The notes under the pieces: model-generated | What the model saw: the letters and a program-made list of their open reading frames with translations, nothing else | Told to the model about the DNA's origin: nothing | The model's database searches: none | IMG/VR virus record: IMGVR_UViG_3300035698_013031 | Span: 1-44,843 of that record | Length of the DNA: 44,843 nt | Strand: one strand, 5' to 3' | Source: a virus | Shown: piece by piece, positions 1 through 44,843 of the stretch | Layout: the number at the start of each line of letters is the position of its first letter | Numbering within the stretch: the stretch's first letter is position 1 | Made by a program: the position numbers and the translations under genes

Positions 1-95
1 ATGGTTTCCCATGTTTTTCCTGACATAGCTTGGTCGCCAGCATGAGATACCGATACAATAAGCAACTCCCTCGCAAGTTCTTCTACTGGTTTCAT
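1..95 (-). CDS. Hypothetical protein, N-terminal part (continues at 44843)
   Basis: The minus-strand reading frame opens with ATG at 95, preceded by GGGGGATAAGTA, and is still open at base 1 after 31 codons plus two bases. Joining base 1 to base 44843 keeps the frame and gives an 82-residue protein that ends at 44690. The protein is small and soluble-looking, with no membrane segment or zinc motif. It lies between the 80-residue protein gene and the 71-residue protein gene of the same leftward operon. I do not recognise the family. The call as a real gene rests on the ribosome binding site and the frame continuity. Confidence 0.7.
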   Translation of the reverse strand, partial: MKPVEELARELLIVSVSHAGDQAMSGKTWET

Positions 96-122
96 TACTT
101 ATCCCCCATTAAAGCTGATTAA
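91..122. repeat. 32-bp direct repeat, copy A
   Basis: This 32-bp segment matches 44662-44693 with two mismatches, at positions 96 and 108. On the minus strand it holds the ribosome binding site (GGGGGATAAG) and start codon of the 82-residue gene. On the closed circle the two copies are about 270 bp apart and bracket that gene. Confidence 0.85.
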
Positions 123-123
123 A

Positions 124-366
124 TTAAAACTGTGATACTGCTCTGTGGGTTGCTCCACCTGTTCTTTCTTTTTTTACTTTGATTGGTTTTGAAAGATTTT
201 CAAGTTGTGCTTCATCAATGTTCCAAGTAGCAATTTCTGTTGCATCTTTTTTTAATTTAGGCTGAACTCCGTATTGAATACATCCATTTAGATATTCTAC
301 TTTTGAAACAACCTTACCAACTAATCCAGATACTTTGTCTTTTACCTTATCGCCTAATTTAATCAT
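124..366 (-). CDS. Hypothetical phage protein, small SH3/KOW-like
   Basis: This 80-residue protein opens with a basic segment (GDKVKDKVSGLVGKVVSKVEYLNG at about residues 5-28, alternating hydrophobic and charged) that looks like a small beta-barrel of the SH3/KOW type. Small proteins of this kind recur in tailed phages and have no firm function. Its ATG overlaps the helicase stop as ATGA, with AGGGGG eight bases upstream, so the two genes are translationally coupled. The low GC and lack of GATC match the RtcB block rather than the helicase. The beta-barrel assignment is by appearance only. Confidence 0.75.
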   Translation of the reverse strand: MIKLGDKVKDKVSGLVGKVVSKVEYLNGCIQYGVQPKLKKDATEIATWNIDEAQLENLSKPIKVKKERTGGATHRAVSQF

Positions 367-1745
367 TTCATCAACCCCCTAAATAGTGTATGGTTATCTT
401 CCTTCCTTAATAAGGCACCCATGATAACTTCATCGATGCTGTCTCTGGCTATTAAATGAATGTAAGTTGCGTTGTTTTTTTTATTGGCTCGCATACTGCG
501 ACCTCTAGCTTGGTAGTATTCAAGGAAAGAGTACGAGAGAGAGTAAAAGACGGTGTAATCACAGTCATTAAAGGATAGGCCAACTCCTCCAGACGCCGGA
601 TGTGAGACGAGAATTCCATTTGTTGATTGCTTAAACTTGCGAATAGCGGCATTTCTGTCGGGAGTATCACTATAGAGTGCCGTCGCTCTTTCTTTAAAGA
701 TTTCAGTAATCTTTTCAATTTCCCATTTATATTGGCAGAACACAATAACGCTTCTTCTAGGTCCAATTTCCTCGATGACATTTTCGAGCTCCTTCATTTT
801 AGGATTGTCTTTAAATTCGAACGCAGGACGCGCAGCGTTCGGCGTATATGCAAAGCCGCCGGTGATCTGCCGGACTTTCATGATCTTGGCTAAAGCTATA
901 TTGACAGATATTTCCGTCCCATCTATTTCCATAACCAGCTCGTCCCACATGTCTCTGTAAGCCTTTGTTTGCTCCTTAGTCATGGTAACGAACCGATTGA
1001 CGTTAATCTCGTCCGGCAGGTCCAGCACGTCACGTTTGGCTATATATTGGCAGTAAGGCTTCATTCTGGCCCTAAGGTCATGTAACATGTCAGGGTGGAT
1101 CCCCATTGTATACCCGCGCTGCAGCATCATCATTATTTCCCGCTTACCCAGGCCATAAAGAGGGACGATCGTAGCCCCCCTGCATAGCGCCATGTATTTG
1201 TTGCGGAATTTAAAGAAGTTATTCCCGAGGATCCGTGGGGCCAGAAAGCACATCTGTGACCAGTATTCTGACTCTATGTTGGGGGCTGGCGTAGCGGACA
1301 TGACTATCTTATAAGGGAAGGCGGGCGCTGCCTTTAACAGTGCCTTCGTTGTCTTTGCGTTATATGCTTTTATTTTTTGAGATTCGTCAAGGACACACAT
1401 TGGCTTTAAGGCCAGCACCTGTTCCCAGGTCTTCTGAAACTTCCTTGAAATTATGGCTTCATAATTAATGATCAAAATGTTGTAGGCTTTAATATTCGGC
1501 GAGTCTCTAAGGCTGGCACAGCTGAGGTTTGTAAACTTTTTTATATCTTCCATCCAGGCACTCTCTATTAGGGAAAGCGGGCAGATAACCAGAAGTTGTC
1601 TTTTCTCGTCGAGCTTGTGCATTCTTTCAAAAACTTTTATTGCAGCGAGGGTTTTGCCGGTACCCATATCCCAGAAGAAGGCACCAGCGCCCTTGTTCTT
1701 AATAATGAAATCAACACCCTTTTGTTGATGATCGAATAACTTCAT
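363..1745 (-). CDS. SNF2-type superfamily 2 DNA helicase/ATPase
   Basis: This is a DNA-dependent ATPase or helicase of the SNF2 branch of superfamily 2, about the usual size for the short phage form (460 residues). From the ATG at 1745, motif I is DMGTGKT at residues 26-32, motif II is LDESQK at 119-124, and motif III is SATPAPN at 150-156. The C-terminal RecA-like domain carries the motif VI element QARGRSMR. Phage members are linked to replication or recombination. The frame is open upstream to a TTG at 1784, but that extension runs through the promoter. The ATG start gives MKLFDHQQKG, which fits a helicase N-terminus. This start leaves almost no leader after the predicted -10 box, so the mRNA may be leaderless. 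It heads the leftward operon that crosses the window ends. Confidence 0.92.
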   Translation of the reverse strand: MKLFDHQQKGVDFIIKNKGAGAFFWDMGTGKTLAAIKVFERMHKLDEKRQLLVICPLSLIESAWMEDIKKFTNLSCASLRDSPNIKAYNILIINYEAIISRKFQKTWEQVLALKPMCVLDESQKIKAYNAKTTKALLKAAPAFPYKIVMSATPAPNIESEYWSQMCFLAPRILGNNFFKFRNKYMALCRGATIVPLYGLGKREIMMMLQRGYTMGIHPDMLHDLRARMKPYCQYIAKRDVLDLPDEINVNRFVTMTKEQTKAYRDMWDELVMEIDGTEISVNIALAKIMKVRQITGGFAYTPNAARPAFEFKDNPKMKELENVIEEIGPRRSVIVFCQYKWEIEKITEIFKERATALYSDTPDRNAAIRKFKQSTNGILVSHPASGGVGLSFNDCDYTVFYSLSYSFLEYYQARGRSMRANKKNNATYIHLIARDSIDEVIMGALLRKEDNHTLFRGLMK

Positions 1746-1752
1746 AGTGAAA

Positions 1753-1781
1753 ATAGTAGCAGAACATAGTTTATTTGTCAA
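1753..1781 (-). promoter_or_regulatory. Leftward sigma70-type promoter for the helicase operon
   Basis: The minus strand has TTGACA (1781-1776), a 17-base spacer and TACTAT (1758-1753). Only seven bases separate the -10 box from the helicase ATG at 1745, so transcription would start at or next to the start codon. Confidence 0.6.
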
Positions 1782-1789
1782 CAAATAAA
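1770..1789. promoter_or_regulatory. 20-bp palindrome, candidate operator
   Basis: The site is TTTATTTGT-CA-ACAAATAAA, with two perfect 9-bp arms around a 2-bp centre. It covers the leftward -35 box and ends five bases before the rightward -35 box, so a bound protein could control both promoters. The RHH protein encoded just to the right is the obvious candidate ligand; that link is inference. Confidence 0.6.
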
Positions 1790-1793
1790 GTTC

Positions 1794-1821
1794 TTGACTT
1801 GTTATCTGTTTTCTATATAAT
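1794..1821 (+). promoter_or_regulatory. Rightward sigma70-type promoter for the replication operon
   Basis: TTGACT (1794-1799), a 16-base spacer and a perfect TATAAT (1816-1821) lie 23 bases upstream of the ATG of the RHH gene. This is the best sigma70-type promoter I find in the window. Confidence 0.75.
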
Positions 1822-1844
1822 GGTTAAACATGAGGAGGATAGAA

Positions 1845-1985
1845 ATGCAAAAACTAAAAACAATCGCAGTCAGAGTTAGTAACTCAGAGCACACAAATCT
1901 TAAGACGACCTGTGCTAAACGAGGCACAACAATCCAATCTCTCGTCAAGAAATTACTAAAACCATACTTATTGAGAAAAAAATGA
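1845..1985 (+). CDS. Ribbon-helix-helix (Arc/CopG-like) small regulator
   Basis: This 46-residue protein is basic. Residues 4-12 (LKTIAVRVS) form a plausible beta ribbon, followed by two predicted helices (about 14-26 and 29-43, the latter TIQSLVKKLLKPYL). That is the size and layout of ribbon-helix-helix DNA-binding proteins such as Arc and CopG, which act as dimers on palindromic operators. It has an excellent ribosome binding site (GAGGAGG) and is the first gene after the rightward promoter. A 20-bp palindrome lies 56 bases upstream of its start. Autoregulation of both divergent operons is inferred from position. The next gene starts inside its stop codon (ATGA). Confidence 0.75.
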   Translation: MQKLKTIAVRVSNSEHTNLKTTCAKRGTTIQSLVKKLLKPYLLRKK

Positions 1986-2125
1986 ACCCATTCGCAGCAG
2001 CGACTATAGCCTTGTTTTCCTTAGCCAGCATTTGGGAGCTGTGCCAGGGGAAGTTTTGGCTATTTGTTTTTTACGCTTGTTCAGCATTAATTAACCTGGC
2101 TGTTGTTAAGATGGCCACAACCTAA
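1982..2125 (+). CDS. Small membrane protein
   Basis: This 47-residue protein starts on the ATGA overlap with the RHH gene. It is largely hydrophobic, with one or two short membrane-spanning stretches (residues 4-16 and about 23-43) around a polar turn (ELCQGK). No family is recognised. Early phage membrane peptides of this size sometimes act on host envelope functions, but nothing in this sequence shows a role. Support is from the coupling, tight spacing to the next gene and hydrophobic profile. Confidence 0.6.
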   Translation: MNPFAAATIALFSLASIWELCQGKFWLFVFYACSALINLAVVKMATT

Positions 2126-2137
2126 AAGGAGTCACCA

Positions 2138-3052
2138 ATGACCGAAGTAAACCCAGGTACAGACCAAGATGTAGAGCTTACCGAAGAACCAAAATTGATA
2201 ACAACCGAGGTCGTAGCATCTTATTCAGGGAAGATCTCAACCGGGAGATATGAAAATGAATCGCCGTTCTTTTCTCTTAAAGAAGTCTGGACAGGTGATA
2301 TTAATGTGGATGAACGGCAGCGGGAATTGTCAGAGAAGTGCTACCGAAAATTCTCTGAATGTGAGCAAAGGTCCATTATCGCTAGAATTATGGCAGAAAG
2401 AAAAGATCTCCGATTTTACCCTCAAGAAGACGGAAAAAGCTATCCGTCAATTACTTCAATCCTCGGGTGGGATAAAGATTTTTTCATCAGTACGCAAGAG
2501 CTGCTACAATACGGTGCTCGTGGTACTCTCATTCACAGACTTATAGAAATCTATGCCAAGCTAAAGGTTTGGAAAGAAGCCAAAGACTTGCTTCCATACC
2601 ACAGGGAATATGTGGTAGTCACCAAGGGATCCCTCAGCTTGTCTTTGGACGGCTATAGGATCGACAAGTTTTGGGAAGACTACGGCCTCGAGACATCAGA
2701 GACAGAGTCTGTTTCAGTTAACCCAGAGCATGGCTATGCCGGCAGGAAAGATTGGAAGGGGCTTGCTTATACAGAGAAGAAGACCGCAAAGAATGATCCA
2801 TCCAAGAAGCTCACCATGATTGATTGGAAAACCTCTGCGAAACTTGACAAGAAGTATGTGCTCTGCCAGCTGGCAGCCCATGTCTTCTGTCCTGGCAACG
2901 AAGACGTTGAGCAGGTCATAGCTGTCCCAGTTAACAATACGACAGCTCAAGGGTACACTGCCCCAATTGTGATGGCTAGAGAGGACCTCAAGCCTTATTT
3001 TGACTTGTTCTTAAAGCAGAAGGAAAACTTCAACTATCGATTTGGGTTATAA
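2138..3052 (+). CDS. PD-(D/E)XK family nuclease (RecB/Cas4-like)
   Basis: This 304-residue protein is a predicted metal-dependent nuclease of the PD-(D/E)XK fold, phage exonuclease/RecB-like branch. The fold elements appear in order: a helix with H133 (YGARGTLIHRLIE), an acidic residue near D205, the catalytic strand MIDWKTS with D229 and K231, and the following helix with Q244 (QLAAH). The first 100 residues have no recognised domain. The ribosome binding site AAAGGAG is well placed. It sits in the replication block near the SSB and primase genes, so a role in recombination or end-processing during replication is likely. The substrate cannot be told from sequence. Confidence 0.85.
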   Translation: MTEVNPGTDQDVELTEEPKLITTEVVASYSGKISTGRYENESPFFSLKEVWTGDINVDERQRELSEKCYRKFSECEQRSIIARIMAERKDLRFYPQEDGKSYPSITSILGWDKDFFISTQELLQYGARGTLIHRLIEIYAKLKVWKEAKDLLPYHREYVVVTKGSLSLSLDGYRIDKFWEDYGLETSETESVSVNPEHGYAGRKDWKGLAYTEKKTAKNDPSKKLTMIDWKTSAKLDKKYVLCQLAAHVFCPGNEDVEQVIAVPVNNTTAQGYTAPIVMAREDLKPYFDLFLKQKENFNYRFGL

Positions 3053-3243
3053 TGCCAAAAGGTTATTGCGGCGCATGGATCTGCGATATATGCGGTGTCC
3101 ATGCAGAGTTTCATAGATGTATAAAATATAACAAAAAAGGGGAACCTATCCATGAGTACCTATGCTGGCCATGTAAACGGAAGATTGATGAAGGTTGGTC
3201 CCCGGAGGAAGGTACCCGCGGAGAAGAAGACTTTCTTGGGTGA
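3052..3243 (+). CDS. Small zinc-finger protein
   Basis: This 63-residue protein has paired cysteines at ICDICG (residues 10-15) and LCWPCK (about 37-42), with His18 and His35 between them. That is the pattern of a single zinc-binding treble-clef or ribbon. The ATG overlaps the stop of the nuclease gene as TAATG, implying translational coupling. Its 3' part overlaps the next gene in another frame by 92 bases. The function is unknown. Confidence 0.7.
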   Translation: MPKGYCGAWICDICGVHAEFHRCIKYNKKGEPIHEYLCWPCKRKIDEGWSPEEGTRGEEDFLG

Positions 3244-3460
3244 GTCAGTACATTCCAACCATACTCGTAGGCTCTGTAAGACCTGCGATAAGGTTTTAAG
3301 CATATATAATTTAAACGAGTTCTGCTTCGCACACCTACACAAAGGACTTACAGCAGAACACCACAAAGAAGGAGAAATTAAACGGGAGAGGTTAAGGAAG
3401 TACCAGAACGAAGCAAATACTAAAAACCAATTGAAAAGAAAAGGAGCCACTAATGGCTAA
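3152..3460 (+). CDS. Small zinc-ribbon protein
   Basis: This 102-residue protein carries a CxxC...CxxH element, RLCKTCDKVLSIYN followed by FCFAHL at about residues 40-62. That is a common motif in short phage proteins, where it probably binds zinc. The C-terminal third is highly charged, K/E/R-rich and probably helical. The start is uncertain. The ATG at 3152 has GGGG nine bases upstream, and an ATG at 3188 preceded by GGAAG would remove 12 residues. The N-terminal part overlaps the preceding zinc-finger gene in a different frame, which argues mildly for the later start. It ends overlapping the next gene by eight bases. Confidence 0.7.
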   Translation: MSTYAGHVNGRLMKVGPRRKVPAEKKTFLGESVHSNHTRRLCKTCDKVLSIYNLNEFCFAHLHKGLTAEHHKEGEIKRERLRKYQNEANTKNQLKRKGATNG

Positions 3461-4010
3461 AACAAAATCATATTACACACCAGTAGGATCGATTAAATTC
3501 CCAAAAACTAAAATCAATGAAAAAGAGACTGGGTTTCTTTACACTCCCAAGAACCTCGACGAGGATGATGTAAAGTCTTGGAAGTTTCAGCTTGTCATCG
3601 ATCCAACGACAGAAGAAGCTAAGGCGCTTCTTGCCATCCTTGACGCACAGCATGCAGAGATCTCGGGTTCAAACTTCGTTCCTTACAAGAACGATCAGAA
3701 CAAAAATCAGGACACTAACGAGCTTGAAGAGACTGGCCTGGTTGCCATAAACTTCACAACTTGCTACCCGATTGCGATGATCGATGGAATGAAGAACAAA
3801 GTCAACGTATCTGTTGGCTGGGGATCCAAAGTTAAAGTTAAATTCACAACCAAGCCCGTTAACAATAAAGGGAAGGTTGGTCTTGGACGTCACGTTCGAG
3901 CTATCCAGATCATTGAGCTTTCAGAGTCAGGTCAGGACATGAGCGGCTTTGATGAAGAAAAAGAAGGTTTTCAGGGTGACCCAAGCGCTGAGGTGCCTTG
4001 GGAAGAATAA
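3453..4010 (+). CDS. Single-stranded DNA-binding protein (DUF2815/T7 gp2.5-like)
   Basis: This 185-residue protein resembles the OB-fold single-strand DNA-binding proteins of phages (DUF2815, functionally like T7 gp2.5). The N-terminal GSIKFPKT, the central beta-rich domain, and the very acidic tail ending DPSAEVPWEE all fit; acidic C-termini of SSBs recruit replication partners. It has a strong ribosome binding site (AAAAGGAG) and sits between recombination-type and primase genes. It would coat single strands at replication forks and recombination intermediates. The family assignment is by overall resemblance; I see no single diagnostic motif. Confidence 0.8.
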   Translation: MAKTKSYYTPVGSIKFPKTKINEKETGFLYTPKNLDEDDVKSWKFQLVIDPTTEEAKALLAILDAQHAEISGSNFVPYKNDQNKNQDTNELEETGLVAINFTTCYPIAMIDGMKNKVNVSVGWGSKVKVKFTTKPVNNKGKVGLGRHVRAIQIIELSESGQDMSGFDEEKEGFQGDPSAEVPWEE

Positions 4011-4093
4011 ATAATCACAGGGGTTCGCTATCTGATACCGCGATTAAATACGGCCGCCTTGAGTTCGGGGAGCCCCTACCATTAAGGAGAACC

Positions 4094-4681
4094 ATGGAAA
4101 AAGAAATCGATTTAGCTGGGATCATGCAGTTCACTGGGGCAGACATTGAGTCGCTTAGGCACCTTATGTACAACCTTGTTGCGCCTAAGATCATTGAGAT
4201 AGGCTGCTGGTCCGGGTATTCGACTGTTCACCTGGCTTCTTGGGCTAAAGAGCGTGGCGGGCATGTATGGTCCATTGACACCTTTGACGGTAGAGGTAGC
4301 ACTCTAGAGAATATAACAGATAAATATAAGCCTTACACAGCAATGCTTAAAAACCTAAAGACATTCGATGTTGAAGATACTGTCACGATCCTGGCGGGAT
4401 CCTCTGACGATAGGATTAACGACGTCCCAGACGATTGCAACATGCTCTTTATTGACGGGGACCATAGATATAACCAGGTCAAGAAAGACCTTGATAATTA
4501 TGATCCTAAAATTAAGCATGGCATTATCTGCGGCCATGACATGGACAACCTTAAGTGGGACGAGAAGTATATTAATGTAGACACCCACGACAACGTCCAC
4601 CATGGCGTAACAAAAGCAGTCTCTGAAAAATATGGTAAATTCATATGGTTGCCTAGATCAATTTGGGCAACCTTTAAATAA
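4094..4681 (+). CDS. Class I SAM-dependent methyltransferase
   Basis: This 195-residue protein is a predicted Rossmann-fold methyltransferase of the Methyltransf_24/CmcI type, usually acting on small molecules or sugars. Motif I is EIGCWSG (residues 35-41), the acidic residue after strand 2 is D62 (WSIDTFDG), and the post-strand-4 motif is LFIDGDH (118-124). The frame is open back to 3998, but only the ATG at 4094 has a ribosome binding site (AAGGAGAACC), and the later start clears the SSB gene. There is no target-recognition region, so a DNA methylase is unlikely. The substrate is unknown. Confidence 0.85.
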   Translation: MEKEIDLAGIMQFTGADIESLRHLMYNLVAPKIIEIGCWSGYSTVHLASWAKERGGHVWSIDTFDGRGSTLENITDKYKPYTAMLKNLKTFDVEDTVTILAGSSDDRINDVPDDCNMLFIDGDHRYNQVKKDLDNYDPKIKHGIICGHDMDNLKWDEKYINVDTHDNVHHGVTKAVSEKYGKFIWLPRSIWATFK

Positions 4682-4694
4682 GGAGAAAATCACT

Positions 4695-4916
4695 ATGAGA
4701 GAAAAACTAGCAGACTTATGCCATCGTCAATGGACCGGCTGGATGCATCATCTGTTTTCAAAATGCCATCGAGACAATAATGGAGACATTGTGATACCGA
4801 AGGTTTGGTACGATAGATGGCTTAGGCAATCAATAACAGATTACAAGGATTTATCACCTGCAGAAATGGAGTCTGATCGTAAAGAAGCGGACAGGTTTTT
4901 GGAAATAATGAAGTGA
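4695..4916 (+). CDS. Conserved hypothetical phage protein
   Basis: This 73-residue protein begins MREKLADLCHRQWTGWM and is rich in Trp, Asp and Glu. Proteins of this layout (a helix with WxGWM, a short hairpin with a PK turn, then a charged C-terminal helix) are widespread in tailed phages without a known function. The ATG at 4695 is chosen because AAGGAG lies nine bases upstream; the longer open frame from 4632 runs into the methyltransferase gene. It sits just before the primase fragment. Confidence 0.75.
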   Translation: MREKLADLCHRQWTGWMHHLFSKCHRDNNGDIVIPKVWYDRWLRQSITDYKDLSPAEMESDRKEADRFLEIMK

Positions 4917-5428
4917 TAAGACTATCTCCAAAAGAAATAGTTGAAGCCTTCCCGGAAGGCAAGTACCTTTTAAAGGTTAAGATCCGGGAAACAAAAGAGG
5001 AAATGAAACCATTTGAGAAATACCTGAAAGACCTGTATAACAGAAGTAATGATGCGGATCTGAAAATGTTCATGACTAAATACGTCAGAGCCTTTCATTA
5101 TAACATACTCCAGAAAACCCACCAACGATTAAAGCGAGAATATGCGATGTATGACACAAACAGGAAAGAGTTGGACGTCGCTACCGCAAAAACAATTCTC
5201 ATAGAATCACTTTACAGCTTCGAAAGAGTAAGGACAACCAGCAACAGGATCACCACTAAGTGTCCTTTTCACGACGAGAAACATCCTTCCTTTGTCATTT
5301 ACAAACATAACAATAGCTTCCACTGTTTTTCTTGCATGACAAGCGGGGACTCAATTTCTTTCGTTATGAAGTTGAATGATATTACATTTATTCCGGCAGT
5401 TAAATATTTGTTAGCAACGAGGGGATGA
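4913..5428 (+). CDS. CHC2 zinc-finger primase fragment
   Basis: This 171-residue protein ends in a DnaG-type CHC2 zinc-binding domain: C117-P-F-H120 and C138-F-S-C141, with the conserved HPSF and DSISFVM around them. This domain reads template sequence during primer synthesis. The catalytic TOPRIM domain is absent, so the protein is not a full primase. The first 110 residues are helical and not recognised. Initiation uses GTG at 4913, overlapping the stop of the previous gene. The VirE-type helicase starts two bases after its stop, so the pair probably works as one unit. Confidence 0.85.
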   Translation: MIRLSPKEIVEAFPEGKYLLKVKIRETKEEMKPFEKYLKDLYNRSNDADLKMFMTKYVRAFHYNILQKTHQRLKREYAMYDTNRKELDVATAKTILIESLYSFERVRTTSNRITTKCPFHDEKHPSFVIYKHNNSFHCFSCMTSGDSISFVMKLNDITFIPAVKYLLATRG

Positions 5429-5429
5429 T

Positions 5430-6740
5430 ATGGCAGAAAAAAAGAAAGATAAGCTGGACCAGATCCGCGACGAAGTAGACGCCAGCAGGCTAACGCTTGA
5501 CGTTAAGCATACTAATCGCGGTGTTATTATTATGCCTACCTATAAGAACGGGCTCATTTATATGGGTACCGACGAGGGATTAAGCAAACTCTTCCAATAC
5601 AACCTCTTTCATTCCCGCAACGAGATCTCCCGGATCCCGCCCTGGGGCGGTGATATAGGCGGCTACCCCCGGCCGATCAGTGATAAGGATATCCTGGCCC
5701 TTAAGGAATATATGATTGAGCGCTTCCGCGTTGAGTTTCCTGTTGGCACTCTGAACGAGGTCGTGGACCATGAGTCCCAGAAAAACAAATATGATCCTGT
5801 CAAGGAGCACCTGACTGGCTTAACGTGGGACGGCAAGGAACGTGTCAAGTCCTGGCTGTTTGATTACATGGCTGTTGAGAGAAGCGAATACGCAGAATTT
5901 GTTGGCACCATGACTCTGGCTGCTGCTTGCGCTAGAGTAGATAAGCCTGGGGTCAAGTACGATTATATGTTAATCCTGGAAGGAGCGCAGAACATTGGAA
6001 AATCCATGGCGGTTAAAGCTCTTGGTGGTGAATACTACAGAGAAATCTCAATGTCCGATAGGGACAAAGACACAGTTGAAAAAATGCAAGGAGCTTGGCT
6101 CATTGAAGTTGCCGAGCTGGCTGTTTTCAAAAAAAGAGACATTGAGTCCCTCAAAGCCTTTATCACATGCTCCGAAGACACTCAAAGACTGCCTTACGGA
6201 AGAAGGAGCGAAATTTTTCCTCGACGAAACATCTTCATAGGCACAATTAACCCCGATAACAACGGATATTTGTCAGATTCGACTGGAAACCGTAGATTTC
6301 TTCCTATTTTATGCAAGGATTACGTCAAGCTAAACGAATTACAGCTTGACCGGGACCAGATTTGGGCGGAAGCCTGGGCTATTTACCAAAAAGGCTTCCC
6401 GATGTACATACCTATCAAGGGTACGATCGCTGATGAAGCCCGAGATCGCCAGAATTTCAGACAGACTACTGATGAATGGCAGAATGTCATTGAGAGCTGG
6501 CTTGAGAAGTTACCGGCCAGTGAAGGTAACAAGGCCCGGGGCATTGATATTTGGACTGAGTGCCTTGGTGGCTTCAAGAGCGACTTTGACAGGTTCCGCC
6601 AGGTGCGCGTAGCAGATTGTATGACCAAGCTAGGCTGGGAGAAGGGTGTGTTCAGGTTTGAGGGTAAGTCAGCTAATGGCTACCACAAGCTCGATCCACA
6701 ATTGTCGTTGGATAATGACTCAACACCTTGGGAGGATTAA
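5430..6740 (+). CDS. VirE-family P-loop ATPase, replicative helicase/primase partner
   Basis: This 436-residue protein matches the virulence-associated E (PF05272) family, SF3-like ATPases found in phages and mobile elements beside primase domains. Walker A is GAQNIGKS (residues 185-192). The Walker B region is LIEVAEL (224-230), followed by the sensor region GTINPD and the arginine motif GNRRF (286-290). The ATG follows GAGGGGATGAT, two bases after the primase stop. It is the best candidate for the replicative helicase. No DNA polymerase gene is visible, so host polymerase is probably used. Confidence 0.88.
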   Translation: MAEKKKDKLDQIRDEVDASRLTLDVKHTNRGVIIMPTYKNGLIYMGTDEGLSKLFQYNLFHSRNEISRIPPWGGDIGGYPRPISDKDILALKEYMIERFRVEFPVGTLNEVVDHESQKNKYDPVKEHLTGLTWDGKERVKSWLFDYMAVERSEYAEFVGTMTLAAACARVDKPGVKYDYMLILEGAQNIGKSMAVKALGGEYYREISMSDRDKDTVEKMQGAWLIEVAELAVFKKRDIESLKAFITCSEDTQRLPYGRRSEIFPRRNIFIGTINPDNNGYLSDSTGNRRFLPILCKDYVKLNELQLDRDQIWAEAWAIYQKGFPMYIPIKGTIADEARDRQNFRQTTDEWQNVIESWLEKLPASEGNKARGIDIWTECLGGFKSDFDRFRQVRVADCMTKLGWEKGVFRFEGKSANGYHKLDPQLSLDNDSTPWED

Positions 6741-6741
6741 T

Positions 6742-6840
6742 ATGGGAGTAGACGACTGGGGATATATTGAACCACAAAGGTTAAGCAGTTTCTGGTACGG
6801 CTTTGCTTGTGCCTTGATGCTCGTGAAAATACTGCTCTAA
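6742..6840 (+). CDS. Very small membrane protein
   Basis: This 32-residue protein has a soluble head (MGVDDWGYIEP) and a hydrophobic segment from about residue 16 to the end (FWYGFACALMLVKILL) that could span a membrane once. GGGAGG lies seven bases before the ATG, and the next gene starts on the stop codon (TAATG). Both signs support translation. Its function is unknown. Confidence 0.6.
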   Translation: MGVDDWGYIEPQRLSSFWYGFACALMLVKILL

Positions 6841-7028
6841 TGACCCAATTCGAGCGCAAAAGATTTACAATCTGCCCCAGGAATAGGGTCAAGGGCAAGA
6901 AATGCTTCAAGGCCAACTGTCTCAACGATGGCAAGAAATGTTATATATGCTGCCTGGTCCAGGGTAAATGGACCCAGTTCCTTCAGCGTATTAAAAACAG
7001 TGAGATCTATTTTGAAAAGGAGGAATGA
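6840..7028 (+). CDS. Small cysteine-rich protein
   Basis: This 62-residue protein has cysteines at residues 12, 22, 27, 34, 37 and 38 (ICP, KKC, ANC, KKCYICC), enough for a compact metal-binding or knuckle-like fold. It is strongly basic in the first half. It is coupled to the upstream membrane peptide by a TAATG overlap. A longer open frame begins at 6807 but would overlap the upstream gene. No family is recognised. Confidence 0.65.
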   Translation: MTQFERKRFTICPRNRVKGKKCFKANCLNDGKKCYICCLVQGKWTQFLQRIKNSEIYFEKEE

Positions 7029-7291
7029 TGCACAAAAAAGTAATCTGTAAAAAATGTGATGCAGTTATTTCCCAGTGCCGGTGCATGGCTGGTGATAAGA
7101 AGATCGAATATGACCTTTGTGACAAATGCAAGGGAGAAAACGAAAGAACCCAGTGCTGGTTTTGTGGGGAAAGAATGGTTTGGGGCGGGGATCATAGCGC
7201 TGAAGACTACGGTATGCCTGGGGACGGAATAGTAGCCAACCTATCCTGCCCCCAGTGTGAAGCTACCGCTCTTTTTCATTCTGCTGGTTAG
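7028..7291 (+). CDS. Zinc-binding phage protein
   Basis: This 87-residue protein (from the second of two tandem ATGs) carries several CxxC pairs: ICKKC, LCDKC, QCWFCGERM and SCPQC. The C-terminal half (CWFCGERMVWGGDHS, then DGIVANLSCPQC) is a known type of phage/bacterial zinc ribbon. The AGGAGG lies four bases from the second ATG and one base from the first (7025), so the second is preferred. It is the last gene of the rightward block; an intrinsic terminator begins 19 bases after its stop. The role is unknown. Confidence 0.7.
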   Translation: MHKKVICKKCDAVISQCRCMAGDKKIEYDLCDKCKGENERTQCWFCGERMVWGGDHSAEDYGMPGDGIVANLSCPQCEATALFHSAG

Positions 7292-7508
7292 CCTCGGCTC
7301 CGATCAGATAGCCGCCAAACAAAGCTAATAGCTTGTTGGCGGCTTTCTTTTGGTCTTCATCGATCGTTTCCATTAGATTGTCGTGATTGGGCTTTAAAAC
7401 GGTCCTCACGAACAATCTCCACTGCTTGGTACCTATCCTATCCGGGTACCATTGGAAATAATCCAGACCTAGCTTAACTTGTTCACTTAGAGGCTTGCTG
7501 GAGGACAA
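7263..7508 (-). CDS. Hypothetical protein
   Basis: This 81-residue helical protein starts at TTG 7508. AAAGGAGC lies five bases upstream, which makes the rare start credible. No family is recognised. Its gene overlaps the 52-residue gene upstream by 26 bases and the convergent zinc-binding gene by 29 bases. It also contains the plus-strand terminator hairpin. It is the last gene of the leftward operon. Confidence 0.6.
   Translation of the reverse strand: MSSSKPLSEQVKLGLDYFQWYPDRIGTKQWRLFVRTVLKPNHDNLMETIDEDQKKAANKLLALFGGYLIGAEANQQNEKER
7310..7351 (+). terminator. Intrinsic terminator of the rightward replication operon
   Basis: The arms AGCCGCCAAACAAAGCT (7310-7326) and AGCTTGTTGGCGGCT (7330-7344) pair with two single-base bulges around a tiny loop, and TTTCTTTT follows. 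The T-run lies only on the plus strand, so termination should act on rightward transcripts only. The hairpin lies inside the coding sequence of the opposite-strand 81-residue gene. Confidence 0.8.
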
Positions 7509-7641
7509 TTTCAGCTCCTTTCAACAGCATTGATGGCAAAGAAGTGTCCTTACCCTTGCTGGTTTTTACTCTCCTGGCTGCTTCAATTGTGCCATGGTCC
7601 TCTTCTTTGATCCTGATCGTGTAATTTACTGACTTTTTCAT
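7483..7641 (-). CDS. Small ribbon-helix-helix-like protein
   Basis: This 52-residue protein starts MKKSVNYTIRIKEED, a possible beta ribbon, followed by two helices (about 15-26 and 33-50). The size and pattern are those of ribbon-helix-helix DNA-binding proteins. It has a good ribosome binding site (AAAAAAGGAGAAG). It lies between the GHKL-like ATPase gene and the 81-residue gene in the leftward operon and overlaps the latter. The fold call is by pattern, not by a unique motif. Confidence 0.6.
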   Translation of the reverse strand: MKKSVNYTIRIKEEDHGTIEAARRVKTSKGKDTSLPSMLLKGAEIVLQQASK

Positions 7642-7674
7642 GCTTTTCTTCTCCTTTTTTGGTTGTTTTTTTAA

Positions 7675-8946
7675 TTAGAAATAAACTTTCTGCTTATCTT
7701 CCATCATTGTAATAACCTTATTAAACAAAAATTCCTGCATATTCCGGGAACAATCGTTGTATTTGTACTTGATGTGAAGGTATTCCTCAAACACAGCTTC
7801 ACAGACCTTCTTCTTCCCCTGGTCAAAACATCGGTCAGCGATAAGGATATTGTCTCCCTGCACGCTCCCAAGCGTTTCCTTGCTGTCAAAGACAGCGACT
7901 TCGATGTTATAAATGACCTCATACCCGGAATTCTTAAGGAATTCCACAGCTTCATGAAGGTAACTGCTCTGTTTCTCTGTCTTTTCTATGATGTGGAACT
8001 CCCCAAAGTTGTCTGATGCTCCAACCACGCTGATTTTGTTCTTGAATTGCTTCACCAGAGCAGTCACAAGCGATTTATTTAGGACCAGGCAGTTGCCCTC
8101 AGAGACTTCTTTCTGATAATGACCCTCAACCTCTGCAATAACAAGCCTACGGTTGCCAATAACCTTAAGCCAGTCCTCATTAAACGTGCCCTCAGACCAG
8201 CGGAATAGGTTCTCAATGACCTTTTCTTTCTGGTTGTCATAGACTTTCTTGATCATAGCCTTGTTGGCGTTCTTCGTGAAGATCTCGCAGATCCTCCAGG
8301 TATCATCACTAGAATATTTGAGTGTTCTGCTCTCATTTATGTCAATATCCTTAACGTCGTAATGGAACAAAGAGTCGTAGCTGCTTTTATGGCATCGGAT
8401 CCCTCGCCTGTAAATGATATAGTTCTCTCCCCCTACGAAAGCTTTCATATCATCGTTGTAAAACACGAGATCGCTGCGCTTATTAGAGAAGTATTCATCC
8501 CATTTGTCCAGGCACGCTTCGATCGCAGGCGTTACTTCAATGAAAAACAGCGTCTTGTCGAAGTCTGGCATAATTTTATCTTCTTCTACAACCTGTATAT
8601 CGCTACCCTTTTCATCAAGAGAATTGCTGTAGATCTCTCTGATAGCGTACCATGGCTCCCAATCTATCCCCATTTCTATGGTCAGCCCGGTTGGTTTCTT
8701 GTTGATAAAGATTTGGTTGAATGTTTCTTGGCGGAATTTCTTTTTCTTCGTAGAAACAACAACCTCTTTAATGCCTGAAAATATTCTCACGTTGATCTTG
8801 TTCCTTAATAACACAGCCAGGCCATACTTAAGGCCTGACCCAAAGAACCCTATCTTGTCTTGGTTCCTCTTGGTTGACGCACCAATTAAGAAAAAGGCAT
8901 TCATGTCAATTTCTCCGTCATTCTCGATTCTAATGTACTTTTTCAT
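7675..8946 (-). CDS. GHKL-like ATP-binding protein with permuted motif order
   Basis: This 423-residue protein carries elements of the GHKL (gyrase/Hsp90/kinase/MutL) ATP-binding fold. An ENDG (residues 8-11) resembles the DNG of the G1 box. GASTKR (22-27) and IGFFGSGLKYG (32-42) match the lid and G2 box as seen in MutL, Hsp90 and MORC proteins. AIREIYSNSLDE (101-112) closely resembles the N-box of MutL (ELxxNSLDA), with E104 and N108. In ordinary GHKL proteins the N-box comes first, so the order here looks circularly permuted. The C-terminal half is not recognised. The ATG at 8946 has AAAAAGGAGAAG upstream; an open frame to 9279 crosses iterons and is not credible. Phage relatives exist, with no known function. 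Confidence 0.7.
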   Translation of the reverse strand: MKKYIRIENDGEIDMNAFFLIGASTKRNQDKIGFFGSGLKYGLAVLLRNKINVRIFSGIKEVVVSTKKKKFRQETFNQIFINKKPTGLTIEMGIDWEPWYAIREIYSNSLDEKGSDIQVVEEDKIMPDFDKTLFFIEVTPAIEACLDKWDEYFSNKRSDLVFYNDDMKAFVGGENYIIYRRGIRCHKSSYDSLFHYDVKDIDINESRTLKYSSDDTWRICEIFTKNANKAMIKKVYDNQKEKVIENLFRWSEGTFNEDWLKVIGNRRLVIAEVEGHYQKEVSEGNCLVLNKSLVTALVKQFKNKISVVGASDNFGEFHIIEKTEKQSSYLHEAVEFLKNSGYEVIYNIEVAVFDSKETLGSVQGDNILIADRCFDQGKKKVCEAVFEEYLHIKYKYNDCSRNMQEFLFNKVITMMEDKQKVYF

Positions 8947-8967
8947 GTTTTTCTTCTCCTTTTTGTT

Positions 8968-8993
8968 GCCCGCAAACTCTAGCCCGCAAACTC
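8968..8993. repeat. 12-bp direct repeat pair upstream of the GHKL-like gene
   Basis: GCCCGCAAACTC occurs at 8968-8979 and 8982-8993, two bases apart, just upstream of the ribosome binding site of the leftward GHKL-like gene. A repressor site or an RNA-level control element is possible. Confidence 0.6.
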
Positions 8994-9040
8994 GAACGAA
9001 AATTTCGGGATTTTTTTTAAAAAAAAGTAGGATCCTAATT

Positions 9041-9106
9041 CTGTGTATAACCTGTGTATAACCTGTGCAAAACCTGTGCAAAACCTGTGCAAAACCTGTT
9101 AATAAC
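9041..9106. repeat. Six-unit 11-bp iteron array with DnaA boxes, candidate origin
   Basis: Six 11-bp units stand head to tail: two of CTGTGTATAAC, three of CTGTGCAAAAC and one CTGTTAATAAC. The first two contain, on the minus strand, TTATACACA, a match to the DnaA-box consensus TTATNCACA. The 11-bp period puts all units on one face of the helix. A run of T8A8 lies at 9011-9026 and a perfect 16-bp palindrome at 9116-9131. This is the layout of an iteron-type replication origin or a multi-site operator. Which of the two cannot be decided from sequence. Confidence 0.65.
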
Positions 9107-9115
9107 TTTATGATC

Positions 9116-9131
9116 TCCGGGGATCCCCGGA
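9116..9131. repeat. 16-bp perfect palindrome
   Basis: TCCGGGGATCCCCGGA is a perfect palindrome lying ten bases from the end of the iteron array. Together with the array and the AT tract it completes an origin-like or operator-like cluster in the 242-base gap between two leftward genes. Confidence 0.7.
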
Positions 9132-9188
9132 CCCAGCCAGGCCGCGCGCCGGGGCCATGATCCCAGCGGCGGCCTTGATTGGCCGGAT

Positions 9189-9461
9189 CTAGTCCACGTC
9201 CCCCGGGTCGCGGCGCTCCGCTTCCTGGCGGGCCTCTTCTATTTCGTCCGCGCGCTGGTTCTCTGTTTCCTCTTCGCACCTTAAGCAGATAGAAAGATCC
9301 GGCGCCGCTGGCTTGCTGCAGCCTGGATTTTGGCAGATCCGCGGCGCTTGCTCCTCTTGCCAGGCATCAAAGCAATTATCGCATACCATTTCCCCGTTGA
9401 TTTCCTCCATTTCAAAGTCTGTGTCGTAAATTTTTTCACATTTACATCTATTCATGCTCAT
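9189..9461 (-). CDS. Small zinc-binding acidic protein
   Basis: This 90-residue protein has cysteine pairs at CKCEK (residues 6-10), MVCDNC (25-30), a CxxxxC (ICQNPGC) and LSICLRC, suggesting two zinc knuckles. The C-terminal third is acidic and helical (EEETENQ...EEARQEAERRD). The gene is GC-rich like the rest of the 9.1-12.7 kb block. It is separated by 14 bases from the GP88-like gene upstream. The function is unknown. Confidence 0.65.
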   Translation of the reverse strand: MSMNRCKCEKIYDTDFEMEEINGEMVCDNCFDAWQEEQAPRICQNPGCSKPAAPDLSICLRCEEETENQRADEIEEARQEAERRDPGDVD

Positions 9462-9475
9462 TGATCAGCCCCCCT

Positions 9476-10036
9476 TTAGTGTTTCGGATCGTTAATAATC
9501 CGCCGGCCTGGCTCTTTGCATAACGAGCACGTCCGGCAGTCTCCCGCGCAGGTATAGCGGGCCTTTTTATTTTCGTATGAAAAATTATTATCTATCATGA
9601 AGCCGGACCCGTTAATTACTACATTTCGCGGCCGGATCTCCGGGATTGTTAGATCCCGGCGCGCTGTGTACCCGTAAAAGATCACGTCCGGGACCTGCGC
9701 GGCCACGTTTAGAAGCTTATTTATACATTTCTGTGTCGTAAAGTCTCCGGCCTCGTTGAAACGTATATATTTAATCTTTTTATGCCTGGCCAGTGCGGCG
9801 TTTATATCCGCGGCCGTCTCCGCGGCCGTTGTCAATAGCCAGTATTTTTTTTGAGCTTTCCTGTACGGCAGGCAGGCCGGATATTGGCGTTCCGGCCGTT
9901 GCGCGCAGCATTGCCCGGCCGGGATCTGACAAAGGCCCAGCGCTTGGGACGGGCAGCCTGTGGCCGGTCCCATGTTAAAAATGAGCGTGTCCCGGCCTAG
10001 TTTTTTATCTCCTATAGTATATTTAAACGGGATCAT
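9476..10036 (-). CDS. GP88-like phage/plasmid protein
   Basis: This 186-residue protein matches the layout of the 'gene product 88' family first named in mycobacteriophages. It has an N-terminal Cys-rich stretch (C28, C36, C43, C44, C55), the signature RFNEAGDF (92-99), YGYTAR (121-126) and NGSGF. A C-terminal cluster CAGDCRTCSLC has cysteines 163, 167, 170 and 173. The cysteine clusters suggest a metal or iron-sulfur site. The biochemical role of the family is not established. The ATG follows the stop of the 93-residue gene by overlap (ATGA-like), so it is part of a tight operon. Confidence 0.7.
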   Translation of the reverse strand: MIPFKYTIGDKKLGRDTLIFNMGPATGCPSQALGLCQIPAGQCCAQRPERQYPACLPYRKAQKKYWLLTTAAETAADINAALARHKKIKYIRFNEAGDFTTQKCINKLLNVAAQVPDVIFYGYTARRDLTIPEIRPRNVVINGSGFMIDNNFSYENKKARYTCAGDCRTCSLCKEPGRRIINDPKH

Positions 10037-10317
10037 CAGCAGGCCTCCGGGAGTATATATATAATTTCCTCCGCGTTGCCCTGGTAGCTGGCGTGTCCTA
10101 TACCTTCAAAAAAGATCTCCGCGCGCTTGCACCAGTTTTGTTCAGGTGCGCACCCGCTAAAAATGTCTTGCTGGACCGGCCCGCTTTTTGATCCTTCATC
10201 ATAAAATAATGAGTGACTGAAGCCGTCCAGGTGGACGGCCAGCAAGCGCCGGCCCGGATATAGTTTGTTAAAACGATCCTGCAATTTCTCTTTTAGTGTC
10301 ATAATTTTGGTAGTCAT
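10036..10317 (-). CDS. Hypothetical protein
   Basis: This 93-residue soluble protein has a basic N-terminal helix (MTLKEKLQDRFNKLYPGRR) and a mixed alpha/beta remainder. No family is recognised. It overlaps the 38-residue membrane peptide gene upstream (ATGA) and the GP88-like gene downstream, so all three should be translated together. Confidence 0.6.
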   Translation of the reverse strand: MTTKIMTLKEKLQDRFNKLYPGRRLLAVHLDGFSHSLFYDEGSKSGPVQQDIFSGCAPEQNWCKRAEIFFEGIGHASYQGNAEEIIYILPEAC

Positions 10318-10430
10318 TTTAAAAGCCCCCGTATAGCCGCCAGCGTAGCGGCATAAATTAAAATAAATAGGATCAGCGCCAAAAGGCCAGCTATAGCCTC
10401 GATAAATTCCCGGCGCTGCCCTGGCGTCAC
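10314..10430 (-). CDS. 38-residue single-span membrane peptide
   Basis: The start is GTG at 10430, overlapping the upstream stop as GTGA; the end overlaps the next ATG as ATGA. After a polar head (MTPGQRREFIE) comes one strongly hydrophobic span, about residues 12-33 (AIAGLLALILFILIYAATLAAI), then a basic end. The double coupling and perfect fit into the gap between two genes make it very likely real. It is too short for most gene finders. No function can be assigned. Confidence 0.65.
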   Translation of the reverse strand: MTPGQRREFIEAIAGLLALILFILIYAATLAAIRGLLK

Positions 10431-10651
10431 TCGCGCGCGTGCTCTATATTATGTAATAAAACAGCAAGCGGCAGCGGCTCGCGTGCCCTTCCAAAGATCT
10501 GCGCGCGGCCGGTCGATAACAATTTATCGCATGCATTCTTAATAATTGGATCAAAGGCCCGGGCCCTGAAACGGTAAAGATCCGCCCGGTTCAAATAGTG
10601 ATATCCGCCCTCTTTTAGGATCTGTTTTGCCTCTTGTGTAGTCATTCTCAT
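10427..10651 (-). CDS. Hypothetical protein
   Basis: This 74-residue, basic, helical protein starts MRMTTQEAKQILKEGG and is rich in Arg and Ala. Its compact helical pattern could be nucleic-acid binding, but no motif proves that. AAAGGG lies five bases upstream of the first of two nearby in-frame ATGs (10651 and 10645). It is coupled by a GTGA overlap to the membrane peptide gene. Confidence 0.6.
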   Translation of the reverse strand: MRMTTQEAKQILKEGGYHYLNRADLYRFRARAFDPIIKNACDKLLSTGRAQIFGRAREPLPLAVLLHNIEHARE

Positions 10652-10684
10652 TTTTTGCCCTTTCTTGTTATGATCCGCCCGCGG

Positions 10685-10972
10685 TTATTCCTGGCCTTGA
10701 TCCTTTAAATATTGGCGCGTGTGCTTGCATTTTTCATAATGAAAAAAGCCCGGGCAGCTGCAGGCCAGGCGGCCGGCGCTGTCTTCTTTAATATAATATA
10801 CTACGCCAGGCGTTGTCTCGCTCTCTACCTTCTGCAGGATCACCGGGCCGGATATTGTGGCCAGTACGCTTATATGTTCGATATTTACGTTGCGGCCGAA
10901 TTTCTTTTTGAGCTCGCGGATTATTGCCAGCTTAAGCTCCGCGCTTAAATATTTAACTGTTATTTTTTTCAT
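10685..10972 (-). CDS. SWIM zinc-finger protein
   Basis: This 95-residue protein ends in a SWIM-type zinc finger, CSCPGFFHYEKCKH (about residues 71-84, pattern CxCx(n)CxH). It follows a beta-strand segment (GVVYYIKEDSAGRLACSC) typical of that fold. SWIM domains bind DNA or proteins and are common in mobile elements. The N-terminal half (MKKITVKYLSAELKLAIIRELKKKFG) looks like a strand-helix unit. No catalytic domain is attached, so an adaptor or binding role is more likely than an enzymatic one. Confidence 0.75.
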   Translation of the reverse strand: MKKITVKYLSAELKLAIIRELKKKFGRNVNIEHISVLATISGPVILQKVESETTPGVVYYIKEDSAGRLACSCPGFFHYEKCKHTRQYLKDQGQE

Positions 10973-11035
10973 GTTTTACGCCTCCTGTTAGGCCGGGCCA
11001 GGATCCCAGGGATCCCAGCGCGGCCCTGGTTAATG

Positions 11036-11941
11036 TTAATTATTATTCATGAAGGGAAGCTCCCGCTCGATCCCCTCCGCCAGTGTCCAAAGGTCCCGGT
11101 TTAGTTTCAGATCCCGCGTCACGTCCTTGATCGTGCGCGTGCTAGATCTGCGGCCCGTTTGGGTCCTGGCCTGGATCCCGCCTTTGATCATGTTTTCCTG
11201 TATCACGTTAAACGTGCGCCAAAGGTCCCGCGGCCCTTCTATCGCGTCATTATGATAATTATATACTCTATTATTCGGTTGATCCGCCAGGCGGCGCGCT
11301 TGTAGCATTCGCGCAGGCCTTAGATCCAGCGCGGACCCGTAAAGATCCAGCGCGGCCTTTGCCATGTTTTGCTGTGTGTCCGGACTCAACTCCAGGCCTT
11401 GCCAGCGGCCGACCGTCTCCAGGATCCGCGGCGCGTGTTTCATCATGTCCCGGGATCCCTGTATAATATTATCCAGCGTATCACGCCGCCCGGTGTGAAC
11501 GGCGCGGATCTCTTCAATATTCCCGTCCGCGGCCGTCATACCATTGGAGCAAATAAGCCGATAAAGGCCAAAGAAAAATTGAAAGGCCGCGCTGCCGTCG
11601 TGGCTATTTGTGAGGCCGAACTCCGGGATCACGTCCCCGACTTGCGGCGCGTCATTTCCCCGTTGTCTAAAGCGTACGACGTGGCGCGTATGAGCTTCTT
11701 TGCCAAACGTGCGCGCCTTTGATTGATAGGCCTTGACCGGGTAAAAGCCCGCGTCCCTCAAACTATCAACTATTTGAATTGTAGGTATAAAACGATATTT
11801 AGCGCTTACTCCGCCCGGACCTCCCAGCGCCCTGGATTGTTTGGCTGTTACGTCCCCGGATCTCCGGGCCCAAGGCTGCAGCGCGAATATTGACGGCGCC
11901 TTCCTTTGCAAAGTCTCGTTATTTAGCTCTAAATTGTTCAT
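11036..11941 (-). CDS. DUF932 phage/plasmid-like protein
   Basis: This 301-residue protein matches the DUF932 family (phage/plasmid-like protein TIGR03299), common in plasmids and phages and without settled function. Recognisable parts are SAKYRFIPTIQIVDSLRDAGF near residue 46, the RHVVRFRQ strand, and the central PEFGLTNSHDGSAAFQFFFG followed by RLICSNGM. The C-terminal part is helical. AAGGGGG lies six bases upstream of the ATG. It is the largest gene of the GC-rich leftward block. Confidence 0.85.
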   Translation of the reverse strand: MNNLELNNETLQRKAPSIFALQPWARRSGDVTAKQSRALGGPGGVSAKYRFIPTIQIVDSLRDAGFYPVKAYQSKARTFGKEAHTRHVVRFRQRGNDAPQVGDVIPEFGLTNSHDGSAAFQFFFGLYRLICSNGMTAADGNIEEIRAVHTGRRDTLDNIIQGSRDMMKHAPRILETVGRWQGLELSPDTQQNMAKAALDLYGSALDLRPARMLQARRLADQPNNRVYNYHNDAIEGPRDLWRTFNVIQENMIKGGIQARTQTGRRSSTRTIKDVTRDLKLNRDLWTLAEGIERELPFMNNN

Positions 11942-11965
11942 TTTTTCCCCCTTTTTTGGTTGTTC

Positions 11966-12018
11966 CTAAACTCTTAATGTGTCCCGTTTTTCTACTTGCT
12001 AAACTCTTAAGGTGCCCC
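11966..12018. promoter_or_regulatory. 20-bp imperfect direct repeat pair, candidate operator
   Basis: The units CTAAACTCTTAATGTGTCCC (11966-11985) and CTAAACTCTTAAGGTGCCCC (11999-12018) differ at two positions. Their starts are 33 bases apart, three helical turns. They lie in the 139-base gap upstream of the DUF932 gene, where a regulator of the downstream part of the leftward operon could bind. Confidence 0.55.
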
Positions 12019-12080
12019 AGTATAAACAAGCGCAAGGCCGGCGCTGTGCTATCCTGCGCCTGCCCTGCGTTGTGTGTATC

Positions 12081-12380
12081 TTATATTTTTAGCACCGGGC
12101 CGGCGTCCTTTTTATAGTACGCTTCCAGCGCTTCTCTTATAATACAAAGGTTTGCGTCTTCTGTAATCTCTTCCATTATCGCGTCAATCTTTGCGGCGGC
12201 GTCTTTTGTTGTGTCCTCTACCAGGTCCCAAGGTATACCGCCGTTTAGCTCTTCATCAGGTTCTACGTCTGCGCCGTCCCAATCTCCGGCGTTGAATATT
12301 TCAAGCGCTTGCCCTCTTGTCTCCGCCTCAATTGCAATTGTGCCCGTCTCTGTGAATGATAATTTAAATTCATGTTTCAT
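12081..12380 (-). CDS. Hypothetical acidic protein
   Basis: This 99-residue protein starts MKHEFKLSF, followed by two to three strands and an acidic middle (DGADVEPDEELNGG), then helices. No family is recognised. The ATG at 12380 is chosen because AAGGAG lies nine bases upstream; the open frame extends to 12458 without a better site and would overlap the upstream gene. Confidence 0.6.
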   Translation of the reverse strand: MKHEFKLSFTETGTIAIEAETRGQALEIFNAGDWDGADVEPDEELNGGIPWDLVEDTTKDAAAKIDAIMEEITEDANLCIIREALEAYYKKDAGPVLKI

Positions 12381-12411
12381 GACTTTTTTCTCCTTGCTGA
12401 TACTGTTATTA

Positions 12412-12654
12412 TTAATTGAACATTGAAGAGCATACAATTCTAAGCGCTTCATTCTCATTTATCCCGGCCGCTGCATTGCGCTGGCTTGCCAATTCCTCCG
12501 CCGCTGCAAAGTCTGTGCCCCAGCTCCAGTCTGTTATGAAATATCCCCGCTCCCCTTCTTTAACTATGCAAGGGATATATTCTCCCGCCGCTGTGCGGCG
12601 TGTCCGCAGTATTATAAATACTGCCCTTTGTTCTGTTTCTGTTATTTTTGTCAT
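12412..12654 (-). CDS. Hypothetical protein, first gene of the leftward block
   Basis: This 80-residue protein (MTKITETEQRAVFIIL...) has a beta-strand-rich first half and a helical second half (FAAAEELASQRNAAAGINENEALRIV). It resembles small plasmid or conjugative-element proteins in style, but no family is recognised. AGGAG lies ten bases before the ATG at 12654. A sigma70-type promoter ends 60 bases upstream, making this the leading gene of the leftward GC-rich operon. Confidence 0.6.
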   Translation of the reverse strand: MTKITETEQRAVFIILRTRRTAAGEYIPCIVKEGERGYFITDWSWGTDFAAAEELASQRNAAAGINENEALRIVCSSMFN

Positions 12655-12713
12655 GGCCTTTTTTCTCCTCTGTGTTTGGCCCGGCCTAATTGCCCGGCGC
12701 TTATTGATACTAA

Positions 12714-12743
12714 ATAATAACATGCCTTGCCTTGCCTTGTCAA
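12714..12743 (-). promoter_or_regulatory. Leftward sigma70-type promoter
   Basis: On the minus strand, TTGACA (12743-12738) and TATTAT (12719-12714) are separated by 18 bases. The spacer is made almost entirely of the AAGGC repeats. It would drive the leftward block starting at 12654. Confidence 0.65.
12724..12739. repeat. Inverted repeat, left arm, (CCTTG)3
   Basis: GCCTTGCCTTGCCTTG is the exact reverse complement of 13114-13129. The arms bracket the heptamer cluster. The left arm is also the spacer of the leftward promoter. Confidence 0.75.
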
Positions 12744-12787
12744 TGTATTTATTTAATCATTATCCGGGCCCCGTTTGAGGGCGTGCT

Positions 12788-13078
12788 TGCTATAGATGTA
12801 TTTATGTATAGCAGGGGCGCCGCCCGGCGCTGTAGTTGTTAATGCTATACTTGCTATACTTAATATAGTAATAGTTTGTTTTGGTTTATTCTAGGATAGT
12901 GTTTAAACCTATCTATAGCACCATAGCAGCTGTCGGAAGCTCCCCAGGTGTAATACTTTATGGCTGCTATAGATGTATAGCAGCGGCCTGTTTTGGCCTG
13001 TTTTGGGTGCCTTGCCCGGGCAGAGCGCCGGACGCGTGCGGGCCTGTTTTAGGCCTTTTGAGTATAGCACCTATAGCA
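12788..13078. promoter_or_regulatory. Cluster of nine TATAGCA/TGCTATA heptamers
   Basis: The heptamer occurs at 12788 (-), 12807 (+), 12843 (-), 12852 (-), 12914 (+), 12965 (-), 12976 (+), 13063 (+) and 13072 (+), with a one-base variant at 12922. Some copies form inverted pairs; the best is CTGCTATA-GATG-TATAGCAG at 12964-12983, a perfect 8-bp-arm palindrome. Others form tandem pairs nine bases apart. Chance would give far less than one copy in this space. It looks like a multi-site operator or iteron set. Confidence 0.7.
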
Positions 13079-13113
13079 GGCCCTGGCTGGCCCCTGGCTG
13101 GCCGTTCTCTTGC

Positions 13114-13134
13114 CAAGGCAAGGCAAGGCAAGGC
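13114..13134. repeat. Inverted repeat, right arm, (CAAGG)4
   Basis: Four CAAGG units stand in tandem; the first 16 bases are the exact reverse complement of 12724-12739. The spacing between arms is about 375 bases. Confidence 0.75.
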
Positions 13135-13392
13135 GCAAAAGGTAGGCAGCGCCAGGCTACCGCCCAGGCTGCCGCCCGCCGCAGCGGGACCCCTATTTAG
13201 GCGCCGGCGGGACTCCGGCCCCCGGATAAACCGTTAACCCCCATAGGTGGTGTCATGCACAAACAAACGAACACACCATTTTAGGATCTCCCGGTTCCTT
13301 TTTGTCAACTTTTTTCCCATACAAATGAGTGGTGTTCACTTTTATGGACATATTGTCAAAACACCCTAAAAAAATAAAATTTATGAAATTTC

Positions 13393-13422
13393 TTGACACT
13401 CCAGCACTATCCATGGTATTTT
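13393..13422 (+). promoter_or_regulatory. Rightward sigma70-type promoter for the late block
   Basis: A perfect TTGACA (13393-13398) and TATTTT (13417-13422) are separated by 18 bases, about 100 bases before the proposed start of the terminase small subunit gene. The -10 box is weak, so activation or an alternative start is possible. Confidence 0.5.
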
Positions 13423-13519
13423 AAGAATAGGTTAGATACTCGATGTTGTGCACCATACTGCAAGGTGTTGGCCTACTTCATCTTGCAGCAGCACATTTCA
13501 ACCAACCAGGAGACGCTTT

Positions 13520-14119
13520 TTGAAGCTTAATCGCTGGTCCACATATAAGTACAATAGACGCATAGGCATGTCAATCCCTAACGCGGCGATTGCAGCAGGG
13601 TACCCTCGTTCCCTGGTCGACAAACACACAAAAAACTTACCTATTCCTATAACCCCTACTGCCAGTGGTGGAGGGTTCTCGACGGACTTCTTCGCTCTGT
13701 TTGAGCAGAAACAGATGACAGACCTCAAGAAGGTAGAACATGCTGTGGCGGGAATGGACGCAATGAAGGTTGTCAGCCTCGAGACAGACGAAACGACGAA
13801 GAACGGGAAAAAGGTGTATATCCGGCAGGAGGTGCCAGATTGGACTGCCCGGCACAAATATTACGAGACAATGCTGAAACTGTGTAAACAGATGGAGAAG
13901 GGGTCGTCAAACAACAAGATCCTGGTTCTCGGCGCTGAGTTCGCAAACAAGCTCAAAGTGGCACGAGAGCGCTCGACGGAAGAGGTCAAGCAGCGGCTGG
14001 AGAAAGATATAGTAGTTGAGGCACATATAGCAACGACAGATGTGAAGGTAGAAGTCACAGAAGATCACAAGAAGGGCATGAGTTTGGAGGAATGCATGGA
14101 TGCGGAGTACGCAGAGTAA
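13520..14119 (+). CDS. Terminase small subunit
   Basis: This 199-residue protein is the likely DNA-recognition subunit of the packaging motor. The N-terminal helix-turn-helix reads RIGMSIPNAAIAAGYPRS, with the NAAxxAGY core shared by many phage small terminases. A following segment (WTARHKYYETMLKLCKQM) resembles the oligomerisation helices. The frame is open from 13448, but the first 24 codons make no sense. TTG at 13520 has AGGAG seven bases upstream and gives a start just before the HTH. It is the first gene of the late operon, two genes before the large subunit. Confidence 0.8.
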   Translation: MKLNRWSTYKYNRRIGMSIPNAAIAAGYPRSLVDKHTKNLPIPITPTASGGGFSTDFFALFEQKQMTDLKKVEHAVAGMDAMKVVSLETDETTKNGKKVYIRQEVPDWTARHKYYETMLKLCKQMEKGSSNNKILVLGAEFANKLKVARERSTEEVKQRLEKDIVVEAHIATTDVKVEVTEDHKKGMSLEECMDAEYAE

Positions 14120-14207
14120 CAGGAGGGTAAGGGTAAGGCTATGGCTTGTTAATATATAATTTTTAGATTTATCAGGAGCCGTCCTACAGACAAAAACGAG
14201 GTGGAAG

Positions 14208-14594
14208 ATGGAAATTTTAAACTTAGGAAGTAAAAGATTCACAGAAGTTATCGTACTTGATGGTAAAGGCGCCGGTGGCGCTAACCACGAATACGAGGTT
14301 AGAGGTACGGTTAAACAGAGGTTGCCATATAACCAGGAGGAAACTTTTCCTGTATTTGCAAAAGTCTCTTTTCAAAATGGCCCGGTTAAAGAAAACCCTG
14401 TAAATGGAGTTCATCAAGAGGATTTACTCAACATCGTTATCCACAGACTTCAGAGTTTTCAATCAGGCGATTTCAGATGCCGAGAAAATGCACTGGCGAT
14501 CACGAAGATAGAGGAAGCACTGATGTGGCTTAATAAGAGAACGCAGACCCGGCAGGACAAGGGTATTGAAGGCAAAAGCATAAATCACGAATAA
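14208..14594 (+). CDS. Tad1/Acb2-type anti-defence cyclic-nucleotide sponge
   Basis: This 128-residue protein closely resembles the Tad1 family, whose C-terminal part is the Acb2/Tad1 hairpin domain. Signature stretches are FQNGP (55-59), [17 protein letters not shown] (65-81), FQSGDF (84-89), REN (92-94), and the helix ending in WLNKRT (107-112) and GIEG (119-122). Characterised Tad1 and Acb2 proteins form oligomers that sequester cyclic ADP-ribose isomers or cyclic di- and trinucleotides, blocking Thoeris or CBASS immunity. The N-terminal beta-rich half fits Tad1 better than the shorter Acb2. Which ligand this one binds cannot be read from sequence. It sits between the two terminase genes; GAGGTGG precedes its ATG. 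Confidence 0.8.
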
Positions 14595-14624
14595 CAATCA
14601 GGGCGGCTCCTGATAAGGAAAAAT

Positions 14625-16163
14625 ATGAGTATAGAGAAACAATGGCTGATAAATGATATAGCGAAATTTTCACTGGATCCGTATGGATTCGTCCTTTACG
14701 CATTCCCATGGGGAGAGAAGGGCGGGCCTTTAGAGAAACACGAAGGGCCAGACGTTTGGCAAGCCAAGGTATTGCGGGACATGAGCGTGCAGCTGCAGAA
14801 AGGCGCCATGACAACCGCAGACGTTATCAGGCTGGCAACGGCCGCAGGGAACGGGGTTGGAAAATCCGCGCTGGTTTCCTGGATCATTCTGTGGGCTATG
14901 TCGACTTTCGAAGATACTCGTGGCGTTGTGACAGCCAACACAGAGAACCAGCTCAGGACCAAGACTTGGGCAGAGCTTTCAAAGTGGCATCAGATGTGTA
15001 TAGTCAAAGAGTGGTTTGTGGTTACGGCTACCGCCATGTACTCAAAGAACCCGGATCATGAGCGCACATGGCGAATTGACCAGATCCCTTGGAGCGAAAA
15101 TAAGCCAGAAGCGTTTGCTGGACTGCATAATCAAGGGAAGAGAGTTATCCTCATATTTGATGAGGCGTCAGCAATCCCGGATATTATATGGGAAACCGCA
15201 GAAGGAGCGATGACAGATGAAGACACCCAGATTATATGGGCAACCTTTGGGAATCCAACTCGGAACTCAGGACGGTTCCATGCTTGTTTCAACTTTCTTA
15301 GACACAGATGGCGCAGTCGTCACGTCGATTCACGAACTTGCAAATTCACAAACAAAGTCCAAATCGCTAAATGGATCGAAGATTACGGAGAAGACTCTGA
15401 CTTTGTCAGAATCCATGTTCGTGGTGTATTCCCCCACGCCTCGTCCCGTCAGTTCATTTCGGGCGATATCGTGGAGATGGCGCGTGGGAGGTTCCTGCGA
15501 CCAGAGCAGTACAATTTTGCCCCTGTAGTGATCGGAGTGGATCCGGCATGGGAAGGTTGTGACTTTTTTGAAATTGTATTACGGCAAGGGCTCATGAGTA
15601 AAATTTTAGCTACATATCCAAAAAATGATGACGATGTTGAAATGGCTGGCCGGATTGCTTTGTTTGAAGACGAATATAAAGCTGATGCAGTATTTATCGA
15701 TCTCGGTTATGGAACTGGTATTTACTCTGCCGGCAAGCAGATGGGGCGGAAGTGGACCCTGATCCCGTTTGGTGGTAAGAGCTCAGATGAAGGCTTCCTT
15801 AATAAGAGGGCTGATATGTGGAATAAGATGAAACAGTGGCTTGCTTCAGGCGGGTCAATTCCAAACGACCCAGCGATGTGCACAGATCTGACAGGTGTCG
15901 AATCTAGGATCGGTGAGCTGGGGCCTAACTGTGGAAAACTATATTTAGAGCCAAAAGAGAGCATGAGATCAAGAGGGCTTGGATCGCCAGGCAAAGGTGA
16001 CGCCCTAGCAATTACTTTTGCACACCCAGTTAAATCTAAGATACAGCGCGGGTTTCAGGCACAGATGGATATTGCCCAGCCATATGACCCACTTTCACTA
16101 AATGTAAGACAGCCGGAAAGCCGGTTCGATCCATTAGCTTTAACACAAGGGAGATTAAACTGA
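14625..16163 (+). CDS. Terminase large subunit
   Basis: This 512-residue ATPase-nuclease drives DNA packaging into the prohead. Walker A is GNGVGKS (residues 75-81) and Walker B is VILIFDE (174-180), followed by the coupling region TFGNPTRNSGRF (207-218). The RNase H-like nuclease domain shows its catalytic aspartates at VIGVDPAWEG (D306), VFIDLGYGTG (D359) and KGDALAI (D459). The length is normal for the family. AAGGA lies upstream of the ATG. Sequence alone does not give the packaging type. Confidence 0.95.
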   Translation: MSIEKQWLINDIAKFSLDPYGFVLYAFPWGEKGGPLEKHEGPDVWQAKVLRDMSVQLQKGAMTTADVIRLATAAGNGVGKSALVSWIILWAMSTFEDTRGVVTANTENQLRTKTWAELSKWHQMCIVKEWFVVTATAMYSKNPDHERTWRIDQIPWSENKPEAFAGLHNQGKRVILIFDEASAIPDIIWETAEGAMTDEDTQIIWATFGNPTRNSGRFHACFNFLRHRWRSRHVDSRTCKFTNKVQIAKWIEDYGEDSDFVRIHVRGVFPHASSRQFISGDIVEMARGRFLRPEQYNFAPVVIGVDPAWEGCDFFEIVLRQGLMSKILATYPKNDDDVEMAGRIALFEDEYKADAVFIDLGYGTGIYSAGKQMGRKWTLIPFGGKSSDEGFLNKRADMWNKMKQWLASGGSIPNDPAMCTDLTGVESRIGELGPNCGKLYLEPKESMRSRGLGSPGKGDALAITFAHPVKSKIQRGFQAQMDIAQPYDPLSLNVRQPESRFDPLALTQGRLN

Positions 16164-16438
16164 TGAAATTTAAAATGCTAAGAAACAATAGGGGCTGTTG
16201 GGGAGGCGGTGGAAAACGACCGGCACCTGTAGCTCCAGTTACTCCGGCACCAACGCCGCAGGCTATTGCTCCTTCTGAGGTTGAAGGTCAGGTTTCGGAA
16301 GATGAGCGCCGCAAAAAATTAACGCGGATGCGTAATGGACTTGCGTCAACGATTAAAACATCGGCGAAAGGTTTGACCGGCAGCGGATCTGATCTGCTCA
16401 CTCAAACAATCTCTGGTAAAGATAAACTAGGGGCATAA
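16163..16438 (+). CDS. Hypothetical phage protein between terminase and portal
   Basis: This 91-residue protein has a basic, Gly-rich start (CWGGGGKRP), a proline-rich linker (APVTPAPTPQAIAP) and a helical C-terminus (RRKKLTRMRNGLASTIKTS). Small proteins with this layout occur at this place in many podovirus-like genomes; none has a proven role. Its ATG overlaps the terminase stop. Confidence 0.7.
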   Translation: MKFKMLRNNRGCWGGGGKRPAPVAPVTPAPTPQAIAPSEVEGQVSEDERRKKLTRMRNGLASTIKTSAKGLTGSGSDLLTQTISGKDKLGA

Positions 16439-16440
16439 AC

Positions 16441-18105
16441 ATGAAATCGAATTACACGACGAAAGATAGTTGTAAGAAGAGATTCGCTGACATTGAGAAG
16501 GAAGGTCAGAAGTGGATCCCTGCGTGGAAGGATCTCTCAAAGTTCCATGATCAGACTCGTGGCCGATTCGAGGGGGATCCACCAAACCGCGGGAAGATGA
16601 TTGATCACAAGACCATTCTTGATGGCCATTCTACGCAGGCTAGTAATATACAGGCGAGCGGGCTCCAGAGTGGAATAACGTCTCCTTCGCGCCCTTGGTT
16701 CAAGGTCCGCGTGCCAGATGACGATATGATGAAGATTCAGTCTGTTGGTGTATGGTGTGACACAGTCACAAAGAGCATGTTGAGAATTTGCGCGCAGAGC
16801 AACGTGTACGCTACTTTTTACTCAATGTATAAAGAAATTGGAATCTTTGCTGTAGCGAACGCATTATTTGTTGAAGATGTCGATAAAGTTATCCGCGGCA
16901 AGGCGTTCACTTGTGGCGAATATTACTTGGGAATTGATGCTGCCGGTCGCGTTGATACGATGGGCAGGAAGTATCAGCTTCAGGTAAATCAGATGGTTTC
17001 AGCTTTTGGTCTTGAAAATTGTTCTCCAGCAGTGCGGACTCTTCATGAGCAGCAGAAGCATGATGAGTGGAGAACTGTTTATCACCTGATCGAGCCGAAC
17101 ACAAACAAACTTGAAGGATATGAAGATGAGCAGAACATGGCATATCGTTCTGTTTATTGGGAGATTGAAGCGGGAGACGACCTGTTAGCTTTCAGGGGAT
17201 TCCACGAGAAACCTTTTATTTCTCCAAGATGGGATACCGTTACGACTGACACCATATATGGATATGGATCAGGTTGGAATTCCTTAGGGAACGCAAAGCA
17301 GCTCCAGAAAACACAACTGGATAAGCTCATTGCACAAGAGAAGAGCCATAACCCTCCGATGCAGAAGGATGGCTCAGTTGAAGGTCACGTTAACTTGTTG
17401 CCGGGTGGAGTCACAACGACAAGCTCCAGCCAACCGAACGCAGGCGTGCGTCCGGCTTACCAGATAAACGCAGATCTCAAATCGTTCTTGGAGCTTATCG
17501 ATGCTTTACATACAGCAATTGATAAGGACTTTTTTGTTAACTTGTTCCTTATGATGGTTAATTTTGACAAATCTAACATGACGGCCACAGAGGTTGCGGA
17601 ACGTCAACAGGAAAAAATAATGATGATGGGTCCTGTGTTAGAGAGGCTTCAGAATGAGATGTTGGATCCATTCCTTGATAGGTTGTTCAATATTATGGAG
17701 CGAAATTTGCTACTACCCGAACCACCTGAGGAAATGCAAGGAGTGCAGTTGGAGGTAGAATATGTCTCTATTCTTGCCCAGGCACAGAGAGCTGTTGGTG
17801 TTAACTCTATTAGCAGGGTTGTTGGCTTTGTTAACGCTGTTCTTCCGATAAAGGCTGACGCAGTAGATGTAATAGACATCGATGAAGCAATTCGAGAAGT
17901 CGCCAAGATGGAAGGAGTTCCAGCAAAGATTGTAAACGATATTCAAATAATTAATAAAATCCGTGAACAGCGAGCACAGGCACAGCAGATTAAAGATAAT
18001 TTGGCTGCTGCGGAAACAATGAGTAAATCAGCAAAGAATGCGGCTGGAGCAAAAACAACAGAGCCCAGTGCTCTGACAGCTGCGATGGAGCAACAGAATG
18101 CCTGA
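16441..18105 (+). CDS. Portal (head-tail connector) protein
   Basis: This 554-residue protein matches the podovirus head-to-tail connecting protein family (T7 gp8-like, PF12236). Typical features are the N-terminal WKDLSKFHDQTRGRF, QASGLQSGITSPSRPWF (about 72-88), the middle stretch LQKTQLDKLIAQEKSHNPPM and the helix with MTATEVAERQQEK (about 380-392). It forms the dodecameric ring at the packaging vertex. It follows the large terminase as usual. Confidence 0.93.
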   Translation: MKSNYTTKDSCKKRFADIEKEGQKWIPAWKDLSKFHDQTRGRFEGDPPNRGKMIDHKTILDGHSTQASNIQASGLQSGITSPSRPWFKVRVPDDDMMKIQSVGVWCDTVTKSMLRICAQSNVYATFYSMYKEIGIFAVANALFVEDVDKVIRGKAFTCGEYYLGIDAAGRVDTMGRKYQLQVNQMVSAFGLENCSPAVRTLHEQQKHDEWRTVYHLIEPNTNKLEGYEDEQNMAYRSVYWEIEAGDDLLAFRGFHEKPFISPRWDTVTTDTIYGYGSGWNSLGNAKQLQKTQLDKLIAQEKSHNPPMQKDGSVEGHVNLLPGGVTTTSSSQPNAGVRPAYQINADLKSFLELIDALHTAIDKDFFVNLFLMMVNFDKSNMTATEVAERQQEKIMMMGPVLERLQNEMLDPFLDRLFNIMERNLLLPEPPEEMQGVQLEVEYVSILAQAQRAVGVNSISRVVGFVNAVLPIKADAVDVIDIDEAIREVAKMEGVPAKIVNDIQIINKIREQRAQAQQIKDNLAAAETMSKSAKNAAGAKTTEPSALTAAMEQQNA

Positions 18106-18448
18106 TAAGCTGACACAGACATCACAACAAAAGAAGGATTTGGACAAGGCGAAACGACGCGAACAAAGAGAAGACAACGATGTTAAGAAGCTGTTGACGT
18201 TCGTTGAGTTTCGGAGGTTTATATGGAGGTTGCTTACATTAACTGGAATGTACAAGACTTCGTTTACAGGCAACAGCACGACGTTTTTCAACGAAGGGTT
18301 GAGGAGTGTCGGGTTGAAGATTTTAGCTATGATAATGAGGGCTAGTCCAATGTCGTTCGCACAGATGCAGCAAGAGTTTTACAGCGAACGCACCAGCGAA
18401 GAAGCAGTTAAACAAAAAGAAGATTTAGAAAAGGAGATATTCTCATGA
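18098..18448 (+). CDS. Bbp19-like phage protein
   Basis: This 116-residue protein resembles the Bbp19 family of Bordetella phage BPP-1-like podoviruses: a charged N-terminus, then LLTLTGMYKTSFTGNSTTFFNEGLRSVGLKIL. It is found beside the portal gene, as here. The role is not established. It overlaps the portal gene by eight bases and the scaffold gene by four. Confidence 0.8.
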   Translation: MPDKLTQTSQQKKDLDKAKRREQREDNDVKKLLTFVEFRRFIWRLLTLTGMYKTSFTGNSTTFFNEGLRSVGLKILAMIMRASPMSFAQMQQEFYSERTSEEAVKQKEDLEKEIFS

Positions 18449-19113
18449 GTGAACCAGAAGAAACCGTTGTCACTAACCAAGAACCGACGGCAGAAAACGC
18501 AACACCAGAAGTAACCCCGGAAGCACCAGAGACTCCAGTGAATGAAGATCCTACACTGTTAGGCCCTGAGACTCCAGAAGAAGGCAGCTCCGAGACTCCA
18601 GAAGGAACGGAGAAACCCGAGGAGGCTGAGGAGCCGGAAGAAAAAGTAGTACCAGAAAAGTACGACATCAAGCTTGACGAAGGTCTTGAGCTTGACACAG
18701 AAACCCTCGACCTGTTTACCCCGATCTTTAAAGAATTGGGTATTACGAATGAGGGAGCACAGAAGTTAGTTGATTCATACGTTCCTTTGATCCAGAGCAC
18801 CATTGACAAACAGCTTGAGAAGTCCCAGGAAGATTTTAAACAAATCGTAACTGGCTGGAAGAAGGAAACCATGGACAATCTAGGTGTGACTGCAAAGACA
18901 GACCTTGCTGCCTGTGGGCGTTGGATAAATAAGTTCGGGACTCCAGAGCTTAGAGTTATGATGCAAGAAACTGGAGTTGGAAACCACATAGAGCTTGTAA
19001 AGGCTATGGTGAAAGCTGGTAAATCAATAAGTGAAGATCCGTTGGTAGATCCGAATACTCCCGCGCATGAACTTGGTGGGGGGACTAAGCTCTATCCTTC
19101 GATGAAACAATAA
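18445..19113 (+). CDS. Capsid assembly scaffolding protein
   Basis: This 222-residue protein has an acidic, Pro/Glu/Thr-rich first 70 residues with repeated ETPE-like units, then a helical domain with LVDSYVPLIQSTIDKQLEKSQEDF (about 113-136). It ends with the common scaffold tail region (GTPELRVMMQETGVGNHIELVKAMVKAG). It lies directly before the major capsid gene, the usual place. It would guide prohead assembly and then leave the particle. No protease motif is seen. Confidence 0.85.
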   Translation: MSEPEETVVTNQEPTAENATPEVTPEAPETPVNEDPTLLGPETPEEGSSETPEGTEKPEEAEEPEEKVVPEKYDIKLDEGLELDTETLDLFTPIFKELGITNEGAQKLVDSYVPLIQSTIDKQLEKSQEDFKQIVTGWKKETMDNLGVTAKTDLAACGRWINKFGTPELRVMMQETGVGNHIELVKAMVKAGKSISEDPLVDPNTPAHELGGGTKLYPSMKQ

Positions 19114-19145
19114 ACATTATTTTTAAGTAAGAAAGGAGCATTACT

Positions 19146-20171
19146 ATGGCTGCTTTAACATCAGGTTGGCCGACTCTGATAGACATTTCCAAATCGTTAG
19201 ATCCTGACGGAAGTGTAGCAGAAGTCGCAGAAGTTCTTCAGGAGTCAAATGAGATGCTTGACGATATTCCATGGTATGAGGGAAACCTCCCCACAGGACA
19301 TCAGTCCAGCATTCGCACGTCATTACCAGCACCTAAGTTCCGTCTTTTGAACGCAGGTGTTATTCCGGCTAAAACCACACGAGGCCAGATCGTTGACCCT
19401 TGTGCGATTTTAGAAAACAGAAACCACATTGACGTTGATGTTGCTATGATGAATGGCAACACAGCTGAATTCCGTAAATCGGAAGATGCTGGTTTTATTG
19501 AAGGTTTTAACCAGACGTTGATGGACACGATCATCTATGGTGACGTATCTGCTAATCCAGAGCAGTTCAATGGCTTAGATTCAAGATACTACTCACTTAC
19601 GGGTGAGACAACATCAGCTCAGGTTATTTCTGCTGGTGGTGGTACGACTAACAACACCTCTATCTGGCTTGTTGGTTGGGGCCCGAAAAAGGTTTTCTGT
19701 ACTTATCCTAAGGGAAGCAAGGCTGGTCTTCAGTTTGAAGACATGGGTATTGAGAATGTTATCACCGATAGCTCCACTGGTGCTACGATGCGTGCTTACA
19801 TTTCTTGGTTCCAATGGAAAGCTGGTCTAGTTGTACAGGATTATCGATATGTTGTTCGTATCGGTAATATCAATAGCACTCAGTTACTAACTGCGTCTGA
19901 TGCAACAGATACCTCCTCAAACATCATTAAGTTGATGGTTCGAGCTTTAGGTCTTCTGCCAAATCAGTCTGGGATCAGACCTGTCTTTTACTGCAACAAG
20001 GAAGTTCAGTCCATGTTGTCAGTGAAGATGTTGGACAAGGGTAATGTTTTCATGAGCATGAACGAAATTAAGAACACACCTGTGTTCCGTCCTAATACGA
20101 CACTTTCGTTCCAGGGAGTTCCAGTTCGACGTTGTGATGCGATCCTAAACACCGAAGGGGTGTTGGCGTAA
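19146..20171 (+). CDS. Major capsid protein
   Basis: This 341-residue protein is the likely HK97-fold coat protein of BPP-1-like podoviruses. Its place between scaffold and cement gene, its length, and the segments DIPWYEGNLPTG (about 40-51), FNQTLMDTIIYGD and IWLVGWGPKKVFCTYPKG are typical. A strong ribosome binding site (AAAGGAG) suits high expression. No N-terminal prodomain cleavage site is evident. Confidence 0.92.
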   Translation: MAALTSGWPTLIDISKSLDPDGSVAEVAEVLQESNEMLDDIPWYEGNLPTGHQSSIRTSLPAPKFRLLNAGVIPAKTTRGQIVDPCAILENRNHIDVDVAMMNGNTAEFRKSEDAGFIEGFNQTLMDTIIYGDVSANPEQFNGLDSRYYSLTGETTSAQVISAGGGTTNNTSIWLVGWGPKKVFCTYPKGSKAGLQFEDMGIENVITDSSTGATMRAYISWFQWKAGLVVQDYRYVVRIGNINSTQLLTASDATDTSSNIIKLMVRALGLLPNQSGIRPVFYCNKEVQSMLSVKMLDKGNVFMSMNEIKNTPVFRPNTTLSFQGVPVRRCDAILNTEGVLA

Positions 20172-20217
20172 AATAGTATAAATTAGTTTTTAATGATGAA
20201 CTCGAAAGGAGTTTGAC

Positions 20218-20631
20218 ATGATTCTTGATGCTTTTTTAAAAATGTCCGATGCCTTAACTGTCGGATCGAGCACAGCGTCTGTTGTTTCAACTAGCTATAT
20301 TGACACTCTTGCAAAAGGTGACGATTATGCTGGATGTTTCTTGCTGTCTCATGCAGTAACAGCTGTTCTTTCTGGAACAGCTTCAGCAACGGTTGAATTT
20401 AGGCTGGCTCATTCTGATAGTACAGCAGCGACATCGTTTGTCACGCTAATTAGTTCTGGCTTGGTAGATGATGCTTTGGTTATTGCTAATTATCAGAGCA
20501 AGCTTCGTATTCCTCCGGGAACGCTAAGATACCTCAGGGGTGAAGTTCGAACCTCTCAGGTAACGACTAGCGGAACGGTCACACAATACATTGTAAAAGA
20601 TGTTGACGTGAACGCTCAAATGCTTGCGTAA
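20218..20631 (+). CDS. Bbp16-like capsid cement protein
   Basis: This 137-residue protein is beta-rich with no cysteine cluster. It resembles the Bbp16 family of capsid cement (decoration) proteins that stabilise the BPP-1 capsid: LKMSDALTVGSS near the start, RLAHSDSTAATSF in the middle, and PPGTLRYLRGEV (about 100-111). It directly follows the coat gene and has GAAAGGAG upstream. Confidence 0.85.
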   Translation: MILDAFLKMSDALTVGSSTASVVSTSYIDTLAKGDDYAGCFLLSHAVTAVLSGTASATVEFRLAHSDSTAATSFVTLISSGLVDDALVIANYQSKLRIPPGTLRYLRGEVRTSQVTTSGTVTQYIVKDVDVNAQMLA

Positions 20632-20652
20632 AAAAATAGGGAGTAGTAATCA

Positions 20653-20943
20653 ATGAAAACATACATAGTAATAGCAGATACAGTTAGGCAACCCTTTGAT
20701 CCGAGGATGTTCCGAAAAGGTGAAGTCATTGAGCTAGATGACAAGATTAAACCAGGCGGATGCTTCAAGCTTCAGGAGTCTAGCGCTCCAGAGAAAGAAG
20801 AGAAGGATCCTAGTGAAGGAGTCAACTCTTTGTCTGGATTACAGAAAAAGCAAAAAGATGATTCTGATCCTAAGTCTGGGTTTGCCAAAAAGGAAGAGCC
20901 GAAGAAAGAAGAGAAGTCTAAAAAGTCTGCTAAAACTAAGTAA
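20653..20943 (+). CDS. Hypothetical protein with lysine/glutamate-rich tail
   Basis: This 96-residue protein has a small folded start (MKTYIVIADTVRQPFDPRMFRKGEVIELDD, strands separated by turns) and a long charged tail of K/E/S residues (about 45-96) that is probably disordered. It lies in the head-gene cluster, so a minor virion component is possible. No family is certain. GGGAG precedes the ATG. Confidence 0.7.
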   Translation: MKTYIVIADTVRQPFDPRMFRKGEVIELDDKIKPGGCFKLQESSAPEKEEKDPSEGVNSLSGLQKKQKDDSDPKSGFAKKEEPKKEEKSKKSAKTK

Positions 20944-20950
20944 ATTTTTT

Positions 20951-20973
20951 GGGAGGGACTAATCCTCCCTCCC
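20951..20973. other. Perfect 8-bp stem-loop between structural genes
   Basis: GGGAGGGA and TCCCTCCC pair perfectly around the loop CTAATCC, seven bases after the stop of the 96-residue gene. No T-run follows on either strand, so it is not a standard intrinsic terminator. It may stabilise the coat and cement mRNA or act as a partial stop. Confidence 0.6.
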
Positions 20974-20992
20974 CAATATTTAAGGAGCCGAT

Positions 20993-21586
20993 ATGAGTTC
21001 ATCCGTTGATATCAGTAATATGGCCTTAGCACATCTTGGCATGAAAGCTATTGATAGTCTTGCGGAAGGAAGCCCTTCTTCTATCGCATGCACAACTTTT
21101 TTTGAGCCTTCAAGAGACTCAGTTCTTCGTGGGGCAAAGTGGCCGTTCGCTACGGTTAGCGAAGCTCTTGTTCTTGTTGATGTAGAAATTACAGGGTGGG
21201 ATTATATTTATCTTTATCCTGTGAACGCAGCTGCTGTTTGGGACGTCTACGACGAATCGACAACAGAAGAAAAGTCTAAGCAGGAGTTTGAGGTTAAGTA
21301 TGATCCGAATACAAATAAGAATGTCATCTGTTCTAATCTAGAGGACGCTCTCGTTGACTACTCTTATAAGGTAGCTGATTCAAGCATCTTTGATCCAAAA
21401 TTTGTTATGGCACAATCTTATTATATGGCAGCTGCCATGGCGCACACCTTAACGGGAAGTGCAGAGATCGGAGTGAACTTGATGAACATTTATATAGCCC
21501 TTGAATCGGAAGCAAAGAGAGTCAACAGTGCCGAGAAGGTTAAAAAGCCAAAACAAACTTCTTCATACCAAGACAGTAGGGGGTAA
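20993..21586 (+). CDS. Tail adaptor protein (tail tubular protein A-like)
   Basis: This 197-residue protein is a likely head-to-tail adaptor, equivalent to T7 gp11. The start SSSVDISNMALAHLGMKAIDSLAEGS and the following RDSVLRGAKWPFA (about 44-56) are standard for this family. The C-terminal half is helical. It sits just before the nozzle gene, as in other short-tailed phages. AAGGAG lies upstream. Confidence 0.88.
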   Translation: MSSSVDISNMALAHLGMKAIDSLAEGSPSSIACTTFFEPSRDSVLRGAKWPFATVSEALVLVDVEITGWDYIYLYPVNAAAVWDVYDESTTEEKSKQEFEVKYDPNTNKNVICSNLEDALVDYSYKVADSSIFDPKFVMAQSYYMAAAMAHTLTGSAEIGVNLMNIYIALESEAKRVNSAEKVKKPKQTSSYQDSRG

Positions 21587-21589
21587 AAT

Positions 21590-24232
21590 TTGGGTTTCAT
21601 GGCAAAAATACAACCGTCTTTTTCTTCAGGTGAGCTAAGTCCCTACCTCTATAGTAGGGTTGACTTGGCAAGGTATCAGACTGGGCTTAAGACCTTAAAG
21701 AATTTTTACGTTCATCCTCACGGGGGCGCAAGCAACCGGCAAGGCACAAAGCATGTTGCTGAGGCAAAAGATTCTAATACAGCTTCAAGGCTTGTTAAGT
21801 TCGTATTTTCTACGACGCAAGCATACCAGCTTGAGTTTGGTGACGAATATGTTCGTTTTTATAAAGACCATGGCCAGATTGCCATTACGGATCCAGACGC
21901 ATGGGCAACTCCAGTGGTGTATGTTGTTGGAAATTTCGTTGTAGAGAGCGCGACAAATTATTATTGTATTGTAGCGCACACGTCAACCGGGACATTCGCA
22001 GATGACCTTGCTGCTGGGAAGTGGGTAGCCCAGGACGAATACGAAGTGCCAACTCCTTATGCAGCCGCAGATCTTGCGGATCTGAAATTTGAGAGATCCG
22101 CTGATGTTATATATATATTTCGTGGGGATTATTTAACTCAGACGTTAAGCAGATATGCTGATGATGATTGGCGATTAGCTGATTATGACCCAGACGACGG
22201 ACCTTTTATGGCTGAGAATGTTATTGTCGGAACGACAATGACAGCTTCTGGAACGACTGGGGCCATTACGCTGGTTACGGGTGCAGCAGTTTTTGACGCA
22301 GATCACGTTGGAGCATTATTTAAGTTAACACATTATATCCCAGGTCAGGTTGTCACGACAGCTTGTACTGGAACCACAAATGGTACTTCGATCAGTTGTT
22401 TTACGACGTGGAGACTTATTACTCATGGAACGTGGACAGGAAAGATCCGGGTAGAGAAATCAACGGACGGAGGATCTGTCTGGACGCCTTTAAGAGATTT
22501 TTCGAGCGAAGATGATTTTAACGTCAATACGTTTGGGACAGAAGACATTGAAACGAATTCAGTTCCATTTCTTGTGCGGATTGTATGTTACGCTCATTCA
22601 AGTGGGACAGCCAATGTTGACCTGACAACAGATGCGTTTTATCAACCTGGAATAGCCAGGATTCTTACGGTCACAAATGCTACTGCGGCCACAGCTACTG
22701 TTCTCACAACTTTTGGTTCTACGGCCGCGACAGTTTCATGGTCTGAGGGAGCCTGGTCAACTTACAGAGGGTTTCCCTCTGAGGGAGCCTTTCATCAGGA
22801 CAGGCTTTGTACAGCGGCAACACCGACAGAGCCTATGAACATATGGATGACCCAGACGGGGCAGTACACGAAATATGGTGTTCACTCAAGCTTGTTGTCC
22901 ACTGATGCTATAAATATTAAACTTTTGGCTAGGCAGCTTAATGCTGTTAATGGCCTTGTTGCCTTAGGAGATCTTATCTCTCTGACGTCTGCTTCTGAAT
23001 GGAGAGTCGGGGCAGATAAAACAACCTTAACGCCTGATGTGGTATTCGCAAAGGCGCAGGGATATCGGGGTTCCAGCGGGGTTTCTCCGATAATTATTGG
23101 GAACCAAATTGTATATGTGCAGGCTAATGGAACCGTCATTCGAAATTTTGGCTACGATTATTCTATTGATTCTTATACTGGTGTTGACTTAAGAATTCTT
23201 TCAGAACATCTGTTCACTAATTACGACATCATCGACATGGATTATCAGCAGGATCCAGATAGTCTTGTTTGGTGCGTTCGTGATGACGGAGTTCTTCTGT
23301 CTATGACATATATGCAGGAGCAGGAAGTTATCGCTTGGTCCCAGCATGAAACTGACGGATTGGTAGAATCCATATCTGTGATCCCTCAGGACGGCTATGA
23401 CGAGCTTTGGATGATTGTAAATAGAGACGGAACGCGTTTTATTGAGTATATGGTCCAGCGCATGCCAACAACAGACATGTATGATCAGTATTTCGTTGAC
23501 TGTGGGATTACTTATGACGTCCCGGTTACGATAACTGGAATAACAGCAGCAGCGCCAATGGTTGTTACTGCAGCTGGCCACGGATTCTCTGATGGTGACC
23601 TGGTTGATATCTCTGATGTTGTGGGAATGACAGAAGTCAACAAGGTCAGATTTACCGTAGCCAATAAGGACACAAATACTTTTGAATTGCTGGACGATGA
23701 AGGTGACGCAGTGAGCGGAGCTGCTTATACGGCGTATGCTTCTGGTGGAAAGGTAAGAAAAACTTATACGACCTTTGCTGGATATGACCATTTAGAAGGC
23801 AAAGACGTTGCTATTTTAGGCAACGGAGAAGTTTACCCTCAGCAGACTGTGACAGGCGGGGAGATTACTATCTCGCGCGCGTGCTCACGCATGCAGGTGG
23901 GCCTTCCTTATAATTGCGACTTCGAGACATTAAATGTTGAGCTTGGCCTTAAGAGCGGAACCTCTCAAGGCAAGCCTATGAAGATTTCAAACGTGACGTT
24001 CAGATTAATTAAAACTCGCGGGGGATGGCTAGGACCAGACTTTGATAATCTGCACGAAGGGTTTATTCCTGCTAGAGTTGGTCTTGGAACGGCTCCAGTG
24101 CTTTACACTGGCGATGTGAGAGAGCAGCTTGGCGCAGGGTTTGAAGATGGCGGTCGAATAGCTTACAGGCAAGTGGATCCGCTTCCAGTTTCAATAATTG
24201 CAGTTATCCCAGAGGTTACAGTATATAGATGA
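21590..24232 (+). CDS. Tail nozzle protein (tail tubular protein B-like) with FCCH-type domain
   Basis: This 880-residue protein begins FMAKIQPSFSSGELSPYLYSRVDLARYQTGLKTLKN (shown in part), the usual start of podovirus tail nozzle proteins equivalent to T7 gp12. At about residues 644-722 there is an insert with TGITAAAPMVVTAAGHGFSD and TNTFEL. It looks like the ubiquitin-activating E1 FCCH beta-barrel often inserted in phage tail proteins. The start is TTG at 21590, six bases after AGGGGG; an ATG nine bases later would be too far from that site. It ends on an ATGA overlap with the next gene. Confidence 0.85.
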   Translation: MGFMAKIQPSFSSGELSPYLYSRVDLARYQTGLKTLKNFYVHPHGGASNRQGTKHVAEAKDSNTASRLVKFVFSTTQAYQLEFGDEYVRFYKDHGQIAITDPDAWATPVVYVVGNFVVESATNYYCIVAHTSTGTFADDLAAGKWVAQDEYEVPTPYAAADLADLKFERSADVIYIFRGDYLTQTLSRYADDDWRLADYDPDDGPFMAENVIVGTTMTASGTTGAITLVTGAAVFDADHVGALFKLTHYIPGQVVTTACTGTTNGTSISCFTTWRLITHGTWTGKIRVEKSTDGGSVWTPLRDFSSEDDFNVNTFGTEDIETNSVPFLVRIVCYAHSSGTANVDLTTDAFYQPGIARILTVTNATAATATVLTTFGSTAATVSWSEGAWSTYRGFPSEGAFHQDRLCTAATPTEPMNIWMTQTGQYTKYGVHSSLLSTDAINIKLLARQLNAVNGLVALGDLISLTSASEWRVGADKTTLTPDVVFAKAQGYRGSSGVSPIIIGNQIVYVQANGTVIRNFGYDYSIDSYTGVDLRILSEHLFTNYDIIDMDYQQDPDSLVWCVRDDGVLLSMTYMQEQEVIAWSQHETDGLVESISVIPQDGYDELWMIVNRDGTRFIEYMVQRMPTTDMYDQYFVDCGITYDVPVTITGITAAAPMVVTAAGHGFSDGDLVDISDVVGMTEVNKVRFTVANKDTNTFELLDDEGDAVSGAAYTAYASGGKVRKTYTTFAGYDHLEGKDVAILGNGEVYPQQTVTGGEITISRACSRMQVGLPYNCDFETLNVELGLKSGTSQGKPMKISNVTFRLIKTRGGWLGPDFDNLHEGFIPARVGLGTAPVLYTGDVREQLGAGFEDGGRIAYRQVDPLPVSIIAVIPEVTVYR

Positions 24233-24708
24233 TAGATTACGACGACGGAACAATCAAAGTAAGGAAATCAATTAAATCTGATGTTAAGCATATTGCAGAT
24301 AATATGCGCGAGTCTGATCGTGCAGAAATTTGGGCGAGCAATCATTTACTTCCGTTCGATGCCATTAGCACTGGATTGGAAAACTCAGTATTTTGCAGGA
24401 CGATCGTAAATGGCCATCCGATTGCTATGTTTGGGATTTGCCCTCATAGCATTGTTGGCGTAAGCGCGAATATTTGGTTGCTAGGAACGCCTGATATCGA
24501 CAAGATTAAAACAGTATTTCTACGACATTGCGAAGAATACGTTGAAGTGATGCTAGAGTATTATGGACACTTAAGCAATTATGTTGATGTAAGAAATGAA
24601 AAAAGCATTCGATGGTTAAAATTTTTAGGGGCAGAGTTCAAAGATCCAGAGCCCTTTGGTCCAGAAGGTTTAATGTTCCAACACTTCTCATTTACTAAGG
24701 AAAAATAA
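24229..24708 (+). CDS. T7 gp13-like protein (DUF2833, GNAT-fold-like)
   Basis: This 159-residue protein matches the DUF2833 family (T7 gp13-like internal virion protein), which has an acetyltransferase-like layout: VRKSIKSDVKHIADNMRESDRAEIW at the start, PIAMFGICP in the middle, and VDVRNEKSIRWLKFLGAEF (about 117-135). It may help assemble the internal core proteins. The conserved position before the gp14-like gene supports the call. Enzyme activity is not proven for the family. Confidence 0.8.
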   Translation: MIDYDDGTIKVRKSIKSDVKHIADNMRESDRAEIWASNHLLPFDAISTGLENSVFCRTIVNGHPIAMFGICPHSIVGVSANIWLLGTPDIDKIKTVFLRHCEEYVEVMLEYYGHLSNYVDVRNEKSIRWLKFLGAEFKDPEPFGPEGLMFQHFSFTKEK

Positions 24709-24709
24709 T

Positions 24710-25360
24710 ATGTGTGAACCAACCTCAATCTTTATGGCAGTAACAGCGGTGGCCGGTGGAATGAAGGCTTATGGCCAGTATAAAGAGGGCGCTGCTACAA
24801 ACAAATATATGAAGACTGTTGCTGGGATTCAGAACGAGCAGGGAGAGATCGCCCTGAAGCGTGGAGAGAAACAGTCTGAGCTTATCCAGGACGCAGCTAA
24901 GTTCCAGGGGAAGCAACAGAAAACGGAAGCAGCACAGGTAGCGTCAGCCCAGCGCGCTACTATGGTAGCCAATGGAATTTCTCTTGATTCTGTGACAGCT
25001 CAGGATTTGGCTACTGAGACGATCAGCAACGCTCGTCTTGATGAATTAGTGATTAGATATAACGCTGACGTAAGCTCTTGGAACACGTCAGAGGACGCTA
25101 AATTTAAAAAGTGGTCCTTCGACACGCAAGCTTACCAGTCGAGAAATATTGGAGTGAATGCCAAAGCTTCCGGGAAGCGTCAAGCTTTTACAACCCTATT
25201 AAGCACAGCAGCCTCTATCGCTGGAGGAGCAATAATCGGCAAAGCCCTAACAGCGTCTAAGGCTACGGCTGTTACTGGCGGCGGAGGTGGCGGAGGTGGC
25301 GGAGGTGGGCTTCTTGGAAGTCAAGGCCCGCATAGAACAACCAGCTTCTTAGTAAGATAA
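24710..25360 (+). CDS. Internal core protein (T7 gp14-like)
   Basis: This 216-residue protein opens with a hydrophobic helix (IFMAVTAVAGGMKAYGQY), then a long helical region (IALKRGEKQSELIQDAAKFQGKQQ) of the kind found in internal virion proteins ejected into the cell. A second hydrophobic stretch (about 166-188, LLSTAASIAGGAIIGKALTAS) could insert in a membrane. Twelve glycines in a row (about 192-203) come from a 9-bp DNA repeat (GGAGGTGGC). It probably forms a channel with the two large proteins that follow. Confidence 0.82.
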   Translation: MCEPTSIFMAVTAVAGGMKAYGQYKEGAATNKYMKTVAGIQNEQGEIALKRGEKQSELIQDAAKFQGKQQKTEAAQVASAQRATMVANGISLDSVTAQDLATETISNARLDELVIRYNADVSSWNTSEDAKFKKWSFDTQAYQSRNIGVNAKASGKRQAFTTLLSTAASIAGGAIIGKALTASKATAVTGGGGGGGGGGGLLGSQGPHRTTSFLVR

Positions 25361-25369
25361 GGAAAAAAT

Positions 25370-28300
25370 ATGAGAGTCCCTAGATACGAGCAGAAAGTAA
25401 AATCTTTAGCGGTCCCAAATGTAGCCCAGAGGAACATACCAATTCCAGACTCTTCCACTGCTGGCAATATCTCTAAGGCTAGAGATTTTCAGGACCTTGC
25501 TGTTGCTGTTGGAAAAGCTGGCGGTCACATTATTGAGCGCGTAAGACAGCGCCAGAAAATAGATTTCCAGCAACAAGCGTCTGATCTAAAGACTGACTGG
25601 AGTCAGAAACTTAACGATAAGCTTTTTAGCACTGAGACAGAGGTTTACGAGGGACCAGACGGAGAGCAAGCAGAGCGTCCTGTTGGGGTTATGAACTGGA
25701 AGGGAAATAATGCTGTAGGCGCGTGGGAAGAGTTTGAACGATACTCAGTAGAGCTTGCTCCGAGCTATGTTAATCAAATCCAAGATGCAGAATATCAGAA
25801 AATATTTGCTGGTGACCTTGAACAGGTTAAGTCCACGAAGTCCGGGAATGTTTTGAAGCATGAATCAAACGAGTGGAACGCTGCAAAAACAGACTCTTTT
25901 GAAGCCGCTGTCACGCAATCGATAAATGACGGAAATATTGAGGCGGGGGATAAGGCGTCAATGGATCTTGCTAATTTCCAGGGTATCGATCCCAAGGAAA
26001 AGATTAAGCAAACGAGGGCTAGTATTGTCCGTAATACGGCAATGGCACAGCTTGAAGTAAGCCCAGACGATACTGGGGTGACTGCATACCTTGATGCTGT
26101 TGATAAGGCAAAGATTTTAGATCCTGAAGATTCCCAGAAGATCAGGAAATCTGTGAGAACTGCGTCAAATGCTATTAAGAAAGAGCGTAAGGCGCAGAAA
26201 GTGACTTTGCAGACGAGCAATCTGGTTAACTTGGTTGAAGGGATCCTTAAAAACGAGACTGGTCCGTTGAATTCTGATGATATTGCATTGATGGGGTTGA
26301 ACGGAGACCTTCCTAAGGGAGCTGCAGAAGCTGCACAGCAATTTGTTGATCTGAAATATGTTAAAGGAGACGAACTTGATACTCTCGGGCTTGAAGAGCA
26401 CACTGTTACTCATATTCAAGCAATTCTTGCTGCATCTGACCCAGAAGACACGGGCGCGGCAATTACAGCGATCATGGGAGATAAGAAATATTCTAGTGAA
26501 GAAGGCCGGAAGCGTGCGGTTGTTATGCTACAGTCAGCTACAGATTTAGCCAAGACTTCTGACGCTCGATCAGTTGCTAAAGATTCCATAGATACAATCG
26601 TTGCATTCCAGGAACAGCGTGGCCTTAAGAAGGGCGAGGCTATGATTGATTTTATGAAGTTGATCTCTGGCGGAATGTCTCCTCAGAATGCTACTGAGCA
26701 AGTTATAGAGCGACAGTCAATTCAGCAGATGAGTAGCAGAGAAAAAGAATTTGTTTTAGGTAAGGAAATTGTTGATGCTATGCTGGCTGTTCCTATGGAG
26801 CTGCCAACAATTCAGCAAGCTTTTGCAGATAATGGCTACAGTGAGAAGATCGGGAAATCGATCTTCCAATACGCGCTTAAGAGCGGCGCTGATGTTGAAG
26901 CAGCTGCACAGCTATCTGAGCAGGTTATTTCAAGCACTCATGGCGCTAAGAACCGGGTTGAGTTTCTTCAGACGCTTACGGAGTCTTTGAATAAGGCCAT
27001 CCCTGAGTTAAAATTTAATACAAACATCCCAGAGAAGCTTCAGGAGGTCTTGAGAAGCCATCAGCTGATCCAGTTTATTTCAGAGGATACGTCTCCTGAG
27101 ATGGAAGAGATCCGAGCAAAAAATCCCTTAGCCTACGCTGGCCTGACTGTTCTTCAGGAAGCTGGCGCGGCTGGGGCGTCCTTGCTCAATGGTATTCTCA
27201 TTGGTTTGCCAGGACAGCTTTTAAAGCAGTCTGGAATTGACATGCCAAAGGCACCGTCAGTTCCCGGAGAGATTCTTCAAGGTATTGGAGAGCTTTATGG
27301 ATTTGTAAAAGGTGGAGCTGGTATTGCAGCCAAGTATACTGTTGGGGCTGCAACAAAGTCGGCTCTTTTTGCGAGAGGTGTTGCTAAGGCCAGCGCATCT
27401 GGAAAAGCAGCAGCTGTGGCGGCTACTATTGCTTTCCACACTGCAAGGTCAGCTGCAACTCTCTCTGTAATGAGCGCTGTCCAGACTCCAGAAACTGGGA
27501 TAGGTGATTGGAGGGCTAGAGTGGAACAAGCAAAAGGTGGAGCTGGGACAGGTACTTGGTTTGGTGTGATCGGAACGATCTCTTCCAGGAAATATCCTGT
27601 TCTCACAACAGCTATTCGAATGGCAGCTTCTTCTCTTGTTACCTGGGTTCCTTCTTACCAGGCGGGCGAGAGTGTGACGAAGCAGGCCTACCAGGTTGCC
27701 CTAGGTGTCTATTTTGGACAACATGGCATTGATTATAAGGAAGTTGCTAAAATCAAGGCTGAGACTGATCGTCTGGCTAAAGAGACAAAGAACCCGGAAG
27801 GCAAGAAAGCCTTAGAAGAGACTTCTGACGTATTGGGAGAGCTGAACCAAAAGAATATTAAGGAAGTTGATGTTTTGCTTAAAGAGCAGCAAGCCGCTAA
27901 GGTGAAAGCTGAAACTCAGCGTGATGCGTTGATCAAGTCTAAAGAAAAGCCAGGTGAAAAGGCTGGAGCTAAAAAGGGCCTTACTTCTCAAGAAGCACAA
28001 AAAGAGCTTTCGATTGATGCTGAAGGAAATCCTGTTGGCGAAGGGAAGATTAGAGTAAAGTCAAGCAGCGGGAAGATTGGTCAGGAAAGTAACCAGACGG
28101 GCCTTGAGGGCGTGCAGAAAGAAACCATTGCTGAGATAAAATCTCTTCAGAAAGATTTCGGGGGAGAAGTCAGCATAACTGGTCTTACTGAGAAAGGTCA
28201 TATCATCGGAGACAAGTCTCACGGTTCCGGGCACAAGTTTGACGCTGGGTTCAAGAGCAATCCTAAGCTAACGAAGTGGATTAAGAAAACCTTTGAAAAA

Positions 28301-29965
28301 GTTGAGGCAAGAGGGGACGGTTCTGTTGGATATAAAAATCCAAAGACTGGAACAATTTATTATGCTGAAAGGAACAATCACTGGGACGTTGTTGTTGATC
28401 CCGCGCCAAAGGCGAGCTCTGCGGCTACAGTGCCAGAGGTCCCGACTAAGAATGTAACGAAAAAGGGAGTTGTTGAAGTCCCGGATGCACCTGAGGACAC
28501 CTCTCTTATCGGGCGGTATAAAAAGCTAAGAAAAGAGATTTCTGACCGCAGGAAAAATTCCGTATCTTTTGGCGGAGACAAGACGTATATTGACAAGCAA
28601 GTCAAAGGCATGGGCATGGAAACTTCGGCTGTTGTTCGTAAGCTTGAAGGAAAGCCCACAGTGACAGAAATTAGAAACGAGGTAACTCGTCTTGACAAAA
28701 ACTATGCTGGCAAAAAGGTTACTACTCCAGATGGAGAGGGAATAATCGTAGGAAAGCCAGCTTTTGGTAAGTTTAAAGTGAACGTAAAGGGTGTTGAAAA
28801 AAGCTATACGTCTGAGGATATAACCTCTAAGCCCGCTACAGGTCAACAGGCGATTGAGTCTTTAAGAAAGCAAGCTCAGGCTGATGCTGAACTTACAATT
28901 AAGAATTTCTCTAAGCCAGAGAAAACAAATACTATCGTTTCGGATGGCAAGGAATATCGAAGAGTTGGGGATAGGATTGTAGAAAACAAAAATATTGGGC
29001 AGTGGGAATTAAAGTATAAGGGAGAATGGAAACCAGTTAAAAATCTTCAAATAAGTGCTAGTCTTGAGGCTAAAAGAGAAGCTTCAGCTACCCCGGAAAA
29101 GAAGTTCGGATCCGAAAACAAGGTTTTTACTCAAGATAAACTAGAGCAGGCTCGCAAGAATTTAAAAGATAAGCTGGGTGGCCTCCACTCGGGAATTGAC
29201 CCTACGGCGATAAAGGACCTCGCCACTGTCGGAGGGTATTATTTTGAGGGCGGGGTAAGAGAATTTCCGGCTTGGTCAGCTAAAATGACAAGCGAGTTTG
29301 GTGATAAAATTAAACCACATCTAAAAGAAATCTGGGGACAATCCCAGGGCGGAGAGCCTAAAGTTGAGTCCACACCCCCTAAGCTTGAAGAACAGAAGAG
29401 AGGGCCTGGAAGAAAAACGAGCGAGTTGGCGAAATCTGTTACAGAAGATGCAATCCAACGCGGTCTTATTAAAGACGCAGCGGATCTTCCGACACATGCC
29501 GTTCGGCCGATCACAAAACAGATTGCTTCCGACGTTCAAAGGTTTATTAGCGCTGACCCAGCACTAGCTAAGAAGATCGCCTTGGGTGGCCGAAGCCTTG
29601 AACGCTTAGCTCCTGGTGGCCTACGATCAGAGGAAATTTATACTGGCGTAAGGCTCAGAGCTATGCTCGAGGGCGATATTCAGACGATCCACGATCTTTC
29701 TCATTCAAAGTCGAGGGTATTGGCTGAGGTTACAGAGTCTGCTCAACGTATTAAGGCAACGGATCCAGGCTATGCAGAAGATCCAGTTGGTGCTATTAGA
29801 GAGGTTTCTAAGATTAGGGAAACGGTTGCTACAAAGAAACTTAAGACAGGTAAAACAGTCGAAACAACTAAAAGAAAAGAAGTTGAATCGATTAAGAAAG
29901 AAATCAAAAAATCGCGTCCAAAAGCAAAAGATTGGAACGATTTCATAGAAAACTTGAGGTGTTGA
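25370..29965 (+). CDS. Large internal virion protein with peptidase M15-like region
   Basis: This 1531-residue protein is likely the main ejected core protein, like T7 gp15/gp16 in position. The first 600 residues are helical; about 590-720 are hydrophobic and small-residue rich and may contact membrane. At about 905-1010 lies a segment with SHGSGHKFDAG (H951, D957) and NHWDVVV (H1004). It resembles the metal-binding motifs SxHxxGxAxD and HxH of M15-type peptidoglycan peptidases. A further domain near 1265-1315 (LHSGIDPTAIKDLATVGGYYFEGG, shown in part) is common in phage large polyvalent proteins. The peptidase call is inference; the virion role is well supported by context. Confidence 0.8.
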   Translation: MRVPRYEQKVKSLAVPNVAQRNIPIPDSSTAGNISKARDFQDLAVAVGKAGGHIIERVRQRQKIDFQQQASDLKTDWSQKLNDKLFSTETEVYEGPDGEQAERPVGVMNWKGNNAVGAWEEFERYSVELAPSYVNQIQDAEYQKIFAGDLEQVKSTKSGNVLKHESNEWNAAKTDSFEAAVTQSINDGNIEAGDKASMDLANFQGIDPKEKIKQTRASIVRNTAMAQLEVSPDDTGVTAYLDAVDKAKILDPEDSQKIRKSVRTASNAIKKERKAQKVTLQTSNLVNLVEGILKNETGPLNSDDIALMGLNGDLPKGAAEAAQQFVDLKYVKGDELDTLGLEEHTVTHIQAILAASDPEDTGAAITAIMGDKKYSSEEGRKRAVVMLQSATDLAKTSDARSVAKDSIDTIVAFQEQRGLKKGEAMIDFMKLISGGMSPQNATEQVIERQSIQQMSSREKEFVLGKEIVDAMLAVPMELPTIQQAFADNGYSEKIGKSIFQYALKSGADVEAAAQLSEQVISSTHGAKNRVEFLQTLTESLNKAIPELKFNTNIPEKLQEVLRSHQLIQFISEDTSPEMEEIRAKNPLAYAGLTVLQEAGAAGASLLNGILIGLPGQLLKQSGIDMPKAPSVPGEILQGIGELYGFVKGGAGIAAKYTVGAATKSALFARGVAKASASGKAAAVAATIAFHTARSAATLSVMSAVQTPETGIGDWRARVEQAKGGAGTGTWFGVIGTISSRKYPVLTTAIRMAASSLVTWVPSYQAGESVTKQAYQVALGVYFGQHGIDYKEVAKIKAETDRLAKETKNPEGKKALEETSDVLGELNQKNIKEVDVLLKEQQAAKVKAETQRDALIKSKEKPGEKAGAKKGLTSQEAQKELSIDAEGNPVGEGKIRVKSSSGKIGQESNQTGLEGVQKETIAEIKSLQKDFGGEVSITGLTEKGHIIGDKSHGSGHKFDAGFKSNPKLTKWIKKTFEKVEARGDGSVGYKNPKTGTIYYAERNNHWDVVVDPAPKASSAATVPEVPTKNVTKKGVVEVPDAPEDTSLIGRYKKLRKEISDRRKNSVSFGGDKTYIDKQVKGMGMETSAVVRKLEGKPTVTEIRNEVTRLDKNYAGKKVTTPDGEGIIVGKPAFGKFKVNVKGVEKSYTSEDITSKPATGQQAIESLRKQAQADAELTIKNFSKPEKTNTIVSDGKEYRRVGDRIVENKNIGQWELKYKGEWKPVKNLQISASLEAKREASATPEKKFGSENKVFTQDKLEQARKNLKDKLGGLHSGIDPTAIKDLATVGGYYFEGGVREFPAWSAKMTSEFGDKIKPHLKEIWGQSQGGEPKVESTPPKLEEQKRGPGRKTSELAKSVTEDAIQRGLIKDAADLPTHAVRPITKQIASDVQRFISADPALAKKIALGGRSLERLAPGGLRSEEIYTGVRLRAMLEGDIQTIHDLSHSKSRVLAEVTESAQRIKATDPGYAEDPVGAIREVSKIRETVATKKLKTGKTVETTKRKEVESIKKEIKKSRPKAKDWNDFIENLRC

Positions 29966-29966
29966 T

Positions 29967-31934
29967 ATGGCATGGTGCATCCCCGGACAATTTGTTGACG
30001 CTTTCAAACAAAAGCTCATTTCTGGCGAAATAACTCCAGACAAGCTTACGGACATGACTTCTAAGGAGCGGAGAACCTACCTAGAGGGCATTATAGGCAA
30101 GGAAAACGCTGAGAGAGCGAATGTCCTGTTTGAAAAGAAACTTCTTCTAAAGAACCAGCAGCGTGGCATCATAACCTGGGCTGAGACGCTTGCAGGGCTA
30201 CGTCCAGCGGCGAAGAAAGATATTATTTCAAAGGTAAATCGTATGGAAGAGGTCTTGAACCCAGAAACGCAAGACGCTTTTCTGGCTGATCTAGCGGCTC
30301 AGAAGCTTGGGTTTGGTGTGACTATGGAAGAAGCGGGGAATATTTCTACAATGGCTAAAGATGTATTTGAGAAGAACCAAAAAGCTGACGCTGGAGAGAT
30401 CCCTCACCTTGAGGCAGCTAGAGCTAAGGTTTCGTTTGATAATTATGTTGCTGATCTGAAATCCTCTTCTGGTGCAAAAACATTTAAAGAATATTTTGAT
30501 CCAAAAAATTCTGGAGAACTCGCTGTGCAAGGCGCTGGTGTTGCGAAGACGCTTAAAGCTTCTCTTGATAATAGTGTAATTGGCCGACAAGGGCTGAAAG
30601 CTCTGTTCACGCACCCGGATATCTGGGCCAAGAATTCTCTAAAGAGTTTTGGCGATATCATTAAGTCGTTTGGCGGGAAAGAGGTCTTAAACGAGGTCCA
30701 GGCTGAGATCTACGCAAGAGAGAATTTCCGTAATGGAAGATATAAGAATGAAAAGCTTGATATCAATTCTGGTGAAGAATCCATTGCTTCTCATGCCCCA
30801 ACTCACATTCCTATCCTCGGGAGAGCATTTAAGGCTTCTGAGGCGGCATTTACAGCGTGGCAGTACCGCACGCGAGCAGACGTGTTCGATCGCCTGGACT
30901 CTTCAATAAGAAGAGCTGGCGGGGACACCCAGGGCCTTGGCGAGCTGGTGAATTCTCTTACTGGCCGCGGTAGTTTAAACGTCAAAGGAGTTGGAAATTT
31001 TGAGGGAGTATCTAAATTTACGAACAATGTTCTTTTTTCTCCAAGATTGCTAAGGAGCAATATTGATGCATTGACAGGACACGCCTTGTCTAGAGACATG
31101 AGCCCAGCTGTAAGGAAACAAGCGGCATTAAACACCATTAAAATGATCACTGGGATGGCTTCTGTTCTTAAAATTGCTGATTTGTTCGATAAAGATGCTG
31201 TTGAGTGGGATCCTACTAGTGCTAATTTTGGTAAAATCCGGGTTGGTGACACAAGGTTCGACGTCTCTGGCGGTATGGCTAGTGTAGCTGTTCTTGCAGC
31301 CAGATTAGCTACCTGGAGCTCAAAGAGTAGCACAACTGGAATTAAGTCTAAGCTGAACACTGGCGAGTTCGGGTCTTTAACGACAGAAGACGTTGTCCAG
31401 AACTTCTTGAGAAACAAGTTGTCCCCGGCAGCCAGCGTAATCAGTGATTTGTCTCGCGGGAAGACATTTTCTGGAGAAAAGGTTGGCTTTAGCCTTACAG
31501 ATGCAGACCAAAACATTAAAACCTTAAAGCTAGAAGGTGTTAATCTGTTAGCGCCACTTCCAATTACAAATTATCTTGAGCTTAGGGATAACCCTAATTC
31601 AGCAAATCATCTTGTAGCCATTCTTGCTGATCAACTAGGTATCGGAACCAACACATACCGGGCAGAATCTGACTGGGACCAAAACACTGGCGCAGAGCTT
31701 ACTCAATTTAAAGATAAAGTTGGTAAGGAATCGTTTGAGGCAGCGAACAAAGAATTTAATGACGAAGTCAACGAATGGCTTCTTGCAGCATTTAAGAATG
31801 AGAAGTGGGAAGCGCTTTCGGAAGAAGACAAGAAGAAAGTTCTTACGAGAGAGAAGGCGTCTATTAAAAAGAAAATATTCAAAAAGCATAGGTTTTATCC
31901 TAAGAAAAAGTCAAGCAATTTACCTAAAATTTAA
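29967..31934 (+). CDS. Second large internal virion protein
   Basis: This 655-residue protein is helical and resembles the C-terminal region of phage large polyvalent/internal virion proteins: SLDNSVIGRQGLKALFTHPD (about 192-211), a central HIPILGRAFKASEAAFTAW with RTRADVFD, and a DMSPAVRKQAALNTIKMITGMASV segment (partly hydrophobic). The last 30 residues are very basic (KKKIFKKHRFYPKKKSS). In many phages this part is fused to the preceding large protein; here a stop and a new ribosome binding site (GAGGTG) separate them by one base. It probably completes the ejection core. Confidence 0.75.
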   Translation: MAWCIPGQFVDAFKQKLISGEITPDKLTDMTSKERRTYLEGIIGKENAERANVLFEKKLLLKNQQRGIITWAETLAGLRPAAKKDIISKVNRMEEVLNPETQDAFLADLAAQKLGFGVTMEEAGNISTMAKDVFEKNQKADAGEIPHLEAARAKVSFDNYVADLKSSSGAKTFKEYFDPKNSGELAVQGAGVAKTLKASLDNSVIGRQGLKALFTHPDIWAKNSLKSFGDIIKSFGGKEVLNEVQAEIYARENFRNGRYKNEKLDINSGEESIASHAPTHIPILGRAFKASEAAFTAWQYRTRADVFDRLDSSIRRAGGDTQGLGELVNSLTGRGSLNVKGVGNFEGVSKFTNNVLFSPRLLRSNIDALTGHALSRDMSPAVRKQAALNTIKMITGMASVLKIADLFDKDAVEWDPTSANFGKIRVGDTRFDVSGGMASVAVLAARLATWSSKSSTTGIKSKLNTGEFGSLTTEDVVQNFLRNKLSPAASVISDLSRGKTFSGEKVGFSLTDADQNIKTLKLEGVNLLAPLPITNYLELRDNPNSANHLVAILADQLGIGTNTYRAESDWDQNTGAELTQFKDKVGKESFEAANKEFNDEVNEWLLAAFKNEKWEALSEEDKKKVLTREKASIKKKIFKKHRFYPKKKSSNLPKI

Positions 31935-31945
31935 AGGGGAATATC

Positions 31946-41353: not shown

Positions 41354-41527
41354 CTATAAGTCTCCCATGTTCATCGTACATTGAATGGACATGGAAGGCT
41401 TATCTACCCAGCACTCCTCAAGCTGAAACGATTTCATTGTAGCAACCTTTCCTTCGTAAAACCCTAAGTAAAGACACCCTAAAGCAGTTACCACATAAAA
41501 AATCAAAAGAAAAAGGAATAGTCTCAA
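41354..41527 (-). CDS. 57-residue single-span membrane protein
   Basis: The frame opens with TTG at 41527, overlapping the stop of the TMTC-like gene as TTGA, with GGGAGGG eight bases upstream. Residues 3-23 form one membrane span (LFLFLLIFYVVTALGCLYLGF); the rest is polar. It ends one base after the convergent endolysin-like gene, so it fills the whole gap. The coupling and ribosome binding site make it likely real. A role linked to its membrane neighbour is inference. Confidence 0.65.
   Translation of the reverse strand: MRLFLFLLIFYVVTALGCLYLGFYEGKVATMKSFQLEECWVDKPSMSIQCTMNMGDL
41356..41403. other. Strong 19-bp hairpin between convergent operons
   Basis: The arms ATAAGTCTCCCATGTTCAT (41356-41374) and ATGGACATGGAAGGCTTAT (41385-41403) pair with two wobble pairs and one mismatch around a 10-base loop. 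It stands where the two longest operons meet. No T-run follows on either strand, so if it stops transcription it does so by another mechanism. It lies in the coding sequence of the 57-residue gene. Confidence 0.55.
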
Positions 41528-42954
41528 TGTATGATCCCTCCCTTTGGTATGATGATCTTAGGAGCGTCCTGGGCCTTCTTTGTCTGCCTGTCCAGCTCCG
41601 CTCTCATCTTTAGGTCCTTACCGATCTTCTTCCAGTTCTTCTTCTGATCGATCATTTCGTTAATCAACTTCTTTTCCCGGTTACAGCTGTACTTCTCAAG
41701 CAGCTCAATGGTCTTATCCATTTCCTCAAGGCCTTGGTCTACATATCCAGTTTTACAAAGGTACGCTGCAAAATTCATATGCATTTGCCACGATCTTGGA
41801 TTTAGATCTACGGACCGGCGGATCAGGTACGCTATCATATTTATCATAAATGGCGGATACTGGTCTAGCGGCATAATAGTCAAATAAAGCTGCCCTAGAA
41901 GCCCGTAGCTGTCTCCACGCGTAGGAACCTGATCACAATCGTCCATAAGCATGTTTTCCTGTGTCAGAAACTTCCTGGTTCCTATATAGGTCCTGCAAGC
42001 GAAGAACCCAGCAATTCCAACAACTACCATAGGCCATGGTGATAAGACCACGCCCGCTACAGCACATAACCCAGGCAGAGCAATGTAAATGTAGCGTTGG
42101 GCGTAGGTCTGTCCAACAAGGTTAAATTGGCAATGTAGGCCTATGAGAATAAAGAACCATAGGATCCCAAGGGGGCATGCCAATAACCCGAGGATAAATA
42201 AAGGTATCATAAGCGCCAGGCCTAGCCAAAACTCTGCATTCCAGGCGTGTTTTTCTTTATATACGTCTTCAAAATCGCGTATGCTTTCAGCCCAATCGTC
42301 AAAAAGCTTGACTCTCATTGGTATGATAGACTCAAAAGTGTACCTTGCAACAACCTTTACCATAAAGGCCAGCCTATTAAGGGGGAAATCCGTCCTAGAG
42401 ATAACTTTCCCTTCGTTGATCCCTTTCCTGGTAGAAAGTCCGAGCCTGAACTTCTTTCCATTAAGGAAAATAGCCATAGGCCAGATTAGCAAGACGCCAA
42501 GAGGGTTCCCGGAACATAGAAGCACAAACGGAAATGGAATAGCGTCAAAAGTTGAGCACATGGCTACCCAGTAAAAGATAGCTCCGCCTATCATGCCCCA
42601 TCCTGGGAACGTATGAATGAAGAAGTAGCCTATTAAGAGAAAGTACGTTGTTGTAGCGTAATAGTTTCCCGTTACCCACGCGGCTCCCCAGAGGCCCATA
42701 GGGTGAACGGCAAATAGCAAAGAAGCTTCCCAGCCCCAGAGCATGTAAATAACGCTTGTATTGACACAGTGCATGCCGATCATGAACGGATGAACCCACC
42801 AGTGAGGCTTGGTCATATAGAATTTAGGATCCTTAGACGCAATCTCTGGCATAGGGTACTTGTGCCGAGCTGTATAATCATCAATTAAGAAAAAAGCCTT
42901 ACATGTTTTCCAGTATAGGCCAGCGATTATTGCAATTATGATCCATAGTGACAT
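41524..42954 (-). CDS. TMTC-like membrane glycosyltransferase with TPR-like C-terminus
   Basis: This 476-residue protein has about eight to ten predicted membrane spans and a soluble C-terminus. It resembles TMTC/PMT-type GT-C glycosyltransferases: an N-terminal acidic pair (LIDDYTAR, D25 and D26), LFAVHPMGLWGAAWVTG (80-96) like the TMTC motif LFALHPVHVEAVAWISG, and AQRYIYIALPG (285-295). The tail (about 370-425) looks like TPR helices (MNFAAYLCKTGYVDQGLEEMDKTIELL, shown in part). Such enzymes use polyprenol-linked sugars on the outer face of the membrane. It may modify a host surface glycan or phage protein. AAAGGAG precedes the ATG. Confidence 0.7.
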   Translation of the reverse strand: MSLWIIIAIIAGLYWKTCKAFFLIDDYTARHKYPMPEIASKDPKFYMTKPHWWVHPFMIGMHCVNTSVIYMLWGWEASLLFAVHPMGLWGAAWVTGNYYATTTYFLLIGYFFIHTFPGWGMIGGAIFYWVAMCSTFDAIPFPFVLLCSGNPLGVLLIWPMAIFLNGKKFRLGLSTRKGINEGKVISRTDFPLNRLAFMVKVVARYTFESIIPMRVKLFDDWAESIRDFEDVYKEKHAWNAEFWLGLALMIPLFILGLLACPLGILWFFILIGLHCQFNLVGQTYAQRYIYIALPGLCAVAGVVLSPWPMVVVGIAGFFACRTYIGTRKFLTQENMLMDDCDQVPTRGDSYGLLGQLYLTIMPLDQYPPFMINMIAYLIRRSVDLNPRSWQMHMNFAAYLCKTGYVDQGLEEMDKTIELLEKYSCNREKKLINEMIDQKKNWKKIGKDLKMRAELDRQTKKAQDAPKIIIPKGGIIH

Positions 42955-43226
42955 AATATCTCCTTTACTTCATCAAGGCTTTCAACAAAGTAGGCCATGA
43001 TGTGGTTATTTCTTAATTGTTTTACCCTAGATTTCTGAATTTTTTTCCTTACCCCTCCTGGCTTCTTTACTTCAAACCAAACGCTTACACTGCCCCAAGC
43101 GAAATATATGTCTGGGATCCCCACAACTCCGAAAACGGCGTCCTCGTGGATCTTCCATACTACAGCGCCTGGGTGTGCTTCTCTTAGCCATTTTATGATC
43201 TTATTTTGGATTTGAGCTTCGCTCAT
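42936..43226 (-). CDS. VRR-NUC domain nuclease
   Basis: This 96-residue protein is a single VRR-NUC domain, a PD-(D/E)XK-type nuclease found in phages and in FAN1. The core is visible as GIPDIYFAW (36-44) and VWFEVKKPGG (49-58), with D39, E52 and K54 as the metal/catalytic set, and the initial helix with E3 and Q5 (MSEAQIQNKIIKWL). It may resolve branched DNA. GGGGGGAAGGA precedes the ATG. It overlaps the TMTC-like gene by 19 bases. Confidence 0.9.
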   Translation of the reverse strand: MSEAQIQNKIIKWLREAHPGAVVWKIHEDAVFGVVGIPDIYFAWGSVSVWFEVKKPGGVRKKIQKSRVKQLRNNHIMAYFVESLDEVKEILCHYGS

Positions 43227-43280
43227 TCTTCCTTCCCCCCTATTGTGATAATGTCGGTGGTGAGATTAAAAATTAATTAT

Positions 43281-44453
43281 CTAACCCTTTATAACTCCTA
43301 ATGGTTCTAACTTTACAACAATATCAACTAAATCCGATTGCTCTTCCATAACAACATCAATGTCTTTGTATGCTCCGCTGGCTTCATCTAGGTCATTCTT
43401 GTGTCTAATGCTATGGACAATACCATCCATTGCCTTAATCTCATCTTCTAGTATAAGCTCATGCTTTGCTTTAGTTCGGCTCATCTTACGACCTGCTCCA
43501 TGAGAACAAGATTTAAAACTTTCTTCATTGCCTTTACCCATAACAATATAAGAAGATGTACCTTGGGAGCCTGGAATAATACCAAGTTGTCCTGCCCTAG
43601 CCATAGTAGCACCTTTTCTATGTACCATAACATTTGATCCAAAATGATGTTCCACTTGAGCAAAATTATGATGAATATTAATTTCTGGTTCAAATTCACA
43701 AGGACAAACTAAATTAACACAAACCTTAATATCTTCCAGCATCTTTTTTCTGTTTTCATAGGCAAACTCTAAGGCGAAGTTCATAGCTTTTAGATAATCT
43801 TGTCCTTCTTTGGTGGTCAAAGGAAGAAACGCAAGCCCATCATCTCCCTTAAACTCTGGAACATTTGAGTACCACATCAAGCATAGGTCTTGTGCAACTC
43901 TATTGTAGTGATTCGCAATCTTGTACCCTAGATTTCTGCTACCACTATGTACCATTATCCAAATGAATCCATCATTACCTTTTTGTAGTTCAATGAAGTG
44001 GTTTCCACCTCCAAGAGTTCCTAGTTGCTTCATAGCAGAACTAAGTTCTTGTTGAATAATGGGAATATCAGGAGCATTGGTAAATCCTTCCCACTCTTGT
44101 GCTTTACCTCTATGATTGAAACCGACCGGAACAGCACTTCTTATGCCACCCTTAAACTCCTTGGAACCTCCAAATATTTGTTTTATTTCATCAATATAAA
44201 GATTAGTAAGGGATGTTTTAACAGCACACATACCACATCCAATATCAACACCAACTGCATTAGGAATAACAATTCCCTTAGTTGCAATGACTCCACCGAT
44301 AGGCATACCGTATCCTTGGTGGGTGTCTGGCATTAGACAAACCTGTTTGAATATAAATGGGAGATTTGCTAAATTTTTTGCTTGGTCTATGGCACCTTCT
44401 TCTGGATTATTACACCAACTTTTTATTGGTACTTTTTCATTATAAATTTTCAT
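43281..44453 (-). CDS. rtcB: RtcB-type RNA ligase
   Basis: This 390-residue protein is a GTP-dependent RNA ligase joining 2',3'-cyclic phosphate or 3'-phosphate ends to 5'-OH ends. Visible motifs are MPDTHQGYGMPIGG (41-54), the metal ligands in GVDIGCGM (68-75, D70 and C73), GGGNHF (148-153), MVHSGSR (167-173), HHNF (261-264) and HGAGR with H318, the histidine that carries GMP. The length is that of the short RtcB class. A phage copy could repair tRNA or other RNA cut by host anticodon nucleases. It is AT-rich and GATC-poor, unlike most of the genome. Confidence 0.95.
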   Translation of the reverse strand: MKIYNEKVPIKSWCNNPEEGAIDQAKNLANLPFIFKQVCLMPDTHQGYGMPIGGVIATKGIVIPNAVGVDIGCGMCAVKTSLTNLYIDEIKQIFGGSKEFKGGIRSAVPVGFNHRGKAQEWEGFTNAPDIPIIQQELSSAMKQLGTLGGGNHFIELQKGNDGFIWIMVHSGSRNLGYKIANHYNRVAQDLCLMWYSNVPEFKGDDGLAFLPLTTKEGQDYLKAMNFALEFAYENRKKMLEDIKVCVNLVCPCEFEPEINIHHNFAQVEHHFGSNVMVHRKGATMARAGQLGIIPGSQGTSSYIVMGKGNEESFKSCSHGAGRKMSRTKAKHELILEDEIKAMDGIVHSIRHKNDLDEASGAYKDIDVVMEEQSDLVDIVVKLEPLGVIKG

Positions 44454-44666
44454 CTATTTCCCCTCCTTTAAATTAGCAACTCCTAAACTAAGGCTTAATT
44501 TGTTTAATGCGTCTGCCCTGTCGGTTGCTTCAAAAGGCTTACAAACTTTCTGGACAAAATCATTTCCTTCGCAATCTCCGGTGTAATCCTCATGGTCGCC
44601 GAACCAACGCTTTAATTGAATTGTTCCATTACTATGTAAATATCCCCACCACATTAAATTGTTCAT
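44454..44666 (-). CDS. Hypothetical phage protein
   Basis: This 70-residue protein starts MNNLMWWGYLHSNGTIQLKRWFGDHEDY, rich in Trp and Asp. Its stop directly touches the RtcB start. Small proteins of this kind are found near RtcB-like genes in phages; I cannot name a function. A GTG three bases earlier is also possible. GGGGG lies seven bases before the ATG. Confidence 0.65.
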   Translation of the reverse strand: MNNLMWWGYLHSNGTIQLKRWFGDHEDYTGDCEGNDFVQKVCKPFEATDRADALNKLSLSLGVANLKEGK

Positions 44667-44693
44667 CACTTATCCCCCGTTAAAGCTGATTAA
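44662..44693. repeat. 32-bp direct repeat, copy B
   Basis: This matches 91-122 with two mismatches and carries the ribosome binding site and start of the 71-residue gene on the minus strand. It also covers the stop codon of the 82-residue gene. Confidence 0.85.
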
Positions 44694-44843
44694 TTTCGCT
44701 TTATTCTCTTTTTAATTTTTTCTATTAAATCAGGAAATGCTTGGCAAAATGTATATGCTGTAAATGCTTGACGATATTCATCATCACCTTTCATAGTGTT
44801 TTTTTGCACATATTTTAATAAGTCAGCAAAGATAAAAAGACTA
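44690..44843 (-). CDS. Hypothetical protein, C-terminal part (continues from base 1)
   Basis: The minus-strand frame is open from the right end to a TAA at 44692-44690. Base 44843 completes the codon begun at bases 2 and 1 (ATT), and the frame then continues to give the last 50 residues of the 82-residue protein, ending DLIEKIKKRIKRN. This is direct evidence that the window ends join. Confidence 0.7.
   Translation of the reverse strand, partial: SLFIFADLLKYVQKNTMKGDDEYRQAFTAYTFCQAFPDLIEKIKKRIKRN

Follow-up and report, generated by a model that had tools for sequence, protein, structure and literature searches.

To our knowledge, all known GHKL ATPases (gyrase, Hsp90, MutL, histidine kinases, and MORC) share one order of their ATP-binding motifs: N-box, G1, and G2. 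Hsp90 and TRAP1 provide the best PDB matches to the two phage protein models described here and resemble the protein of interest in its predicted layout, where a Bergerat-like domain precedes one of middle type that bears a conserved arginine loop. The phage protein differs from them in motif order, in an Asn replacing the G1 Asp, and in a minigluzincin-like C-terminus that takes the place of the Hsp90 C-terminal dimerization domain. Closer at hand are the PHROG 6077 proteins, among them PaMx11_71 and Vibrio phage proteins annotated as “histidine kinase-like ATPase,” which have the GHKL plus S5-like core, the shared invariant residues and a similar genomic setting, but place the N-box first, have Ser at the G1 Asp position and carry a different C-terminal domain devoid of EExxH. 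The nearest named counterpart is gp29 of Pseudomonas phage YuA (PHROG 8203), which at 29% identity has the same motif order and the same EExxH C-terminus and differs in nothing essential. T4 rIIA is a phage protein with an N-terminal GHKL domain and a variable C-terminus, implicated in a poorly understood form of counter-defence (PMC7824862).

The gene, its family and its genomic setting

The window analyzed here is a 44.8-kb virus record (IMGVR_UViG_3300035698_013031; 44,843 nucleotides). Genes for helicase, primase, and exonuclease lie between 0.4 and 6.7 kb, and one resembling a terminase gene lies at 14.6 kb. The gene under study occupies positions 7675..8946 on the minus strand and encodes 423 aa, with a strong ribosome-binding site (AAAAAGGAGAAGAAAAACATG) preceding the start codon at 8946. 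Residues 3–419 match positions 2–390 of the 394 in the phrog_8203 profile (E = 2.6e-78), making the protein a full-length member of PHROG 8203, a family catalogued as function unknown. Directly downstream, positions 7483–7641 of the minus strand encode a 52-aa basic protein that has its own strong ribosome-binding site and no PHROG match. Just upstream, at 9030–9106, lies an array of head-to-tail 11-bp repeats (CTGTGTATAAC / CTGTGCAAAAC; read on the minus strand, TTATACACAGG / TTTTGCACAGG). Two of the repeats resemble a DnaA box (TTATACACA), and the array may represent origin iterons or an operator.

By tblastn the gene was found in 71 phage records, chiefly those of Pseudomonas YuA-type phages, where it is mostly annotated as hypothetical and now and then as “HATPase” or “metallopeptidase.” A profile scan recovered 363 relatives in IMG/VR and 26 in bacterial genomes; a single-sequence scan of viral contigs and a plasmid search returned none. 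The homologous gene of Pseudomonas phage EKU1 (L010:2993-3850) is apparently frameshifted, the frame changing near the N-box region. When the window protein was scanned directly against Pfam, NCBIfam, and PADLOC, no GHKL match reached significance; a weak sacsin-like match (E = 0.053) covered residues 6–40. The PHROG matches up to E = 10 included no rIIA family.

Within the Mesyanzhinovviridae, the permuted gene is found in the Rabinowitzvirinae (YuA) and the canonical one in the Bradleyvirinae (PaMx11, Ab18). A published account of the evolution of this viral family mentions ATPase for the terminase only (PMC11946847). The genes directly upstream are homologous (gp28 and PaMx11_70, 46% over 69 aa, E = 8e-13), and farther downstream gp39 and PaMx11_73 are 38% identical (E = 2e-25), so that the two orders sit at corresponding positions in sister subfamilies, whether the gene was rearranged where it stood or was replaced. 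Across the wider family a search for a conserved partner gene found none, the most widespread neighbor family reaching no more than 7 of the 69 loci; the protein therefore probably acts alone or with host partners. T4 rIIA differs both in motif order and in having rIIB as a partner.

Motif order compared with the canonical sister family

Translation of the gene places ENDG at residues 8–11, IGFFGSGLKYG at 32–42, and the N-box AIREIYSNSLDE at 101–112, exactly as originally predicted from sequence. The accompanying claim that the N-box follows G1 and G2, the reverse of the standard arrangement, extends to the family, all 116 relatives scored having the order G1, G2, N-box. We conclude that the window protein is a permuted derivative of the GHKL superfamily and not a standard member.

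The comparison with PHROG 6077, a distant relative of PHROG 8203 whose member phiXF1_38 has the ordinary order with the N-box first, makes the exchange explicit. Residues 1–83 of the protein match phrog_6077 positions 43–116 (E = 3.7e-11), and a stretch spanning roughly residues 91–128 matches positions 8–46 (E = 0.0032), that is, the same pieces in opposite order. We then rotated the first 124 residues about a cut point shifted in steps of four residues; the rotated sequences, which served as analysis queries only, were scored on an independent HMM built from 42 canonical sequences. The best-domain score rose from 26 bits in the native order to a peak of 50 bits with the cut at residue 84–86, dropping on either side, and rotation improved the canonical-HMM score in each of 64 relatives. 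Shuffling or reversing the moved segment gave 31 bits, equal to deleting it, and the gain thus comes from the N-box module itself. Alignment of the two family alignments with hhalign likewise produced two swapped matches in the native order (98.1% and 82.6%) and a single 224-column match (99.4%) once rotated, the score increasing from 100 to 149; the N-box module alone landed on canonical positions 23–52 (E = 9e-8).

Open reading frames carrying both modules in all fetched loci are bimodal, with the N-box after G1/G2 in 116 and before it in 87. A duplicated N-box, as in a tandem-duplication intermediate, was looked for and found in none of these 203. When the domains common to both groups are placed in one tree, permuted and canonical sequences are split with a support of 1.0, the pattern that a single event would be expected to give; since the tree has no outgroup, we take the permuted state as derived because the canonical order is universal in other GHKL families. 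Canonical members match Pfam HATPase_c_3 (5.3e-6) and HATPase_c (2e-4). With HATPase_c_3 the best native permuted member reaches E = 0.17 and the rotated window protein E = 0.031, so rotation improves the Pfam matches only slightly; PDB sequence searches with the native or the rotated profile recovered no GHKL chain. Both observations, as far as the rotated queries go, weigh against our reading.

Predicted fold and the displaced module

AlphaFold2 models of the window protein (pLDDT 92.8, pTM 0.83) and of canonical PaMx11_71 (pLDDT 92.8, pTM 0.82) allow the two chains to be compared element by element. The PaMx11_71 model runs through strand 8–15, helix 24–37 (N-box), strands 44–48 and 51–57 (G1), helices 63–66 and 86–96 (G2), and strands 101–105, 108–117, 122–131, and 137–143 before entering the S5-like domain. 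The window model consists of strand 3–10 (G1), helices 15–18 and 38–48 (G2), strands 53–57, 60–71, 74–81, and 84–89, helix 98–111 (N-box), and strands 116–121 and 131–137, followed again by the S5-like domain. Each element has a counterpart of similar length in the other model, and only a strand-helix-strand module is displaced.

Residues 1–83 (8698..8946, minus strand), which match phrog_6077 and in the model comprise the G1 strand, lid, G2 helix, and strands 3–5, normally come second and are now N-terminal. The relocated module, residues 84–121 (8584..8697, minus strand), is normally N-terminal and is delimited by the phrog_6077 match, hhalign, and the model as strand 84–89, N-box helix 98–111, and strand 116–121. 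Strand 6 (residues 131–137; 8536..8556, minus strand) is unmoved, corresponding to canonical strand 137–143, and carries Thr132, invariant in 64/64 relatives; we liken it to the GT strand that ends GHL ATPase domains. The models thus give good support to a move of the strand 0–N-box helix–strand 1 module, normally N-terminal, to a place between strands 5 and 6, and the permutation, as modeled, is one of strands 0–5 nested within the domain. The original prediction of a true permutation stands as regards the permuted GHKL order, for which profiles, predicted elements, and the canonical sister family all speak, but its closed circle of the whole domain does not. The chain after the N-box had been expected to lead back to the N-terminal strand; instead, strand 116–121 continues to 131–137, the usual last strand. 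We rejected whole-domain circularization on the same ground, strand 131–137 with T132 being the unmoved canonical last strand. The arrangement could most simply have originated by tandem duplication of strands 0–5 with subsequent loss of the outer copies.

Foldseek searches with the window model returned Hsp90 chains at the top (6xlf, E = 3.8e-6, prob 0.97), and those with the canonical model TRAP1, topo VI-B, and ParE (prob 1.00). Superpositions of the permuted model have rmsd values above 15 Å because Foldseek is sequential and the domains are flexible. A convergent, unrelated fold bearing chance GHKL-like motifs would involve no permutation at all, and would explain why no direct significant Pfam GHKL match is obtained; short glycine-rich and ExxxN motifs are, moreover, easily found by eye. 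We strongly disfavor this explanation and regard it as very improbable, given that the two swapped pieces match a family that is GHKL by both Pfam and Foldseek and merge into one match once reordered, and that the predicted architecture is identical, element by element, to that of the canonical relative. In our view this is most likely a permuted GHKL-S5 ATPase, a relative of Hsp90, MutL, and the topoisomerase-type ATPases, in which the N-box segment has been relocated; the mechanism we propose for it draws on the residues described below.

Predicted active-site residues and the C-terminal half

Conservation was assessed in 64 non-redundant relatives 26–42% identical to the window protein, in all of which K26, G33, G36, G38, E104, N108, D111, E112, T132, E205, and R207 are invariant. 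The N-box (R103, E104, N108, D111, E112; 8611..8640, minus strand) aligns with canonical R29, E30, N34, and D37, and its E104, N108, and D111 conform to the GHKL N-box pattern. The lid and G2 motif, residues 22–42 (GASTKRNQDKIGFFGSGLKYG; 8821..8883, minus strand), contain K26 and the glycines G33, G36, and G38 of a GxxGxG pattern, and lead into the helix at 38–48 of the model. The G1-like motif N9-D10-G11-E12-I13 (8908..8922, minus strand) is where it was originally placed, but the canonical G1 Asp is not conserved: the motif aligns as N9-x-G11-x-I13, departing from DxGxG with its adenine-binding Asp, and of the 64 relatives 57 have Asn at residue 9, 6 have Ser, and 1 has Thr. Ser56 of the canonical sister family aligns at this position, the G1 Asp being absent from both families.

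In Hsp90, the G1 Asp position reads adenine, and the equivalent D79N change in the yeast protein abolishes ATP binding. Because the G1 Asp is Asn9 here, neither the base preference nor nucleotide binding itself can be taken for granted. That the Bergerat fold is permuted but has ceased to hydrolyze ATP, serving as a pseudo-ATPase scaffold or, owing to the Asp-to-Asn change at G1, binding another nucleotide or ligand, is accordingly a possibility we take seriously while thinking it the less likely outcome; Asn in 57/64 relatives, the absence of the Asp from both families, and the bare recognition of the family by Pfam GHKL models all point toward it. Complete conservation of the general base E104, the Mg ligand N108, D111, K26, the G2 glycines, and R207 at 26–42% identity would, however, be unusual for a dead enzyme. 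From these retained residues, together with T132, we infer that the permuted ATPase binds Mg-nucleotide, closes its lid, and hydrolyzes.

The C-terminal half, which the original prediction left without a recognized domain, proves by hhalign and Foldseek to comprise an S5/Hsp90-middle-like domain followed by a minigluzincin-like fold. The former spans about residues 140–245 (8212..8529, minus strand), with residues 125–240 aligning to the canonical family (hhalign, E = 2.7e-5) and Foldseek matching it to Hsp90. It contains invariant Y196 and E205, and invariant R207 of the INESR loop (INESR / LTEDR); R207 aligns with R214 of the canonical family, where canonical relatives have ERDR, and is reminiscent of the catalytic loop of the Hsp90 middle domain. 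In the permuted fold the N-box would still present E104, N108, and D111, the lid its lysine K26, and G2 its glycines, along with T132 and, from the S5-like domain, R207. With Mg-nucleotide bound and the lid closed, E104 would act as general base in hydrolysis and R207 as the basic residue given by the second domain, as in Hsp90.

The minigluzincin-like domain covers about residues 324–419 (7690..7977, minus strand), for which Foldseek gives selecase (4qhi) a prob of 0.99 and abylysin (4jiu) one of 0.91, although the E-values are only 0.03–0.2. Its fold is shared with selecase, abylysin, and jannalysin, but the matched minigluzincins are small and free-standing whereas the domain is here fused to an ATPase. 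At the place of the metallopeptidase HExxH lies a nearly invariant EExxH-D-[ST]R-Q motif (7735..7788, minus strand), consisting of E387, E388, H391, D398, R401, and Q404, conserved in 63, 64, 63, 63, 56, and 62 of the 64 relatives, respectively. A weak profile match (E = 0.45) pairs the EExxH with HELAH of proabylysin, the first zinc-ligand His being Glu wherever the motif is present. EExxH-D occurs in 103 of the 116 permuted proteins, the remainder being truncated, divergent, or without the domain. Relatives from alphaproteobacterial phages (L007, L009) and alphaproteobacterial genomes (L200-L203) lack the motif; the two phage members are shorter and lack the C-terminal domain. A 555-aa permuted relative (L079:1150-2433 and downstream) lacks the site and carries a C-terminal extension of more than 100 aa.

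Conservation of E387, E388, H391, D398, and Q404 at 97% or more, and the match to a fold that takes in the Wss1/Spartan DNA-protein crosslink proteases (PMC4559962), raise the idea of an ATP-regulated protease, an active metallopeptidase with Glu replacing the first His ligand and acting, for example, on DNA-bound or host proteins. We consider this unlikely, as the class-defining HExxH zinc site occurs in none of the 116 permuted proteins and L007 and L009 do without the domain altogether. In the permuted ATPase that we favor, nucleotide-driven closure, probably of a dimer, would act on the minigluzincin-like domain, whose remodeled EExxH site would be a pseudo-peptidase that binds substrate or else a metal site that has been altered. 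A non-structural, rIIA-like role in host takeover or counter-defence is our guess, offered tentatively.

In the open-access literature, to which our search was confined, nothing relevant was found on permutation of a GHKL, Bergerat, HATPase, or Hsp90-like domain. It is possible, though less likely than not, that this is the first naturally permuted Bergerat-fold ATPase, gating its dimer differently, with a nucleotide preference possibly shifted, and driving a domain of metallopeptidase origin whose conserved EExxH-D-R-Q site is new. If so, the new N-terminus would start with strand 2, which carries G1, inside the nucleotide pocket, Hsp90-type N-terminal strand exchange would therefore be impossible and dimer gating would have to differ, and nucleotide preference may have shifted through the Asp-to-Asn change at G1. 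The GHKL ATPases, including gyrase, Hsp90, MutL, histidine kinases, and MORC, have been studied as thoroughly as almost any machine driven by nucleotides, and a natural phage permutation with a canonical sister family as control makes it possible to test which links along the Bergerat-fold chain are needed for ATP gating and which are not. For a phage family of several hundred members labeled “unknown function,” a fold and testable active-site residues are now assigned, and a conserved fused EExxH domain is brought to light.

Follow-up and report, generated by a model that had tools for sequence, protein, structure and literature searches.

A Tad1-family gene immediately upstream of the large terminase gene in an epsilon15-like phage

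The locus examined here raises the question of what a putative immune-signal sponge would be doing among the head genes of a phage. The window, a viral stretch of 44,843 nucleotides (IMG/VR record IMGVR_UViG_3300035698_013031), carries on its forward strand an open reading frame for 128 residues with an ATG start (14208..14594), preceded by a likely ribosome-binding site, GAGGTGG (14198..14204, with GAGG at 14198-14201). The original prediction described its product as a Tad1-like sponge encoded between the terminase genes, and sequence comparison substantiates that identity. The product scores 31.5 bits against the Acb2_Tad1_hairpin family (PF24729; curated cut-off 27) and matches phrog_2428 with an E-value of 1.7e-36, while phmmer against PDB chains retrieves CmTad1 (6.4e-25), CbTad1 (2.3e-20) and, at 5.6e-9, gp184 of phage phiKZ. 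With a family profile of 80 rows the same three entries are recovered at about 1e-39, about 1e-41 and 1.3e-18, respectively. A tblastn search of 50,697 phage records yields matches in 120 of them; the closest studied homologue is the Tad1 of SBSphiJ7 (63% over 57% of the query), and the nearest relative of all is 62% identical (locus L067). These matches lie far beyond chance, and the reading frame is hence a genuine gene, tad1, encoding an ordinary member of the already known Tad1 family.

The predicted structure leads to the same assignment. A monomer model built with AlphaFold from the window protein and 79 of its 132 non-redundant relatives has a mean pLDDT of 91.2 and a pTM of 0.79, and presents three strands (residues 12-16, 28-33 and 49-55) followed by two helices (70-86 and 92-117), bearing out the proposal of a beta-rich N-terminus ahead of a two-helix hairpin. 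Searched with Foldseek, this model returns 20 chains at E-values of 0.001 or lower, all of them Tad1. The structural match suggested as a check on the identity is also found, since VIA-align superposes the model on CbTad1 bound to gcADPR (7uaw) with a Z-score of 14.6 and an rmsd of 1.6 Å over 121 of 128 residues, and on CmTad1 (8kbb) with a Z-score of 14.4; the best row outside Tad1 reaches 6.8 over 54 residues. Acb2 shares the Pfam hairpin domain with the window protein, but an excerpt of PMC12043709 describes it as a protein of about 94 residues made of a short N-terminal helix and two long helices, without a beta part, whereas the window protein has 128 residues and three strands ahead of its hairpin. 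The presence of this beta part and the match over the full length of the fold thus identify the protein as Tad1 and not Acb2.

Likeness to the characterized Tad1 proteins (CbTad1, 7uaw/8kbf; CmTad1, 8kbb; SBSphiJ7) extends from sequence, length and architecture to the conserved residues. The family alignment was assembled from 18 loci fetched initially, 80 more viral loci, taken from 456, and 62 from bacterial or archaeal genomes; a Tad1 reading frame was present in 159 of them, 157 passed the length and letter filters, and removal of near copies left 132 relatives, which with the window make 133 rows. Over these rows the window protein keeps the invariant G67, Q85, N94, R111 and R115 and the near-invariant H27, Y29, F55, Q56, F84, C91, E93 and W107, and the run of signatures originally marked at residues 55-122 coincides with the conserved stretch of the alignment. 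The only invariant or near-invariant position to have changed is K118, an arginine in 126 of the 133 rows; I120 replaces the usual valine, a conservative change. In CbTad1, we take R57, F82, N92, R109 and R113 to be the residues that contact the ligand. Four of these five are identical in the window protein (F84, N94, R111 and R115), and R57 is replaced by V60, a position occupied by valine or isoleucine in the functional Tad1 of SBSphiJ7 and in most relatives. V60 and K118 are the two departures from the studied or usual Tad1 sequence that we count against a sponge function.

The surroundings of the gene are those of a late head-gene cluster, with tad1, the large terminase subunit (14625..16163; phrog_2, E 2.8e-36), the portal or head-tail connector (16441..18105; phrog_332, E 1.2e-135) and the major head protein (19146..20171; phrog_212, E 6.1e-72) following one another on the forward strand. 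The terminase belongs to the epsilon15 group (about 54% identity by tblastn), and the order of terminase, portal and head protein is that of this group (Uetakevirus). No close DNA relative of the window phage was found in the phage collection. Only 30 nucleotides separate tad1 from the large terminase gene, and 88 from an upstream forward-strand reading frame of 223 codons (13448..14119). The placement between terminase genes is firm on its downstream side, whereas the upstream frame is called a putative small terminase from its position: it has no family above threshold in Pfam or PHROG and no tblastn match among the 50,697 phage records, its hhalign comparisons with five candidate small terminases are weak, and its single-sequence fold (pLDDT 36.8) is useless. 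In epsilon15 itself the small terminase gene runs 4 nucleotides into the large one, with nothing between them, and in four mapped relatives (L020-L023) the frame ahead of the large terminase likewise overlaps the terminase start. Hence, tad1 looks like an insertion into the packaging cluster. Fetched stretches from 20 terminase relatives, several of them near copies, lack a Tad1 reading frame, and the GC content of tad1 (41.9%; the late region averages 43.8%, standard deviation 4.1) gives no sign of foreign origin.

Elsewhere in the window, a DUF932 protein (11036-11941) and a Gp88-family protein (9476-10036) are encoded on the reverse strand ahead of the late cluster. Large late frames include one for 1531 residues (25370-29965) and three with no PHROG match (29967-31934, 35023-37962 and 37966-40002). 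An RtcB-like tRNA splicing ligase is encoded on the reverse strand (43281-44453), and no tRNA genes were found in the window phage. PADLOC, run on six other window proteins, reports no defence genes. In another locus (L003:1-1401), an apparent intein C-terminal end (...VTHN), read by eye, stands just before the ATP-binding motif of a large-terminase frame.

The position of tad1 had been singled out as worth notice, and its recurrence near terminase genes in other phages justifies that remark. A large terminase, sought by iterated phmmer with incomplete detection, was located in 29 of the 132 fetched Tad1 stretches and lies on the same strand as tad1 in 27; in most loci the fetched stretch yields none. 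A separate survey with phrog_2 found a terminase in 23 of the 48 whole viral records given. The gap between tad1 and terminase is at most 1.5 kb in 19 of the 27 same-strand stretches, where small same-strand frames of the same stretches would lead one to expect 9.7 (P 3.7e-5, for rows that are not fully independent). The excess rests on this comparison of distances within stretches, because 19 of 132 overall is only slightly above the roughly 10% that we would guess, without computing it from the data, for random placement on a 45-kb genome. The arrangements themselves are varied: tad1 stands between terminase and portal in five loci (L057, L068, L091, L133 and L139), immediately 5' of the terminase in L076, ahead of a small terminase (PF03592), the terminase and the portal in L067, and 3' of the head protein gene in L078, a locus with the same kind of terminase as the window. 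Genes near the terminase are scattered over the Tad1 tree instead of forming one clade, and thus represent many separate placements. On a quick tree, 17 changes suffice to account for the 20 rows concerned (the window and these 19), where shuffling requires 18.3 on average; well-supported branches force at least five changes of state in what is a poorly resolved tree from a short alignment.

What, then, would a sponge gene do in such a place? The explanation that we regard as likely is that tad1 encodes a Tad1 sponge that blocks the messengers of Thoeris or CBASS and is made together with the late head genes. By homology, the protein is expected to bind gcADPR or cyclic nucleotides and thereby to block one or both of these systems. 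If it behaves as its family does, it would form a hexamer, built of three dimers, trapping gcADPR-type messengers as well as cyclic di- and trinucleotides, and the effectors of Thoeris or CBASS would stay off once the messengers are trapped. The position of the gene suggests that it would be expressed with the head genes, and its proposed rank as one of the first late genes, tying anti-defence to structural expression, is plausible on the same grounds. An adaptive rationale for this timing can be put forward, as a passage of PMC12578639 names the major head protein itself as the trigger of staphylococcal and streptococcal Thoeris systems; were the sponge produced along with the head genes, it would be at hand when the alarm is raised. 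Late placement is nonetheless not needed for activity, since the Tad1 genes of SBSphiJ7 and of its relatives in 035JT004 and P59 reside in replication clusters and not, like the window gene, next to the large terminase.

A second feature of the locus is an inverted repeat of 17 nucleotides, complementary at 16 of 17 positions, whose forward-strand arms lie just outside tad1 (14169..14185 and 14600..14616), the right arm overlapping the start of the AAGGA that precedes the terminase ATG. It is possible, if doubtful, that the repeat is a trace of the arrival of tad1, marking the ends of a small inserted cassette, or else a control element acting as an RNA stem; the stem would then close tad1 in a loop and either cover the beginning of the ribosome site of the terminase gene or be cut by RNase III. 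The arms flank the gene exactly, and their score is never reached when the two flanks are shuffled 3000 times with dinucleotides preserved, while one of 4000 positions drawn at random across the window equals it. They pair, beside the terminase ribosome site, whether the RNA structure of minimum energy or the centroid is taken. One relative (L055) carries a perfect inverted repeat of 38 nucleotides around its own tad1 (L055:2494-2531 and 3019-3056), the right arm falling within a longer hairpin and a terminase-like frame lying downstream. On the other hand, this is the only one of 128 relatives tested to score as high, the overall RNA fold at tad1 is ordinary (z -1.65) and inspection by eye reveals no target-site duplication. 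A mobile-element origin of the repeat was sought by a scan of viral contigs for the arm sequence, which gave 14 other stretches with a single match each and no pair.

The late position of tad1 admits also a reading, in our judgement unlikely, in which Tad1 would form part of the head, enter the cell together with the DNA and act from the first minute of infection; late expression would be needed in this case because Tad1 would be a component of the particle. The homologue gp184 of phiKZ is a structural protein according to its record, and a gp184 chain is present in PDB entry 8y6v, which we take to be a phiKZ capsid structure. Its C-terminal Tad1 domain shares the N94, R111 and R115 positions with the window protein. 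An excerpt of PMC10449902 reports validation of its injection (western blot, n = 1), and a review passage (PMC13282480) likewise has phiKZ injecting Tad1. Orf71 of Lactococcus phage 1706, with 117 residues and no N-terminal extension, is labelled a structural protein. Together, the injection of the phiKZ protein and the label of the 1706 protein keep a virion-carried sponge a live idea, which also gains from the genes lying between terminase and portal or after the head protein in the six loci given above. Yet gp184 has been found in the virion and is extended by about 110 residues at its N-terminus, whereas the window protein has no such extension and is known from its sequence and a model. 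Moreover, orf71 (L040:3992-4345) no longer has several of the conserved residues (L stands for F84, T for N94) and may therefore be a structural protein and not a sponge, perhaps a Tad1 fold turned particle part, and the term structural is a record label for P59 and CM1, the P59 gene lying among replication genes. We consider it a slimmer prospect that the window phage and other phages with short genomes have repeatedly put Tad1 in the packaging or head cluster, for loading into the particle or for synthesis matched to that of the head protein, without the N-terminal tether of the phiKZ type. Finally, that the protein is an Acb2-type or purely structural relative, its fold kept for an accessory role in head or packaging and its messenger binding lost, is very improbable: the location of tad1 and the structural labels of gp184 and orf71 would agree with it, but the full-length Tad1 fold, beta part included, and every family-invariant residue are retained, where release from ligand binding should have led to losses like those of orf71.

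With the window, the phages known to carry Tad1 come to include an epsilon15-like one, and our analysis reveals that Tad1 genes recur near the terminase or portal in phages whose copies of the gene do not constitute one clade. If the sponge were timed to head-protein synthesis or borne by the particle, the trigger of some Thoeris systems, the head protein, and its antidote would be encoded in one operon, and carriage in the particle would mean that a sponge is already on hand when the next cell is infected. Under either arrangement, the point of the infection at which the sponge must be present would become directly testable.
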